NCBI GenBank assembly: GCA_013213785.1
Contig: JABSPZ010000007.1
Span: 310,001-374,000 of the forward strand
Source of the DNA: Henriciella sp.
GTDB taxonomy: Bacteria > Pseudomonadota > Alphaproteobacteria > Caulobacterales > Hyphomonadaceae
Direction: 5' to 3'
Length of the DNA: 64,000 nucleotides
Below the pieces are notes generated by a model that did not search any database, was not told where the DNA came from, and saw nothing but the letters and a program-made list of their open reading frames with translations. Below, one piece after another: positions 1 to 64,000 of the stretch (positions are counted from its first letter, which is position 1; each line of letters opens with the position of its first letter). The translations under genes were made by a program, and so were the position numbers.

Positions 1-1388
1 GCCCGCGCTGCGTGCATGCCGTGAATATCTTCCGGGCTGGTTTCAACACGGACCAAGATGACGGCTCGCCCGGCTTCAGCCAAATGTGCGGCTTCATTGG
101 AGTCGAACACCACTTGCCCAACGGCAGCGCCAGGGCTCGCCGGGAGGCCTTTGACCACCACATCGCGGGCAGCGTTCGGAGAAATTGTGGGGTGCAGCAG
201 TTGATCAAGCTGAGCTGGCTCCAGGCGCAAGATCGCTTCTTCTTCGGTGACCAGGCCTTCTTTGGCCATATCGACCGCAATTGTGAGCGCGGCCGCCGCG
301 GTGCGTTTCCCGTTCCTGGTTTGCAGCATGTAGAGGACATTGTCCTCAACCGTGAACTCAATGTCCTGCATGTCGCGATAATGCGCTTCAAGCGTATCGG
401 CGACGTCGGTGAGCTGTTTGTAGACCGCTGGCATAACCTCTTCGAGCGGCGCCTCATCTGATTTCAGCTCATTTGCGCGAGCGCGGCTGATTGGCGCCGG
501 CGTGCGGATCCCCGCGACAACGTCTTCGCCCTGCGCATTGGTCAGGAACTCGCCATAAAATGTGTTCGCGCCCGTCGACGGATCGCGCGTAAACGCCACA
601 CCAGTCGCTGATGTTTCGCCCATATTGCCGAACACCATGGACTGAACATTGACGGCGGTTCCCCACTCGGCGGGGATATCATTGAGTTTGCGGTAGAGGA
701 TCGCGCGATCATTCATCCAAGATCCAAACACCGCGCCAATCGCGCCCCAGAGCTGCTCGCGGGCATCATCCGGGAACGGTTTGCCGAGCTTCTCTTGGAC
801 CGCATCCTTGTATTGGCCGACAATCGTCTTCCAATTGCTCGCTTCCATCTCTGTATCAAGTTCGAAGCCTTGGCTGTCCTTGTAATCGTCCAAAAGATAT
901 TCGAACGTGTCGTGGCGGAGGCCTAGCACAACGTTGGAATACATCTGGATGAAGCGGCGATAGCTGTCATAGGCAAAGCGTTCGCCCGCTTTCGCTGCGA
1001 GGCCTTGGACGGTGACTTCCGAAAGTCCGAGGTTCAAAACCGTATCCATCATGCCCGGCATCGAGGCGCGCGCACCCGAGCGAACGGACACCAACAGCGG
1101 GTTCGCGGCGTCGCCAAATGTCTTGCCGGTCTTTTGCTCGAGCGCTTTCAGCGCGTCGTCGACCTGCTCTTTCAGACCCTCAGGGTAGGCCTCATCAAGT
1201 TCGTAATAGGCCGTGCAAACGTCAGTCGTCAGGGTAAAGCCGGGGGGAACTGGCAAACCAAGACTCGCCATCTCAGCCAGGTTGGCGCCTTTGCCACCCA
1301 GCAGATTCTTCATCGCCGCGCTTCCATCGGAGCTTCCACCGCCGAAAGAGTAGACCCATTTGGTCGTTACGCTCGCGCCATCACCCAT
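1..1388 (-). CDS. ppdK: Pyruvate phosphate dikinase (N-terminal part; runs off the window at position 1)
   Basis: Reverse-strand translation from ATG at 1388 reads MGDGASVTTKWVYSFGGGSSDGSAAMKNLLGGKGANLAEMASLGLPVPPGFTLTT..., typical PPDK N-terminus; absent from the ORF track because it is open at the edge. Confidence 0.93.
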   Translation of the reverse strand, partial: MGDGASVTTKWVYSFGGGSSDGSAAMKNLLGGKGANLAEMASLGLPVPPGFTLTTDVCTAYYELDEAYPEGLKEQVDDALKALEQKTGKTFGDAANPLLVSVRSGARASMPGMMDTVLNLGLSEVTVQGLAAKAGERFAYDSYRRFIQMYSNVVLGLRHDTFEYLLDDYKDSQGFELDTEMEASNWKTIVGQYKDAVQEKLGKPFPDDAREQLWGAIGAVFGSWMNDRAILYRKLNDIPAEWGTAVNVQSMVFGNMGETSATGVAFTRDPSTGANTFYGEFLTNAQGEDVVAGIRTPAPISRARANELKSDEAPLEEVMPAVYKQLTDVADTLEAHYRDMQDIEFTVEDNVLYMLQTRNGKRTAAAALTIAVDMAKEGLVTEEEAILRLEPAQLDQLLHPTISPNAARDVVVKGLPASPGAAVGQVVFDSNEAAHLAEAGRAVILVRVETSPEDIHGMHAAR

Positions 1389-1560
1389 ACTGTCCTCCGT
1401 CTGACTTTTGAGGGGCAGGCCCGCCCTCTCGCATGAGTCTTGAATGCAAGCCAAGCGCCATGATTAGCGTCCAGAATCAAGTCGCTATTTCCACTGACTA
1501 CGCTGTCAGCAAAATTTATTGCGCGAATTCGACCAGATTGTCCCAATAAGGGAAAAATAT

Positions 1561-1578
1561 TGTTGCTGCGCCGCAACA
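1561..1578. promoter_or_regulatory. Perfect palindrome TGTTGC-TGCGCC-GCAACA upstream of ppdK; candidate regulator site
   Basis: Read directly; about 170 bp upstream of the ppdK start, TGC/GCA-rich inverted repeat. Confidence 0.35.
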
Positions 1579-1719
1579 TGGTGAGGCTTTAATTTTGGGC
1601 AGTCAGCTTCGGTTCAGGTCCGAAATCGCAGACTTGTGAGGTAATGTGAGACGCTGGGGCAATGACACCTACAGAATCATGGCATTACATTGCAGGCGAT
1701 AAACATAAGGCTTGGGCTG

Positions 1720-1827
1720 ATGACCAAAATAAAAATTCGCGACCTTTTCTCCCTAGACACATTTGCCGTCCTGAGCGCCGTGGTGCTCTGCGTGGTTCTG
1801 GTAACAGACCCGTCTCTGCTGGGGTGA
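1720..1827 (+). CDS. Possible 35-aa single-TM small protein (below ORF-track cutoff)
   Basis: ATG...TGA reads MTKIKIRDLFSLDTFAVLSAVVLCVVLVTDPSLLG; charged N-terminus followed by hydrophobic helix. Confidence 0.35.
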   Translation: MTKIKIRDLFSLDTFAVLSAVVLCVVLVTDPSLLG

Positions 1828-4116
1828 TTAGCCCTCGATCTTAGAGAAATCAGCGACGGTGCCGATGGCTTCGCGCATCATATTCAAGAGATTAAGCCGG
1901 TTCTCACGAACCTCGGCCTGATCAGCATTGACCATCACGCTGTCAGGACCATCGAAGAAGGCATCCACCGGTGCGCGCAGACCAGCCAGAGCTGACATGG
2001 CCGCCGCAAAGTCTTCACCTTCAAGCGCAGCTTTTGACGCGCTGGCGCTGTCAGAGATCGCTTTGAACAGAGCTTTTTCGGCTTTTGCTTCGAGCAAGCT
2101 CTCCGTCACGTCGCCCTGGAACCTCGTTTTATCTTTTTTCTCTTCCGCACGCAGGATGTTCGCCGCGCGCTTATAGCCCGCCAGAAGATTAGTCCCGTCC
2201 TCGCTCTCCAGGAAGCTCGCAAGCGCCTCAACCCGCTTCACGATGAGCACGAGATCATCCTCGCCGAGCGCAAAGACCGCATCGATCAAATCGTGACGCT
2301 GGCCTTGGTCGCGGAGGTATTGTTTGAGGCGATCGGCGAAGAATGCGAGGAGATCGATCCTCAAACTGGCCCTGCTAGCCATCGGAACCGAATGAAATTC
2401 GGTTTCACTCTTGGAATCCTTGATAGACATCGCAACATCCATCCGGAGTTCATATGATACGTTATCGAACTCCAGCAGGAGTTTTAGTCGTTCGTGTTCA
2501 GTGCGGTGTTTAATGGTCGCCATATCGACGTTTATGAAATCTGTGCCACCGTTTTCCTTACACCTATGCAGCTGATGGCTAGTCATCAACTGCATGAGCA
2601 AGCGTAAGTGATGATCTGTTATAAGTTCACTGAGCTTATACGAAACGCCGCTCTCCAGCATAATCCGCACCACACCGAGCGCCGCGCGGCGAAGCGCAAA
2701 CGGATCTTTCGACCCTGTCGGCTTCTCATCAATCGCCCAGAACCCAACCAAAGTATCGAGTTTATCGGCGAGTGCGACCGTCACACCAACTGGATCAGAC
2801 GGCACAGCATCTGACGGGCCTTGCGGCTTGTAATGGTCACGAATGGCGTCGGAGACGCTCGCATCCTCGCCCGCTTCAATCGCGTAATAGCGGCCCATCA
2901 CGCCCTGAAGTTCCGGGAACTCATAGACCATTTCGGACACGAGGTCGGCTTTAGCGAGCTTAGCCGCGCGTTCTGCCAAGTCTGCATCCGCACCGGTTTT
3001 CGGTGCCAGCTCGCGGGCCAATGCTGCAACCCGCTCGACCTTGTCCGCGACTGTACCAAGCTCTTTCTTGAAGTCGATTTTACCAAGTTTGGGCGCCATC
3101 GCTTCGAGGCCGCTCTTCTTGTCATTCTCCCAGAAGAAACGTCCATCTTCGAGACGCGCGGACAAGACTTTCCTATTCCCAGCCGCAATCGCCTTGCCGC
3201 CATCAACCGCATCAATGTTCGCAACCACGACAAAGTTCGGCGCAAGCTTGCCCGTCTTCGGGTCGCGTACAGCGAAATATTTCTGGTGGGTCCGCATCGA
3301 GAGCTGGATCACTTCCGGTGGCAGCTCCAAAAAGGCCGGGTCCATTTCACCGAGGATCACAACCGGCCATTCGGCGAGGCCAACCACCTCTTCGAGCAGG
3401 CCTTTATCTTCAACCAATTCTAACCCGGCATCGGCGCAGACCTTCTGCGCCTGCGCTTCAATCGTCTCGCGGCGCGCATCGCGGGTTAGCGCGACATGGC
3501 CAGTGCCACTTAGTTGTTCGGTATAATCGGCGAGACCTGTCACCGTGTAAGGTCCGCGGCCATGCACGCGGTGACCCTCGGTCTCATTGCCGCTGGCAAT
3601 ACCATCCACTTCAAACGGCACCACAGCGCCATCATAGAGACAGATAATCAGCTGCAGCGGCCGGACCCAGCGCATCTCGCCGCGACCGGTCCGCATGGAT
3701 TTCGGCCAATGGAAATTACGCATCAGGTCTGGCACGAGCTCCGCGACAATATCCGGCGTCGCGCGACCTGGAATGGTGCGCGTTGCGACATAGAAATCGC
3801 CCTTCTTCGGATCAGAGCGCACTTCTGCCTCATCAATCGAAGACAGGCCCGCGCCGCGCAGGAAGCCTTCCACGGCCTTGTCCGGCGCGCCAACTTTCGG
3901 GCCTTTGCGTTCCTCGGTCACATCCTCAGAGCCTGCAGGCACATCTGCGCAAGACACAGCCAAACGCCGCGGTCCAGACATGGTTGTCACGTCGCCAACG
4001 CTGAGCCCCGCCTCTTTCAAGCCTTTCAGCAAAGCGTCAGAGAGATCGCGTTCCGCCTTTGCCTGCATGCGTGCAGGGATCTCTTCACAGAAGATTTCGA
4101 GAAATAGTTCAGCCAT
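1828..4116 (-). CDS. glyS: Glycine--tRNA ligase beta subunit
   Basis: MAELFLEIFCEEIPARMQAKAERDL..., GPRRLAVSCADVP, RTHQKYFAVRD, FFADRLKQYLRDQGQRHDLIDAV; carries an unusual internal segment (see findings). Confidence 0.95.
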   Translation of the reverse strand: MAELFLEIFCEEIPARMQAKAERDLSDALLKGLKEAGLSVGDVTTMSGPRRLAVSCADVPAGSEDVTEERKGPKVGAPDKAVEGFLRGAGLSSIDEAEVRSDPKKGDFYVATRTIPGRATPDIVAELVPDLMRNFHWPKSMRTGRGEMRWVRPLQLIICLYDGAVVPFEVDGIASGNETEGHRVHGRGPYTVTGLADYTEQLSGTGHVALTRDARRETIEAQAQKVCADAGLELVEDKGLLEEVVGLAEWPVVILGEMDPAFLELPPEVIQLSMRTHQKYFAVRDPKTGKLAPNFVVVANIDAVDGGKAIAAGNRKVLSARLEDGRFFWENDKKSGLEAMAPKLGKIDFKKELGTVADKVERVAALARELAPKTGADADLAERAAKLAKADLVSEMVYEFPELQGVMGRYYAIEAGEDASVSDAIRDHYKPQGPSDAVPSDPVGVTVALADKLDTLVGFWAIDEKPTGSKDPFALRRAALGVVRIMLESGVSYKLSELITDHHLRLLMQLMTSHQLHRCKENGGTDFINVDMATIKHRTEHERLKLLLEFDNVSYELRMDVAMSIKDSKSETEFHSVPMASRASLRIDLLAFFADRLKQYLRDQGQRHDLIDAVFALGEDDLVLIVKRVEALASFLESEDGTNLLAGYKRAANILRAEEKKDKTRFQGDVTESLLEAKAEKALFKAISDSASASKAALEGEDFAAAMSALAGLRAPVDAFFDGPDSVMVNADQAEVRENRLNLLNMMREAIGTVADFSKIEG

Positions 4117-4139
4117 TTCAGCCCAGAATGTTTTTATCT

Positions 4140-4379
4140 TTAAAGATTGTTATGCGCGCCGTCGCAGAAGGGGCCTTTAGCGGTCCGTTTGCAGGCACAC
4201 AAGAAGACTTTACCGGTCTTCGGCGCTTCCCAGCCTTGAGGGATAAAGTCGGTGTCTTTGTGAGAGCCGTCACAGAAGGGCTGGCTTTCAGAGCGGCCGC
4301 ATGTGCACCACCAATACATTTTGCCTTCTTCAACCTCGACAGCGATCGGCTCAGTACGGCCAATTTCTGGATCTGCCAT
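4140..4379 (-). CDS. CDGSH-type iron-sulfur protein with two CDGSH-like motifs
   Basis: CTCGRSESQPFCDGSH and CACKRTAKGPFCDGAH; start taken at MADPEIGRTEP. Confidence 0.88.
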   Translation of the reverse strand: MADPEIGRTEPIAVEVEEGKMYWWCTCGRSESQPFCDGSHKDTDFIPQGWEAPKTGKVFLCACKRTAKGPFCDGAHNNL

Positions 4380-4741
4380 TATACTTCCTCCATCGCTGTG
4401 ACGGTTCGCTCGGTCGCCGCGCCGTCGCCCGTATTCACAACAGAGGACGGTTCGATCAGCATGATTTCGCACTCTTCATCAGCGCCGGGACGGTGCTCCG
4501 TTCCGCGTGGCACGATGATGAATTCCCCTGCGCTCACGATTTCTACTCGGTCGCGAAACGCCATACGCATTTGACCTTTGATAACGACAAACATCTCGTC
4601 TTCATCAGCGTGCGAGTGCCAATCGAAATCGCCCTGAATTTTGACCAAGCGAACGTCCATATCATTGACGCGGCCAGCCAGTCGCGGCTGCCAATGATCT
4701 GAAAACTTCTCGAATTTATCGGCCAGGTTCACTTTGGTCAT
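4379..4741 (-). CDS. Cupin domain protein
   Basis: WHSHADEDEMFVVIKGQMRMAF...GEFIIVPRGTEHRPGADEECEIMLIEP. Confidence 0.88.
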   Translation of the reverse strand: MTKVNLADKFEKFSDHWQPRLAGRVNDMDVRLVKIQGDFDWHSHADEDEMFVVIKGQMRMAFRDRVEIVSAGEFIIVPRGTEHRPGADEECEIMLIEPSSVVNTGDGAATERTVTAMEEV

Positions 4742-5175
4742 GGCAGGGGCTCCTCATGAAAGCGGTCACGAATGTTTGGCAGGTCTGCGTTCGTCATGTC
4801 GAGCATCACCCGGCGCGTGTAGCCGCCTCGGTAATGCTCGCCATCCTTGAAGCACCAATCTGCGATATCAGCGGTCAGAAATGGGACTTCTTTTCCACCC
4901 GTCGTCTCGCCGATAAAACCCGCAAATTCTTGGCGGATATTGGAAAGTTCCTCATAGTCGCGACCATAAGCGCTGGACGGCATGATCACTGTGACCCGAA
5001 AGTCTGAGTAGGACTCATTCTCGCTTTGCCAGGCTTGGAAGAATATCGGCAATGTCTCGCGGGCCTCTGATACCGCATTCTGCATGCCACGGTCTTTGTA
5101 TAGCACTGGCGAGCCTGGCGTCGGACTGCAAGCCGCAGCCCCAAGGATCAGAAGAGCTGCCAGCGTCCGCATCAT
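4738..5175 (-). CDS. Putative lipoprotein of unknown function
   Basis: [21 protein letters not shown] lipobox; lies within glyQ-glyS gene string. Confidence 0.7.
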
Positions 5176-6074
5176 GCCTCCGCCCGCTCCGCCTCTTGCT
5201 GCGCCCATTGTTCTGCAGCGCCGCGTGCCAAATCACGCACGCGTCCAATAAAGGCCTGCCGTTCGGTTGGAGAAATCGCCCCACGTGCGTCGATCAAGTT
5301 GAAGACGTGGCTCGCTTTAAGCGCGAAATCATAAGCTGGCAGCGGCTTGCCTGCGTCCCGCAAAGCATTGGACTGGCTTTCGCAATCGCCGAACCAACGC
5401 TGCAGCATCTCAACATCTGAGTGTTCAAAATTGAAGGCAGACTGCTGGCGCTCATTCTCGATGAACACATCCCCATAAGAGAGCGGCGTATCGCTGTTCG
5501 GATCATTGAATGGTAGATCGTAAACGTTATCGACGCCGAACACGTACATGGCGAGGCGCTCCAAGCCATAGGTGAGCTCACCCGAAACCGGGAAGACATC
5601 CAGACCGCCGACTTGCTGGAAATATGTGTACTGGCTGACTTCCATACCGTCACACCAAACCTCCCAACCAAGGCCCCAGGCGCCAACCGTCGGGTTCTCC
5701 CAATCGTCTTCGACAAAACGGATATCGTGGACGGTCGGATCGATGCCGATCTCATAGAGTGAGTTCAGATAAAGATCCTGCAGGTTTTTAGGGTTCGGCT
5801 TCAGGATGACCTGATATTGGTAATAGTGGCCCAGCCGCATCGGGTTCTCACCATAACGCGCGTCCGCCGGGCGGCGCGATGGCTGCACGTAAGCGGCGCG
5901 CCAGTCTTTTGGCCCTAGCGCTCGAAGCACGGTCGCCGGGTGTAAAGTCCCTGCGCCGACTTCCATATCGTAAGGCTGCAGGATCGCGCAGCCCTGCTCG
6001 GCCCAATAGTTCTGCAGGCGCAGGATCAGGTCTTGGAAAGAGTTCGGTTTAGCTTTCGCAACAGGTGCAGTCAT
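5172..6074 (-). CDS. glyQ: Glycine--tRNA ligase alpha subunit
   Basis: [81 protein letters not shown]. Confidence 0.97.
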
Positions 6075-6149
6075 CGATCGGTCAGTCTTCAGTAAAATCA
6101 GAGTTTTCGCCTACTCCCGTCTGGCCCGCGGGGCAAGCTTCAAGCCCGG

Positions 6150-6887
6150 TTAATTCCAGTCAAGGCCAGCGCCGTCTCGTTGCATGTCGAGCGCCCAATC
6201 TGTCCGCTCACCACCTTTGCTCTGGTACAGATATTTCGGTTCGAGCAGACGCATCGGCCCCGACCGAAGCGCTTTGCGGGCTCGCACCAAGACGCGCTTC
6301 GCCTCAGCGCCTGGATAGGAATGAACGGGCAGCACGGTGATTTCGCCGCTTCGCCGCTCTATGACCGACAAGATCCGCGCCAGATCTGCCGCCCGGTGCA
6401 CCATCACAAACGTCCCTTTCGGGCGCAGGGCAAACAGCATCGCATTGATCCAGTCTTTCAGCGGAACGTCTGCAAGATACGCGGTCTCTTTGCCCGCACC
6501 GGGGGCTTGGATCGTGCCCGTTTCGAAGAATGGCGGATTGGAAAAGACCAAGTCAAACTTGTTCTGCCACGCGTGGTCTAGGTGTGCTGCAGATCCTTCG
6601 GCAATCGTCACCCGCGTCGATAGATCATTCGCATCTGCGCCTCTGCGGGCGAGAACAGCCATTTCCGCGTCGACTTCGAGACCGGTAAAGCGCGCCTTTT
6701 CAAGTCGATGGGCCGCCGGTAGTAGCGCGCCCCCGGCGCCGCACCCCATTTCGAGGGCCTCACCCGGAAAACTCGCGTCCAAGCTCGCCGCCAGCAGAAG
6801 GCTATCGGTCCCAGCGCGAAACCCTTTCGCGGGCTGGTACAGTTTCAGTCGCCCATCATAGAAATCATCGCACGTGACGTCGCTCAC
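6150..6887 (-). CDS. tRNA1(Val) (adenine-N6)-methyltransferase-like protein (TrmN6 family)
   Basis: LKLYQPAKGFRAGTDSLLLAASL...EMGCGAGGALLPAAHRL...DLVFSNPPFF (NPPF motif). Confidence 0.85.
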   Translation of the reverse strand: MSDVTCDDFYDGRLKLYQPAKGFRAGTDSLLLAASLDASFPGEALEMGCGAGGALLPAAHRLEKARFTGLEVDAEMAVLARRGADANDLSTRVTIAEGSAAHLDHAWQNKFDLVFSNPPFFETGTIQAPGAGKETAYLADVPLKDWINAMLFALRPKGTFVMVHRAADLARILSVIERRSGEITVLPVHSYPGAEAKRVLVRARKALRSGPMRLLEPKYLYQSKGGERTDWALDMQRDGAGLDWN

Positions 6888-7108
6888 GCATCCTTCTCCA
6901 CTTCGCGCAGGATGTAGCGCGCCCGATCAGCGAGGTCAGACCGAACGGTGATCCGGATAGGAACCATGGGGCCGCGGCCATCAATCATGGCCGTGTACTC
7001 ATCGAGGACAAATGGCTCAATTCCTTCCTCTGAAAGGATGTGTCGAATGTATGATAGTTTCACCAAATCATTGGTGCGAAAGACTTCTTCCAAGGCAATT
7101 GTCTCCAA
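6884..7108 (-). CDS. DUF2007-type putative signal transducing protein
   Basis: LEEVFRTNDLVKLSYIRHILSEEGIEPFVLDEYTA...RITVRSDLADRARYIL. Confidence 0.75.
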   Translation of the reverse strand: METIALEEVFRTNDLVKLSYIRHILSEEGIEPFVLDEYTAMIDGRGPMVPIRITVRSDLADRARYILREVEKDA

Positions 7109-7200
7109 AGTGCCGCATGCGGTGGCATACCGCAGCTGCGCGCGCTTACATTTGCGCTATTGTATGGATAAAGCAGTAAAAGTGGAATAGGACCACGGTC

Positions 7201-8220
7201 GTGACCGCTCAAACCCATCCTTCCAAGACCCCAAGCTACGCCGATATTGTTGACCGCATGCAATCTATGCTGGCCGACGATCTGGAGGCTACGGAGCGTC
7301 TTCTCATCGAACGTGCGAAAAGCCCGGTAGATGTGATCCCCGATTTGTCAGGCTATATCGTCTCTGCTGGCGGCAAGCGCCTGCGCCCGATGATTACGCT
7401 AATTGCCGCGCATGCCTGCGGCAGCACCAATCCAGGCACACATGCTTTGGCGACGGCGGTTGAATTCATTCACACCGCAACCTTGCTTCACGATGACGTG
7501 GTCGATGACAGCGACCTGCGCCGCGGAAAAAAGGCCGCGAAGAATGTATGGGGCAATAATGCCTCCATCTTGGTCGGTGACTTTCTGTTCGCGCGCGCGT
7601 TTACGCTGATGGTTGAGACCGGGAATCTGGAAATTCTCAAAATTCTATCGAACGCGTCTTCTGTGATCGCGGAAGGCGAAGTTCACCAGCTTGCGGCTGC
7701 GAGCCGGACCGATCTCCCCACTGAAGAATATCTTGCGATTGTTGAGGCGAAAACAGCTGCCTTGTTTGAAGCCGCCGCGGAAGCTGGTGCTTTATCGTCT
7801 GGCCCTGATGGCGAGATCCACGCTGCTGCCCTCGCCTCATATGGCAAAAATCTCGGCTTGGCCTTTCAGATCGTCGATGATGCGCTTGATTATGGCGGCA
7901 CCACTTCGGTGATCGGCAAAGCCGTTGGCGATGACTTCCGGGAAGGCAAGTCGACGCTTCCCGTGATTATCGCTCGGCGCCGCGGTTCTGCGGAAGATCA
8001 AGCCTTCTGGGACCGAGCCCTCAACATTGAGACGCAAGAAGAAGCTGATTTGGCGCACGCCATTCACCTCATTCGGTCAACTGGAGCGGCTGAAGCAACG
8101 GTTATCGAAGCTCAAGCCTATGCCGATCTTGCGAAGGCAGCGCTGCGCTCTTTGCCCCAAGGCGTCTGGCGCGATGCTCTGTCTGACTTAGCCGACTTCT
8201 GTGTCAGCCGCGTCCACTAA
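7201..8220 (+). CDS. ispB: Polyprenyl diphosphate synthase (octaprenyl/decaprenyl type)
   Basis: GGKRLRPMITLIAAHACG, LLHDDVVDDSDLRRG, FQIVDDALDYGG; GTG start. Confidence 0.9.
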   Translation: MTAQTHPSKTPSYADIVDRMQSMLADDLEATERLLIERAKSPVDVIPDLSGYIVSAGGKRLRPMITLIAAHACGSTNPGTHALATAVEFIHTATLLHDDVVDDSDLRRGKKAAKNVWGNNASILVGDFLFARAFTLMVETGNLEILKILSNASSVIAEGEVHQLAAASRTDLPTEEYLAIVEAKTAALFEAAAEAGALSSGPDGEIHAAALASYGKNLGLAFQIVDDALDYGGTTSVIGKAVGDDFREGKSTLPVIIARRRGSAEDQAFWDRALNIETQEEADLAHAIHLIRSTGAAEATVIEAQAYADLAKAALRSLPQGVWRDALSDLADFCVSRVH

Positions 8221-8274
8221 ATAATTCTCATAGATTTACTTGCCTGAAACCTCCGAGGCTGAGACAGTACGGGC

Positions 8275-10017
8275 ATGTGGCGTGTTCTGACTATTTCTGC
8301 TTCGTGCTTGGCTATCACGGCCTGTGTGTCATCCATAAAGCCGGTTGATCCGGCCCTTCTCGAACGCGCTGAAGCCGCCACCAAACTTCGCGGCGATATC
8401 GATACGCTCTCAACCTTTGCGGTCGCCAAATATGCAGGCATGACCGAAGCACCTCTGAAATCTGCGCAAAATTACGCGCGCTTGCTCAGCAGTGTTTCAG
8501 ATGACCCCTGGGTGGCAGAGCAAGCGATCTACTCAGTCATGCGCGTCGGCGAAATTGAACGTGCCGTAAAACTAGCCCAGCGCCTCCCGGACGAAACAAT
8601 TGCTCAAACCGAGCTTCCACGTCTGCTATTGGCGGTCGACGCGGTGAAACGCGGCGACAATGATGAAGCCTTCTCTTACCTGACCACCCCCTGGAGCAGC
8701 ATGTATCATGCGATGCTTGCGCGGAGTCTTGCGGCATGGGCTTTGGTTGAAGAGGATGCCGCCACAGCGATTAGCCTGCAAAGCAATGCGGGTGGTACTG
8801 AAGGCCTTTACGCCGTCATCGGCCAATCGCTCCGTGCGATTATGAAAGCCAGTGTGGGCGACGAAGCAGGCGCACGAGAGGATCTAGAATTTTTGTGGTC
8901 TGTCGACGCCCGATTAGCGATGGGCGTGCAGGCAGAGGCTCGCCTATTAGCTCTCAACGGAGACACTGAAACGGCCTTGGATCGTCTCAGTGTATTTCGC
9001 AGTGAAGTCGGCCGCCATCCAGCGCTCTTAGCGCTCGCGAATGAAATTGAATCCGGCAGCGTTGCGCCGTTCCCAACCTATACCGCAGCACAGGGCACAG
9101 CGCTTTCATTCTATCTGACGACCGCACCGCAGGTCTCTCAGGGCCTGGGCGATGCCCCTGCCGTCTATTTTTCGATGGCTGTCTATCTCGATCCAGAACT
9201 GGACGTGGCTAAAACGCTTTGGGCGGATACGCTTGATCAGGTCAATCGACGTCCGGAAGCGATTGAAATCCTGAATTCGATACCAAATTCTTCGATCCAC
9301 CATACCAGCGCGCAAGGTCAACTTGCGTGGGCGCTTCGCCGCGAAGGACAGGATGCTGAGGCCCTCGAAATTGCCCGCCAAACGCTCGCGCGCACGGACA
9401 ATCGCAATATTCGCATTCAGCTTGCTGACTTACTCCAATCGCTCGGCCGCGATGGCGAAGCCGAGGCCACTTTCACAGACGTGATCGAAGCCGATGAGGC
9501 GGCAGGGACATATGACTGGCGGATCTATTTCGCCCGTGGCGGTGCCAGAGAACGCCTTGGCGAATGGCCTCCGGCTGAAAATGATCTGAAAACAGCGATG
9601 ACGCTGAACCCAGATAATCCGACAATCATGAACTATCTCGGCTATAGCTGGATCGATCGCGGGATAAATCTGAACGATGGACTTGATCTGATCGAACAGG
9701 CTTTGCGCTTGTCGCCTAATAATGGTGCGATTACCGACAGCTTGGGGTGGGCGCATTATAAAATGGGCAATTATGAGCGCGCGATCTTCTATTTGGAGCG
9801 CGCGGCCGCTTTAGAACCTGATCTCGCAGAAATCTTGGATCATCTAGGCGATGCCTATTGGCAAGTGGGACGCTTTAAAGAGGCTGGCTTCCAATGGGAA
9901 CGTGCTCTCAAGTACTCAACGGATGATGCGGAGATCAGCCTGCTGCGGAAAAAACTGAATGGCGGAATTGCGCTATTACAAGCCGCGAACAATGACACTC
10001 TCCCCGCTTATCCATGA
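8275..10017 (+). CDS. TPR-repeat lipoprotein
   Basis: Signal/lipobox-like N-terminus MWRVLTISASCLAITACVSS; multiple TPRs (NPTIMNYLGYSWIDRG..., SLGWAHYKMGNYERAIFYLERA). Confidence 0.85.
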   Translation: MWRVLTISASCLAITACVSSIKPVDPALLERAEAATKLRGDIDTLSTFAVAKYAGMTEAPLKSAQNYARLLSSVSDDPWVAEQAIYSVMRVGEIERAVKLAQRLPDETIAQTELPRLLLAVDAVKRGDNDEAFSYLTTPWSSMYHAMLARSLAAWALVEEDAATAISLQSNAGGTEGLYAVIGQSLRAIMKASVGDEAGAREDLEFLWSVDARLAMGVQAEARLLALNGDTETALDRLSVFRSEVGRHPALLALANEIESGSVAPFPTYTAAQGTALSFYLTTAPQVSQGLGDAPAVYFSMAVYLDPELDVAKTLWADTLDQVNRRPEAIEILNSIPNSSIHHTSAQGQLAWALRREGQDAEALEIARQTLARTDNRNIRIQLADLLQSLGRDGEAEATFTDVIEADEAAGTYDWRIYFARGGARERLGEWPPAENDLKTAMTLNPDNPTIMNYLGYSWIDRGINLNDGLDLIEQALRLSPNNGAITDSLGWAHYKMGNYERAIFYLERAAALEPDLAEILDHLGDAYWQVGRFKEAGFQWERALKYSTDDAEISLLRKKLNGGIALLQAANNDTLPAYP

Positions 10018-10901
10018 GCCAATTGCAAGAATTCGCACCCGCTAAGGTCAATCTTTCGCTCCATGTCGGTCCTCCAAAAGAGAATGGACGGCATGATCTG
10101 ATCTCGCTTGTGACCTTCTGTGATACAGATGTCGCTGATGTGATCACAGCGGAACCGGCCAGTCATTTCAGCCTGGCGGTGGATGGTCCTTATGCAAAGC
10201 AATCCGGCCCCGCAAAGGACAATCTGGTGCTGCAAGCCGCGCGCGCGATGAATGACGCGCTGGATGGCAATGCGCCGCCCCTAGCGTTTCGGCTTCAGAA
10301 AAACCTACCCTGCGCCGCCGGGATTGGCGGTGGCTCTGCCGATGCGGCAGCGGCTTTACGCCTCATCATTCGCGCCCATGGCGGCGACCGCGTACAGGCC
10401 CTAGCCGAGGCGATTGCCCCTCTCCTTGGCGGCGATGTCTTGGCGTGTCTGATCAATCTCCCTGGCTTCATGACCGGTGAAGGCGATGTGTTCGAGCCGG
10501 TTCTTAGCGTGCCAAAACTCCCCGCAGTCTTGGTCAATCCCGGCATCGATTGTCCCACTGGGCCGGTCTTCCGCGCTTATGATGATGGCGCCCCTGATCA
10601 CATTCCGGAGCATCCTCCTTTGCCCGATAATCGGACGGCCACCCGCGCTTTCCAAACTTGGTTGAACGAGAATACGCGAAATAGCCTGCAATCCCCGGCT
10701 ATGAGCATGCATCCAGAAATCACCAAAACCTTGGCAGCCTTGCAAGCGCTGGCGGGTATACGCGCATTGCGCATGAGCGGTTCTGGTGCGACCTGTTTCG
10801 CACTCTTCGATAGTCTTGAAGCCGCGACGGAGGCGGCCCGCAGCTTAAGCGCACAAAATAGCGATTGGTGGGTGCGGGCGACCCTCTTGGGCGGCGCCTA
10901 A
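10014..10901 (+). CDS. ispE: 4-diphosphocytidyl-2-C-methyl-D-erythritol kinase
   Basis: EFAPAKVNLSLHVG, LPCAAGIGGGSADAAAALR, MSGSGATCFALF GHMP kinase motifs. Confidence 0.93.
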   Translation: MSQLQEFAPAKVNLSLHVGPPKENGRHDLISLVTFCDTDVADVITAEPASHFSLAVDGPYAKQSGPAKDNLVLQAARAMNDALDGNAPPLAFRLQKNLPCAAGIGGGSADAAAALRLIIRAHGGDRVQALAEAIAPLLGGDVLACLINLPGFMTGEGDVFEPVLSVPKLPAVLVNPGIDCPTGPVFRAYDDGAPDHIPEHPPLPDNRTATRAFQTWLNENTRNSLQSPAMSMHPEITKTLAALQALAGIRALRMSGSGATCFALFDSLEAATEAARSLSAQNSDWWVRATLLGGA

Positions 10902-11977
10902 TGAGCTGGACAGTCTGGATCGCGCCAGCAGGCTTTTTCGCGATCAGTTTCGCGGCAGGGCTTCTAGCGTGTGCACTTGTGAAGCGCTTAGGTGTCATGG
11001 ACGCTCCAGATGGCGGGCGGAAAACACAAGCGCAGCCGGTGCCTCGGCTTGGCGGAGTTGCCATTCTGCTCGGAACCCTGATTGGCATGGCGTTTAGCTT
11101 TGTCATCCTGATGGTCGGCTATGGCGTCGACCCATTCGCCACGATCTCAAACCTCATCCTTGGCGCGTTCGAAACCAATACCAATCTTGGCATCGCCTTC
11201 GGCTTTGTCGCGATCAGCTTTTTGATTGGGCTCTGGGATGACATTTGGACTGCGAACACAAAGCTGAAGCTCGTCCTTTTGACCATAGCGGCCTTGGTCT
11301 CAGCCGCATTCGGCCTCAGCGCGGCGGTTTTTCAAACACCGTTTGGCGATCTTGCCGTGCCGATCCTTCTCGTCATCGGGAGCGCCGCTTGGCTCATTGT
11401 CATGGTCAATGCCGTGAACTTCATGGATGGATCGAATGGGCTGGCGATTGGGTCTTTGGCGATCATGCTGGTGGCCTTAGCAGCGGTCTCAGCAACCTCA
11501 GGAACCTGGAGCGCCGCGCTCTGGTGGTTCCCGCTGTTCGGAGCGATTGGAGCGTTTCTGCTCCACAACATTCGCGGACAGATTTACGCCGGGGATGCAG
11601 GTGCGTTGGGGCTCGGCGCCCTGTTTGCCGCCCTTGGCCTGGCCTCAGGCCTGAACGTTTGGACCATTGCGACCATCGCCCTGCCCTTCCTGTTGGACGT
11701 CCTAATGACCCTGATCTGGCGCGCAAAACACGGCCGAAACTGGCTGGAGGCACATCTTGATCACGCCTATCAGCGTTTGATCGTTAGCGGCTGGTCCCAT
11801 TTAGAAACTGCGGTCTTTTACTGGGGGCTTAGCGCGACCGCGGGCGGCATGGCCTATATCGCAGCCCTAGCAGGTGGGGCCGCGCCGTTCGCAGTCTTCT
11901 GGGGGCTATGGATCGCGTTAAGTCTGATCTGGATTCGACATCGACGGACCGCCCAATTGAGCGATCTCAGCGGATAG
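10901..11977 (+). CDS. MraY/WecA-type glycosyl-phosphoryl transferase (GT4 family)
   Basis: PRLGGVAILLG, GLWDDIWTANTKLKL, NAVNFMDGSNGLAIG, DAGALGLGALFA. Confidence 0.87.
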   Translation: MSWTVWIAPAGFFAISFAAGLLACALVKRLGVMDAPDGGRKTQAQPVPRLGGVAILLGTLIGMAFSFVILMVGYGVDPFATISNLILGAFETNTNLGIAFGFVAISFLIGLWDDIWTANTKLKLVLLTIAALVSAAFGLSAAVFQTPFGDLAVPILLVIGSAAWLIVMVNAVNFMDGSNGLAIGSLAIMLVALAAVSATSGTWSAALWWFPLFGAIGAFLLHNIRGQIYAGDAGALGLGALFAALGLASGLNVWTIATIALPFLLDVLMTLIWRAKHGRNWLEAHLDHAYQRLIVSGWSHLETAVFYWGLSATAGGMAYIAALAGGAAPFAVFWGLWIALSLIWIRHRRTAQLSDLSG

Positions 11978-12493
11978 GTCCGCGGCACCAAATTTCGCCG
12001 CTTGCATATTTGGTCGACACGTCCACGCCACTGGCAATAACAGGATTACGAGCGCGCCGCCGATAATTGTCGCTTCAACCTGTCCACGCCCGGTCATATT
12101 GGTCAGCCCGGCATAGATGAAGAATAAGCCGCCCACGGTTCCCATAAGCCCGAGAATAAACAAAGCGACGCGCCAAGGCGCTGAATAGCCATACTCGATC
12201 TCTAGATCAGGGTTCACGCGTTCGAAGACGGCAAGAATAGCCTGGATTAAGCCAAAGAAATCGTCTCTCGCCCCGCCATTATCGGTATATTCGATCTTGG
12301 TCGTACCGGCTTCAGATTCCAGGTGCAGCCACGCGCTCCGCGTCCCGCGATACGATACCGTATTCCAACTGGCACTAGTGACTTTTGCAAGATTGAGCGC
12401 TGCAGACCCACCGCGGCGCATGAGGTGATCATCTTTGATCGCCCAGGTCTGTTCTTTGCGAACGGGCGCCGGTTTGAAGCTGAACTCTCTCAT
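11918..12493 (-). CDS. Hypothetical membrane protein
   Basis: Open frame with two hydrophobic segments; 3' end overlaps the convergent MraY/WecA-like gene by 60 bp. Confidence 0.65.
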   Translation of the reverse strand: MREFSFKPAPVRKEQTWAIKDDHLMRRGGSAALNLAKVTSASWNTVSYRGTRSAWLHLESEAGTTKIEYTDNGGARDDFFGLIQAILAVFERVNPDLEIEYGYSAPWRVALFILGLMGTVGGLFFIYAGLTNMTGRGQVEATIIGGALVILLLPVAWTCRPNMQAAKFGAADLSAEIAQLGGPSMSNPDQT

Positions 12494-12507
12494 CGGCGCC
12501 CCGCAAA

Positions 12508-14190
12508 TTACATATTTGGATAAGCCGGACCGCCGCCACCCTCTGGGGTCACCCAGTTGATGTTCTGGTTCGGATCTTTGATGTCACAGGTCTTACAGTG
12601 GATGCAGTTCTGTGAGTTGATCTGGAAGCGCGGCGGTTGGCCGTCTTCTTCAACCCACTCATACACACCTGCTGGGCAATAGCGCTGCGATGGTCCGTTA
12701 AAGACATCGAACTCAGACGCTTTCTGCAGACCAAGATCAGCGACTTTGAGGTGCTTCGGCTGGTCTTCAGCGTGATACGTGTTGGTGAAAGAGACATTGG
12801 TCAGCTTGTCGAAGCTCAACACGCCATCCGGTTTTGGATACTCAATCGGCTTACATTTGTTCGCTGGCTTGAGATATTCGTGGTCAGCTTTGCCATGCTT
12901 GAGCTGCGGAATGTATCCGAACCCGACCAAGTAGCGCATCCACATGTCTGGCATGCCGAGAATAGCGCCTGGCATTGTGCCGAAGCGGCCCATGAGCGGC
13001 TTCACATTGCGCACGCGGGCGAGGTCTGTCCAAACCCAGCTGTCGCGAACCGCTTGGTCATAGGTCGATAGCTCGTCACCAGACCGCTCAGCCCGGATCG
13101 CGCTTACCGCCTCTTCGGCCGCCAACATGCCGGTCTTCATCGCATTGTGCGTGCCTTTGATCCGCGGCAGGTTCACGAAACCTGCAGAGCAGCCGATCAG
13201 CGCGCCGCCTGGGAAAGACAATTTCGGGATCGACTGAATGCCGCCTGAAGTAATCGCACGCGCGCCATAGGCTTCGCGCTTCCCGCCTTTCAGGAACTTA
13301 GAGATATCGTCGTGATGCTTGTAGCGCTGGAACTCGTCATACGGCGACAGATGCGGGTTCTTATAGTTCAGGTGAACCACATAGCCGACAGAGACATAAT
13401 TCTCGCCGCCTTCTGAGAAGTGGTAGAGGAAGCCGCCGCCTGAGCCGTCTTTTTCCTTCACCGGCCAGCCAAAGGTGTGCTGTACGAAGCCAGCTTTAAA
13501 CTCTGGATGGTCGGCTGGAACCTTCCAAACTTCTTTCAGGCCGATGCCGTACTTTTGCGGGTCGCAATCAGCTTCGAGGTCGTATTTCGCTTTGACTTCT
13601 TTGGTGAGAGAGCCGCGCGCGCCTTCCGCGAACATGACGTACTTGCCCAGCAATTCCATGCCAGGCTCGTAGTCTGGCTTCTGGCTGCCATCTTCGGCGA
13701 TTCCCATGACGCCCGCGACAACGCCGCGAACTTCGCCATTCTCGCCGTATACGACCTCAGACGCAGCGAAGCCTGGGAAGACTTGAACTTCAAGCTCTTC
13801 CGCGCGCTCGCCGAGCCAGCGACAAACATTTGCCAGTGAGCCGATATAGCAGCCATGATTGTGCATGAAAGGCGGGAACGCGAATGTCGGCATCGCCATA
13901 GACCCGTTCGGTCCAAGCAGTTTGTAAGTGTCCGCGCCAACCTCAGTTCGGATTGGGCGATCATCGCGCGTGCGCCAATCCGGGATCAGCTCGTCCAGAG
14001 CTTTCGGGTCCAGCACCAGGCCAGACAGAATGTGGGCGCCAATCTCGCCGCCCTTTTCCAGGACCACGACTTCGAGCTCTTCGCCAGCTTCATTGGCGAG
14101 CTGTTTGGCGCGAATAGCTGCGGCGAGGCCAGCGGGGCCACCGCCAACGATCACCAGATCAAATTCCATAGACTCGCGTTCGCTCATCAC
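12508..14190 (-). CDS. Electron transfer flavoprotein-ubiquinone oxidoreductase
   Basis: FDLVIVGGGPAGLAAAIRAKQL...GAHILSGLVLDPKALDELIPDW... C-terminal CPAGVYEW...NSQNCIHCKTCDIKDPNQNINWVTPEGGGGPAYPNM. Confidence 0.97.
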   Translation of the reverse strand: MMSERESMEFDLVIVGGGPAGLAAAIRAKQLANEAGEELEVVVLEKGGEIGAHILSGLVLDPKALDELIPDWRTRDDRPIRTEVGADTYKLLGPNGSMAMPTFAFPPFMHNHGCYIGSLANVCRWLGERAEELEVQVFPGFAASEVVYGENGEVRGVVAGVMGIAEDGSQKPDYEPGMELLGKYVMFAEGARGSLTKEVKAKYDLEADCDPQKYGIGLKEVWKVPADHPEFKAGFVQHTFGWPVKEKDGSGGGFLYHFSEGGENYVSVGYVVHLNYKNPHLSPYDEFQRYKHHDDISKFLKGGKREAYGARAITSGGIQSIPKLSFPGGALIGCSAGFVNLPRIKGTHNAMKTGMLAAEEAVSAIRAERSGDELSTYDQAVRDSWVWTDLARVRNVKPLMGRFGTMPGAILGMPDMWMRYLVGFGYIPQLKHGKADHEYLKPANKCKPIEYPKPDGVLSFDKLTNVSFTNTYHAEDQPKHLKVADLGLQKASEFDVFNGPSQRYCPAGVYEWVEEDGQPPRFQINSQNCIHCKTCDIKDPNQNINWVTPEGGGGPAYPNM

Positions 14191-14282
14191 TTGTCTCCTC
14201 AGAAGTGGCGATCACACTTGCGCGCCATCTTTGTATATTTAAGTATCTGAGCACCTCTTTAGCTAAAGTTTACAAGGTCTCA

Positions 14283-15122
14283 ATGCCCCAAAATGCCTCT
14301 GCCGCAGCGTTAAAGGCACTCACCGAGTGGTGGGAGGATATGGGCGTGGAGGTTGATCAGGGCGAAATCGCTCGATCTATCAACGCACAAAGCGGTGCAA
14401 ATACTGGGGCTGCGCCCGCTCAGGCGCCCAGCGCGCCGAGTGAATCGCAAACAGCACCGAGCTCAGGACGCAGATCTAGAAAGTCCGCCAGCAAAACACT
14501 CCACGATTGGATTCAGGAGGCAGAAGCACTCGCGGCGAGTGCTGATTCGATTGAAGCCTTGAAAGCTGCGATTGAAAGCTATGAAGGCTGCCCGCTCAAA
14601 CAATTGTGCGAGAAAACGGTTGTCTATGACGGCACGGTCGGCGCCCCGGTCATGGTGCTTGGCGAAGGACCTGGTGGCCAAGAGGACCGTCTCGGGCTGC
14701 CCTTTGTTGGCAAAGCGGGACAGCTTTTGGACAAAATGCTCGCCGCAATTCAGCTCGACCGCAAGACGAACGCCTTCATCTCAAACGTCAACTATTGGCG
14801 CCCGCCAGGCAATCGCAATCCGGAAGCAGATGAGCTCGCCGTCTGCCGTCCATTCGCGAACCGGATGATCGATCTGGCGCAGCCCAAGATCATTATTGCA
14901 ACGGGCGGCGTTGCAGCGAAATCTCTGCTCAACTCTAAGACCGGGATCATGCGTTTGCGCGGATCAGAGCGCCCCTTCGAAACGCCCGCAGGAACAAAGG
15001 TCCCTCTGGTCCCAATGTTTCACCCGGCTTATCTGCTCCGCCGTCCACAGGATAAGAGCCGCGCGTGGCGAGACTTGTTGCTGGTCCAGGCGCGCCTCAA
15101 TGAGATGGGCGTGACGCTTTGA
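14283..15122 (+). CDS. Uracil-DNA glycosylase, family 4 type
   Basis: CPLKQLCEKTVVYDG..VMVLGEGPGGQEDRLGLPFVGKAGQLLDKML..NVNYWRPPGNRNPEADE..FHPAYLLRRPQDK. Confidence 0.93.
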   Translation: MPQNASAAALKALTEWWEDMGVEVDQGEIARSINAQSGANTGAAPAQAPSAPSESQTAPSSGRRSRKSASKTLHDWIQEAEALAASADSIEALKAAIESYEGCPLKQLCEKTVVYDGTVGAPVMVLGEGPGGQEDRLGLPFVGKAGQLLDKMLAAIQLDRKTNAFISNVNYWRPPGNRNPEADELAVCRPFANRMIDLAQPKIIIATGGVAAKSLLNSKTGIMRLRGSERPFETPAGTKVPLVPMFHPAYLLRRPQDKSRAWRDLLLVQARLNEMGVTL

Positions 15123-15373
15123 CGGATGAAGAAAAGACAGTGATGGATCGTATTGCAAACGTGTGGCTCACATTTTCCGTCTTATCTGCCACAATCGGAG
15201 CAGTGGTATTTCTAGGGCTCTCCTATGGCTTCGCATTCAACGCATGGTTAGCGATTTCAGTCGCCGTGATTGTCGGAATACTCAGTGGAGCCGCTCTATC
15301 TAAGCTCAGACTGGCTAGGCAATTGGTGGGGATCGTTTTAGCAGCTCTAACCGCTTTACCCTGGATCAACTGA
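15119..15373 (+). CDS. Small hypothetical membrane protein
   Basis: Two to three hydrophobic segments; ATG at 15142 is an alternative to the TTG at 15119. Confidence 0.55.
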   Translation: MTDEEKTVMDRIANVWLTFSVLSATIGAVVFLGLSYGFAFNAWLAISVAVIVGILSGAALSKLRLARQLVGIVLAALTALPWIN

Positions 15374-15376
15374 TAC

Positions 15377-16063
15377 ATGCCCGCACCGCTTTCGATCATC
15401 ATCCCAGCCTTAAACGCTGAGGCCGTGCTGCCGGTTTGTTTGGCCTCCTTGATGCCGGGCTTAGAAACAGGCCTGATCCGCGAAGTGATTTTGGTGGACG
15501 CCGGCAGCGAGGATCAAACAAGCCGTCTCGCCGAAGGGGCTGGGGCCCGCGTGATCTCGGCGCCGGAACGAGGCCGGGCTGCGCAAATGCGCCAAGGATT
15601 TGCGGAAGCTCGGGGCGATTGGCTCCTCTTCCTACACGCGGACACTGCTCTCTCGCGCGACTGGGCGGAGCGTGCCAAATCCCATATCGCGGAGCGACGC
15701 GAGAAAGCAGCAGCCTTCACGCTCGCCTATCGCTCTGATCACCCCATGGCCAAGGTCGTCGCACGCCGTGCGAATTGGCGTTCGCGAAATCTTGGACTCC
15801 CCTATGGCGACCAGGGTCTTCTGATCTCGCGAAAACTCTACACCGAGATTGGCGGTTATCCCGACACGCCCTTCATGGAAGATGTTCAAATCATCCGGTC
15901 CATCGGCAAGAAACGGCTGTCGATCCTTTCCGCAGAAGCGCGCACGGATGCCTCGAAATATGAGCGGGATGGCTGGCGCAAACGCAGCTGGCACAATGTC
16001 TATTTGATCACCCGCTATTTGCTTGGCGCGAATCCGGAAAAACTGGCAAAATCATACACATAG
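15377..16063 (+). CDS. Glycosyltransferase, TIGR04283-like family 2
   Basis: PLSIIIPALNAEAVLPVCLASL...VDAGSEDQT...WLLFLHADTALSRDW...YGDQGLLISRKLYTEIGGYPDTPFMEDVQ. Confidence 0.88.
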   Translation: MPAPLSIIIPALNAEAVLPVCLASLMPGLETGLIREVILVDAGSEDQTSRLAEGAGARVISAPERGRAAQMRQGFAEARGDWLLFLHADTALSRDWAERAKSHIAERREKAAAFTLAYRSDHPMAKVVARRANWRSRNLGLPYGDQGLLISRKLYTEIGGYPDTPFMEDVQIIRSIGKKRLSILSAEARTDASKYERDGWRKRSWHNVYLITRYLLGANPEKLAKSYT

Positions 16064-16085
16064 TGACTTCGCTAAAAGGTGAACC

Positions 16086-16283
16086 ATGACACTGGATGCA
16101 AGCTGGGATGACGAGTTAGAGGCGGGCTATATCTATTTGCCGGATCATCCAGGCGCTGGAACGCCAGGTTGCGTCTCACGATCAATTGATGTTTTCGCAT
16201 TGGATGAAAGTCTGCGCGGCGTGCAAGTGATCTTAGATGTCGATGAGCAGAACCGAGTGATTGGGATAGAAGTGGTCCGATGA
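16086..16283 (+). CDS. DUF2283-like small protein
   Basis: YIYLPDHPG...GVQVILDVDEQNRVIGIEVV. Confidence 0.7.
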   Translation: MTLDASWDDELEAGYIYLPDHPGAGTPGCVSRSIDVFALDESLRGVQVILDVDEQNRVIGIEVVR

Positions 16284-16975
16284 AACGCCCTCAAATATTG
16301 ATTTACGCCAAGCCCCCTCGGATTGGCCTGTCCAAGACGCGCCTCGCCAAGAGTTTGGGGTCTACCGTCAGTGCGCGCCGGATCGCCACAGCGTTGCAAG
16401 CGAAGACCCTACGAGCGGCGCTCAACGGCGCCTGGGACACAATTCTCTATACAGCCCCCGACAAAGAGCTCGATAATTCGCTCGGCGGGATTTGGCCGCT
16501 ACATCTCGAGCGCCGCAGCCAGGGACCAGGAAACCTTGGCGACCGGCTAAGTAAGGGATTGCGCGAAGCTCCACCAGGACCGGTACTCTTCATTGGCAGC
16601 GACGCGCCAGATATTTCGACGGCCCTGCTGCGCCAAGCGATCCGAGAGCTCAACCGAAATGATGCGGTCTTTGGTCCAGCACAAGACGGTGGCTTCTGGC
16701 TATTCGGAATGCACAAAACCGCGCGCACTAAAAGCCCGTTCTACGGTGTCCGCTGGTCCGGCCCGCACGCGATGGAAGATGTTTGGGCAAACTTGTCAGA
16801 TGACGCAAAAGTCGGCGTGCTTCCGCAATTGATGGATATTGATGACGCAGATGACTGGGCAATCTGGCAAGGCCGTCACGAAGCGGAAGTCGAAGCCCAT
16901 ACAGAGGCTCAGACCCATACGGCTGCGGCCAACAAAAAGCGCGGCTTCTTCGATCGCCTATTCAGGCGCCGATAG
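16280..16975 (+). CDS. DUF2064/TIGR04282-like glycosyltransferase-fold protein
   Basis: LIYAKPPRIGLSKTRLAKSLG...PGNLGDRLSKGLREAPPGPVLFIGSDAPDI...VFGPAQDGGFWLFGM. Confidence 0.87.
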   Translation: MKRPQILIYAKPPRIGLSKTRLAKSLGSTVSARRIATALQAKTLRAALNGAWDTILYTAPDKELDNSLGGIWPLHLERRSQGPGNLGDRLSKGLREAPPGPVLFIGSDAPDISTALLRQAIRELNRNDAVFGPAQDGGFWLFGMHKTARTKSPFYGVRWSGPHAMEDVWANLSDDAKVGVLPQLMDIDDADDWAIWQGRHEAEVEAHTEAQTHTAAANKKRGFFDRLFRRR

Positions 16976-17413
16976 AGTACGCGCGCACCAATCCGGTTTC
17001 TTCGCAAGGGCCCGCCGCCCGCGATGGGGCCATGGCCCGAGATGCCCCGCTGCAATGCCCGCCTCGCCGACATCTTGGCCATTTGCGGTAAGCGTAACCA
17101 CGTTTCGCTCATAACGATCCGGTCCGGAATTATTTGTGATAACGAGTTCGGCATCTCGGGTGAGCTCGACCATGAACGCCTTCGCCTCAAAGCCCAGCTC
17201 GCGTTCGAACTCACATTTCGCACCACCAATTGCGCCGACACCGCCCGTTTCAGGGGCATCAACATTGGCGAGGCGAAATTTAACCCCATCGATCCGGCCG
17301 CTATCGCCGTCAGACCAATAGATAGAGCTCTCCGAAGACGTATTGATCTGAACCGCTATCGGTTCCGAACAGGTCGCTAACGGCACGAGCAAAAGTAGTA
17401 ACGCAGGTTTCAC
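16958..17413 (-). CDS. Staphylococcal-nuclease-like (thermonuclease) protein
   Basis: GDSGRIDGVKFRLANVDAPETGG...ERELGFEAKAFMVELTRDAE. Confidence 0.82.
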   Translation of the reverse strand: MKPALLLLLVPLATCSEPIAVQINTSSESSIYWSDGDSGRIDGVKFRLANVDAPETGGVGAIGGAKCEFERELGFEAKAFMVELTRDAELVITNNSGPDRYERNVVTLTANGQDVGEAGIAAGHLGPWPHRGRRALAKKPDWCARTLSAPE

Positions 17414-17500
17414 ACGCTCCGATTGAAGTGATTCGCAGCGAAATAGGACCAGGAATTCTTTTCGCGAGACGGCAACGACAAAACAGAATAATCAGAGACC

Positions 17501-17986
17501 ATGACGCGCCTATTGATTATCTACCACACCCGGACCAATGGAACCCGGCAAATGGCCGAAGCAGCGTACGCGGCCGCACAGCAGGAGGTAGAGGTACAGC
17601 TTCAGCGCGCGGAAGAGACCGGGCCTGAGGACATGCTAGCTGCAGATGGATACATTTTCGCGGCGCCAGAGAACCTCGCGGCCCTGTCAGGCGAGATGAA
17701 AGCGTTCTTCGACCGTTCCTATTATCCGCTGCTCGGGAAGATTGAAGGTCGACCTTATGCGCAGATGATCTGTGCGGGATCAGATGGAGACAATGCGGCC
17801 CGCCAAACGGCCAGAATTGCCACTGGGTGGCGTCTCAAACAGGTACAGGACCCTTTGATCATTTGCACACACGCACAAACAGAGGTTGAAATACTGGCCG
17901 AGAAAACTATACCGTATGCGGATTTGGAGCAATGCCGAACCCTTGGAAGCGCACTTGGGACGGGGCTTGCGCTAGGCGTGTTTTAG
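17501..17986 (+). CDS. Flavodoxin-like / NAD(P)H-dependent FMN reductase-fold protein
   Basis: RLLIIYHTRTNGTRQMAEAAYAAA...YIFAAPENLAALSGEMKAFFDRSYYP. Confidence 0.8.
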   Translation: MTRLLIIYHTRTNGTRQMAEAAYAAAQQEVEVQLQRAEETGPEDMLAADGYIFAAPENLAALSGEMKAFFDRSYYPLLGKIEGRPYAQMICAGSDGDNAARQTARIATGWRLKQVQDPLIICTHAQTEVEILAEKTIPYADLEQCRTLGSALGTGLALGVF

Positions 17987-17993
17987 GGCGGGT

Positions 17994-18341
17994 TTAGCCT
18001 GAGACGCGATTGTCCGGCACAAACTCGATTCCGGCATCGAATTCAGATTGCCAAACGACGCGCGCAAATCGGCTTAATCCGATCCGAGACGCTCTAATTC
18101 GAACGACTTGAGGCAATGTCCCGCGGCTACGAAAGCGAATACGGGCGCCGGTTTTGGAGATATCGATGATCACGCCTTCGCGGACCTCGCCGCCACGCGT
18201 TTCAATCGCGCAAACACACCAAACGCCTTTGCGTGGACCGCGTCGATGGTTCTTCTGAGGACGCACAATAGGGGTGGCTCGCGCCGGCTGGTTGACGACG
18301 CGATCAATGTTGACTTTGTTTTTCGATCTCGACGAAAACAT
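17994..18341 (-). CDS. PilZ domain protein
   Basis: GEVREGVIIDISKTGARIRFRSRGTLP. Confidence 0.82.
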   Translation of the reverse strand: MFSSRSKNKVNIDRVVNQPARATPIVRPQKNHRRGPRKGVWCVCAIETRGGEVREGVIIDISKTGARIRFRSRGTLPQVVRIRASRIGLSRFARVVWQSEFDAGIEFVPDNRVSG

Positions 18342-18402
18342 TGCGCAAATCTCAGTTAATGCTGCAGTTTAGCCGAAATCCCGTTAAGGTTGAATTACCC
18401 AC

Positions 18403-18431
18403 AAAAAAGGCCCTGCAGTTCATGCAGGGCC
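18403..18431 (-). terminator. Rho-independent terminator of the acyl-CoA dehydrogenase genes
   Basis: On the minus strand GGCCCTGCA-TGAAC-TGCAGGGCC followed by TTTTTT; perfect 9-bp stem. Confidence 0.88.
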
Positions 18432-18457
18432 ATGCAATATTTATTCCGTTTTTAGAC

Positions 18458-19660
18458 TCATCCGGACTTCATCTCGTCGAACGGAATATCCTTGTCCACG
18501 CGGACATCTTGCGGCAGACCGAGCACGCGTTCTGCGATGATATTCTTGAGGATCTCATCCGTACCGCCAGCAATCCGCAGACCTGGCGCCCACATAAAAC
18601 TCTGCTGGAACAGGCCGTCTGCGGGCATGTCATCGCCGGTCATAAGACCATAGTGGTCCTGCATCTCAATCGCCGAGTTACAAATATCCTGTAGCTGGTT
18701 TGCAGTGATGATCTTCCCAATAGAGTTTTCGGGACCCGGTGTTTGGCCTTTTGAAAGCGCCGTTTGAGTCCGCAGTTTGGTAAGCTTGTAGCCTTGAGCC
18801 GCGACATACCAATCCGCGAGATTATCGCGAAAAGCGCTGTCACTGATCGTGCCAGCATCTTTCGCGTAAGACATGATTTCAGACCAATCTGGGCCCGGAG
18901 ATCCGCCGACCGCGAGACGCTCATTCATCAGCGTGACGATCGCCACTTTCCAGCCCTGACCTACTTCACCGAGGCGGTCGCTATCTGGGATGCGAACGTC
19001 GGTGAAGTACACCTCGTTGAACTCACGTCCTCCAGAGGCCTGGTGGATTGGACGCGCTTCGACGCCCTGCTGTTTCATGTCCACGATGAACATGGTCAGA
19101 CCTTTGTGCTTTGCTGCTTTTGGGTCGGTCCGAACCAGCAAGATGCCATAATCGGAATAGTGCGCGCCGGATGTCCAAACCTTCTGGCCATTGATCACCC
19201 ACTCATCGCCATCTTTCACGGCGCGAGTTTTCAAACCGGCCACATCAGATCCAGCCGAAGGCTCCGAGAAGAGCTGACACCATATCTCTTCGCCCAATAG
19301 AGCTTTCTGAACGTAGCGTTTTTTATGCTCGTCAGAGCCAAAAGCGATGACTGTTGGGATACACATGCCGAGGCCAATCGTGAACGGGCCGGTCGGTGCG
19401 TCAAACTTGCCCTCTTCTTGGCCCCAAATCACTTGCTGCATCGGCGTGCCGCCGCGACCGCCCATTTCTTTCGGCCATGTGATTTTAGCGTAACCGGCTT
19501 TCGCTTTGGTCGCCTGCCAGGATTTGGCTTGCTTCATGAATTCTTCGCCTGAAACGCGCTGGCGCAGAGGCTTGGCCCCTTTTGGCTCAAGATGCTTTTC
19601 TAGGAAGCTTCGTGCCTCAGAGCGGAAATCGGCTTCTTCGGTTGTATCGTTGAAATCCAT
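18458..19660 (-). CDS. Acyl-CoA dehydrogenase
   Basis: MDFNDTTEEADFRSEARSFLEKHL..., WCQLFSEPSAGSDVAGLKTRA, IAGGTDEILKNIIAERVLGLPQD. Confidence 0.93.
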   Translation of the reverse strand: MDFNDTTEEADFRSEARSFLEKHLEPKGAKPLRQRVSGEEFMKQAKSWQATKAKAGYAKITWPKEMGGRGGTPMQQVIWGQEEGKFDAPTGPFTIGLGMCIPTVIAFGSDEHKKRYVQKALLGEEIWCQLFSEPSAGSDVAGLKTRAVKDGDEWVINGQKVWTSGAHYSDYGILLVRTDPKAAKHKGLTMFIVDMKQQGVEARPIHQASGGREFNEVYFTDVRIPDSDRLGEVGQGWKVAIVTLMNERLAVGGSPGPDWSEIMSYAKDAGTISDSAFRDNLADWYVAAQGYKLTKLRTQTALSKGQTPGPENSIGKIITANQLQDICNSAIEMQDHYGLMTGDDMPADGLFQQSFMWAPGLRIAGGTDEILKNIIAERVLGLPQDVRVDKDIPFDEMKSG

Positions 19661-19677
19661 TTGTCTTTCTCCGTTCC

Positions 19678-20793
19678 TTAAGCCGCGTTCTTCATTTCGA
19701 GCGCGCGGACCAGTTTTTCTTTCCAAACCTTCGGGGCACCTGCTTGCACCGCGAGTAATTTGGCTCTGCGATAGAATAAGTGGCAATCGACTTCCCAAGT
19801 AAAGCCCATACCACCATGGGTTTGGATATTCTCTTTTGACGCGTACCAGTAAGCTTCACTTGCCGCTAAACGAGCGGCCGCGGCAGCTTCTGGTAGCTCC
19901 GCAGCATCCGTCGACAGCGCCCAAGCACCGTAATAGCAATTCGAGCGCGCCACTTCGTTTTTGACGTACATATCAGCGAGCTTGTGCTTGATCGCCTGAT
20001 TGCCGCCGATTGGACGACCGAACGCATAGCGTTCTTTGGCATAATCAGTTGCCATTTCGAGACAGCGTGTTGCCCCGCCAAGCTGTTCAAAGGCGAGCAG
20101 AACGGCTGCGCGGTTCATGATGGCATCATGCATTTCACCGCCAGCGCCAGCTTCGCCGAGGCGTTCGCCCGGCGCGCCATCAAATTTGATTTCGGCATGG
20201 CTCCGCGTTGGCTCTAGCGTTTTCACGGGAGTCCGTGTCACGCCGGGGCCGTTCAAGTCGACGAGTACCAAGCTTGCGCCATTGCCTTCTTTGGCCAGCA
20301 CAATCGCATGGGTTGCAACGTCGCCATCCGTGACTGGGATTTTTGTGCCAGAAAGCTTGCTGCCGTCGAAAGTGACGGAGAGTTTTGCCGGATCGGGATT
20401 GCCTGGGCCTTCGCTCGCGGCGTAACAGCCGATCACGTCGCCGCTGGCAACACCAGGAAGAACGGCACCTTTCTGAGCTTCGCTGCCTGCGATAATCAAG
20501 CCTTCAGCGAAGAAATAGACGGTGCTTGCGAATGGCACTGGCGCCAGGGCGCGGCCCATCTCTTCGGCCAGGACGCAAAGCTCAAGCGCGCCGAGGCCTA
20601 GCCCGCCATGCTCCTCAGGGATCGCTGTGCCGAGCCAGCCCATTTCCTTCACTTTCGTCCACACACCTTCATGATGAGATTTGTCATCATCATTCAGCAC
20701 TTCACGGACATGTTGCGTGGTGCACTCCCCGTCGAGGAACTTGCGTGCCTCATTGCCGAGGAATTTTTGATCATCGGAGAAGTCAAAATTCAT
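19678..20793 (-). CDS. Acyl-CoA dehydrogenase
   Basis: MNFDFSDDQKFLGNEARKFLDGE...; RYAFGRPIGGNQAIKHKLADMYV; IQTHGGMGFTWEVDCHLFYRRAKLL. Confidence 0.93.
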   Translation of the reverse strand: MNFDFSDDQKFLGNEARKFLDGECTTQHVREVLNDDDKSHHEGVWTKVKEMGWLGTAIPEEHGGLGLGALELCVLAEEMGRALAPVPFASTVYFFAEGLIIAGSEAQKGAVLPGVASGDVIGCYAASEGPGNPDPAKLSVTFDGSKLSGTKIPVTDGDVATHAIVLAKEGNGASLVLVDLNGPGVTRTPVKTLEPTRSHAEIKFDGAPGERLGEAGAGGEMHDAIMNRAAVLLAFEQLGGATRCLEMATDYAKERYAFGRPIGGNQAIKHKLADMYVKNEVARSNCYYGAWALSTDAAELPEAAAAARLAASEAYWYASKENIQTHGGMGFTWEVDCHLFYRRAKLLAVQAGAPKVWKEKLVRALEMKNAA

Positions 20794-20972
20794 GGCCTCA
20801 CAGGCCTCCCTGTCATTTTCTATAGCAATGACAATAGCGCGGTTGACGTGCGCGGAAACCCGTGACGCCACGGTAGGCGAACCTTGCGTAAAACAAGGGT
20901 AACGGGATCGTATGATTGCAAGGCGGCGCAGGATAGCTAAATGGGGGGAAACATATCCAGAAAGGGCTCCCC

Positions 20973-23537
20973 ATGCGCACAGAAACGCCGGTCCAAATCA
21001 AGCTTGCAGACTACACCCCTTATCCGTTTGCGATTGATCAGGTGGAAATGGCTTTTGATCTAGAGCCAAGCGCAACCAAAGTGCGAACCAAGATGCAGGT
21101 GCGCCGTCTAAGCGCTGGCGACTTGGTTTTGGATGGGGTCCAGATGAAATTGGACTCAATCGCTTTGGACGGGACGGCGCTCTCTGCCGACGCCTACACA
21201 ATAGATGACGAGCGCCTCACGCTCACAGATGCGCCAGATGCCTTCACGCTCGAAACGGTTGTGACCATCGATCCATCGGCAAACTCAGCGCTGTCCGGCC
21301 TCTATATTTCTGGCGGGCGGTTCTGTTCACAGTGCGAGAGCATTGGCTTTCGCCGCATCACTTATTGGCCTGACCGGCCAGACGTCATGAGCCGGTTCAA
21401 AGTCCGAATCGAGGGCGATAAGGCTGCTTATCCAATCCTGCTTTCCAATGGCACACTTGGCGAAACCGGAGACCTAGATGGCGGCCGTCACTTCGCCGAG
21501 TGGGATGATCCGCACCTAAAGCCTTCATACCTCTTCGCGCTCTGCGCGGGTGACTATGACGTCTATCGCGACAGCTACACCACGATGAATGGTGCAGAGG
21601 TTGATCTCGCTGTGCATGTCGACAAAGGCGATGGCGACCGCGCAGCCTGGGCCATGGAAAGCCTGAAAGCCTCGATGAAATGGGACGAGGACGTCTTTGC
21701 CCGCGAATATGATCTCGGCGTTTTCAATATAGTTGCGGTACGCGATTTCAATTTCGGCGCGATGGAAAACAAGGGCCTCAACATCTTCAACTCGGCCTAT
21801 GTTCTCGCCGATGAAGCGACCGCTACAGACGCTGACTTCGAGGCGATTGAGAGCATTGTCGGCCACGAATACTTCCATAACTGGACCGGCAATCGCATCA
21901 CCTGCCGCGACTGGTTCCAGCTTTGCTTGAAAGAGGGCCTGACCGTTTTCCGTGACCAAGAGTTCAGCGCCGACATGCGCTCCCGTCCGGTGCAGCGGAT
22001 CAAGGACGTCATCCGCCTTCGCGCCCGCCAATTTGCCGAAGACGCAGGTCCGCTCGCCCACCAGGTTCGCCCAGACAGCTATGGCAGCATCGACAATCTC
22101 TACACCGCCACGGTCTATGAAAAGGGCGCTGAGCTGATCCGTATGCTCAAGACGCTGATCGGCGACGAGGCTTTTGCAGCCGGAATGCAGATCTATTTCG
22201 AGCGCCATGATGGCGAAGCCACGACGATCGAGCATTTCTATAAATGTTTCGAAGAAGCGAGCGGCGAAGACCTCACTAATTTCCGTCGTTGGTATAGCCA
22301 GCCAGGAACGCCAACGATTTCTGCGAGTGAGATTTGGGACGAGGATAGCAACACGCTGACCGTGATGCTGACCCAGAGCAATCCAAAAACGCCGAGCAAT
22401 GAGACACCGACGCCTCTGCCCATGCCGCTGCGTGTCGCAGCCTTCGCCCCGGATGGCGCCACGCTTGAGGATCTCACCCTGCTGATCGAGAGCTACGAAA
22501 CCGTCTGGTCGGTAAAAAGCGAAACGGGACGTCCCTTCGTGTCCTTGAACCGAGGCTTCTCAGCCCCAATCCGATTGGACCACCAAATCGAAGACTCTCA
22601 ACGCCTCGATCTGGCGCGTATGGACAATGACCCGTTTAACCAATGGGATGCCTTACAGGCCTTGGTGAGGAAGGATATTTTGGCCCTTGCTTATGGCGAG
22701 GCGTCGAAGCCGGACGCAAATGTCATCGCCGCGATCGCGGATGCCGTTCGCGCCAATATGAGTGATCCGGCTTTTGCAGCCCTACTCACACGTCTACCGG
22801 ATGTTGGAGAGCTATTCCTGGAACATACGCCGGCCAACCCGGCAGCGCTCGCCGAGGCCCGTAAATCTTTGCAACAAGCCCTCGCCGCGGCTTTGTCCGA
22901 CGATGCCGCAACCTATTTGACGAACCCGAGTCCCGCGCCATTCCAACCGGACGCCGAACAAGCTGGCACTCGCGCGCTGCGCAGCGCCTTTATCGCTCTG
23001 CTCGCAGCTTTGGGAGAGACATCCGACGCGACGCTCAAAGCGTTGTTCGATGCGGCTGGAAACATGACTGAGAGCCTCTCAACCCTGCGCGCGCTTTGCA
23101 CTGCGAATGGGCCAAGCAAGGCTGATGCGATCAGCGCGTTTGAATCCAAATGGTCAGACAATGAGCTTGTCTTGGACAAATGGTTCGCGGTTCAAGCCGG
23201 AACTGGGACCGTGAGCGATATTGAGCACCTGTTGAAGCATCCTAAGTTCGATCTCGGCAATCCGAACCGCGTACGCTCTGTCATCGCGGTGTTTGCGATG
23301 CAGAACCTGGCCGAATTCCACACCGCCGATGGCTCAGGTTATGAGCTGGTCGCGGGCGTGATCAAACAAGCAGATCCGAAAAATCCAGCGCTCGCGGCGC
23401 GCCTCCTCACGGCATTTGAGCAATGGCGCTCACTCGAACCAAACACGAAAGAAAAGGCTGAGCAGACGCTGAAAGCTTTGCAGACCGGAGATTTGTCGAA
23501 GAACGCCTCAGATATTATCGGCCGTACGCTGAGCTAA
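20973..23537 (+). CDS. pepN: Aminopeptidase N (M1 family)
   Basis: NFGAMENKGLNIFN, VGHEYFHNWTGNRITCRDWFQLCLKEGLTVFRDQEF. Confidence 0.97.
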   Translation: MRTETPVQIKLADYTPYPFAIDQVEMAFDLEPSATKVRTKMQVRRLSAGDLVLDGVQMKLDSIALDGTALSADAYTIDDERLTLTDAPDAFTLETVVTIDPSANSALSGLYISGGRFCSQCESIGFRRITYWPDRPDVMSRFKVRIEGDKAAYPILLSNGTLGETGDLDGGRHFAEWDDPHLKPSYLFALCAGDYDVYRDSYTTMNGAEVDLAVHVDKGDGDRAAWAMESLKASMKWDEDVFAREYDLGVFNIVAVRDFNFGAMENKGLNIFNSAYVLADEATATDADFEAIESIVGHEYFHNWTGNRITCRDWFQLCLKEGLTVFRDQEFSADMRSRPVQRIKDVIRLRARQFAEDAGPLAHQVRPDSYGSIDNLYTATVYEKGAELIRMLKTLIGDEAFAAGMQIYFERHDGEATTIEHFYKCFEEASGEDLTNFRRWYSQPGTPTISASEIWDEDSNTLTVMLTQSNPKTPSNETPTPLPMPLRVAAFAPDGATLEDLTLLIESYETVWSVKSETGRPFVSLNRGFSAPIRLDHQIEDSQRLDLARMDNDPFNQWDALQALVRKDILALAYGEASKPDANVIAAIADAVRANMSDPAFAALLTRLPDVGELFLEHTPANPAALAEARKSLQQALAAALSDDAATYLTNPSPAPFQPDAEQAGTRALRSAFIALLAALGETSDATLKALFDAAGNMTESLSTLRALCTANGPSKADAISAFESKWSDNELVLDKWFAVQAGTGTVSDIEHLLKHPKFDLGNPNRVRSVIAVFAMQNLAEFHTADGSGYELVAGVIKQADPKNPALAARLLTAFEQWRSLEPNTKEKAEQTLKALQTGDLSKNASDIIGRTLS

Positions 23538-23606
23538 TCTGCTGCTGAATCCCAGAATCGTGCCATTGGTTAACCAAACCTGAACTTTCCGGATCGAAAG
23601 CTCAGG

Positions 23607-25955
23607 TTGAGCAAATGCGCCGAAAAAAGTGGCGCGACCAGAAAGGGACCGGCTGTGGCGCGTCAGAAGGTCAAAGTGGAGCAATCTAGGAGGAAGACGC
23701 GTGCGCGCCCTCGGTTGAGCCTTACCACGGCGCTCGGCCTGATCATCCTCGTCCAAGGCGTGGCCTTGGGCCTTAAAGCGTTTGACGATCAGCAAGACCT
23801 GCGCGCGTCAAAACGCGCCGAAACACCAGTCGAAGCTCAGGCGGTCGCTCAGAATGTTTCGGGCAAAATCGCAACCGCAGCTCAGACGCTTCAACTCGGC
23901 TACCAGGCCGGATGGAGTTCGAACCAGATCCAACGCGCGTACGGAGATATTGAAACTGTCGCCACGCTCGCAGACGCGCTGACGGCCCCGGATGGCAGTC
24001 GCCTTCGGGTGGCCGGTGAACGCGCTAGCGAGCTTTTAGCGACGGGCCAGCAAGCGGGTCTGACCGCCAACAATGACTTAATCATCGTCCATGACCCAGA
24101 CTCCGGATCGTCGCATTTAGCGATTGCGTCCGCGAATAGTTTTCTCCCCGCCATACGCGGAGAGAGAACCCTGTCTATTGTCGATGGCCAGCGTAGCGAC
24201 ACCCAGCTTCTCTCGCCAACCCAAGCCATGGCCTGCGTCCCTGTTTCACGTGGCGCGCTTTCGGTCTGTATGAGCAAATCTTTCACGCTGATGTCGCGCT
24301 CTGCGATGATCGATCTGCTCGTCTATGCTCTACTACTACTGGGCCCATCCCTTGCAATCCTCGGCCTATTCAGACTGTTCGAACAAAACCGTCTCTCGTC
24401 TGAGGCCTTTGAAGGCGAAGCGACCCGCGCGGGGCGAATTCTGAAAACCGTCCTGCATCAATCGAAGGCTGGATTTTGGTCTTTGAACGAGAAAACAGCC
24501 ATGTATCAGTTCAGCGCGGAAGCGGGCCGCTTGCTGGGTGCAGACGGAGAGCTTCAGCTTTCTCAACGGGAATTTCTGCGGCTCGTGCACGAAGATCATG
24601 TCGAAGCGGTTGAACAAGCGCTCGAAAACCTTCCAGAGCGCGGTTTCGTGCAACAAGTCTTCGCCAACAAAACGAAGACCGTTTGGTTGGATCTGCGCGC
24701 TCAACCCGATGAAGATGGCGGCGCGCTGAATGGCATCTTGCACGATGTGACGGAGACGAAGCTGGCTTTGGCGCGAACCCGGCAAGCTGAGAATCGTTTG
24801 AAGAGCGCCCTGGAAGGCTATTCTGGTCCTTTCGCTCTATGGGATGCCCGGAAACGTCTTATCTATTGGAACCGCGCCTTTCAGCGCGTCTTCGGCCTAG
24901 AACCAACCGTACGTGCGGGCATGGGCTATGACACGGTGATGCTGTCTCAAGCCGCAAATGTCATCGATCGCCGCCCCAGCGATGATCATGATCCTGCGGA
25001 TATCGTCAAAATTCGTGACGGTGAGTGGTTCAAAATTGTCGAGCGCACGACCCAATCGGGCGGGATGATCACGCTCGGCATGGATGTCTCCAGCGATGTC
25101 CGTAACGAAGTTGAACTGACCAAGCAGCAAGGACGCTTGCGCAAGCTGGTCGCCGAGCTTGAACGCTCAGAAACGACTGCTGCAGAGCTGACGCGCAAGC
25201 TTAAAGAAGAAAAAGTGAATGCCGAACGCTCGGCCAATTCAAAGAGCGCCTTCCTCGCCAATATGAGCCACGAGCTGCGCACGCCTTTGAACGCGATCAA
25301 TGGCTTCTCAGAGATCTTGATCGAGGAAATGTACGGACCGCTGGGGGATGAGCGCTACAAAACCTACGCTCAGGACATTCTGGATTCGGGCAAACACCTG
25401 CTGGAAATGATCACAGACATTCTCGATATGGCGAAAATTGAAGCCGGTAAGATGACTGTCGATCTTCAGCCCATCGATATTGTCGATCCAGTTGATGCCG
25501 CCGTCCGCATGATCCGTCGCCGCGCCGAAGATAAGAATATCAGCCTGCAAATGGTGGCCAATCCAGACTTGCCGATGGTCGAAGCGGATCACCGTGCTAT
25601 TCGCCAGATGATCTTAAACCTGGTGTCTAATGCCCTGAAGTTCACCGACCCAGGCGGCGAGGTTCGGGTCACCGTGGATCAAAAAGAGAGCGAGCTTCGT
25701 GTCTCTGTACGCGACAACGGGATCGGCATACCACCAGATGCTCTGCCCCGTCTGGCGCAACCATTTGAGCAGGTCAGTGATACACGCGACCGCAACTATG
25801 ACGGAACCGGCCTCGGCTTAGCCCTGACTAAATCTTTCGCAGAAATGCATGGTGGGCGCCTCACCATCGCCAGCAAACCAGGCCGCGGGACGCAGGTCAG
25901 CTTCTATCTCCCAGTCGCGCAAGCGCAATCGGCGAGTGAAACTTCCGTCGCTTAG
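23607..25955 (+). CDS. Membrane PAS-domain sensor histidine kinase, PleC-like (start uncertain; GTG at 23655 also possible)
   Basis: TM segment, PAS-like regions, H-box FLANMSHELRTPLNAINGFSEILIEEMYGPLGDERYKTYAQDIL, N/G boxes DNGIGIP, YDGTGLGLALTKSFAEMHGG. Confidence 0.88.
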   Translation: MSKCAEKSGATRKGPAVARQKVKVEQSRRKTRARPRLSLTTALGLIILVQGVALGLKAFDDQQDLRASKRAETPVEAQAVAQNVSGKIATAAQTLQLGYQAGWSSNQIQRAYGDIETVATLADALTAPDGSRLRVAGERASELLATGQQAGLTANNDLIIVHDPDSGSSHLAIASANSFLPAIRGERTLSIVDGQRSDTQLLSPTQAMACVPVSRGALSVCMSKSFTLMSRSAMIDLLVYALLLLGPSLAILGLFRLFEQNRLSSEAFEGEATRAGRILKTVLHQSKAGFWSLNEKTAMYQFSAEAGRLLGADGELQLSQREFLRLVHEDHVEAVEQALENLPERGFVQQVFANKTKTVWLDLRAQPDEDGGALNGILHDVTETKLALARTRQAENRLKSALEGYSGPFALWDARKRLIYWNRAFQRVFGLEPTVRAGMGYDTVMLSQAANVIDRRPSDDHDPADIVKIRDGEWFKIVERTTQSGGMITLGMDVSSDVRNEVELTKQQGRLRKLVAELERSETTAAELTRKLKEEKVNAERSANSKSAFLANMSHELRTPLNAINGFSEILIEEMYGPLGDERYKTYAQDILDSGKHLLEMITDILDMAKIEAGKMTVDLQPIDIVDPVDAAVRMIRRRAEDKNISLQMVANPDLPMVEADHRAIRQMILNLVSNALKFTDPGGEVRVTVDQKESELRVSVRDNGIGIPPDALPRLAQPFEQVSDTRDRNYDGTGLGLALTKSFAEMHGGRLTIASKPGRGTQVSFYLPVAQAQSASETSVA

Positions 25956-26536
25956 GACGGATCGTTCAGCGCACTGATTGCGAACTCTGTCGCTTGCGCA
26001 GCACAGTTTGAAGCTGCCGCTCGCAACGCTCCTGCACGGTCGCGAGCAGAGCCGCTTTCCGCTTCTTGGCGGGCCGTGATTTCGGTCCGCGCGACCAAAG
26101 ACCGATCTCGCGTCGAGATTAGGCTCACGGTCATCTCACAAGTTCCGGAATCGCCGCGAAGCCGTAAAACTTTGAGCTGAGATGCGAGCTCAAATGGCGC
26201 TAGAACGCCAAGCTCAGGCAAGACGGCGTGTCCTGCCTCACCTATCTCAAAACTGTTCACCATGGCGAGTTGGATCTGCCGCGTAGACGGGCCTGACCAC
26301 TCCACTCCGCGGACAAGGCGCAGTCCGCCGTCCAACCCCTCACTGATCATGTTCTGACCGCTAATCAATCGCGGCGCTTCTGGCTCACGGACAATCAGAT
26401 CTTCTTGCAAACCGGAATACAGCGTCTCAGCTTCGACACGGTAAAGCGCCTCCGGGGCTTCAGGCTCGGGCAGTACGGATACGCAAGCGGTCGCCAAACA
26501 GACCGATGCAGCAATGACTGGAAGCTTCATATTCAT
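25952..26536 (-). CDS. ABC-type transport auxiliary lipoprotein of an MCE/Mla system
   Basis: Lipoprotein signal MKLPVIAASVCLATACVS; position at the end of the MCE operon. Confidence 0.78.
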   Translation of the reverse strand: MNMKLPVIAASVCLATACVSVLPEPEAPEALYRVEAETLYSGLQEDLIVREPEAPRLISGQNMISEGLDGGLRLVRGVEWSGPSTRQIQLAMVNSFEIGEAGHAVLPELGVLAPFELASQLKVLRLRGDSGTCEMTVSLISTRDRSLVARTEITARQEAESGSARDRAGALRAAASNCAAQATEFAISALNDPS

Positions 26537-27498
26537 TAGCGTCGCTCCTCATACGGCAATGGATCACCAACGACCAAGCCTTGCGGGTTTTGTTCAAGTT
26601 CACGGGTGAGGCGATCAATCCGCGAGATGAGGACCCGGAGTTCCTGCGCCGCGAGGCTTGTCTGCTGGACCGTATCCGAAGCACCACCCTCAACGAGGAG
26701 CATGGCCGCCTCGACCGCTTTGCGGCTCTCGGTGAGCATATCGCTGGCGTCACCCGTGGCGCTGCTGAGCTCACCCACCAAGGCCTTCAACTCAGTATTC
26801 AAGCTCGACAATTCTAAGTCGACTGACTTGGCAACATTGGTCATATCCGCCGACGCGACCGCGAGATTGTCCCCGGCGCGTTCAAGTGAGGCGAGCGTCT
26901 CAATCGCCTGTGCAATCAGAACCTTATCGTCCTCTGACAGGGCTGAAGTAATGTCTCTCACATTGCCGAGGATTTCGCCCATAGCGACGATATTGTCATC
27001 GGTGAGAAGCGTGCTCAGCTGATCAATCGTCATCCCTGCTTGGCCAACGATTTCAGCACCGCCATTGAACAAGGCCGCGAGCGGAGTCTCGCCGGCTTTG
27101 ATTACGGGGACATCTTCATAGGGCGCGGGCAAGAGCGGCCCGGCATCATCGCTGCCAGCGTTAATTTGAATGAAGGTCACACCGGTGATCCCGGCAAAAT
27201 CAATAATCGCCGTGGAGTCGGTTTTCACGGGCGTCGTACGGTCGACGCGAAGGCGCGCCCGCACCATCGATGCGTCGCGGCGGTCAATGCGAACAGTTTC
27301 CACCTCACCGACTTTGATCCCGATATAGCGGACGGACGCCCCCTCTTCGAGCGTGACCGGTCCCGGAAAGACGACGTCATAAATCGAATAGTCGCGATTG
27401 AACTGCGAAGAGCCGAGCCAAAGGGCAAATCCAATCACAGCGGCAGCGGCCATCAAAACGAAGGCTCCGATCAGCGCATAGTTCGCACGTGTTTCCAT
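26536..27498 (-). CDS. MCE-domain substrate-binding protein (MlaD-like)
   Basis: METRANYALIGAFVLMAAAAVIGFALWLG...GASVRYIGIKVGEVETVRID. Confidence 0.9.
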   Translation of the reverse strand: METRANYALIGAFVLMAAAAVIGFALWLGSSQFNRDYSIYDVVFPGPVTLEEGASVRYIGIKVGEVETVRIDRRDASMVRARLRVDRTTPVKTDSTAIIDFAGITGVTFIQINAGSDDAGPLLPAPYEDVPVIKAGETPLAALFNGGAEIVGQAGMTIDQLSTLLTDDNIVAMGEILGNVRDITSALSEDDKVLIAQAIETLASLERAGDNLAVASADMTNVAKSVDLELSSLNTELKALVGELSSATGDASDMLTESRKAVEAAMLLVEGGASDTVQQTSLAAQELRVLISRIDRLTRELEQNPQGLVVGDPLPYEERR

Positions 27499-28265
27499 TA
27501 TCCGGCTCCCATAATTGCGCCGCGGCCTCTCGGTCCCCCAAAATATTCCTGAATCCAAGGATGGGGTTTACGTCTCAATTCATCCATCGTGCCAATTGCC
27601 AGGATGCGCTTCTCCCCCAGCACCGCGATCCGGTCACATGTGACGGCCAGCGTATCAACATCATGCGTCACCAAAAACACGGTGAGGCCGAGTGATTTTT
27701 GCAAATCTCGGATCAATTGGTCAAATCCAGCGGCCGTAATCGGGTCAAGGCCGGCAGTTGGCTCGTCGAGAAATAGAAGCGGTGGATCAAGCGCCAAAGC
27801 GCGAGCCAAAGCAGCGCGTTTACGCATCCCACCAGAGAGATCAGACGGATATTTGCGCCCGGCCCAGGTCTCTAGCCCCGACATGCGGATCTTCTGATCT
27901 GCGAGTTCTTTCATCAGAGGCAGGGGCAGATCTGTATGCTCTTTCATTGGCACCATCACGTTCTCGCGCACTGTTAGGTTCGAGAACAAAGCCCCATCCT
28001 GGAACATGATGCCCCAGAGCCGTTGCAAGGCCGCATGATCCGCCGATTGCAAGTGGATCACGTCTTCCCCGAACACGTGAACCTCGCCTGCTGAGGGCTG
28101 TTTCAGGCCGATAATAGCGCGCAAGAGAACCGACTTGCCTGCCCCTGACGGACCAATCACGCCCAGGACCTCGCCTTTGCGCATGTCCAAGTCGAGATGC
28201 TCATGCACGATATGGGTATCGTAAGCGGTCCTCAAACCGCGAACTTTAATCGCTAGCTCGGTCAC
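27498..28265 (-). CDS. ABC transporter ATPase (MlaF-like)
   Basis: VIGPSGAGKSVLLRAI, LSGGMRKRAALARALALDPPLLFLDEPTAGLDPI. Confidence 0.93.
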   Translation of the reverse strand: MTELAIKVRGLRTAYDTHIVHEHLDLDMRKGEVLGVIGPSGAGKSVLLRAIIGLKQPSAGEVHVFGEDVIHLQSADHAALQRLWGIMFQDGALFSNLTVRENVMVPMKEHTDLPLPLMKELADQKIRMSGLETWAGRKYPSDLSGGMRKRAALARALALDPPLLFLDEPTAGLDPITAAGFDQLIRDLQKSLGLTVFLVTHDVDTLAVTCDRIAVLGEKRILAIGTMDELRRKPHPWIQEYFGGPRGRGAIMGAG

Positions 28266-29416
28266 AGGCCCATCTCCATGTAGAAAATGGCGAACAGCGC
28301 ATCGATGACGATAATTGCAAACAACGCCTGTACGACGGATTTCGTCGTATGGTGCCCGAGCGATTGAACGCTGCCCCCGACTTCCAAACCTTGGCGGCAG
28401 CCGATCAATGCGATCGCGAGGCCAAAGATCGGGGCTTTCGACATCCCGATCCAGAACTGATTAATCGGCACATTGTCCTGAAGGCGGTTGAAGAAGACGG
28501 TTGGGTTGATGTCGAGCACCAGCCAACCAACAGCCATGCCCCCGGCGATCGCGGTCAGCATACCAATAAAGGTCAGCACCGGCACCATAATCATCATGGC
28601 AAGCACGCGCGGCGCGACAATCACTTGCATGGGATCGAGCCCGAGAGTCTGCATCGCATCAACCTCTTGGCGCATTTTCATCGCACCAATTTGCGCCGTG
28701 AACGCAGAGTTCGTGCGCCCCGCAATGATGATCGCAACAAGAACGCCGCCCAATTCGCGTAAGACCCCAAACCCAACCAGCTCGACGACAAAGATCGTTG
28801 CTCCGAATTGAGAGAGCGTCGTCGCGCCGATGAACGCGACCACCATGCCAACAAAGAAACTTAAGAACGCAATGATTGGAACCGCATCGAGCCCGGCATC
28901 TTCCATCACCGCGACCAGCGCCGTCCACCGCATCTTAGCTGGGCGCAGGATCGCCGCCGAAAGCGCGACCAACGTCCCGCCAAGGAAAGACAGGGTTTCT
29001 AGAGACTCATGCCATAAATGCTCGGCGCCCCGGCCCGTGCGCTCCAACAGATCGACAAACCCATGCCCCTCTTCATGAACCGGCGGAGCATGCTCTTCCT
29101 GAGTGGCAAGCACCCGCGCCTGATGCAGCAAATCCAGGGCTTCGGGCTCGGCGCCAATAATCTCTGGCGAGGACGGCGCAAAGCTTCGAAGGGCGCGGTC
29201 CGCCAAGTAGGCGCCCGTCGTGTCCATTCTTTCCAGCTCGCTGAGGTCCAGCTCAGCAAGCGCATCAGAGCCGTGCGCGTCAGACAGGTGCTTTAGCTGC
29301 CCATCGAGTTTTCCGAGCGCTGTAACCACCCAAGCGCCGCGCAGCACTAGCCGCGGACGCGCCCCTCCAAGATACTCAAAAGAGGGCGAAAAAGATGGAT
29401 CGCTCGATTTCGACAC
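28262..29416 (-). CDS. ABC transporter permease (MlaE-like) with N-terminal STAS-like region
   Basis: GAEHLWHESLETLSFLGGTLVAL...LRELGGVLVAIIIAGRTNSAFTAQIGAMKMRQEVDAMQTLGLDPMQVIVAPRV. Confidence 0.92.
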   Translation of the reverse strand: MSKSSDPSFSPSFEYLGGARPRLVLRGAWVVTALGKLDGQLKHLSDAHGSDALAELDLSELERMDTTGAYLADRALRSFAPSSPEIIGAEPEALDLLHQARVLATQEEHAPPVHEEGHGFVDLLERTGRGAEHLWHESLETLSFLGGTLVALSAAILRPAKMRWTALVAVMEDAGLDAVPIIAFLSFFVGMVVAFIGATTLSQFGATIFVVELVGFGVLRELGGVLVAIIIAGRTNSAFTAQIGAMKMRQEVDAMQTLGLDPMQVIVAPRVLAMMIMVPVLTFIGMLTAIAGGMAVGWLVLDINPTVFFNRLQDNVPINQFWIGMSKAPIFGLAIALIGCRQGLEVGGSVQSLGHHTTKSVVQALFAIIVIDALFAIFYMEMGL

Positions 29417-29505
29417 TATTTACCTTAACCCACCAGCGTTTAAGACAGCCCCCAAAGCGTCATTCAAATTTTACCATTCCGGCAAAGACTTCATCCATGC
29501 GCCAG

Positions 29506-30474
29506 ATGACCATCACCCCTGTGTCTTCGCCGTTAAAAGCGGCCTTTGCAATCTCTCGCGGCTCGAAAACCACGGCCGAAACGGTCCTGGTCGAGATCCG
29601 CGAAGGCGAGCATGTCGGGCGCGGGGAATGCGTTCCTTATGCGCGATACAAGGAAAGCCGGGTCAGCGTCGTCGCGCAACTCTCTGGTATCGAACGCGAT
29701 ATCCAAGAGGGACTCACCCGTCAGGACTTGCAAAGGCGTCTCCCGGCAGGGGCCGCGAAATGCGCCGCCGATTGTGCGCTTTGGGACCTGGAATCCAAGC
29801 TCACGGGCACGCCCGTCTGGGAGCTTGCGGGCCTGCCAGAGCCGAAGCCTCTCCCAACCACGATGACGATTAGTTTGGATGAGCCCGAGGTCATGGCCGA
29901 GGCCGCGAAGGCAACCCACGCCAAAATTCTAAAACTCAAGCTGGGCGGGCCGGATGACATTGTCCGCGTCGAAGCCGTGCGCCGAGCGAGACCGGACGCG
30001 AAACTCGTACTTGATGGCAATGAAGGGCTCGATCCTGCCGAGTTTCCAACTCTGGCGGCAAAAGCTGCAGATCTTGGTGTGGTGCTGATTGAGCAACCTT
30101 TTCCAGCAGGCGACGATGACGCTCTTACCCGTCGCCCCGGCCACGTCGCAATCTGCGCAGATGAAAGCATGCACACGCGCGGCGACGTGCAAGCCCTCGC
30201 CAAAAAATATGATGCGATCAATATCAAGCTCGACAAAGCGGGCGGCCTGACCGAGGGCCTGCGGATTATGAAAGAAGCCAAACGCTGCGGCATGAGCACA
30301 ATGGTCGGCTGTATGGTCGCGGGATCGATCAGCATGGCGCCTGCGATTTTACTCGGACAGGAAGCCGATTTGATTGATTTGGACGGCCCGCTCTGGCTGG
30401 AAAAAGATGTCCCACACAAGCTGCGATACCATGATGGCACCGTCTCTCCGCCAAGCCGAGAGCTTTGGGGTTAA
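29506..30474 (+). CDS. Dipeptide (L-Ala-D/L-Glu) epimerase / DgcA-type racemase, enolase superfamily
   Basis: GRGECVPYARY, ILKLKLGGPDD, LVLDGNEGLDPAEF, VLIEQPFPAGDDDAL, CADESMHTRGD, INIKLDKAGGLTEGLRI. Confidence 0.9.
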   Translation: MTITPVSSPLKAAFAISRGSKTTAETVLVEIREGEHVGRGECVPYARYKESRVSVVAQLSGIERDIQEGLTRQDLQRRLPAGAAKCAADCALWDLESKLTGTPVWELAGLPEPKPLPTTMTISLDEPEVMAEAAKATHAKILKLKLGGPDDIVRVEAVRRARPDAKLVLDGNEGLDPAEFPTLAAKAADLGVVLIEQPFPAGDDDALTRRPGHVAICADESMHTRGDVQALAKKYDAINIKLDKAGGLTEGLRIMKEAKRCGMSTMVGCMVAGSISMAPAILLGQEADLIDLDGPLWLEKDVPHKLRYHDGTVSPPSRELWG

Positions 30475-30560
30475 ACGCGAATTCTATTTCTCAAATCGCA
30501 AGAATCGGATGGCTATCGTCGAAGAATGTACCCAGGCAGGGTCTGCCTTAGAATAGAGGA

Positions 30561-30914
30561 ATGGTCCTTATGAGCGGTTTTGCGAACACCCCAGAGCCCC
30601 CTTATTACGCGGTCATCTTCACGAGTACGCTCGGAGATGACGACAATGGCTATGATGCGATGGGTCAGGCCATGGTGGACCTGGCCCAGCACCAACCTGG
30701 CTTCCTCGGCATCGAAACCACGCGCGGCGCTGATGGGCTCGGTATGACAGTGTCATATTGGAAAGATGAGGCCAGCATTCAGGCCTGGAAAGCGCAGTCT
30801 CAACACATGCTGGCGCAGAAGAATGGCATTGAACGATGGTATTCCCACTATGAGCTTCGCGTCGCCAAAATCGAACGCGCTTATAGCGGTCCATACGGAC
30901 GCAGCGTCGGCTAG
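30561..30914 (+). CDS. Antibiotic-biosynthesis-monooxygenase-fold (ABM) protein
   Basis: YYAVIFTSTL..YDAMGQAMVDLAQHQPGFLGIETTRGADGLGMTVSYWKDEASIQAWKAQSQHMLAQKNG; ATG at 30570 possible. Confidence 0.83.
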   Translation: MVLMSGFANTPEPPYYAVIFTSTLGDDDNGYDAMGQAMVDLAQHQPGFLGIETTRGADGLGMTVSYWKDEASIQAWKAQSQHMLAQKNGIERWYSHYELRVAKIERAYSGPYGRSVG

Positions 30915-31693
30915 ATCGGGTCCGCCGTGATCACATAATCAGACCCATGCGCCAAACCCTTCTCGGTCGCGATCAGGGCCAATGCCTCATTGCGCAAAGC
31001 TTCGCCCCAGTCTGAAAGCGCTTGCGCTGCGTTTCGATCTCGAACGCGTTTGAGTGCAGCGAGGCTGAGGTCAATCTGTGTACGGACAAACCGTTCTTTG
31101 TAGCGTGTCGGAAAGTGTTTGATGCCGCGCGGTTTGAATCCAGATCGGGTTAACTGATCGAGCACCCAGGCCGATGGATACTAGCGATATGGCAGCTCAC
31201 CAGATAGGAGCAAGCAAGCATCACGAAAGCGGCCAATTTGCCAGACCAAACGCCCCGCTTCTGTCGAAGGCTCATTCTCCGGCACATATGGCTCCGCGCC
31301 CGTGATATAGAGGACCTTCCCCGTCACAGGGCGTAGGCGCGCAAACAAATTGGGTTGGAAGTAAGGCGCAAACCCTTCAACCGCGCCGAGCAAATAGTCC
31401 GCCAAGACCGTATCGTAGACCTCGCGTTTCAACAGATCGGCTTTCGCCCAATTGCCGAGCAGAATTTGATCTTGGGGTCGGCGGAGACCATCGGTCGCCT
31501 CACGCATCCTCTCCGCGTCTCGCGGCGCACCCGTAACAGCCGTCCATCGCGCCGTGTCGAGCTGTGCCACCAAGCTCAGCGAATGCACCCCAGATCCGGC
31601 ATCCAAAAAAGATCCCCAGGGACGTTGATCTTGTTCGTCCTCGATGTGTGAGAAGAACTTAGATGGCCGAACTTTTTTTACAGGGCGTGTCAT
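30911..31693 (-). pseudogene. SAM-dependent methyltransferase-like gene interrupted by an in-frame TAG (complement of 31181-31183)
   Basis: ORFs 31181-31693 and 30911-31165 are in the same reverse frame; continuous reading is ...LLLSGELPYR*YPSAWVLDQLTRSGFKPRGIKHFPTRYKERFVRTQIDLS.... Upstream part has a DAGSGVHSLSLVAQL motif-I-like segment. Confidence 0.8.
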
Positions 31694-32091
31694 TCGGCCG
31701 ACGGCTCCACGCGGGCCGGTTCTGTTGTGTTTGGCCGCGAGTCCGTGCGCCAGAGAAACAGGCCTAATCCGATCAATCCAAATTGCACCAGAATGCGGAT
31801 CGATGCCGCGACCGGAACCTCAAAGACAGGGTCTGGCCGAAAGAAATCCCAGACGTGAAGCGGCAAGAAACCGACACACAGTATCGCAAAACAGAGACCG
31901 GCGACCGCTCTTAATTTTGGAACTAAAATCGCGGCTCCAATCGCGATCTCGATCACACCGGACGCGTAAACCACCGCCAGTTTTGGAAACATATATGGGA
32001 CGATTTGAAAGAAGAATTCCGGTGTCACCAGATGCGCAACGCCGCCTACAAGCATCCAAAGCGCAATGATAGAGATCGCAAAAATACGCAT
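31690..32091 (-). CDS. DoxX-like small membrane protein
   Basis: MRIFAISIIALWMLVGGVAHLVTPEFFFQIVPYMFPKLAVVYASGVIEIAIGAAILVPKLRAVAG. Confidence 0.82.
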   Translation of the reverse strand: MRIFAISIIALWMLVGGVAHLVTPEFFFQIVPYMFPKLAVVYASGVIEIAIGAAILVPKLRAVAGLCFAILCVGFLPLHVWDFFRPDPVFEVPVAASIRILVQFGLIGLGLFLWRTDSRPNTTEPARVEPSAE

Positions 32092-32259
32092 AGAGACTCT
32101 CCGGTAATCTTGATCAGCGTTAGACGGCCGACGTGACATCCCGTGTAGCGACGTCATTCGCAATCGCAAAGCCACCAGAGTGATTTGAGCAACTTATATC
32201 TCGTTCAAATTCATGGCATATTGGACTTGAAAGAATGCATTCGATCAGAGGGGCGTTTC

Positions 32260-32700
32260 ATGCTCGATCTCATTATCAGCGGACTCTTTTTGGCAAATGC
32301 GATCTTGTACGGATTGGGGTTTGTCGCGTTTTATCTTCGTCGGGACGTGTTCGCCAAAGTTGTTGTTCCCATCCAAGCTGATCGCATAAATTCAGCGTAT
32401 GAAGCGGTGATAGAGTCAGGGCGCTTCATGGGCGGCTTTAATTTTGCGCTATCCGCATAGAATATCGCTTTGTTCTTCAATGTCGGAGGTCTCGAAACAC
32501 CGGCTCAACTATCTCTTATTCTGGCGTTCAACGCATTGGCGCACGGGTCGCAATTTTTTGGAAATGTTCCGATGGCGCTTAAAAATATGCGGGGCGGCGG
32601 ACTCTGGAATGTGTTCAAGGGCGTGATGTTGCAGATTTTTGTGTTCGACTTTGTTTTGATGGTCGGGAATTTCTGGATGGCCCTAGCGCTCTTGGTTTAG
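32260..32700 (+). pseudogene. DUF1304-like membrane protein gene interrupted by an in-frame TAG (32458-32460)
   Basis: MLDLIISGLFLANAILYGLGFVAFYLRRDVFAKV...GRFMGGFNFALSA*NIALFFNVGG...AFNALAHGSQFFGNVPMAL...; both ORFs share the same frame with no other lesion. Confidence 0.8.
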
Positions 32701-32726
32701 ATCCGCCGTCAGATCGATAAGCGCCG

Positions 32727-33581
32727 CTAGGCGTCCGTCAGAGCCTGCTGAACACTTGCGCGATAAGACCGGCTCGCTTGCTGCTCACTGCCATCCTCGA
32801 GCACGATAGAGGCGCTTCCATCTCCATTTGGGTGCAGAGCCTTGATATCGGATTTGTGCACGATGCAGGACCGGTGAATACGGATATGATTCTGCCCCGC
32901 CGCTGCGAGGAGCTGCTCCAGGTCTGACAGCGTCATCCGAACCAGGAGTTCTTTATTCGCAAGTTGGATCTCGACATAATTCGCCGCCGATTTCGCCAGA
33001 CGCACATCCTCCGCATCCACAACATAAATCCGCCCCCCAGATGTGAGCGTCAGACGCCCGCTTTCCTTCGCCTCGGCCTGACGGCCTTCTTTATTGAGGC
33101 GTTGCCGGGCGACAAAACGGCCAAACCAAAAAATCGAGGTCAGTAGCAGGAACGTATAAGCGTCTTTCTGTAGCTCATAGAACCAGATGAGGGGCTGATC
33201 GAGCCCGAAAACATAGGGTCCATCAAAGAGGATCGGCCATCCGGTCTTCCGAAGGGCAACCATGGCAAGGACGTGAAGCGTTCCAAAGATCAGAAAACCG
33301 ATCGCGAACCCAAAAACGGATCTCTTCCAGGACTCTGTCGTCAGCGGAAACCGCGTCAGCAATGCCGGAACAATCAAGGCCAGCAACGCGACGATGATAT
33401 GACTGGTCAGTTGGGTGAACCAAAACACGAGCGCGGGCTCGCTGCTCCCGGTTCGGACGGCATCAATTTGTGTGGACGTAGAAAGCGTGATCCAGGACAG
33501 GAATGTGAACGCAAGAACCAGTTTGTAGCTGGTCCGGTCGGCCTGCTTTTCAGCCGCAATATCCTCAGAGATCACACTCAT
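32727..33581 (-). CDS. Membrane-anchored LytTR-family DNA-binding transcriptional regulator
   Basis: About four hydrophobic segments then LytTR domain GGRIYVVDAEDVRLAKSAANYVEIQLANKELLVRMTLSDLEQLL...HIRIHRSCIVHKSDI. Confidence 0.9.
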   Translation of the reverse strand: MSVISEDIAAEKQADRTSYKLVLAFTFLSWITLSTSTQIDAVRTGSSEPALVFWFTQLTSHIIVALLALIVPALLTRFPLTTESWKRSVFGFAIGFLIFGTLHVLAMVALRKTGWPILFDGPYVFGLDQPLIWFYELQKDAYTFLLLTSIFWFGRFVARQRLNKEGRQAEAKESGRLTLTSGGRIYVVDAEDVRLAKSAANYVEIQLANKELLVRMTLSDLEQLLAAAGQNHIRIHRSCIVHKSDIKALHPNGDGSASIVLEDGSEQQASRSYRASVQQALTDA

Positions 33582-33634
33582 AGTTTGCCTATGCCGTGTC
33601 TTGAATGAAGTTCGCAAGTAGGCCCTATCTGAAT

Positions 33635-33713
33635 TTCATCCCAGCCTGCTGTATTTCGTCCCAAACGCGCTCCATTCATCCCACCCACCTGTCACAGACC
33701 CCATTTGGGATGA
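33635..33713. promoter_or_regulatory. Three direct repeats TTC(A/G)TCCCA at 33635, 33655 and 33675 plus an inverted copy TGGGATGA at 33706
   Basis: Exact 20-bp period read from sequence in the intergenic region between divergent LytTR and acyltransferase genes. Confidence 0.8.
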
Positions 33714-33764
33714 CGGGAAACGCCCGGCTGTCGATAGTTATCAGATCGAAAAGGAGACCGCCAA

Positions 33765-34961
33765 ATGTCGTCAGTTCAACAGCGCCGTTATGATCTAGAT
33801 TGGTTGCGCATCCTCGCGTTCGGACTTCTGATTTTTTATCATATAGGGATGTTCTTTGTGAGCTGGGACTTTCACGTGAAGAGCGTTCACTCGGGCCCGG
33901 TCATCGAACCGGCGATGAAGCTGGTCAATCCATGGCGTATGACGGTCTTGTTTCTGATCTCCGGGGTCGCTTTGCGGTTTGCAATGGACAAAGCCCCCCT
34001 CGGTCATTTTGCGTGGGCCCGGTTCTGGAGACTCTTCCTACCTCTGGTCTTTGGCGTGCTTGTCATTGTGGCGCCGCAGTCTTGGTTGGAACTGTTGGAA
34101 AAAGGGGAAACCCAAGCCGGCTTTTTGTTCTTTTACGGGGACTACCTCTCCGCCAGCACGGACTATTCCATCATACTGCCGACCTGGAACCACCTTTGGT
34201 ATGTCGCCTATCTGATCATTTACACGTTCATATTGATCGCGCTTTACCCCCTCGTGACGCGGCTTTCGCGCGCCATCGGTCCTCTTACGTCTCGCTCACC
34301 GCTGCTGTTTCTTGCGGTTGCCCTTGTGCCCGTTGTCCTCTTCGCCCTGCACGATCTCTGGCTGGAAGATGTGTTCCCTTCGACGCATGCGCTGGTCGAT
34401 GATTGGGGAAATCACGCACTCTATTTCCCGTTCTTGCTGATCGCATTTCTGGCGGCAAAGTCAGAGCGCATCTGGGCAATCATGGACCGGTTCTACAAAC
34501 CAGCGATTGTTCTCGCTATAACACTCGCGGCTTGGCAGCTTTTTGTGTGGTCGCTGAGTGAAGCCGACATTGCTGATGTTCCATTCCTCGAGCTCATCGC
34601 GCTAGTCCACATGATGGTCGAGCCCATCTATGCCTGGGCATGCATCCTGGTCGCGTTTGGTCTGGTTCGACGTTTTGCAAACCGGCCCAGCAAAGCGCTC
34701 AGCTATATGACCGAAGCGATTTTCCCATGGTATATTTTGCATCAGACCTTCATCGTGATCTTCGGGTTTTGGCTGACGCGCCAGGGGCTCTCACCGATGC
34801 TGGAATTTGGACTGATAACGGTACTGACGTTCGCCAGTTGCCACTTGGTCCACGAATACATCATCCGCAGATCTGGGGTCTTACGCCCGCTATTTGGTTT
34901 GAAGGCACGTGACAGCGCGAAGGACCGCTTGATTTCTAGGGCAGCGACGGGATCAGCCTAA
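33765..34961 (+). CDS. Acyltransferase family 3 (OpgC-like) membrane protein
   Basis: RRYDLDWLRILAFGLLIFYHIGMFF...RMTVLFLISGVALRFAM...NHLWYVAYLIIYTFILIALYP...YILHQTFIVIFGFWL. Confidence 0.9.
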   Translation: MSSVQQRRYDLDWLRILAFGLLIFYHIGMFFVSWDFHVKSVHSGPVIEPAMKLVNPWRMTVLFLISGVALRFAMDKAPLGHFAWARFWRLFLPLVFGVLVIVAPQSWLELLEKGETQAGFLFFYGDYLSASTDYSIILPTWNHLWYVAYLIIYTFILIALYPLVTRLSRAIGPLTSRSPLLFLAVALVPVVLFALHDLWLEDVFPSTHALVDDWGNHALYFPFLLIAFLAAKSERIWAIMDRFYKPAIVLAITLAAWQLFVWSLSEADIADVPFLELIALVHMMVEPIYAWACILVAFGLVRRFANRPSKALSYMTEAIFPWYILHQTFIVIFGFWLTRQGLSPMLEFGLITVLTFASCHLVHEYIIRRSGVLRPLFGLKARDSAKDRLISRAATGSA

Positions 34962-35069
34962 ACAGGCACGGTGCACTGACATGGCCGCCTGCAAGTTGGG
35001 ACAATGACCCCAGATATTGTTCCAGCTTCTGTTCCTTGCTTAGTTGGGCTGGGAAGCGAGGAGGCAGCC

Positions 35070-35501
35070 ATGACCGATTTCGAAATCGTCAATCAGATTA
35101 CGGATACGATGAGCTTATTTCTGCAGGGGTTCGGTTTGTTGAGCTCTGTGATTTTTGCCTACATCACCGGCGCATTTTATTTTCTCCACCGCGCCCCGTT
35201 CTTCACAAAGCTTGTCTCGTTTCTGTTCCTCGTGTTCGCGGCGACCTTCATCCTGATCAATATGCTTGGCGCGTTTTATCACTATATGGCGCTGGCCGAT
35301 CAGGTGGATCAACAAGTCGCTCAGGGGTCCGTTTCGCTGCTGATTGAGGCGGTTCAAACAGGGCGGACACGCCCTATGGCCATCGGTGGCTTATGGACCG
35401 TTGGACCCGTGATTATGGGAACGCTGGCAATGTGCTTTTGGATGACCTTCTTCTGGGCCCCTCCAAAATCCGAGAAGTCAGATACAGATTCAGAGAGCTA
35501 A
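35070..35501 (+). CDS. Hypothetical membrane protein
   Basis: MTDFEIVNQITDTMSLFLQGFGLLSSVIFAYITGAFYFLHRAPFF...; several hydrophobic helices. Confidence 0.7.
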   Translation: MTDFEIVNQITDTMSLFLQGFGLLSSVIFAYITGAFYFLHRAPFFTKLVSFLFLVFAATFILINMLGAFYHYMALADQVDQQVAQGSVSLLIEAVQTGRTRPMAIGGLWTVGPVIMGTLAMCFWMTFFWAPPKSEKSDTDSES

Positions 35502-35539
35502 ACCTGCTTCAGCGTGAGCGTCCGAAAACGCCTGCCGAT

Positions 35540-36703
35540 TCAATTGGTCATCGCAACACACGCATTTAATCGCTCAGCTGGGGTCTCAAAGTCCAGTGTT
35601 TTTCTCGGGCGTTCGTTCAGTGATCTGGCGATCTTGTTGAGCTCGCCTTGAGTGAACTTTGATAGATCTGTTCCTTTGGGAAGGTACTGTCGCAGGAGAC
35701 GGTTCGTGTTTTCGTTGGTGCCGCGCTGCCAAGGGCTTTGCGGATCGCAGAAATAGACGTCGATATTGGTCTCCATGGTGAACCGCCGATGGTCTGCGAG
35801 TTCATGGCCTCTATCCCAGGTCAGTGACTTATAGAGCTCGCTCGGCAGTCGCCTGGACTGTTTGATCAATGCATTGACGACGGTTTCGGTATGACGACCG
35901 GAGAGCTTGGCCAGCATCACATAGCGCGAGTGACGTTCGACCAGTGTGGCGACAAAGCTATTGTTTGGCCCGCAGATCAGGTCTCCCTCCCAGTGCCCCG
36001 GCACTGCGCGGTCTTCGACTGAAGCTGGGCGTTCACTGATCGACACAGCGCCCTTGATCTGCCCACGTGGGTCTTTGTTCACCTTCTTGTACCGCGAGCC
36101 TCTGAGCTGACGTTTTGATCGTAGATACTGAACCAGCTCTTTCTTTAGAGCCCCGCGCGCCTGAACATACAGGCTCTTATAGATCGTCTCATGTGACACG
36201 TGCATCGCCTCTTGGGCCGGGTATCTGCGCTTTAGCCAACCAGCAATTTGCTCTGGTGACCAATCGCGCTTCAACTTGAAAATAACAGCTTGCCGCAATC
36301 GACCATTGAGCACCAGCTTGCAGCGCTTAGGGCGCAAGGCCTGCTTCCAAGCGCGTTTGTCTGCTAGCACCGCACGATACCGACGCCGGCCACCATTGCG
36401 TCTGATCTCACGGCTAATTGTGGAAGGAGATCGACCGAGTGCGCGCGCAATCGCCCGTACGGTTTGGCCAGCAACCAAACCTCGGGAGATCTCTTCGCGC
36501 CCTGCTAGCGTCAATGCCGAAGGAGCCCGCTTGCGCTCAACTGGAGTGTACCCGCCAGTTGACCGGATGTGCTTGAAAATGCTCGACGATGGCTTGCCAA
36601 ACACACGCCCGATCGACTTCATCTGCTCGCCGCGTCGCCATCGCTCCCACAGCTCAGCCTTTTGAGCCGGTGTAAATCCAACCCGTACGTATTTCTTCCT
36701 CAT
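35540..36703 (-). CDS. IS30-family transposase
   Basis: HTH region RAIARALGRSPSTISREIRRNGG; DDE core GHWEGDLICGPNNSFVATLVERHSRYVMLAKL...LTWDRGHELADHRRFTMETNIDVYFCDPQSPWQRGTNENTNRLLRQYLPKGTDLS. Confidence 0.96.
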   Translation of the reverse strand: MRKKYVRVGFTPAQKAELWERWRRGEQMKSIGRVFGKPSSSIFKHIRSTGGYTPVERKRAPSALTLAGREEISRGLVAGQTVRAIARALGRSPSTISREIRRNGGRRRYRAVLADKRAWKQALRPKRCKLVLNGRLRQAVIFKLKRDWSPEQIAGWLKRRYPAQEAMHVSHETIYKSLYVQARGALKKELVQYLRSKRQLRGSRYKKVNKDPRGQIKGAVSISERPASVEDRAVPGHWEGDLICGPNNSFVATLVERHSRYVMLAKLSGRHTETVVNALIKQSRRLPSELYKSLTWDRGHELADHRRFTMETNIDVYFCDPQSPWQRGTNENTNRLLRQYLPKGTDLSKFTQGELNKIARSLNERPRKTLDFETPAERLNACVAMTN

Positions 36704-36750
36704 AGATCATGCTCCACATACTCTAACTAAAGTATGTGTTGCGACGACCC
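35546..36750. mobile_element. IS30-family insertion sequence (boundaries approximate)
   Basis: Imperfect terminal inverted repeats: left GGTCATCGCAACACA (35546-35560), right complement GGTCGTCGCAACACA (36736-36750), 14/15 identical, flanking the transposase. Confidence 0.85.
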
Positions 36751-37203
36751 ATTGAGATCACAGCCACAGAACAGTCACTCACCCTACCCTCAATCCGACC
36801 CACTCCGGCGCCCGATATGCTTATCCCCATCTCCTCCTGATGAGAGGCTTGTCCGGATCGGCTGGATTGAGGGGGAGAGTGGCGGTCTGGTGGCTGGGCT
36901 TGGGGCTCCGAACCCCTTTTGCTTGGTGCCAGCCGGGGGAGCTCAGCCCGTCTGTCCGATGACAGGCGGCGAGGGTCGAACCTGTAAGAGCAATCCCCCC
37001 GGAGTTGCCTCGGACATTGTGATCCGAGGGACCAAAGTTGAAAACATGCCGCCATGGGCGCGCTTTGACCAAGCGCTATAAGGCCGCCTCGAGAGAGCGG
37101 CAGTTCGCTTCGCGTTTGTTCCAAGCGCGCCCAGTCTCTTATCGCCAGACGCCGACGGGCGGTCTGGGTGTTGGTGCTGGGATAATGGCTTAGATTGCGT
37201 CTT

Positions 37204-37295
37204 CCTCGACCGCGGAGCGGTCTGAGGACCAAACTCGACATCCTGCAAAGATGAGACGCATTTGGAGATGGGCCCGCAGACAGCCTGAGGCTGTC
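37204..37295. repeat. Two short GC-rich palindromes in a non-coding stretch
   Basis: GACCGC-GGA-GCGGTC (37208-37222, extendable to CCTC...GAGG) and GACAGCC-TGA-GGCTGTC (37279-37295). Confidence 0.6.
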
Positions 37296-37424
37296 GAGGG
37301 TGACGTCCAGAACGTGACGGATTGGATTTTATAACAGTACAAATATATAATAAAAACAATACTCTATAGATTTCTCCGCGCGCCTATGCTAAATCGAATT
37401 CGGAGAGAAGTTTGGAGAGCCGCT

Positions 37425-37841
37425 ATGCGCACCCTTATCGTTTCGGGACTTTTATTTGCGGGGCTGAGCGCCTGCGCGGTTGCGCCGAAGGATCACGCCG
37501 CCGAGGTTCATCAGGATCATGCGCATGTGCACGGAGATGGCTGCGGGCATGCGCGGGTCTGGCACAATGATCACTGGGATTATCTGCACGATGGGCATCT
37601 GCATTTTGTCCATGGCGATCATGTTGATGAACATGTTCTAGACGTCAGCGAAACCAACCCGGATGGCGAGGCGCCTATGGATCCGGCGGCGCATGCTGAT
37701 CATATGCACGGCGCCGATGACGGGCACCTGATGATCCGTCACGGGGATCACATGGACTATATCCATGACGGCCACTTGCACCATGTTCACGGCGATCATG
37801 TCGATGATCATGGACCGGTGACGATTGAAGCGAACGGCTAA
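37425..37841 (+). CDS. Histidine-rich putative metal-binding lipoprotein with duplicated motif
   Basis: MRTLIVSGLLFAGLSACAVAP lipobox; HNDHWDYLHDGHLHFVHGDHVDEH and HGDHMDYIHDGHLHHVHGDHVDDH. Confidence 0.85.
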   Translation: MRTLIVSGLLFAGLSACAVAPKDHAAEVHQDHAHVHGDGCGHARVWHNDHWDYLHDGHLHFVHGDHVDEHVLDVSETNPDGEAPMDPAAHADHMHGADDGHLMIRHGDHMDYIHDGHLHHVHGDHVDDHGPVTIEANG

Positions 37842-37879
37842 GCCGTGCCCCTAAAATTAAGGATTGGTTTGGCCGGGCC

Positions 37880-38299
37880 TTATGCGTCCGGCCAAAGAAC
37901 TTCTGGGTTCTTCATCGTCTTGATCTCGAGAACATTATTGTTCGGGTCGGCGATGAAGAAGGTTTCCTGCTCATACTTACCGCCTTCGAACCGGCGATAA
38001 GGATCATCAATATAGGTGAGGCCCGCAGCAGCGATCCGGTCTTTGACAGCGTCAAAGTCTTCTTGCGTGAGATGGATACCAAAGTGAGGGACCAAGACTG
38101 CGCCCATGTCGACGTCGTGACGGACGTTTGGGAGTTGCTCTTCGCTCTGGTGAAGCGTCAGCTCATTGCCCCAAAAGTTCACGTCGACCCAGCGACCAAC
38201 CTCGCGATTGCCCAGCTTACACCCGAGGACGTCGGTATAGAATTTGACCGTCGTTTCGAGATCACCCGCCGGAATCGCCAAATGAAGGACAGCAGACAT
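37880..38299 (-). CDS. Glyoxalase/VOC family protein
   Basis: LHLAIPAGDLETTVKFYTDVLGCKLGNREVGRWVDVNFWGNELTLHQ...HFGIHLTQEDFDAVKDRI...FFIADPNNNVLEIKTM. Confidence 0.9.
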   Translation of the reverse strand: MSAVLHLAIPAGDLETTVKFYTDVLGCKLGNREVGRWVDVNFWGNELTLHQSEEQLPNVRHDVDMGAVLVPHFGIHLTQEDFDAVKDRIAAAGLTYIDDPYRRFEGGKYEQETFFIADPNNNVLEIKTMKNPEVLWPDA

Positions 38300-38369
38300 G
38301 AAATTTCCCCTATTGGTCATATTTGCAACTAAATAACCAACTTATGGAGAGTCTGGGAAGGAAAATTCC

Positions 38370-39458
38370 TCAGGCGAGTGCTAATTTGTAATTTCGTCTC
38401 GTGACACGTGGATCGATGCGCATGGTCTTAAATGCGTTGCCATCAATCGCATCGAGGAAGGCGTCGGCGCGTCTTTTATCGGAGGGCAGCATCATGAGAT
38501 ACACGTCGAGCGCATCCTGAAGGCGCAGGAGTGAGAAGGTTCGCGCCGCCATCATGCCGCTATGCCCGCCTGTGGTAAACGGCACCATGCCGAGCCCGCG
38601 CGGAACTTCGGATTGTGGCTCCGCGGTGCGCGCCCACTCGCTGAAGAGTTTGCTGGTCTCGGTAAGGACCGGCAGGTGTTCTTGGAGGGCGACTTTCAGG
38701 ATCGGCAAAAGAGTGACCGGCAGGTCGTCTTTGGGCACCAGATCCCCAGTTTTGCCTTCTCCGGCGATGACGCGTTCAACATACTCGGCCACCTTCGGGG
38801 CGGTGCGCTTCATATGCTCACCGGTGAATTTGTCCCGGTACTGGTGCGCGTAGAGCGGCCCGATCAAGGCGAAGTCGGCATAGCTCGCACGCGTTCCAAG
38901 GAGATAAGGAAGGGTTTCGAGGTGCGCGGAAAGATCTGCGAGGAATTGTTCATACGCTTTCTCTACGCCTGGGATTGTTTCAGGTGTGATGCCTAGCATG
39001 GGAACAAAACTACGGAACCGCTGGCCAACCGCTTTACCCGCCTCATACTTTTCTTCGGGCGTGCCATCTGGCGCAGAGTTTTTCCCAAACTCGCCATAGA
39101 TCCACTCTTCATTGTGGTTCCAGCGATAGTGCATCGCCGGCAGGGTCATCCACTCGTCTGCAAACAGTTGCAGCAAATAGGTGACCATGCGTTGCAAGGG
39201 CGTCTCCGGGATCGCCTTCACGCCGGAATTGCTGGCCTCAAAATGCGCGATGATATCGGAGGTATCCTGAACAAACTCTCCGGATTCTGTCTTCAAGACC
39301 GGAATCACGGGCCACCCAATATTGGCGATGATTTCAGACTTCATGATCTCTGGCGTTGGTGCGATTTCTTCGAAAGAGATATCTCGCCAGCGCAGATAGG
39401 CGCGGGCCTTTCCGCTGAAATAGCTCATATCGCTGCCAAAGAGTGTGTTTCCGCTCAT
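38370..39458 (-). CDS. Glutathione S-transferase family protein
   Basis: MSYFSGKARAYLRWRDISFEEIAPTPEIMKSEI...GWPVIPVLKTESGEFVQDTSDIIAHFE. Confidence 0.85.
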   Translation of the reverse strand: MSGNTLFGSDMSYFSGKARAYLRWRDISFEEIAPTPEIMKSEIIANIGWPVIPVLKTESGEFVQDTSDIIAHFEASNSGVKAIPETPLQRMVTYLLQLFADEWMTLPAMHYRWNHNEEWIYGEFGKNSAPDGTPEEKYEAGKAVGQRFRSFVPMLGITPETIPGVEKAYEQFLADLSAHLETLPYLLGTRASYADFALIGPLYAHQYRDKFTGEHMKRTAPKVAEYVERVIAGEGKTGDLVPKDDLPVTLLPILKVALQEHLPVLTETSKLFSEWARTAEPQSEVPRGLGMVPFTTGGHSGMMAARTFSLLRLQDALDVYLMMLPSDKRRADAFLDAIDGNAFKTMRIDPRVTRRNYKLALA

Positions 39459-39737
39459 TCCTGTTTTTCCTTCGCCGTGCCGGGCCCATTGCTAAGGACC
39501 AAAAAAAGTCACGTCCGGCAACTAACAAGTTTCCCAGAATCGAGATTTCGTTAACCCAATCGCGCCATTCCCATGAACATTGCAGATAAGACAGCGGCGC
39601 GTCACGTTTCCGCCCGATTCTCCGCAGATAGAACAACGAGCTTTTCATAAGGTGGTGACGACCGCCAATCAGAAGGATGAGAGACGCTTATGGAGTCACA
39701 AGCGCTAGGCGAGGTTCACTCCCAAGGGGCCTTTTCC

Positions 39738-40394
39738 ATGTTTGAATTGATCATGGCAGCTGACCCAGTGGTCAAAGCTGTTTTGATCGCGTTGATTATT
39801 GCCAGTATTTGGTCCTGGGCTGTCACAGCGGAGAAATTCTTCGCCATTGGAGGTGCCCGCAAAAAGGCAAATGAGTTCGAAGAAGCGTTCTGGAATGGTC
39901 GCACGGACGACTATGAAATGCGCCCGGGTCAAGCGCCAGATAATGCGGGCGCACGTCTCTTCGCTGCGATCTCCCGGGAATGGCGCGATGCGAAAAGCGT
40001 TTCCCCAAATGAGCATGGCGCCTTGGTGGCGCGTGCAGAGCGATCGCTGCGCGCCACTGTAGACCGCGAAGTTGGATCGATATCGAATGGGATCGGTGCC
40101 CTCGCCACGATTGGCTCATCGTCGGTTTACATCGGTCTGTTCGGAACTGTTTGGGGCATTATGAATGCCTTTTTGAACATCAGTGCTCAGGAAGATACCA
40201 GCCTCGCCGTTGTTGGTGGTCCGATCGCGGAAGCTTTGTTCGCGACAGGACTTGGTCTGATCGCTGCGATCCCGGCCGTTATTTTCTACAATAAGTTCTC
40301 TGGCGACCTTAACCGCTACGCCGACACACTGGATGCGTTCAGCCAAGATCTATTGGTGCGTTTATCGCGCCGCGCCAGCGATGGGCCTGTCTAA
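39738..40394 (+). CDS. tolQ: Tol-Pal system protein TolQ
   Basis: MFELIMAADPVVKAVLIALIIASIWSWAVTAEKF...IGSSSVYIGLFGTVWGIMNAFLNISAQEDTSLAVVGGPIAEALFATGLGLIAAIPAVIFYN. Confidence 0.96.
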   Translation: MFELIMAADPVVKAVLIALIIASIWSWAVTAEKFFAIGGARKKANEFEEAFWNGRTDDYEMRPGQAPDNAGARLFAAISREWRDAKSVSPNEHGALVARAERSLRATVDREVGSISNGIGALATIGSSSVYIGLFGTVWGIMNAFLNISAQEDTSLAVVGGPIAEALFATGLGLIAAIPAVIFYNKFSGDLNRYADTLDAFSQDLLVRLSRRASDGPV

Positions 40395-40837
40395 TGGCGG
40401 CGCCGCTTAGATCTGGCGGTGGGCGCGGACGACGCACCTTCAATGCCGAAATCAACGTGACTCCCATGGTGGATGTCATGCTGGTGCTTTTAATCATCTT
40501 CATGATCACAGCAACAGCATTGCAGCGCGGTGTGGAGGTGAATCTGCCAAAGGCGGCGACAAGTAATCTAAGTGTGCCTAAAACAACGCCCCTCTTGGTG
40601 ACAGTTACCGCGGACGCGAAGGTCTTTCTTTCTGAGACAGAGATTGAGGTCGGCGAGCTAACAACCAAGCTCCTGGCAATCGCGGAAGAAGGGTATGAAG
40701 AGCGGATCTTCCTGCAGGGCGACACGGATGCGGCGTATGGCGCGGTCCTTGGTGTCATGACCCAGATGAAAAATGCGGGCTTCACCAATATCGCGCTTGT
40801 AACCGATCCGAAGGCGCGTGCGGAGCGCGAGGGCTAA
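40394..40837 (+). CDS. tolR: Tol-Pal system protein TolR (ExbD family)
   Basis: AEINVTPMVDVMLVLLIIFMITATALQRGVEVNLPKA. Confidence 0.95.
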   Translation: MAAPLRSGGGRGRRTFNAEINVTPMVDVMLVLLIIFMITATALQRGVEVNLPKAATSNLSVPKTTPLLVTVTADAKVFLSETEIEVGELTTKLLAIAEEGYEERIFLQGDTDAAYGAVLGVMTQMKNAGFTNIALVTDPKARAEREG

Positions 40838-40840
40838 GAG

Positions 40841-41734
40841 ATGCTGCGCGGCTTGCCTGCTTCAATTGTTGTGCACGCTGCCGTTTTCGGCGCGTCTTAT
40901 GTCACGTTTCCGTATTGGGGCGTGGAAAGCCGCGCCTATGTGGTCGAGGCGGTGGACGTCAATTTCGCAGAGCTTGGCGAGATTACCAATATCGCGCCGC
41001 TGATCGAGCAGGAGGCCGAGGACCCCCAAGAGGCGGCGCCGGAAGAACCGGAAGAAGAAGTTCCTGAAGAGCCCATCGAGGAAGAGTTACCTGAGGCTGA
41101 ACAAGATGTTTCAAACGAAACACCGGAACCGGTCGAAGAAGAACCGGAAGATGTTCTGCCTGATTTTGAACAGGACGAACCGGAGAAACAGGAAGAAGAG
41201 CCTGAGCCCGAGCCGGAACCAGAGCGGGATACAAGACCGCAGCCGCCTAAGGATCCGCTCGCGGATTTCCTGAATCAAAGTGAAACCACTTTTAAGAGTG
41301 AAATAAAAACACGGCGTGAGCGGCCGGAGCCGCGCCCCGTGCCACAGGATCCACCGCAAACGGCTCTGAAAGACGCCCCTAAACCGGCTGAGACACGCAA
41401 TCGACGCGGTTCTGGCGAGCGGAACGGGAATACGGCACGCCTGGAAGCGCTTATCAGTTCGAGGATCCGCAATGAGTGTTGGGCCGGGGTCGACGATTTG
41501 CCCAATCCTGAACGGTACAATGTTCAGATGAAGGTTCTACTGAACGAGAACGGGACGCTTGCCGATTTAGAAGTGGTGGACCCAAAGGGACGGCAAAGTT
41601 CGTACATGGGCGTCGCGGTGGATCGTGCAACGCGGGCGGTCGGCAAATGCGCGCCTTTTAAGCTGCCTGCAGATGATTATGAAATTTGGAAAGAAATAAA
41701 TGTCTACCTTGGACTGGGTTATACCAGTAGGTGA
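40841..41734 (+). CDS. tolA: TolA-like protein with acidic Pro/Glu-rich linker
   Basis: Position between tolR and tolB; N-terminal hydrophobic segment, Glu/Pro-rich middle, C-terminal TolA/TonB-like domain NECWAGVDDLPNPERYNVQMKVLLNENGTL. Confidence 0.85.
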   Translation: MLRGLPASIVVHAAVFGASYVTFPYWGVESRAYVVEAVDVNFAELGEITNIAPLIEQEAEDPQEAAPEEPEEEVPEEPIEEELPEAEQDVSNETPEPVEEEPEDVLPDFEQDEPEKQEEEPEPEPEPERDTRPQPPKDPLADFLNQSETTFKSEIKTRRERPEPRPVPQDPPQTALKDAPKPAETRNRRGSGERNGNTARLEALISSRIRNECWAGVDDLPNPERYNVQMKVLLNENGTLADLEVVDPKGRQSSYMGVAVDRATRAVGKCAPFKLPADDYEIWKEINVYLGLGYTSR

Positions 41735-41756
41735 GTCGGAAACCGGGAGTTATGCA

Positions 41757-43130
41757 ATGCTGAAACGATTAATATGTGCTGCTTTTGTCGGGCTTCTGGG
41801 CTCCTTGTCCGTCGCGACGGCCCAATTGGAAGTCGTCGTCGATCGCGCGGATCTGAAACCGACGCCGCTCGCAATTCCTAATTTTGAAGCGATCGGAGTC
41901 GATGCGGAAACCTCGCAATTGATCAGTGATGTTATCCGATCTGATCTGGAATCGACTGGCTTGTTCACGATCTCGCCGGAAGAGGCCTACATTCAAACCG
42001 ATCTCAACATTGAAGTCGCGCCGCGCTTTGCGGATTGGAAAATCATCCAATCTGATGCGCTGGTCGTCGGGACTGTCGAGCAAATCACGCGGGATGGGAA
42101 CGATCTGATCCGCGGCTCCGTTCGGATGTGGGATGTTTATGGCGAAGAGCTGATGCGTTTCGAAGATTCTGCTGGCCGACAAGTTTCAGGTCGACGGTTT
42201 ACGACCACGCCAGAAGATGCGCGCCGGATCGCGCACAAAATTGCAGATGCTATCTACACCCGCCTGACTGGCGAGGATGGTTATTTCGATACGCGTATCG
42301 TCTATATCGCTGAGACAGGCCCTAAGAATGCCCGGGTGAAACGCCTCGCGATCATGGATGCTGACGGCGCTAACGTGAAGTATCTCACCAGCGGCGCATT
42401 CACCGTCCTGACGCCGCGCTTTTCACCAGAAGCCCAGCAAATCACTTACATGTCTTATGAGGGCGGTATTCCGCGCGTTTATCTGTACGACCTACGCCGC
42501 GCGCGTCAGGAGGTTTTGGGCAATTTCCGCAGCATGACCTTTGCGCCGCGTTTCTCTCGCGATGGGAATTCTGTTCTTTTGACCCAAGCGACAAATGGCA
42601 ATTCCGATGTCTACATTATGGATCTTCAAACCCGACAAAGCCGCCGCCTGACGGACCATCCAGCGATTGATACATCGCCGTCTATGTCCCCTGATGGACG
42701 CCAAATCGTGTTCAACTCTGATCGCGGTGGTAGCCCTCAGCTTTACATTATGAACACAGACGGATCGCCGCGAACGTGTCCATCTGGAGGACGCGATGTG
42801 GCTTGCCGAATCACCTTTGGAACCGGGCGCTATTCAACGCCGGTCTGGAGTCCGCGCGGTGATTTGATTGCCTTTACCAAGCAAACGCAGGGGAAATTCC
42901 ATATTGGTGTTATTGGGATTGACGGTCGCGGTGAACGCTTGCTGAGCCAATCCTATCTGGATGAAGGTCCCGATTGGTCGCCGAACGGCCGAGTTATCAC
43001 GTTTTTCCGTGAAGCCTTCCCAGGCGCATCGCCAACTCTTTGGTCGGTTGATCTGACCGGACGCAATTTGCGCCCACTTCCGACTCCGACAGATGCTTCA
43101 GACCCAGCATGGTCACCGCTGCTCGAATAG
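41757..43130 (+). CDS. tolB: Tol-Pal system beta-propeller protein TolB
   Basis: TQLTSGAF-like repeats: FSRDGNSVLLTQATNGNSDVYIMDLQTRQSRRLTDHPAIDTSPSMSPDGRQIVFNSDRGGSPQLYIMNTDG. Confidence 0.96.
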   Translation: MLKRLICAAFVGLLGSLSVATAQLEVVVDRADLKPTPLAIPNFEAIGVDAETSQLISDVIRSDLESTGLFTISPEEAYIQTDLNIEVAPRFADWKIIQSDALVVGTVEQITRDGNDLIRGSVRMWDVYGEELMRFEDSAGRQVSGRRFTTTPEDARRIAHKIADAIYTRLTGEDGYFDTRIVYIAETGPKNARVKRLAIMDADGANVKYLTSGAFTVLTPRFSPEAQQITYMSYEGGIPRVYLYDLRRARQEVLGNFRSMTFAPRFSRDGNSVLLTQATNGNSDVYIMDLQTRQSRRLTDHPAIDTSPSMSPDGRQIVFNSDRGGSPQLYIMNTDGSPRTCPSGGRDVACRITFGTGRYSTPVWSPRGDLIAFTKQTQGKFHIGVIGIDGRGERLLSQSYLDEGPDWSPNGRVITFFREAFPGASPTLWSVDLTGRNLRPLPTPTDASDPAWSPLLE

Positions 43131-43267
43131 TGTAAGGAAATTATTGGGAATTCTGAAATCTCAGTAATCTTTCCCAAATGAGAAAAAATTGGCGTATACG
43201 GTGACACGAAGTTGACAAATACCCCGCCTAATGCACGTGGTGTGCGCGTAAGCAAGGAGAGACCTAA

Positions 43268-43816
43268 ATGCGTAAGCTTATGATGACATCTGCGTCAATC
43301 GCCGTCTTTATCGGTGTCGCAGCATGTTCTTCTACCCCAGAACCAGAACCGGTAGTTGTGGACGAACCCGAAGAAGTCGTGGTCGTTGAAGAACCCGAAG
43401 TAGTCGTAACAGAGACATTGCCGCCTGTTCCAACAGGCCCTGTCAAAGGCTCCCTCGAAGATTTCCAAGTCAATGTTGGTGATCGCGTCTATTTCGACCT
43501 CGATCAGTATCGCCTCGCCGCGGACGCACAAGCGATCCTTCAGCGTCAGGCTGCATGGCTATCATCCTACCCGAACGTGAACATCCTCGTTGCAGGTAAC
43601 TGCGATGAGCGTGGAACACGTGAATACAACCTGGCACTCGGCGAGCGCCGTGCCTCTGTTGTGAAAAATTACCTGGTTGACCTCGGTGTTGACCCAGCGC
43701 GCATCCAAACCGTTTCTTACGGTAAAGAGCGTCCGATCGCTCTCGGATCTAACGATGATTCTTGGGCCCAGAACCGGAACGGGTTCACACAGTTGATTTC
43801 AGGCGCAGTCGGCTAA
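43268..43816 (+). CDS. pal: Peptidoglycan-associated lipoprotein
   Basis: IAVFIGVAACSSTP lipobox; OmpA-like domain VYFDLDQYRL...VAGNCDERGTREYNLALGERRASVVKNYL. Confidence 0.95.
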   Translation: MRKLMMTSASIAVFIGVAACSSTPEPEPVVVDEPEEVVVVEEPEVVVTETLPPVPTGPVKGSLEDFQVNVGDRVYFDLDQYRLAADAQAILQRQAAWLSSYPNVNILVAGNCDERGTREYNLALGERRASVVKNYLVDLGVDPARIQTVSYGKERPIALGSNDDSWAQNRNGFTQLISGAVG

Positions 43817-43843
43817 GCCAAATGCAATTAACGAAATAGAATT

Positions 43844-43875
43844 GGCCGGGCGTCACATTTTGGCCCCGGCCTTTT
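43844..43875 (+). terminator. Rho-independent terminator downstream of pal
   Basis: GGCCGGG ... CCCGGCC stem followed by TTTT. Confidence 0.75.
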
Positions 43876-43924
43876 CATATCTGAATCGCATTGCCCTGAA
43901 TTGCTGAAGTGGAGCCCGTGTAAG

Positions 43925-44944
43925 ATGCTGCGTTATTCTCTGGTTTTAGTCTTGGTTTTCACAGCGTTCGCGATGGCGCCATCCAGCGACGCGCAGCGGC
44001 GACAGGCTGAAATTATCCAGGGCACGACAAGCGGCGAGCTTGCAGCGACAGTCGAAGATTTACGAGTCAGCAATGCGCAACTCCGTGCGCGGATGACAGG
44101 CATTGAGTCCGATAAAGCGCAGATGACAGGTAAGCTTGAAACCTTAGAATTTCTGCTCTCTGAGAGCCGGGACCAAATCAATCGCATGCAGGGTGATGAT
44201 GCGGAGCTTCAACGCTTGGTCACACGGCTCGAAGCACGCCTATCTGAACAAGACGCAACGATTGCGGACCTAAACCGGCAAATCGCAGCGTTGCGGCCAG
44301 AACCGGCCTTTCTCTCATCGGACGCGGGCAGCATTGATGCCCAGCAAGAGCCTGTAGATGAGGGTCGCATCGTTTCAACGATGGCGGCTCCAACTTTCCC
44401 AACGGAACAAGAGACGACCGGCCCGACCCGCATCATTCGCCGTGTCGAAAATACCGCTGATGAACAGGTTGGCGAGGCGATCACACAAACCGGCCCGAGC
44501 GGTCAGCCGCTTCCGCAAGGTTCATTGGGAACTCTATCAGCGAGCGCGCTTCCAGGTGATGCTGGAGAGCTCTTTGCCGAAGCGAAATCTCGTCTTCTCC
44601 AGTTTGATTATGCCGGTGCTGAAGATGCCTTCCGCGCGTTTCTTACCCAGTTTGGTGATGACCCGCAGGCGGGCGAAGCACAATATTGGCTGGCGGAAGT
44701 GTTGTACCAACAAGAGGCCTACCCAGAATCTGGCGCGGCTTACACGGATATGATCCGATCTTATCCGGATGACCCGCGCGCGCCCGAAGCCCTGGCCAAA
44801 CTCGCGCGTTCTATGCGTCTAGTTGGCGATACGCAGCAGGCGTGTAACGCTCTAGATTTGCTGCCACAACGCTATCCGAATGCGTCTGGTGTCACCAAAA
44901 ACTTGGCGGCAGGCGAACGCGTTCGTTCTGGCTGCGATAGTTAG
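43925..44944 (+). CDS. cpoB: Cell division coordinator CpoB/YbgF-type tol-pal protein
   Basis: Coiled-coil N-terminal region and C-terminal TPR: LFAEAKSRLLQFDYAGAEDAFRAFLTQFGDDPQAGEAQYWLAEVLYQQEAYPESGAAY. Confidence 0.92.
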   Translation: MLRYSLVLVLVFTAFAMAPSSDAQRRQAEIIQGTTSGELAATVEDLRVSNAQLRARMTGIESDKAQMTGKLETLEFLLSESRDQINRMQGDDAELQRLVTRLEARLSEQDATIADLNRQIAALRPEPAFLSSDAGSIDAQQEPVDEGRIVSTMAAPTFPTEQETTGPTRIIRRVENTADEQVGEAITQTGPSGQPLPQGSLGTLSASALPGDAGELFAEAKSRLLQFDYAGAEDAFRAFLTQFGDDPQAGEAQYWLAEVLYQQEAYPESGAAYTDMIRSYPDDPRAPEALAKLARSMRLVGDTQQACNALDLLPQRYPNASGVTKNLAAGERVRSGCDS

Positions 44945-44949
44945 GCTGC

Positions 44950-46098
44950 GTGCAGTTCGGCGCGGATTTCCAGTCACTCATTGAGCGATTTTCGCCGGAG
45001 TCCGATAAGCCGATCGCACTTGCTGTCTCAGGCGGCAGCGACTCGCTTGCCCTCCTCAGGCTGACGTATGAATGGGCAAAAGCCGCAGAACGCTCCTTGA
45101 TAACTCTGACGGTTGACCACCGTCTTAGACCCGAAGCCAGGCAAGAAGCGGAAATGGTGGCGTCGCTGAGCGCAAAGCTTGGTCACTCCCACCAAACACT
45201 GACTTGGGACAGGCCGCGGCCGAGCCAAGCGGCCGCGCGAAATGCCCGATATGAGCTTTTGGCACGGGCGGCGCGCACCTCGAACGCCCAAGTTCTACTG
45301 ACCGGTCATACGTTTGATGATGTTGTTGAAACGGCGATGATCCGTCGCCGCCGCGGTGTGCGGGATCCAAGTATTGCAGGTCCCGTTATGGCGGCGCCTG
45401 TTCCGGTATGGCCGGCTGGACGCGCGATGACCTTGCTGCGGCCGCTCATTCAAACAAATCGAAGCGATCTACGAGCTTACTTATCCGTGCTTGGGCAAAC
45501 CTGGGTCGATGATCCGTCAAATGCCAGTACGGTTTACGAACGCGTTCGTGTTCGCGAGTTTCTGGCGCGGCATCCACGTTTGTTATCGATCGCGCGTGAT
45601 TACGTTCGCGAAGAACAAAATACGCGATCGTTTGAGCAGACAGGATTAGCGGCAAACCTGAGCCGTGTGGAAATTGATCCTAGCGGCCTGATTGACACAG
45701 CCTTGGCAGACCCGAACCGGCATGTCCTTAAACTTCTCATTCGCTGCGCCAGTGGGACAGCTGATAATCCGCGTGATAGCGCTTTGCGAGAGTTGCTTGG
45801 CGCGCTCACCGCACCTGGGCAAAGACAAACACTCGGCGGCGCTTGGGTTCAGCGAACTAAAACCGGGTTTTTAATCGGCCGCGATCCCGCGTCGCCCTCG
45901 CCAGATGTTTCTGCGGACGTCTTCGATGGCCGATTTGAAACGGACCCGTTGGGGGCCTTGCCTGACAAAGCTAAACAACCCTTCTTGGTGCGTCAGTCCT
46001 CTCCGCCTGGGCCGCTCTGGCGAGAGATTATCTCAGAGCGCTTGGCGCATCTCATTCAGTGTTACCAAACGCCCTTGCTCACTCCCGTCCAAAGATAA
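44950..46098 (+). CDS. tilS: tRNA(Ile)-lysidine synthase
   Basis: IALAVSGGSDSLALLRLTYEWA (SGGSDS PP-loop), TLTVDHRLRPEARQEAEMV, LTGHTFDDVVETAMIRRRRG. Confidence 0.93.
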   Translation: MQFGADFQSLIERFSPESDKPIALAVSGGSDSLALLRLTYEWAKAAERSLITLTVDHRLRPEARQEAEMVASLSAKLGHSHQTLTWDRPRPSQAAARNARYELLARAARTSNAQVLLTGHTFDDVVETAMIRRRRGVRDPSIAGPVMAAPVPVWPAGRAMTLLRPLIQTNRSDLRAYLSVLGQTWVDDPSNASTVYERVRVREFLARHPRLLSIARDYVREEQNTRSFEQTGLAANLSRVEIDPSGLIDTALADPNRHVLKLLIRCASGTADNPRDSALRELLGALTAPGQRQTLGGAWVQRTKTGFLIGRDPASPSPDVSADVFDGRFETDPLGALPDKAKQPFLVRQSSPPGPLWREIISERLAHLIQCYQTPLLTPVQR

Positions 46099-46865
46099 CC
46101 GCCCAGCGTCGGGGCGAAATACTGCTTGGACGGTAGATCGACTCTGCTTGGGGATAGAGTGTCGTTCAGAGCGTCTTCCATGGCCGCGATGACGATATCG
46201 CGACTGCCGGCGGCGAGGCGCCAGAGGTAGGTATGGAAGTTGTCGCGAGGATCTGCTTCAAGATGCGACTGGTATAGCACATCACCAGTATCGACGCCCT
46301 CGTCGACCAAGTGAACGGTGGCGCCAAAGTGCTGCGGCGCGCCATTTGCGAGCGCGAAATAGCCGCCATACATTCCACGATAGGCCGGGTTGATCCCAGA
46401 ATGATAGTTGATGAACGGCGCCGATACGCAGTTCAGCGTGCGTTTGCCGATCATGCGAGTCGACACGACGAATACGGCAGCGGGATCGAGGGTTTGCAAT
46501 GCGTCGCGCGCTGCTCCGGAATTGACGGAAGGCACACGGATCAGCGGCAAGTCGTTCGGGGGGTTTGGTTGCAATCCCTGCGTTTCGATCATTTCTCGGA
46601 TCACCGCATCCGTCCCACGCTTGGTGACTTTGATTGGCAAGCGGGCTGCTTGCATGCTTGCGACTGTCATCGGCCCGAGCAATTTGCGGCGCCGGCGCCA
46701 AAACACCTCTGAGGTTTCTCCGTCTTCAACAATGACGGCAAAATCGCCAAACTGCTCCCGTAGCGCGTTGATCATGATCCAGGCATGCGGACCACCAGAT
46801 GTGATTGCGACGATAAAACCTTTTCGGGCCAATCCAGGACTCCTTGGAATTCTCCTATTGCACAA
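46062..46865 (-). CDS. Formyltransferase-domain protein (Fmt-like fold)
   Basis: VFVVSTRMIGKRTLNCVSAPFINYHSGINPAYRGMYGGYFALANGAPQHFGATVHLVDEGVDTGDVLYQ. Confidence 0.88.
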   Translation of the reverse strand: MCNRRIPRSPGLARKGFIVAITSGGPHAWIMINALREQFGDFAVIVEDGETSEVFWRRRRKLLGPMTVASMQAARLPIKVTKRGTDAVIREMIETQGLQPNPPNDLPLIRVPSVNSGAARDALQTLDPAAVFVVSTRMIGKRTLNCVSAPFINYHSGINPAYRGMYGGYFALANGAPQHFGATVHLVDEGVDTGDVLYQSHLEADPRDNFHTYLWRLAAGSRDIVIAAMEDALNDTLSPSRVDLPSKQYFAPTLGGYLWTGVSKGVW

Positions 46866-46994
46866 GCAAGAGGTGTTCCAACTCGCCTTATCGGGGAATT
46901 CTCAGTGCGGCGCTTTCTATAAAAGATCTGGCAACCGACTCACTTTAAGTCTCGGCCTGTAATGAATGCGAGTGTGCGTAAGGGAATACAAGTC

Positions 46995-47858
46995 ATGTCA
47001 GAGACGGACTGGGTCTATCTCAATGGGGAATTTTTACCGGCGTCGGAGGCGCGGGTCTCACCGTTTGATCGCGGCTTTCTGTTCGCGCAATCCGTTTATG
47101 AAGTAACCTCAGTCTATGCCGGGAAGTTGGTCGATTTCGAACCTCATCTGGCGCGCTTGAAAAGCTCGCTCGCAGGGATAGAGATCGCCGCGCCAGAGGT
47201 AGATTTTGAAGCGGCTCACAAAGAGCTGATTGACCGCAACCGGCTACAGGAAGGTCTGGTTTATCTTCAGGTGACGGCAGGTGCGCATGGTCCGCGTGAT
47301 TTTTATGGCCCAGAGGTCCTGACACCCTCTGTGTTTATGTTCGCGTCGCATCGAGAACTCATCGGCGATGTCGCGCGAGATGGGATAACCGCCATCTCGC
47401 TAGAAGACACACGCTGGAAACGGCGGGATTACAAAACCACGCAACTGGTATCGCAGTCTCTTGCGTATCGCGCGGCGCGCCGAGCCGGCGCCGTTACCGC
47501 AATCATGCATGAGGATGGGATGATCACCGAGGCTGCGTCCGCCAATCTTTGGATTGTTTCAGCGGATGGGACGCTAGTGACCCGAAATCTGTCATCAGCC
47601 CTGCTGCCTGGGATTACGCGCGCGCGGGTGCAAATGCTTCTCGGCGGGGTCAGCGTTGAGGAGCGACCCTTTTCACTCGATGACCTGTTCGCTGCGCGCG
47701 AGGCTTTTACCAGTTCGACGGGCGCTATGATTGCGCCTCTCCTCGCAGTGGATGGAAATCCGATTGCGAATGGCGCGCCGGGCCCCATCACGCGCAAAGT
47801 CCAAGCGGCCTATTACAAGTTCATTGGCGCAGATCTGAGCGCGATTGAGTGGCTATGA
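46995..47858 (+). CDS. Branched-chain/D-amino-acid aminotransferase (class IV)
   Basis: VYLNGEFLPASEARVSPFDRGFLFAQSVYEVTSVYAGKLVDFEPHLARLKSSL...EAASANLWIVSADGTLVTRNLSSALLPGITR. Confidence 0.92.
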   Translation: MSETDWVYLNGEFLPASEARVSPFDRGFLFAQSVYEVTSVYAGKLVDFEPHLARLKSSLAGIEIAAPEVDFEAAHKELIDRNRLQEGLVYLQVTAGAHGPRDFYGPEVLTPSVFMFASHRELIGDVARDGITAISLEDTRWKRRDYKTTQLVSQSLAYRAARRAGAVTAIMHEDGMITEAASANLWIVSADGTLVTRNLSSALLPGITRARVQMLLGGVSVEERPFSLDDLFAAREAFTSSTGAMIAPLLAVDGNPIANGAPGPITRKVQAAYYKFIGADLSAIEWL

Positions 47859-48407
47859 TTTCGGCTCGTCCGGGTCGATAATCTCACCTTCAAAGGTAAA
47901 ACCATCCTCGTCATTCGCCGCGCCAGGGGTTTGCATTTGTGCGAACATATCTTGCATTTGGCTCATCATCCCGGACATTTGATTGACGCCGATTCTCGCG
48001 CCAATGGTTGCTCCAATTATGGCGATGAGACCCGGGACGATGAAGTAACCTGCATCCTCGAGGCTGAGCTGCGGTTGAAACTCGGTGGCTTGGAAAAGGG
48101 CGGCAACCAAAGCCGCAAAGCCGAAGGCGACCCCATAGCCGATGACGCCGATCACCAAACGTCGCCCAGCGCCTCGAAACGCTGATGGCTTCCTAGCGGG
48201 CGCATCGGGTGAGAGCGCAGACTTTAGGTCAAAACTTGGCAGCGGGCTGACGGTACGGATTATGACTGTGGTTGCTGTCGCGACGAGCGCGAGCAGCGGA
48301 ACAATAATGATGCTTCTGTTCATCACCCCAGCCGTCATCGCAGCAATCACGAACGCGATCGGCCCTGCTACGCGCAAGATGATCGGGAGAAGAAGAGTTT
48401 GCGGCAT
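47853..48407 (-). CDS. Hypothetical membrane protein
   Basis: Four or so hydrophobic segments; MPQTLLLPIILRVAGPIAFVIAAMTAGV. Confidence 0.68.
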   Translation of the reverse strand: MPQTLLLPIILRVAGPIAFVIAAMTAGVMNRSIIIVPLLALVATATTVIIRTVSPLPSFDLKSALSPDAPARKPSAFRGAGRRLVIGVIGYGVAFGFAALVAALFQATEFQPQLSLEDAGYFIVPGLIAIIGATIGARIGVNQMSGMMSQMQDMFAQMQTPGAANDEDGFTFEGEIIDPDEPKS

Positions 48408-48447
48408 GTGACAGGTCCCAGTGTGACGCGGGACATGCCTAACCTGA

Positions 48448-48732
48448 TCAAGTGCTTGCTGGCAACGGGGCGCTCGGCGTCTCAAGCACCGCGCGTACCT
48501 TTAAAGTCAGTATCGTTGTAGCGAGAGCCAGCGTGATCGCGTTCGCAAGAATAATCGGCAAGGCGCCGACCAAAACCCCATAGGCAAGCCAGCCTGCCAC
48601 GCCAGTTGTGAATAAGGCATACATGCAAAGAGAAATGCCGTCTGTCTTACCGGTCCGCAGGACGAGGAGGGTTTGGGGTAAGAAAGAAATTGTCGTCAGC
48701 ACGGCTGCGAACAAACCAATCATATCTGTCAT
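48448..48732 (-). CDS. SemiSWEET/PQ-loop small transporter
   Basis: IGLFAAVLTTISFLPQTLLVLRTGKTDGISLCMYALFTTGVAGWLAYGVLVGALPIILANAITL. Confidence 0.9.
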   Translation of the reverse strand: MTDMIGLFAAVLTTISFLPQTLLVLRTGKTDGISLCMYALFTTGVAGWLAYGVLVGALPIILANAITLALATTILTLKVRAVLETPSAPLPAST

Positions 48733-48902
48733 TTCTGGAACTCCGAGAGAGGAGGTCATATAAACAGGCTCATAAGTCTATACACTGCATAACATCACGC
48801 CTCTGGCATGCGAATATGCATGTAACTTTTTGCGGTGCTGAGCGCTTGCGGTTGCGGCGCGCATCCCGCATCTTGCGGCGAAACCGAAAGACGGAGTTTG
48901 GA

Positions 48903-50885
48903 TTGCCCGATACAGCTTTTCAGCATGCGCCAGACCGCCCCTGGATCTTTAGAACTTATGCCGGTCACTCGACGGCTGAAAAATCGAATGCGCTTTATCG
49001 GTCAAACCTATCGAAGGGACAAACGGGCCTGTCCATTGCTTTCGATTTACCAACCCAAACAGCCTATGATGCGGATCACATCTTGGCGCGCGGCGAGGTA
49101 GGGAAAGTCGGCGTGCCTGTTGGTCATCTCGGCGATATGCGGATCTTGTTTGATCAATTGCCGCTCGAAGAGATGAACACATCGATGACGATCAACGCTC
49201 CGGCGGCTTGGTTGTTGGCGCTGTACGTGGCGCTTGCAGATGAACGCGGCGATGATCGCAACAAACTCCGCGGCACCACACAAAATGACATCATCAAAGA
49301 ATACTTGTCGCGGGGAACCTACGTGTTCCCGCCGCAACCGAGTATGCGCTTGATCAGCGATATGATCAGCTGGTGTTACACCGAGGTCCCGAAATGGAAC
49401 CCGATGAATGTCTGCTCTTACCATTTGCAAGAGGCTGGAGCGACGCCTGAACAAGAATTGGCCTACGCTTTGGCAACAGCGTGCGCGGTTCTCGACGCCG
49501 TCCGGGCTGGGGGACAGGTCCCGGAGTCAGACTTCCCGACCGTGTTCGGGCGGATTTCATTCTTCGTGAATGCAGGTGTCCGCTTCGTCACGGAGCTTTG
49601 TAAGATGCGCGCCTTCGTCGATCTTTGGGAGGAGATTGGCCGTACGCGTTATGGCGTAACAGACGAAAAGGCCCTGCGCTTTCGCTACGGCGTCCAGGTT
49701 AATTCGTTGGGACTGACCGAACCACAGCCAGAAAACAATGTTTATCGGATTCTAATTGAGGCGCTGGCGGTGACCCTGTCAAAGCGCGCTCGCTGCCGCG
49801 CGCTGCAGCTTCCGGCTTGGAACGAAGCCCTCGGATTGCCGCGCCCGTGGGACCAGCAATGGTCACTGCGTATGCAGCAAATCCTCGCGTTTGAAACGGA
49901 CCTCTTGGAGTATGAGGATCTGTTCGATGGCAGTCACGTCGTTGAAGGCAAAACCAATGAGCTAAAAGAAGAGGCGCGTGACGAACTTGCAAACATCGAT
50001 GCGATGGGCGGGGCGGTTGAAGCCGTTGGATATATGAAAGAGAGCCTGGTTGGCGCACATATTCTCCGGGTGAAAGGCATTGAAAGCGGTTCCCTTCAAG
50101 TGGTTGGGGTCAATGCGTTCACGCAATCAGAAGAAAGCCCGCTAGGAGCTGGGAACGATGCGATCCAAACCGTCAATCCATTGGTCGAGCGGGAGCAGAT
50201 TGAAGCGCTAAACAAGTGGCGACGACAGCGGGACGACAGCGCGGTTGAGCAGGCTTTATTTGACCTCAAAGCAGCGGCCACATCGGGCGCGAACATTATG
50301 GAGCCAAGTATTGCCGCTGCTAAAGCCGGGGTCACGACCGGAGAGTGGGGCGCGACACTGCGAGACGTCTTCGGAGAGTTCCGCGGCCCTACCGGTGTTA
50401 GCGTGGTCATCGATACAGGTGGTGATGAGGACATCGAAGCTACGAAAACGCGCGTTGAGACCGTCTCAGCAAAACTAGGGAGAGACTTGACCTATGTGCT
50501 GGGCAAGCCAGGCTTGGATGGCCATTCAAACGGCGCCGAGCAAATTGCTGCGCGCGCCCGGGCCTGCGGCATGAAAGTGGTCTATGAGGGCATCCGGTTC
50601 ACACCATCCGAGATTGTGTCGCAGGCGGTCGAGGCAAAGGCCCATGTGATTGGCTTATCCATCCTATCTGGAAGCCATCTTGATCTGGTCCGAGAAACGC
50701 TTTCTGAGATGCAAAAGCAGGGATTCGATAGCGTACCTTTGGTGGTCGGCGGAATCATTCCGATCGAAGATGAGCAGGCACTGCGCCAGATGGGTGTGCG
50801 AAGAGTCTACACGCCGAAAGACTTCAAAATGACCGAAATCATGGATGATGTTGTCGACGTCGTTGAGGCGGCGTGGCTGGATTAG
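48903..50885 (+). CDS. B12-dependent acyl-CoA mutase, ethylmalonyl-CoA mutase (Ecm/MeaA) type
   Basis: RTYAGHSTAEKSNALYRSNLSKGQTGLSIAFDLPTQTAYDADH...NTSMTINAPAAWLLALY...B12 domain GKPGLDGHSNGAEQIAARARACGMKVVYEGIRFTP. TTG start at 48903 gives 660 aa and has GGAG upstream; ORF track extends to 48690, ATG at 48816 also possible. Confidence 0.9.
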   Translation: MPDTAFQHAPDRPWIFRTYAGHSTAEKSNALYRSNLSKGQTGLSIAFDLPTQTAYDADHILARGEVGKVGVPVGHLGDMRILFDQLPLEEMNTSMTINAPAAWLLALYVALADERGDDRNKLRGTTQNDIIKEYLSRGTYVFPPQPSMRLISDMISWCYTEVPKWNPMNVCSYHLQEAGATPEQELAYALATACAVLDAVRAGGQVPESDFPTVFGRISFFVNAGVRFVTELCKMRAFVDLWEEIGRTRYGVTDEKALRFRYGVQVNSLGLTEPQPENNVYRILIEALAVTLSKRARCRALQLPAWNEALGLPRPWDQQWSLRMQQILAFETDLLEYEDLFDGSHVVEGKTNELKEEARDELANIDAMGGAVEAVGYMKESLVGAHILRVKGIESGSLQVVGVNAFTQSEESPLGAGNDAIQTVNPLVEREQIEALNKWRRQRDDSAVEQALFDLKAAATSGANIMEPSIAAAKAGVTTGEWGATLRDVFGEFRGPTGVSVVIDTGGDEDIEATKTRVETVSAKLGRDLTYVLGKPGLDGHSNGAEQIAARARACGMKVVYEGIRFTPSEIVSQAVEAKAHVIGLSILSGSHLDLVRETLSEMQKQGFDSVPLVVGGIIPIEDEQALRQMGVRRVYTPKDFKMTEIMDDVVDVVEAAWLD

Positions 50886-50891
50886 GCTAAT

Positions 50892-51476
50892 CTACCACTG
50901 ACCCAGGCGCCGGAAGCGGATTTCACTGAGCTCAATGCCCCGCGTTTTATCTGGGACGACCGGACGCACGGAGATATAGTCTAAGGCGTTCGTATTCTCG
51001 AGAAGCTTCCTTGGGACATCGATTTCTGCGGTATAGGTGTTCCAATCCGGTTGGAGATCAAACTTGGTCCAGCCTGTATCGCCCGCTTTGCCGGTGGAGT
51101 AATTAAACTCGAAAGCCTCTGCGCCTGCGCCGTCTGTCGGCTTAACGGTCAGGGAAATTCGTAATTTGTGACCCGCATAGACGGTTTCGAGATCCGGTCC
51201 GAGACGAAAGTGAGCGTTGCGCTGAACATCAGCATCATTCGCGCCCTCTTCCGCGCGGATGGTGAGGACATCGTCTTCCAGCAAAAGCTCATAACCTTCA
51301 TAGCCGTCCATCCGGCACAGGTCTTGGCCTTTTAAGATGATCAGGCTGTAATCGGCCGGACCATCAGCGCCGCCAAATGGCCCACATTTTGGTTGCTGCC
51401 ATCCAAAATACATAGACCCGATCACCATCATCACGACGACGACGGCAACGATCGGGTAGAATACGATGTCTCTCAA
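50892..51476 (-). CDS. Hypothetical single-TM anchored protein (start uncertain, possible TTG at 51476)
   Basis: LRDIVFYPIVAVVVVMMVIGSMYFGWQQPKCGPFGGADGPADYSLI..., soluble beta-rich remainder; ORF track start 51569. Confidence 0.65.
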   Translation of the reverse strand: MRDIVFYPIVAVVVVMMVIGSMYFGWQQPKCGPFGGADGPADYSLIILKGQDLCRMDGYEGYELLLEDDVLTIRAEEGANDADVQRNAHFRLGPDLETVYAGHKLRISLTVKPTDGAGAEAFEFNYSTGKAGDTGWTKFDLQPDWNTYTAEIDVPRKLLENTNALDYISVRPVVPDKTRGIELSEIRFRRLGQW

Positions 51477-51616
51477 AGTGTCGCGTCCTTTGGCAAGGGG
51501 ATTGCTTGATAGGCTAGCATTCCTGTCTACGCTTTGATAGCAACGCGCTCGATGAAACGCGACCCACATTTTGGTGTCTGTCGCAGCCCTGAAGACTTTG
51601 CAATGAAAGCCGCCTT

Positions 51617-52330
51617 ATGCCGAAGCTTATTCTCACTCGCCACGGTCAAAGCCAATGGAACCTCGAAAACCGGTTTACCGGTTGGTGGGATGCCGACCTC
51701 ACTGAGAAAGGCGAAGCCGAAGCCACGAAAGGCGGCGAGCTTCTCAAAGCAGAAGGATTGGCGCCAACCTATGCGTTTACGAGCTATCAAACACGGGCCA
51801 TCCGGACGCTTTGGCTTGGCCTCGCAGCGATGGATCGTGCTTGGATCCCTGTTGAGAAACACTGGCGTCTCAATGAGCGTCATTATGGTGGCCTTACAGG
51901 TCTGGATAAAGCCGAGACGGCTGAGAAGCATGGCAAGGATCAGGTTCATATATGGCGCCGGTCTTACGATATTCCGCCACCTCCTATGGACGCAGATAGT
52001 CCCTACGATCTCTCGTCCGACACCCGGTATGAGGGTGTCCCGGTGCCATCCGCCGAAAGCTTGAAACTCACGCTCGAGCGCGTTCTGCCGTATTGGGACA
52101 GTGCGATCCGCCCCATTCTCGAAGGTGGACAAGACATGATTATCTCGGCACACGGCAATTCCCTGCGCGCCCTGGTGAAGCATTTATTCAAAGTGCCAGA
52201 TGAAACGATTACAGGCCTCGAAATTCCAACGGGGAATCCATTGTTGATTGAGCTTAATGATGCTTTGATGCCGTCATCTGCTCGATATCTCGATACCGAG
52301 CGTGCTCGCGATCTACCGGAGTTGCCATGA
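51617..52330 (+). CDS. gpmA: 2,3-bisphosphoglycerate-dependent phosphoglycerate mutase
   Basis: [33 protein letters not shown]...[22 protein letters not shown]...[16 protein letters not shown]. Confidence 0.96.
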
Positions 52331-52770
52331 GTGCTCACGCCTTAAACATGCAGCGAGCTCTAGAGCTCGCAAAGCTCCAGTCTGGAAGAACAGGCCAAAA
52401 CCCGAGTGTTGGTTGTGTGATCTTAGATCGTGACGGTCAGCGCCTCGGCGAAGCCGCGACGGGCGATGGCGGGCGACCGCATGCTGAACAGCTCGCTTTG
52501 ACGAACATGCCGGTTGGAGCCGCTTCGGGCGGGACAGCTTATGTTACGCTCGAACCTTGCCGGCAGCGCTCGACCAAAGAGGCTTCATGCTCTCAACGCC
52601 TCGTAGATGCAGGGATAGCGCGCGTGGTGATCGCAACACGCGACCCGCATCCTCTCGGAAGCGGTGGAATAGCTCGTTTGCGCGAAGCTGGGATCCAAGT
52701 TGATCTTGGCATCTTAGGCGAGGAAGCAGATCTCTTTTACGCTGACTTTTTTGCGAGTGTGTCGTCGTAA
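52327..52770 (+). CDS. Stand-alone RibD-like CMP/dCMP-type deaminase domain protein
   Basis: [27 protein letters not shown]...[11 protein letters not shown]...[37 protein letters not shown]; no reductase domain. Confidence 0.87.
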
Positions 52771-52890
52771 GTGACGTGGCTCGTCCACCACAGCGCCGCC
52801 GCAAGATCGTAGAATCCTGATAAAACTGACTTGACCTTAACCTTTGTGGTGTCAGCTTCATAAAGTACGGTGAGTAATTGGAACGGTCCC

Positions 52891-53295
52891 ATGATCGGTA
52901 TCGTCGTTGTAAGTCACGGAAAACTAGCGCACGAGCTGGTGCGCGCGGCCGAGCACGTCGTTGGTCAGCAGGATGCTTTTGAAGCTCTCTCAATTGAAGC
53001 TGAAGACGATATTGATCAGCGCCGGGATGAAATCCGCGAGACGGTAAAAGCCTGTAATACCGGTAAGGGTGTGATCATTCTCACGGATATGTTTGGCGGG
53101 ACGCCGTCTAATCTTGCTCTGTCGAGCCTGACACCCGGAAAAATCGATGTGATTGGCGGCGTCAACTTACCGATGCTGATCCATTTGGCGCAAATCCGCT
53201 CTGAACTCACGCTGTCTGAAGCGGTTCAGGCGGCGAGCGAAGCTGGCAAACGCTATATCCGAATTGGATCTCAAGTGATGAGCCGAACAAAATGA
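52891..53295 (+). CDS. PTS EIIA component, mannose-type fold
   Basis: MIGIVVVSHGKLAHELVRAAEHVVG...GVIILTDMFGGTPSNLAL. Confidence 0.93.
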   Translation: MIGIVVVSHGKLAHELVRAAEHVVGQQDAFEALSIEAEDDIDQRRDEIRETVKACNTGKGVIILTDMFGGTPSNLALSSLTPGKIDVIGGVNLPMLIHLAQIRSELTLSEAVQAASEAGKRYIRIGSQVMSRTK

Positions 53296-53591
53296 GCGAA
53301 CAGTCCCGTCATATCCAAATCGTCAATCGCAAAGGCTTGCATGCGCGTGCCTCTGCCAAGCTTGCGCAATTAGCTTTGACCCTCCCGACGAAGGTGACGG
53401 TGAGCTTTGAAGGTGAAAGCGCGGATGCTCGCTCTATCATGGAGTTGCTCTGCCTTGGCGCAGGGATCGGGAATACCGTCGTTTTAACGGCGGAAGGCGA
53501 CGACGCGGTCTTTGCCTTAGACTCTGTGGAGAACCTCTTCGCAGACGGCTTCGGAGAGCTGGCAGAAGATGCGGCCTGCGCTTGTAAATAG
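53292..53591 (+). CDS. HPr family phosphocarrier
   Basis: IVNRKGLHARASAKLAQLA (His-15 motif GLHARA), SIMELLCLGAGIG. Confidence 0.95.
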   Translation: MSEQSRHIQIVNRKGLHARASAKLAQLALTLPTKVTVSFEGESADARSIMELLCLGAGIGNTVVLTAEGDDAVFALDSVENLFADGFGELAEDAACACK

Positions 53592-53594
53592 ACG

Positions 53595-55040
53595 CTAAAG
53601 CACCAGTGGCGCGAGCCAGAACCCAATCGCCGTGATCACGACTATTCCAATCAAATTCACCCGCACCCCGCGTTGGATCATTTGCCCGATTGGTACTTTG
53701 TCCGTGGCATAGATAATGGCGTTCGGGGCTGTCGCGACCGGCAGCATGAACGCACAACTGGCGGCAACGGCTGCAGGCGCTAATAGGCTCGCGGGTGCTG
53801 CACCAATAGCTGTCGCGAGCGCGCCCAAGATCGGGGCGAGCGTCGTCATGGTCGCGACATTGCTCGTTAGCTCTGTCAGGAAAATCACCAGCGCGACCAC
53901 CACCGCAATAAAGAAAATTGGTGGGAGCACAGATAGCGTTGTGAGCTGTTCGCCAATAAATTCAGAGAGGCCGGTTCGCGTAACGGCTTGGCCGAGGCTG
54001 ATCCCGCCGCCGAAAAGAATGAGTACGCCCCAAGGGATTTTGACTGCTTCTCCCCAAGTGAGAAGCGCGCGATTTTTGCCGCTACCAGCTGGGACCAGAA
54101 ACATTGCGATCGCGCCGGCTATGGCGATCCCCATGTCTCCTACGGCCATCAGCCATGGATAGGCCCATCCGCCTGATTCGGCTGCAAGCTGAACCGGAAC
54201 GCGCATCACCCAAAGCGAGGCTACGACACCAAACACGATCGCGGCGCGGGCTTCCGGCGCCGTGACGCCGCCCAGATCGCTTTTTTGCTCACGCACTTCT
54301 TGCATCGCGGCAGTGCCATCTCCCAGATTGGGGAGGCCGCGCGTGACAGCCCACCAAGCTACTGGAATCATTAGTGCGAGCGCCGGGATTCCGTATCCCA
54401 TCCATTGGCCAAATCCGATGGTCGTGCCTGTATTTTGCTCAAGCCAATCGATCGCGATGAGGTTAGTTGGCGTCCCGATAGGCGTGGCGACACCCCCGAG
54501 CGAGGCGGCATAGCAAACCCCGAGTAGGAGCGCTGTGACGAACTTGCCTGACTCATCTTTGAGCGCCGCTGCCGCGGAGATCGCGATCGGGACCATCATC
54601 AGAGTTGTCGCTGTGTTTGAGATCCACATAGACAGCAAAGCTGTCGCGATCATGAACCCAAAGATCAGCGCGGACGGATGCGAGCCGACGCGCGAGACGA
54701 TGTTCAAGGCGATGCGTTTGTGCAGGCCCCAGCGCTCAATCCCCAGCGCGATCACAAACCCCCCAAGCAGCAACATCACAATGGGGCTGGAGTATCCGGC
54801 GGCGGCTTCGCGGGCGCTTCCCGCTTCGATCAGCGGGATAACCACAAGCGGCAACAGCGATGTGACAGGAATGGGGATAGGTTCTGTGGCCCACCAGACG
54901 GCCATCCAAACCATTAAGGCGCCAATCGCCCATGCGGAGAAACTTAAGCTCTCTGGCGCTCCAACCAGCAGCATTAGCGCAGCGGCTATTGGGCCCAAAA
55001 ACAGACCAATCCGCTTGGTTAGGTTCATTGATCCATCCAT
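53595..55040 (-). CDS. SLC13/DASS family anion transporter
   Basis: MWWATEPIPIPVTSLLPLVVIPL...SPIVMLLLGGFVIALGIERWGLHKRIAL...WISNTATTLMMVPI...GGVATPIGTPTNLIAIDWLEQ. Confidence 0.93.
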   Translation of the reverse strand: MDGSMNLTKRIGLFLGPIAAALMLLVGAPESLSFSAWAIGALMVWMAVWWATEPIPIPVTSLLPLVVIPLIEAGSAREAAAGYSSPIVMLLLGGFVIALGIERWGLHKRIALNIVSRVGSHPSALIFGFMIATALLSMWISNTATTLMMVPIAISAAAALKDESGKFVTALLLGVCYAASLGGVATPIGTPTNLIAIDWLEQNTGTTIGFGQWMGYGIPALALMIPVAWWAVTRGLPNLGDGTAAMQEVREQKSDLGGVTAPEARAAIVFGVVASLWVMRVPVQLAAESGGWAYPWLMAVGDMGIAIAGAIAMFLVPAGSGKNRALLTWGEAVKIPWGVLILFGGGISLGQAVTRTGLSEFIGEQLTTLSVLPPIFFIAVVVALVIFLTELTSNVATMTTLAPILGALATAIGAAPASLLAPAAVAASCAFMLPVATAPNAIIYATDKVPIGQMIQRGVRVNLIGIVVITAIGFWLAPLVL

Positions 55041-55077
55041 CTTTGCACTGGGGCGATTTTGGTCGCCAGTGTCAAGA

Positions 55078-58315
<3,238 letters not shown>

Positions 58316-58319
<4 letters not shown>

Positions 58320-59212
58320 GGCTGACATTTACGATCGCGGCGGCTTTTGCCGCGGTCATAGCTTGTCAGGGATCGGTGTCTCCGCCTCCGGAAACGCCGC
58401 CCAATTTCAAAGCCTTGGACTGGATCAGTGAAGAAACGGATCCCGTTGCGCGTCTAACAGTACAGCCAGCGACGTGTCTCATTGCGCCTGAGGATCCAGC
58501 CGTTCAGCGGGGAGAATTGCTTTTCACCAGTCCGCTCCTGTTGGGCGGGCAGGCAGCCAAAGCGGGTCTCAGCTGCGCGTCTTGCCACCTAAATGGGCGC
58601 GGAAATCCTGACTTTGTGTTTTCTGGGATCTCCGGTGCGCCTGGCACCGCAGATATAACCAGCGGCCTCTTCTCGAAAATGCGCGCGGATCAGGTGTTTA
58701 ATCCTGTACCTATCCCGGACCTTGCTGCGCCGGAGGGCCAGCGATTGGTCAGTCGAAGTGCAGACGGCGCGCTTGAAGCGTTTTTGTCGGCTCAGATAAC
58801 TGAAGAGTTTGCCGGTGCAGCGCCTGCGAGATCAGTGATTGAAGACCTAGCCGCTTACATTCGATCTCTGGACGCTGCGACCTGTGACGCGAACGCCGAG
58901 CAAGCGCAGACTTGGCAGGATGAGATGAAACGCCTGCGCGTCGGTGCGGCCTATCTTGATACTGAACGTGTGGAAGATGCCTCGGCCTACCGGCTCGCAA
59001 TGCGCGCGGCGCTTGGGCGGCTGTATGAGCGATATCCTGCCTCCAAATTCGGAGGTCTATCGCAGGAACTGGTTTCGATAGGGCGAGCGCTTAGCCAAGC
59101 AGACCGGCTCGACATGCTGGACGAGCGATTGGATACCTTGGAGCGAGGATTGCGGCACGGCGAGCCTCAATCCTTTTATAATCGAGAGCATCTGGCGCGC
59201 TCACTTCCTTAG
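58316..59212 (+). CDS. Cytochrome c family protein (single CXXCH seen)
   Basis: LSCASCHLNGRGNPDF heme motif after lipoprotein-like N-terminus. Confidence 0.8.
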
Positions 59213-59766
59213 TGGGCGACGAGTTTGAGCGCGAGCTCTGGATCGGTGCCCTTTGTGTAGCGAATACAGGGACTATCGGTCCCACGCGCCAATCCAAACA
59301 AGGAGGCTTCGCCGACAGGCTGAAAGCCGAGTTTCCGTAAGATCGCTCCAGAGGCTGGATTGTCGGTGAAGTGACCAGACGAGAAACGCTCAATCTTCCG
59401 CTCGTTTTCGGCCCAATGTAGGAGGGCCGCGGCTGCCTCAGTGGTGTAGCCGAGGCCCCACCACGCTTCTCCGAGCCAATAACCGACCTCCCAGACCTCA
59501 AACGGCAGGAGGCGCAAGCTGACACATCCGATCATGCCATCAATTGGGTGGGTTATGGCGAACGAATAGCTCGAATCTTCCGACCAACTCTGCGGAATTT
59601 TCTCAAGCCAGGCCTCAGCATCCGCCATTTGATAAGGGTGCGGAACCCGGCCCAGATTCCAGGCAACACCCTTTGAACCAAGGCGCTCTACAATGTGAGA
59701 AGCGTCTTGTGGCAGCGGCGGGCGTAGAACCAACCGCTCTGTTCTGATGATTACGGGATCAGCCAT
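59209..59766 (-). CDS. GNAT family N-acetyltransferase (RimJ/RimL-like)
   Basis: RTERLVLRPPLPQDASHIVERL...WEVGYWLGEAWWGLGYTTEAAAALLHWA...DNPASGAILRKLGFQPVGE. Confidence 0.9.
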   Translation of the reverse strand: MADPVIIRTERLVLRPPLPQDASHIVERLGSKGVAWNLGRVPHPYQMADAEAWLEKIPQSWSEDSSYSFAITHPIDGMIGCVSLRLLPFEVWEVGYWLGEAWWGLGYTTEAAAALLHWAENERKIERFSSGHFTDNPASGAILRKLGFQPVGEASLFGLARGTDSPCIRYTKGTDPELALKLVAH

Positions 59767-59800
59767 CGCTGTCTCCATTTAGCCGAGGGCGGCCTTCTCC

Positions 59801-60355
59801 TCAATGTACCTCTGACAGAGCGGCCGCCGATTCTGTGTGCAATGCGTAGCGCCACGCGGCATCTTTTCCGCCTCGGGCGAGCGAAAACAGTTGCTTCTCG
59901 CCGACCCGTTGAAAGCCCAGTTTTTCTAGAACGCGGCCCGAGGCCGGGTTGTCTTGAAAGTGACCGGCGACGAATTGCGTGACGCCAAATTTGCCGGCGC
60001 CCCATTTCATCAGCGCGGCAGCGGCTTCAGTGGCGACACCTTTACCTTGCACAGCTTTGTCGACCCAGTATCCGATCTCCCAAGCCTCGCCGCTGGTGCG
60101 ATTGAATCCGACTGAGCCGATCACACCGGCTTCTTCATGGGTGATCACGAAGGCGTATTCGGTGCCCTGCTCGCGGGCTTTATCTGTGTAGGCGACCCAA
60201 TCGAGCGCATCTTTAGGGGCGTAAGGGTGTGGCAACCGCGCGAGATTGCGGGCCATATCCTTATCATTCACGCAGCAGGCAATCTGGCGTGCGTCTTTTT
60301 CCTCTGGCGGTCGCATTAAGAACCGCTCCGATTTGAACTCGAATGATCCACCCAT
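59801..60355 (-). CDS. GNAT family N-acetyltransferase (RimJ/RimL-like), paralogue of the preceding gene
   Basis: KSERFLMRPPEEKDARQIACC...WEIGYWVDKAVQGKGVATEAAAALMKWG...DNPASGRVLEKLGFQRVGE. Confidence 0.9.
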   Translation of the reverse strand: MGGSFEFKSERFLMRPPEEKDARQIACCVNDKDMARNLARLPHPYAPKDALDWVAYTDKAREQGTEYAFVITHEEAGVIGSVGFNRTSGEAWEIGYWVDKAVQGKGVATEAAAALMKWGAGKFGVTQFVAGHFQDNPASGRVLEKLGFQRVGEKQLFSLARGGKDAAWRYALHTESAAALSEVH

Positions 60356-60381
60356 TTGAGGTCTCCAATAGGAAGGCAAAG

Positions 60382-60410
60382 AAAAAGGGGAGGCAGTGAC
60401 CTGCCTCCCC
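60382..60410 (-). terminator. Rho-independent terminator of rplU-rpmA
   Basis: Minus strand GGGGAGGCAG-GTCA-CTGCCTCCCC followed by TTTTTC; perfect 10-bp stem. Confidence 0.88.
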
Positions 60411-60455
60411 TCGGAATTCTTTGGCCACCTCCTCGGCGGCCCTATCGTGACCGCG

Positions 60456-60725
60456 CTATTCTGCTGCGTCCGCGAGCGGTGCCACTGACACGTACTGGCG
60501 GTTGCCGCGCTTACGGGTAAATTCCACTTTGCCTTCCACGAGTGCGTAGAGCGTGTGGTCTTTGCCCATGCCGACGCCGCGACCCGGATAGGTCTTGGTG
60601 CCGCGCTGGCGGATAATAATGTTTCCAGGAATCACGTGCTCGCCACCATACTTCTTGGTGCCAAGGTACTTAGGATTTGAATCGCGTCCGTTCTTCGACG
60701 AGCCGCCTGATTTTTTATGAGCCAT
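60456..60725 (-). CDS. rpmA: 50S ribosomal protein L27
   Basis: [62 protein letters not shown]. Confidence 0.98.
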
Positions 60726-60765
60726 AACCGGTCTCCAATCTCTGCATCAGCTTATAGCCGATAAC

Positions 60766-61446
60766 TTAGCCTTTCGCGAGCTCTTTCGCCTGGGCGACCC
60801 AGTCATTGCTCTCAAACTTCCCTGCAGCGCCGATTTTCTCTTCGAGAGCATCGATGTCTGCTTTCTTCATCTTCGCGATTTGCGCGTAGGTGGTGATGCC
60901 TTCAGCTTCCAGCTTGCCGGCGAAGACTTTACCGAGACCCTTCATTTTCGTCAGGTCGTCAGCTTTCGCTGGTGCGGCGGCTTTCTTAGGCGCTGCAGCT
61001 TTCTTCGCGGCTGGCTTTTCAGCTTCTGCCTTTTTAGCTGCTGGCTTCTTCGCCTCAGTCTTCGGAGCGGCCTCTGCTTTAGGAGCCTCTTCCTTCTTCG
61101 GCGCAGCTTTCTTCTTGGCTGGCGCTTTCTTTCCGTCAGCGAGGATAGAGTCGATCGTTACAACTGTTTGAAGCTGGCGATGACCTTTCTTACGACGGTA
61201 AGTGTTGCGCTGACGCTTTTTCATGATCAGCACTTTGGCGCCTTTGCGTTGCTCATCGACGGTGCCAACAACGCTGGCCCCAGCAACGAGAGGCTCGCCA
61301 ATGGTTACTTTCTTGTCGTCGCCGAGCATTAGAACATCATCAAATGTGACGTTCTCACCTGCGTCTGCGGCGAGTTTTTCAATGACGATCTTATCGCCTT
61401 CGGCAACTTTATACTGTTTGCCACCTGTCTTAATGACCGCGAACAT
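60766..61446 (-). CDS. rplU: 50S ribosomal protein L21 with Lys/Ala-rich linker and C-terminal HhH-like domain
   Basis: [25 protein letters not shown]...[16 protein letters not shown] then [11 protein letters not shown]... and [40 protein letters not shown]. Confidence 0.96.
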
Positions 61447-61666
61447 GGCGCTCGTCCTTCTCAGAACTCAAAAAATGAAACTTTGGCCGCTGCCGACTCC
61501 GGCGCGGACATGAAGGCGCGGATAAACACTAAACAATCCACAGAGTCAAACCCATTTCCGCATGAAATGCAGGGTATCGCGCTTTTCACGAGGCGCCCAC
61601 AATTTCAGCCCTATTGCTGCCCCAGTCGCAAGGCACTTAAATAGCCGATCGAAAGGGGACTTCGTG

Positions 61667-63847
61667 ATGGCCTTTAGGCGTATTCGTTCATTGTATTTGT
61701 TCTGCGGCTTCGTCTTCAGTTTTTTCGTGGCGTTCACCGCGCAGGCTGAAGAACGCCGCGTCGCGCTCGTGATCGGGAACTCAGCTTATCAAAGCGTCGC
61801 GCCACTCGCCAATCCCCGCAATGATGCCACGGATCTGACCGAAGCGCTGACCCTTGCCGGCTTTGAAGTGATCGAAGGTCTGGACCTCACACGCAGTGAA
61901 ATGACCTCGACCATCCGCGAGTTTGTCGACCAGTTGGACGGTGCCTCGACCGGGCTTTTCTTTTATGCCGGGCATGGTCTGCAGGTGGATGGTCGGAACT
62001 ATATGATCCCGACTGACATGGTCCTCAGATCTGAAGCTGATCTACAACTCCAAGCCATCGACATGAACTTGGTTCTGGCGCATATGGAGCGTGATCCGCG
62101 TGTAAATATCATCATGTTAGATGCCTGCCGGGATAATCCATTTGCCCAATCGATGACGCGGTCGCTGGCCCGAGGCCTAGCCCCAATGGAAACCCGCTCC
62201 GTTGGCTCGCTTATCGTTTATTCCACACAGCCCGGCGCCGTAGCGGATGATGGCGTTGGCCGGAACAGTCCTTTTACCAGTGCGTTTTTGAAATATGCCA
62301 ATCAGCCAGGCCTAGAGATTCAGCAGATGCTGCGCCGCGTCCGAGGCGAGGTGATCGCCGCGACGGAAAGCCGCCAAGTGCCGTGGGATCATTCATCATT
62401 GACCGGCGACGTCTTTCTGATTCCACCGGCAGAGGGCGTCGATGCGGATGCGACCGCCATTCAGGGCATGGAGCTCAGCGACTCGCAGGTGCAGCTTCAG
62501 GTTTGGAATGACGCAAAGCGTTCTGGCTCTGTCGACGTTCTTCGATCTTTCATCACGCAATTTCCTGCTAGCCCTTTTGCGCCATCCGCTGAAGCGCGGA
62601 TCCGCGGCTTGGAACGCGAAGCGCAGCAATCCGGAGATCCGGTCGCCGACGCAATTAACCGCCAAGTCGCCTATGGGGTTGTGACCGACGCGCCGGAAGA
62701 GCCCTACGAATATTACGCCAATGCGCGCGTTTATGAGCTGCGCGGTGATGCGGCGAACGCGGTCCGCATGTATGAAAAGTACCTGACTTTCTCGCCTGAA
62801 TATGTCGATCCTCACTACCAGTATCAACGATACTTGCGTGCGACTGAGGGCCGGATGGCGGCGCGTGAAATCTACAACGAGATGAAGTTTGATCGCCCAG
62901 ATGATCGCGTTCTGCAATTCGCGGCGGCTTTGCTGCAAACGCCCACACAGCGCAAATCGCAACTCGAAGCCTTTGTCGCCGAGTATCCTGATTTCGCCCC
63001 TGCCCTTTATGCACTGAGCCTCGATTTCTCACAGCGTCGCTTAGGGTCTCAGACGACGGCAGATAAACGCCGTGAGCGCGAACTGCTAGATGATTTCATG
63101 GCGCTGCATCAGGATGGCCAGTATGTGAAATACTTCATCGATAAGCCGGCGGCCGAGACTGAGATTCAAGACGCCGAAGAACGTTTGGCCGCACTTTCGG
63201 TCATGGCGGCCGCGGCGATGCAAAATCCTGTATCGATGACCAGCATGATTGGCGGCGGGGGGTTTATGCTGACCTTGATGATTGCCGACCTTTCACACGG
63301 CGAGATCTTCATTCGCCGCCCGGGTGCTGAGTTTGAGTCGCTGGGCATGACCACGTATCGAAACCCGATGACGGGCGCACTGATGCCAACCATGTATTTT
63401 GAGCTTCCGATGGAGGCCGAAGCCATGGACTTTGAGGTAAAGTATCTGGACGCCAAAGACGTGGAGCAGGGCCCTTACCCGATTAGCTTCGACCCGGTTT
63501 CGGCGCTCTACGATTCGATCAAGAACACCTATATGGCGGCGAATGAGCGCCAATGGGTTCACTTTCAATATTGGGAAGCCGATGAGGATGAGCCCGCCTA
63601 TGTGAATGTGATCTTCCCGGTCCTCGATTATCCGTGCGTCGTCGAAAAAGCGTTCTTCGCCATTGATAGCGATACCCCTGACCAGCCCCTCACATTTGCA
63701 GCGTGCGATCCTCTCAAGCCGCTAAACTCAACCTGGACGGTGGAGTCTATTGTGAAAGTCCCACCCGAGACTGGCTATGTGTCGCTGCAAGTGCATTACA
63801 AAGACGGCGAAGTCACTGAAGTGAAGCGCTATCCCGTGAAATACTAG
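61667..63847 (+). CDS. Secreted caspase-like (peptidase C14) protein
   Basis: Signal peptide FCGFVFSFFVAFTAQAEE; RVALVIGNSAYQSVAPLANPRNDATDLTEAL; FFYAGHGLQVDGRNYMIP (His); IIMLDACRDNPF (Cys). Confidence 0.92.
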   Translation: MAFRRIRSLYLFCGFVFSFFVAFTAQAEERRVALVIGNSAYQSVAPLANPRNDATDLTEALTLAGFEVIEGLDLTRSEMTSTIREFVDQLDGASTGLFFYAGHGLQVDGRNYMIPTDMVLRSEADLQLQAIDMNLVLAHMERDPRVNIIMLDACRDNPFAQSMTRSLARGLAPMETRSVGSLIVYSTQPGAVADDGVGRNSPFTSAFLKYANQPGLEIQQMLRRVRGEVIAATESRQVPWDHSSLTGDVFLIPPAEGVDADATAIQGMELSDSQVQLQVWNDAKRSGSVDVLRSFITQFPASPFAPSAEARIRGLEREAQQSGDPVADAINRQVAYGVVTDAPEEPYEYYANARVYELRGDAANAVRMYEKYLTFSPEYVDPHYQYQRYLRATEGRMAAREIYNEMKFDRPDDRVLQFAAALLQTPTQRKSQLEAFVAEYPDFAPALYALSLDFSQRRLGSQTTADKRRERELLDDFMALHQDGQYVKYFIDKPAAETEIQDAEERLAALSVMAAAAMQNPVSMTSMIGGGGFMLTLMIADLSHGEIFIRRPGAEFESLGMTTYRNPMTGALMPTMYFELPMEAEAMDFEVKYLDAKDVEQGPYPISFDPVSALYDSIKNTYMAANERQWVHFQYWEADEDEPAYVNVIFPVLDYPCVVEKAFFAIDSDTPDQPLTFAACDPLKPLNSTWTVESIVKVPPETGYVSLQVHYKDGEVTEVKRYPVKY

Positions 63848-63915
63848 ATAGGGCTTATGACTTCGGCGTGGCGAGCACGTGCCGCGTGCGCACGGATGTA
63901 ACGCCTTCAAATTTC

Positions 63916-63946
63916 GAGTGTCCGTTTTCAAACGGTTGAGACACTC
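63916..63946. repeat. Stem-loop downstream of the caspase-like gene
   Basis: GAGTGTC-CGTTT-TC-AAACG-GTTGA-GACACTC; nested outer 7-bp and inner 5-bp arms. Confidence 0.5.
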
Positions 63947-64000
63947 TGATACTTTTAGAACAGGAGATTTTGGCTCATCTGGTTTGGTTTAATCAGTAGA

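Follow-up and report, generated by a model that had tools for sequence, protein, structure and literature searches.

The window analyzed here, a 64,000-nucleotide stretch of a Henriciella sp. contig, contains two divergent genes whose common intergenic region carries three direct repeats. As described in the first-pass annotation, which was made from the sequence alone, the ATG of a LytTR regulator gene lies at 33581 on the minus strand, and an acyltransferase gene starts at 33765 on the plus strand; both genes are supported by Pfam. The features of the locus are as follows.

32727-33581, minus strand: membrane-anchored LytTR regulator of 284 aa (Pfam PF04397; AlphaFold2; Foldseek)
33613-33618, minus strand: weak candidate -35 element of the LytTR promoter, CTTGCG, 12 nt past the box 1 nine-mer toward LytTR
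33631-33642, plus strand: LytTR box 1, GAATTTCAT + CCC, direct repeat nearest the LytTR start (PWM 13.8, conserved three-box model)
33651-33662, plus strand: LytTR box 2, GTATTTCGT + CCC, direct repeat 20 bp past box 1 (PWM 13.4)
33671-33682, plus strand: LytTR box 3, TCCATTCAT + CCC, direct repeat 20 bp past box 2 (PWM 14.5)
33706-33713, minus strand: inverted TGGGATGA, present in the window and without enrichment in relatives
33765-34961, plus strand: divergent acyltransferase-3 membrane protein, MdoC/OpgC-like (Pfam PF01757; NCBIfam MdoC)

The LytTR domain of the regulator comprises residues 184-281 (Pfam PF04397, 70.7 bits against a cut-off of 22.6, E=1.2e-19). In the AlphaFold2 model, which was computed with 19 family members and has a mean pLDDT of 90.7, helical segments at residues 3-43, 50-77, 85-119, and 130-174 are followed by a long helical linker and then by the LytTR beta domain. 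Based on their hydrophobicity, these four N-terminal segments are predicted to be located in the membrane. A Foldseek search with the model retrieved 3d6w (TMt 0.79) and AgrA 3bs1/4g4k (TMt 0.74-0.78), which corresponds to the LytTR beta fold, and returned no convincing PDB match for the membrane part beyond the LytTR domain. Pfam assigns the LytTR domain alone to the protein, with no sensor domain and no MHYT. Collectively, the Pfam score and the four modeled membrane helices bear out the earlier description of this protein as a membrane-anchored LytTR regulator. Such proteins are common in alphaproteobacteria; to our knowledge, few of them have a known operator.

The divergent acyltransferase matches Pfam Acyl_transf_3 (PF01757) with 89.8 bits (E=2.2e-25). 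Its score against the NCBIfam MdoC equivalog is 117 bits, below the cut-off of 338, which places it in the broader Acyl_transf_3 family only, and no solved relative was found by sequence at E up to 0.1. The membrane protein encoded at 35070-35501, previously proposed as a possible further target, has no homolog near the pair in 80 loci of relatives and was dropped from the model; on the same grounds, neither this protein nor the genes beyond LytTR were retained as members of the unit. Past the acyltransferase and this membrane protein lies a complete IS30-family transposase gene (35540-36703, minus strand; 298.8 bits against a cut-off of 80). Additionally, downstream of LytTR, a small membrane-protein frame at 32185-32700 (plus strand) has an in-frame TAG at 32458-32460 and is then open to about 32700; it has the appearance of a gene interrupted by one stop codon.

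Inspection of the sequence located the direct repeats TTCATCCCA at 33635, TTCGTCCCA at 33655, and TTCATCCCA at 33675, and the inverted TGGGATGA at 33706-33713, all exactly where the first-pass annotation had placed them. With up to two mismatches, the pattern TTCRTCCCA-N11-TTCRTCCCA gave two overlapping matches in the window, both at the array, against 0.01 expected from shuffles. The same two matches were the only ones in the whole 3.36-Mb genome, so that the array is the sole site of this pattern. The inverted copy, which had been listed together with the repeats, is found in 3 of 85 loci of relatives versus 4 in shuffles; it was rejected as a component and probably lies outside the operator. 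A fourth direct copy was likewise rejected as part of the array, being present in only 9 of 85 loci.

To follow the array across relatives, we searched the LytTR protein in 105 genomes of the family and read the 30 best loci. Nearly all of them have a divergent acyltransferase gene upstream and an intergenic gap containing three boxes 20 bp apart. When periods of 12 to 30 were scanned in these 30 loci, the mean best three-copy score was 21.4 of 24 at period 20 and 14 to 15.5 elsewhere. A LytTR-alignment scan of named genomes yielded 80 loci, partly overlapping the 30 family loci, from Henriciella, Hyphomonas, Ponticaulis, Robiginitomaculum, Maricaulis, Oceanicaulis, Aquisalinus, other Parvularculaceae, Devosia, Nitratireductor, and others. 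The three-box array is kept upstream of LytTR orthologs in Henriciella, Hyphomonas, Ponticaulis, Maricaulis, Oceanicaulis, and Parvularculaceae, and more faintly in some Rhizobiales. It also fades in the most distant loci (Devosia, Pelagibacterium, and some Parvularculaceae), which commonly have no more than one or two good boxes.

With the refined model, 84 of 91 non-redundant regions have three boxes that outscore all of 1,820 shuffles, and the median real score was 34.7, compared with maxima of 17.2 for shuffles and 4.5 for the opposite strand; since the model was trained on the same 91 regions and the loci are phylogenetically related, these counts describe the array strongly but are neither independent events nor a strict probability. 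A 20-20 period is seen in 32 loci and a 21-21 period in 23; the other loci are mixed. The 21-21 period marks particular clades (L145 and L147-L162), in which the box tail is often CAC, not CCC. Collectively, these comparisons confirm the repeats as a real array, conserved in many marine alphaproteobacteria and not a product of chance, with the features predicted for a LytTR-type operator.

Across the 105 whole family genomes, the exact two-box pattern had 23 matches in 16 genomes, and the reversed control pattern had none. Twenty of these matches lie directly upstream of a LytTR gene from this membrane-anchored family, and the other three fall outside such sites: two are in a REP-like stretch and one is within a coding frame; therefore, the operator appears to be dedicated and not part of a broad regulon. 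A multi-target regulon was accordingly rejected, the exact pattern being essentially single per genome. At locus L164, a 20-bp unit, CTCATCCCTCTCTGAAGTCA, stands in tandem by a REP-like palindrome at about 2070-2120 and mimics the operator pattern with no adjoining LytTR gene.

The refined three-box model gives the family consensus CCGCCGYTCGTCCCGG. The LytTR-type nine-mer within it is GCCGYTCGT, followed by C and then a mostly conserved CC, and the nine-mers are spaced by 11 bp. Direct repeats of about 9 bp lying 10-13 bp apart, the form expected of operators of LytTR regulators, are present in 84 of 91 loci. In the window, the boxes keep the right half of the nine-mer, while the left half is degenerate (GAAT, GTAT, and TCCA vs. 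GCCG). The nine-mer proposed in the first-pass annotation was out of register, in that it covered the right-hand part of the box plus the trailing CCC, and the likeness to AlgR-type boxes was hidden for this reason. Extended leftwards, the box reads CCGYTCGTCCC and includes CCGTTCGTC, the experimentally defined AlgR core of P. aeruginosa (PMC4064291). The streptococcal boxes of LytTR systems, for example, ACCTCTTAG and ACCACTTAT, also resemble the family box (PMC6193735). The predicted box is thus of the ordinary LytTR type, within the usual range of these regulators, and the earlier suggestion of a different LytTR specificity is not supported.

The position of the array is tied to the regulator. 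In 46 of 84 loci, box 1 and a LytTR ATG are separated by 48-55 nt, compared with 11-15 loci for control windows of equal width, and the modes are 50 to 52 nt. In contrast, the distance from box 1 to the acyltransferase, taken to its seventh codon, varies from 78 to about 208 nt. A CTT[GC] element is found 9-12 nt past the nine-mer toward LytTR in 26 of 84 loci, mostly at exactly 10, against 0-8 loci for other 4-nt windows; a scan of the region with the generic sigma-70 consensus found no promoter. In autoactivating LytTR regulatory systems, there is a strong bias toward repeats 10 bp upstream of the -35 element (PMC6193735). Furthermore, LytTR paralogs without the acyltransferase (L029, L030, and L032) retain period-20 boxes of variant sequence, which indicates that the boxes follow LytTR. 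The acyltransferase-free membrane LytTR paralogs (L029, L030, L032, L053, and L061) carry the variant boxes TTCGCACC, CTCGCCCC, and ATCGTCCC at period 20 and may represent another regulator-operator pair built on the same plan; in L053, the divergent neighbor resembles a TPR protein by inspection. Other LytTR genes of the same genome were considered as users of the box and rejected, as their upstream regions lack it. Two same-genome LytTR-type genes, L167 (1350-2243, plus strand) and L168 (1699-2433, plus strand), are divergent from their neighbor and have no box array.

The preference for about 50 nt between the array and the LytTR ATG, together with the variable distance to the acyltransferase, points to autoregulation first, and positive autoregulation would be the simplest reading. 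Of the 55 family genomes in which a match reaches E<=1e-40, 54 have the acyltransferase divergent from and directly beside LytTR, and because this adjacency is kept, it is likely that the acyltransferase is co-regulated from the array. Given the variable array distance, however, its control is less certain than that of the regulator. The proposal of an operator of an autoregulated LytTR switch thus stands as far as the conserved array and its LytTR-linked position are concerned; binding by the LytTR protein, the sign of regulation, and control of the acyltransferase are what we infer from them.

The array might instead govern the LytTR gene alone. The acyltransferase would then be transcribed independently and linked to the regulator by co-inheritance, for instance because the LytTR membrane domain senses its product or substrate. 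In more than half of the loci, roughly 50 nt separate the array from the LytTR ATG, as against 78 to about 208 nt on the acyltransferase side, and this speaks for such pure autoregulation. Nevertheless, the two genes are nearly inseparable, divergent, and share one short intergenic region, and divergent promoters of such pairs are often both controlled; we therefore regard this explanation as rather unlikely, although it deserves consideration. A further doubtful candidate is a repressor operator: with LytTR bound, one or both promoters would be kept off until the membrane domain detects a cue. It has a precedent in CoxC, a transmembrane LytTR protein that represses through three direct repeats about two turns apart (PMC11347149). 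However, the CoxC repeats overlap the -35 element, whereas the nearest box here is about 10 bp upstream of the candidate -35, which is the arrangement of autoactivating LytTR regulatory systems (PMC6193735).

The repeats could in principle be bound by a different, unlinked transcription factor. This is very improbable in light of the AlgR core in the family box, the occurrence of the box in 105 genomes essentially only beside the membrane-anchored LytTR family, and the persistence of variant boxes at LytTR paralogs with other neighbors. Nothing but their short length suggests that the repeats are a chance occurrence, a simple repeat, or a mobile-element remnant, and the likelihood of such an origin is negligible: the period and the box are conserved across genera while the spacers have diverged, and the site is single in the genome.

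With considerable confidence, we thus propose that the array serves the neighboring membrane-anchored, one-component LytTR regulator as its operator, that self-activation is the most likely role of this operator, and that the divergent acyltransferase would also be switched from it; the reader of the array is almost certainly the adjacent regulator itself. In the proposed mechanism, the 20-bp period would bring the three LytTR boxes to the same side of the double helix. Several regulator molecules, tethered to the inner membrane through their four-helix anchors, would occupy the boxes with their LytTR domains. The bound regulator would most likely activate its own promoter, whose candidate -35 lies about 10-12 bp downstream of the nearest box, and the same array would also drive the MdoC/OpgC-like acyltransferase. 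An envelope-acylation enzyme would thereby be switched by a membrane-sensed cue. A bolder version, which we offer only tentatively and consider unlikely as a whole, is that the locus represents a widespread alphaproteobacterial switch not described before. Here, a four-helix membrane LytTR protein would sense the envelope state, perhaps the acylation product of its MdoC-like partner, and act through a three-box operator dedicated to it and found roughly once in each genome, closing a feedback loop on envelope acylation from the membrane.

Operators of this kind are already known, and we found no earlier report of the version seen here; a search of the open-access literature, with subscription literature outside its scope, found neither the LytTR-acyltransferase pair nor its box. 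If the assignment holds, a large LytTR subfamily gains an operator and a dedicated partner gene, and a single short intergenic region is enough for direct tests of DNA binding, of autoregulation, and of what the membrane domain does.

The closest format is that of CoxC from Afipia carboxidovorans, a membrane-anchored repressor, and RcoM-1 from Paraburkholderia xenovorans, both one-component LytTR proteins that use three direct repeats spaced by about two helical turns (PMC11347149). The three boxes and the 20-bp or 21-bp period are shared with these systems, whereas their repeat, TTCNNGCA / TTNNNGCN, does not match the consensus CCGYTCGTCCC. Moreover, the CoxC sensor is an MHYT domain with seven membrane segments, and RcoM senses through heme, in contrast to the four segments and lack of a known sensor domain here, and their targets are CO-oxidation genes, while the probable target here is an MdoC/OpgC-like acyltransferase. 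The LytTR regulatory systems HdrRM and BrsRM are autoregulated and have 9-bp direct repeats 11-13 bp apart, located near upstream of their own -35 (PMC6193735). In these systems, a single operon encodes a soluble LytTR protein together with a separate membrane inhibitor, whereas here one polypeptide carries both the membrane part and LytTR, with a divergent partner gene. AlgR, in turn, is a soluble response regulator with scattered boxes, in contrast to the triplet with a 20-bp period.

In its modeled layout, the regulator resembles HigX and other transmembrane LytTR proteins of Caulobacter, which are also alphaproteobacterial and have four N-terminal membrane helices, a linker, a C-terminal LytTR domain, and envelope-related targets (PMC13384398). 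The HigX ChIP motif is reported to be an inverted repeat at many promoters (PMC13384398), which fits LytTR custom poorly; the array here is a precise, conserved direct-repeat operator candidate, with essentially one occurrence in each genome and a divergent acyltransferase as its dedicated partner. Given the HigX inverted repeat, membrane LytTR proteins may bind DNA unlike each other. Collectively, the locus is a combination of a HigX-like layout, a putative operator of the CoxC format, and an AlgR-like box.
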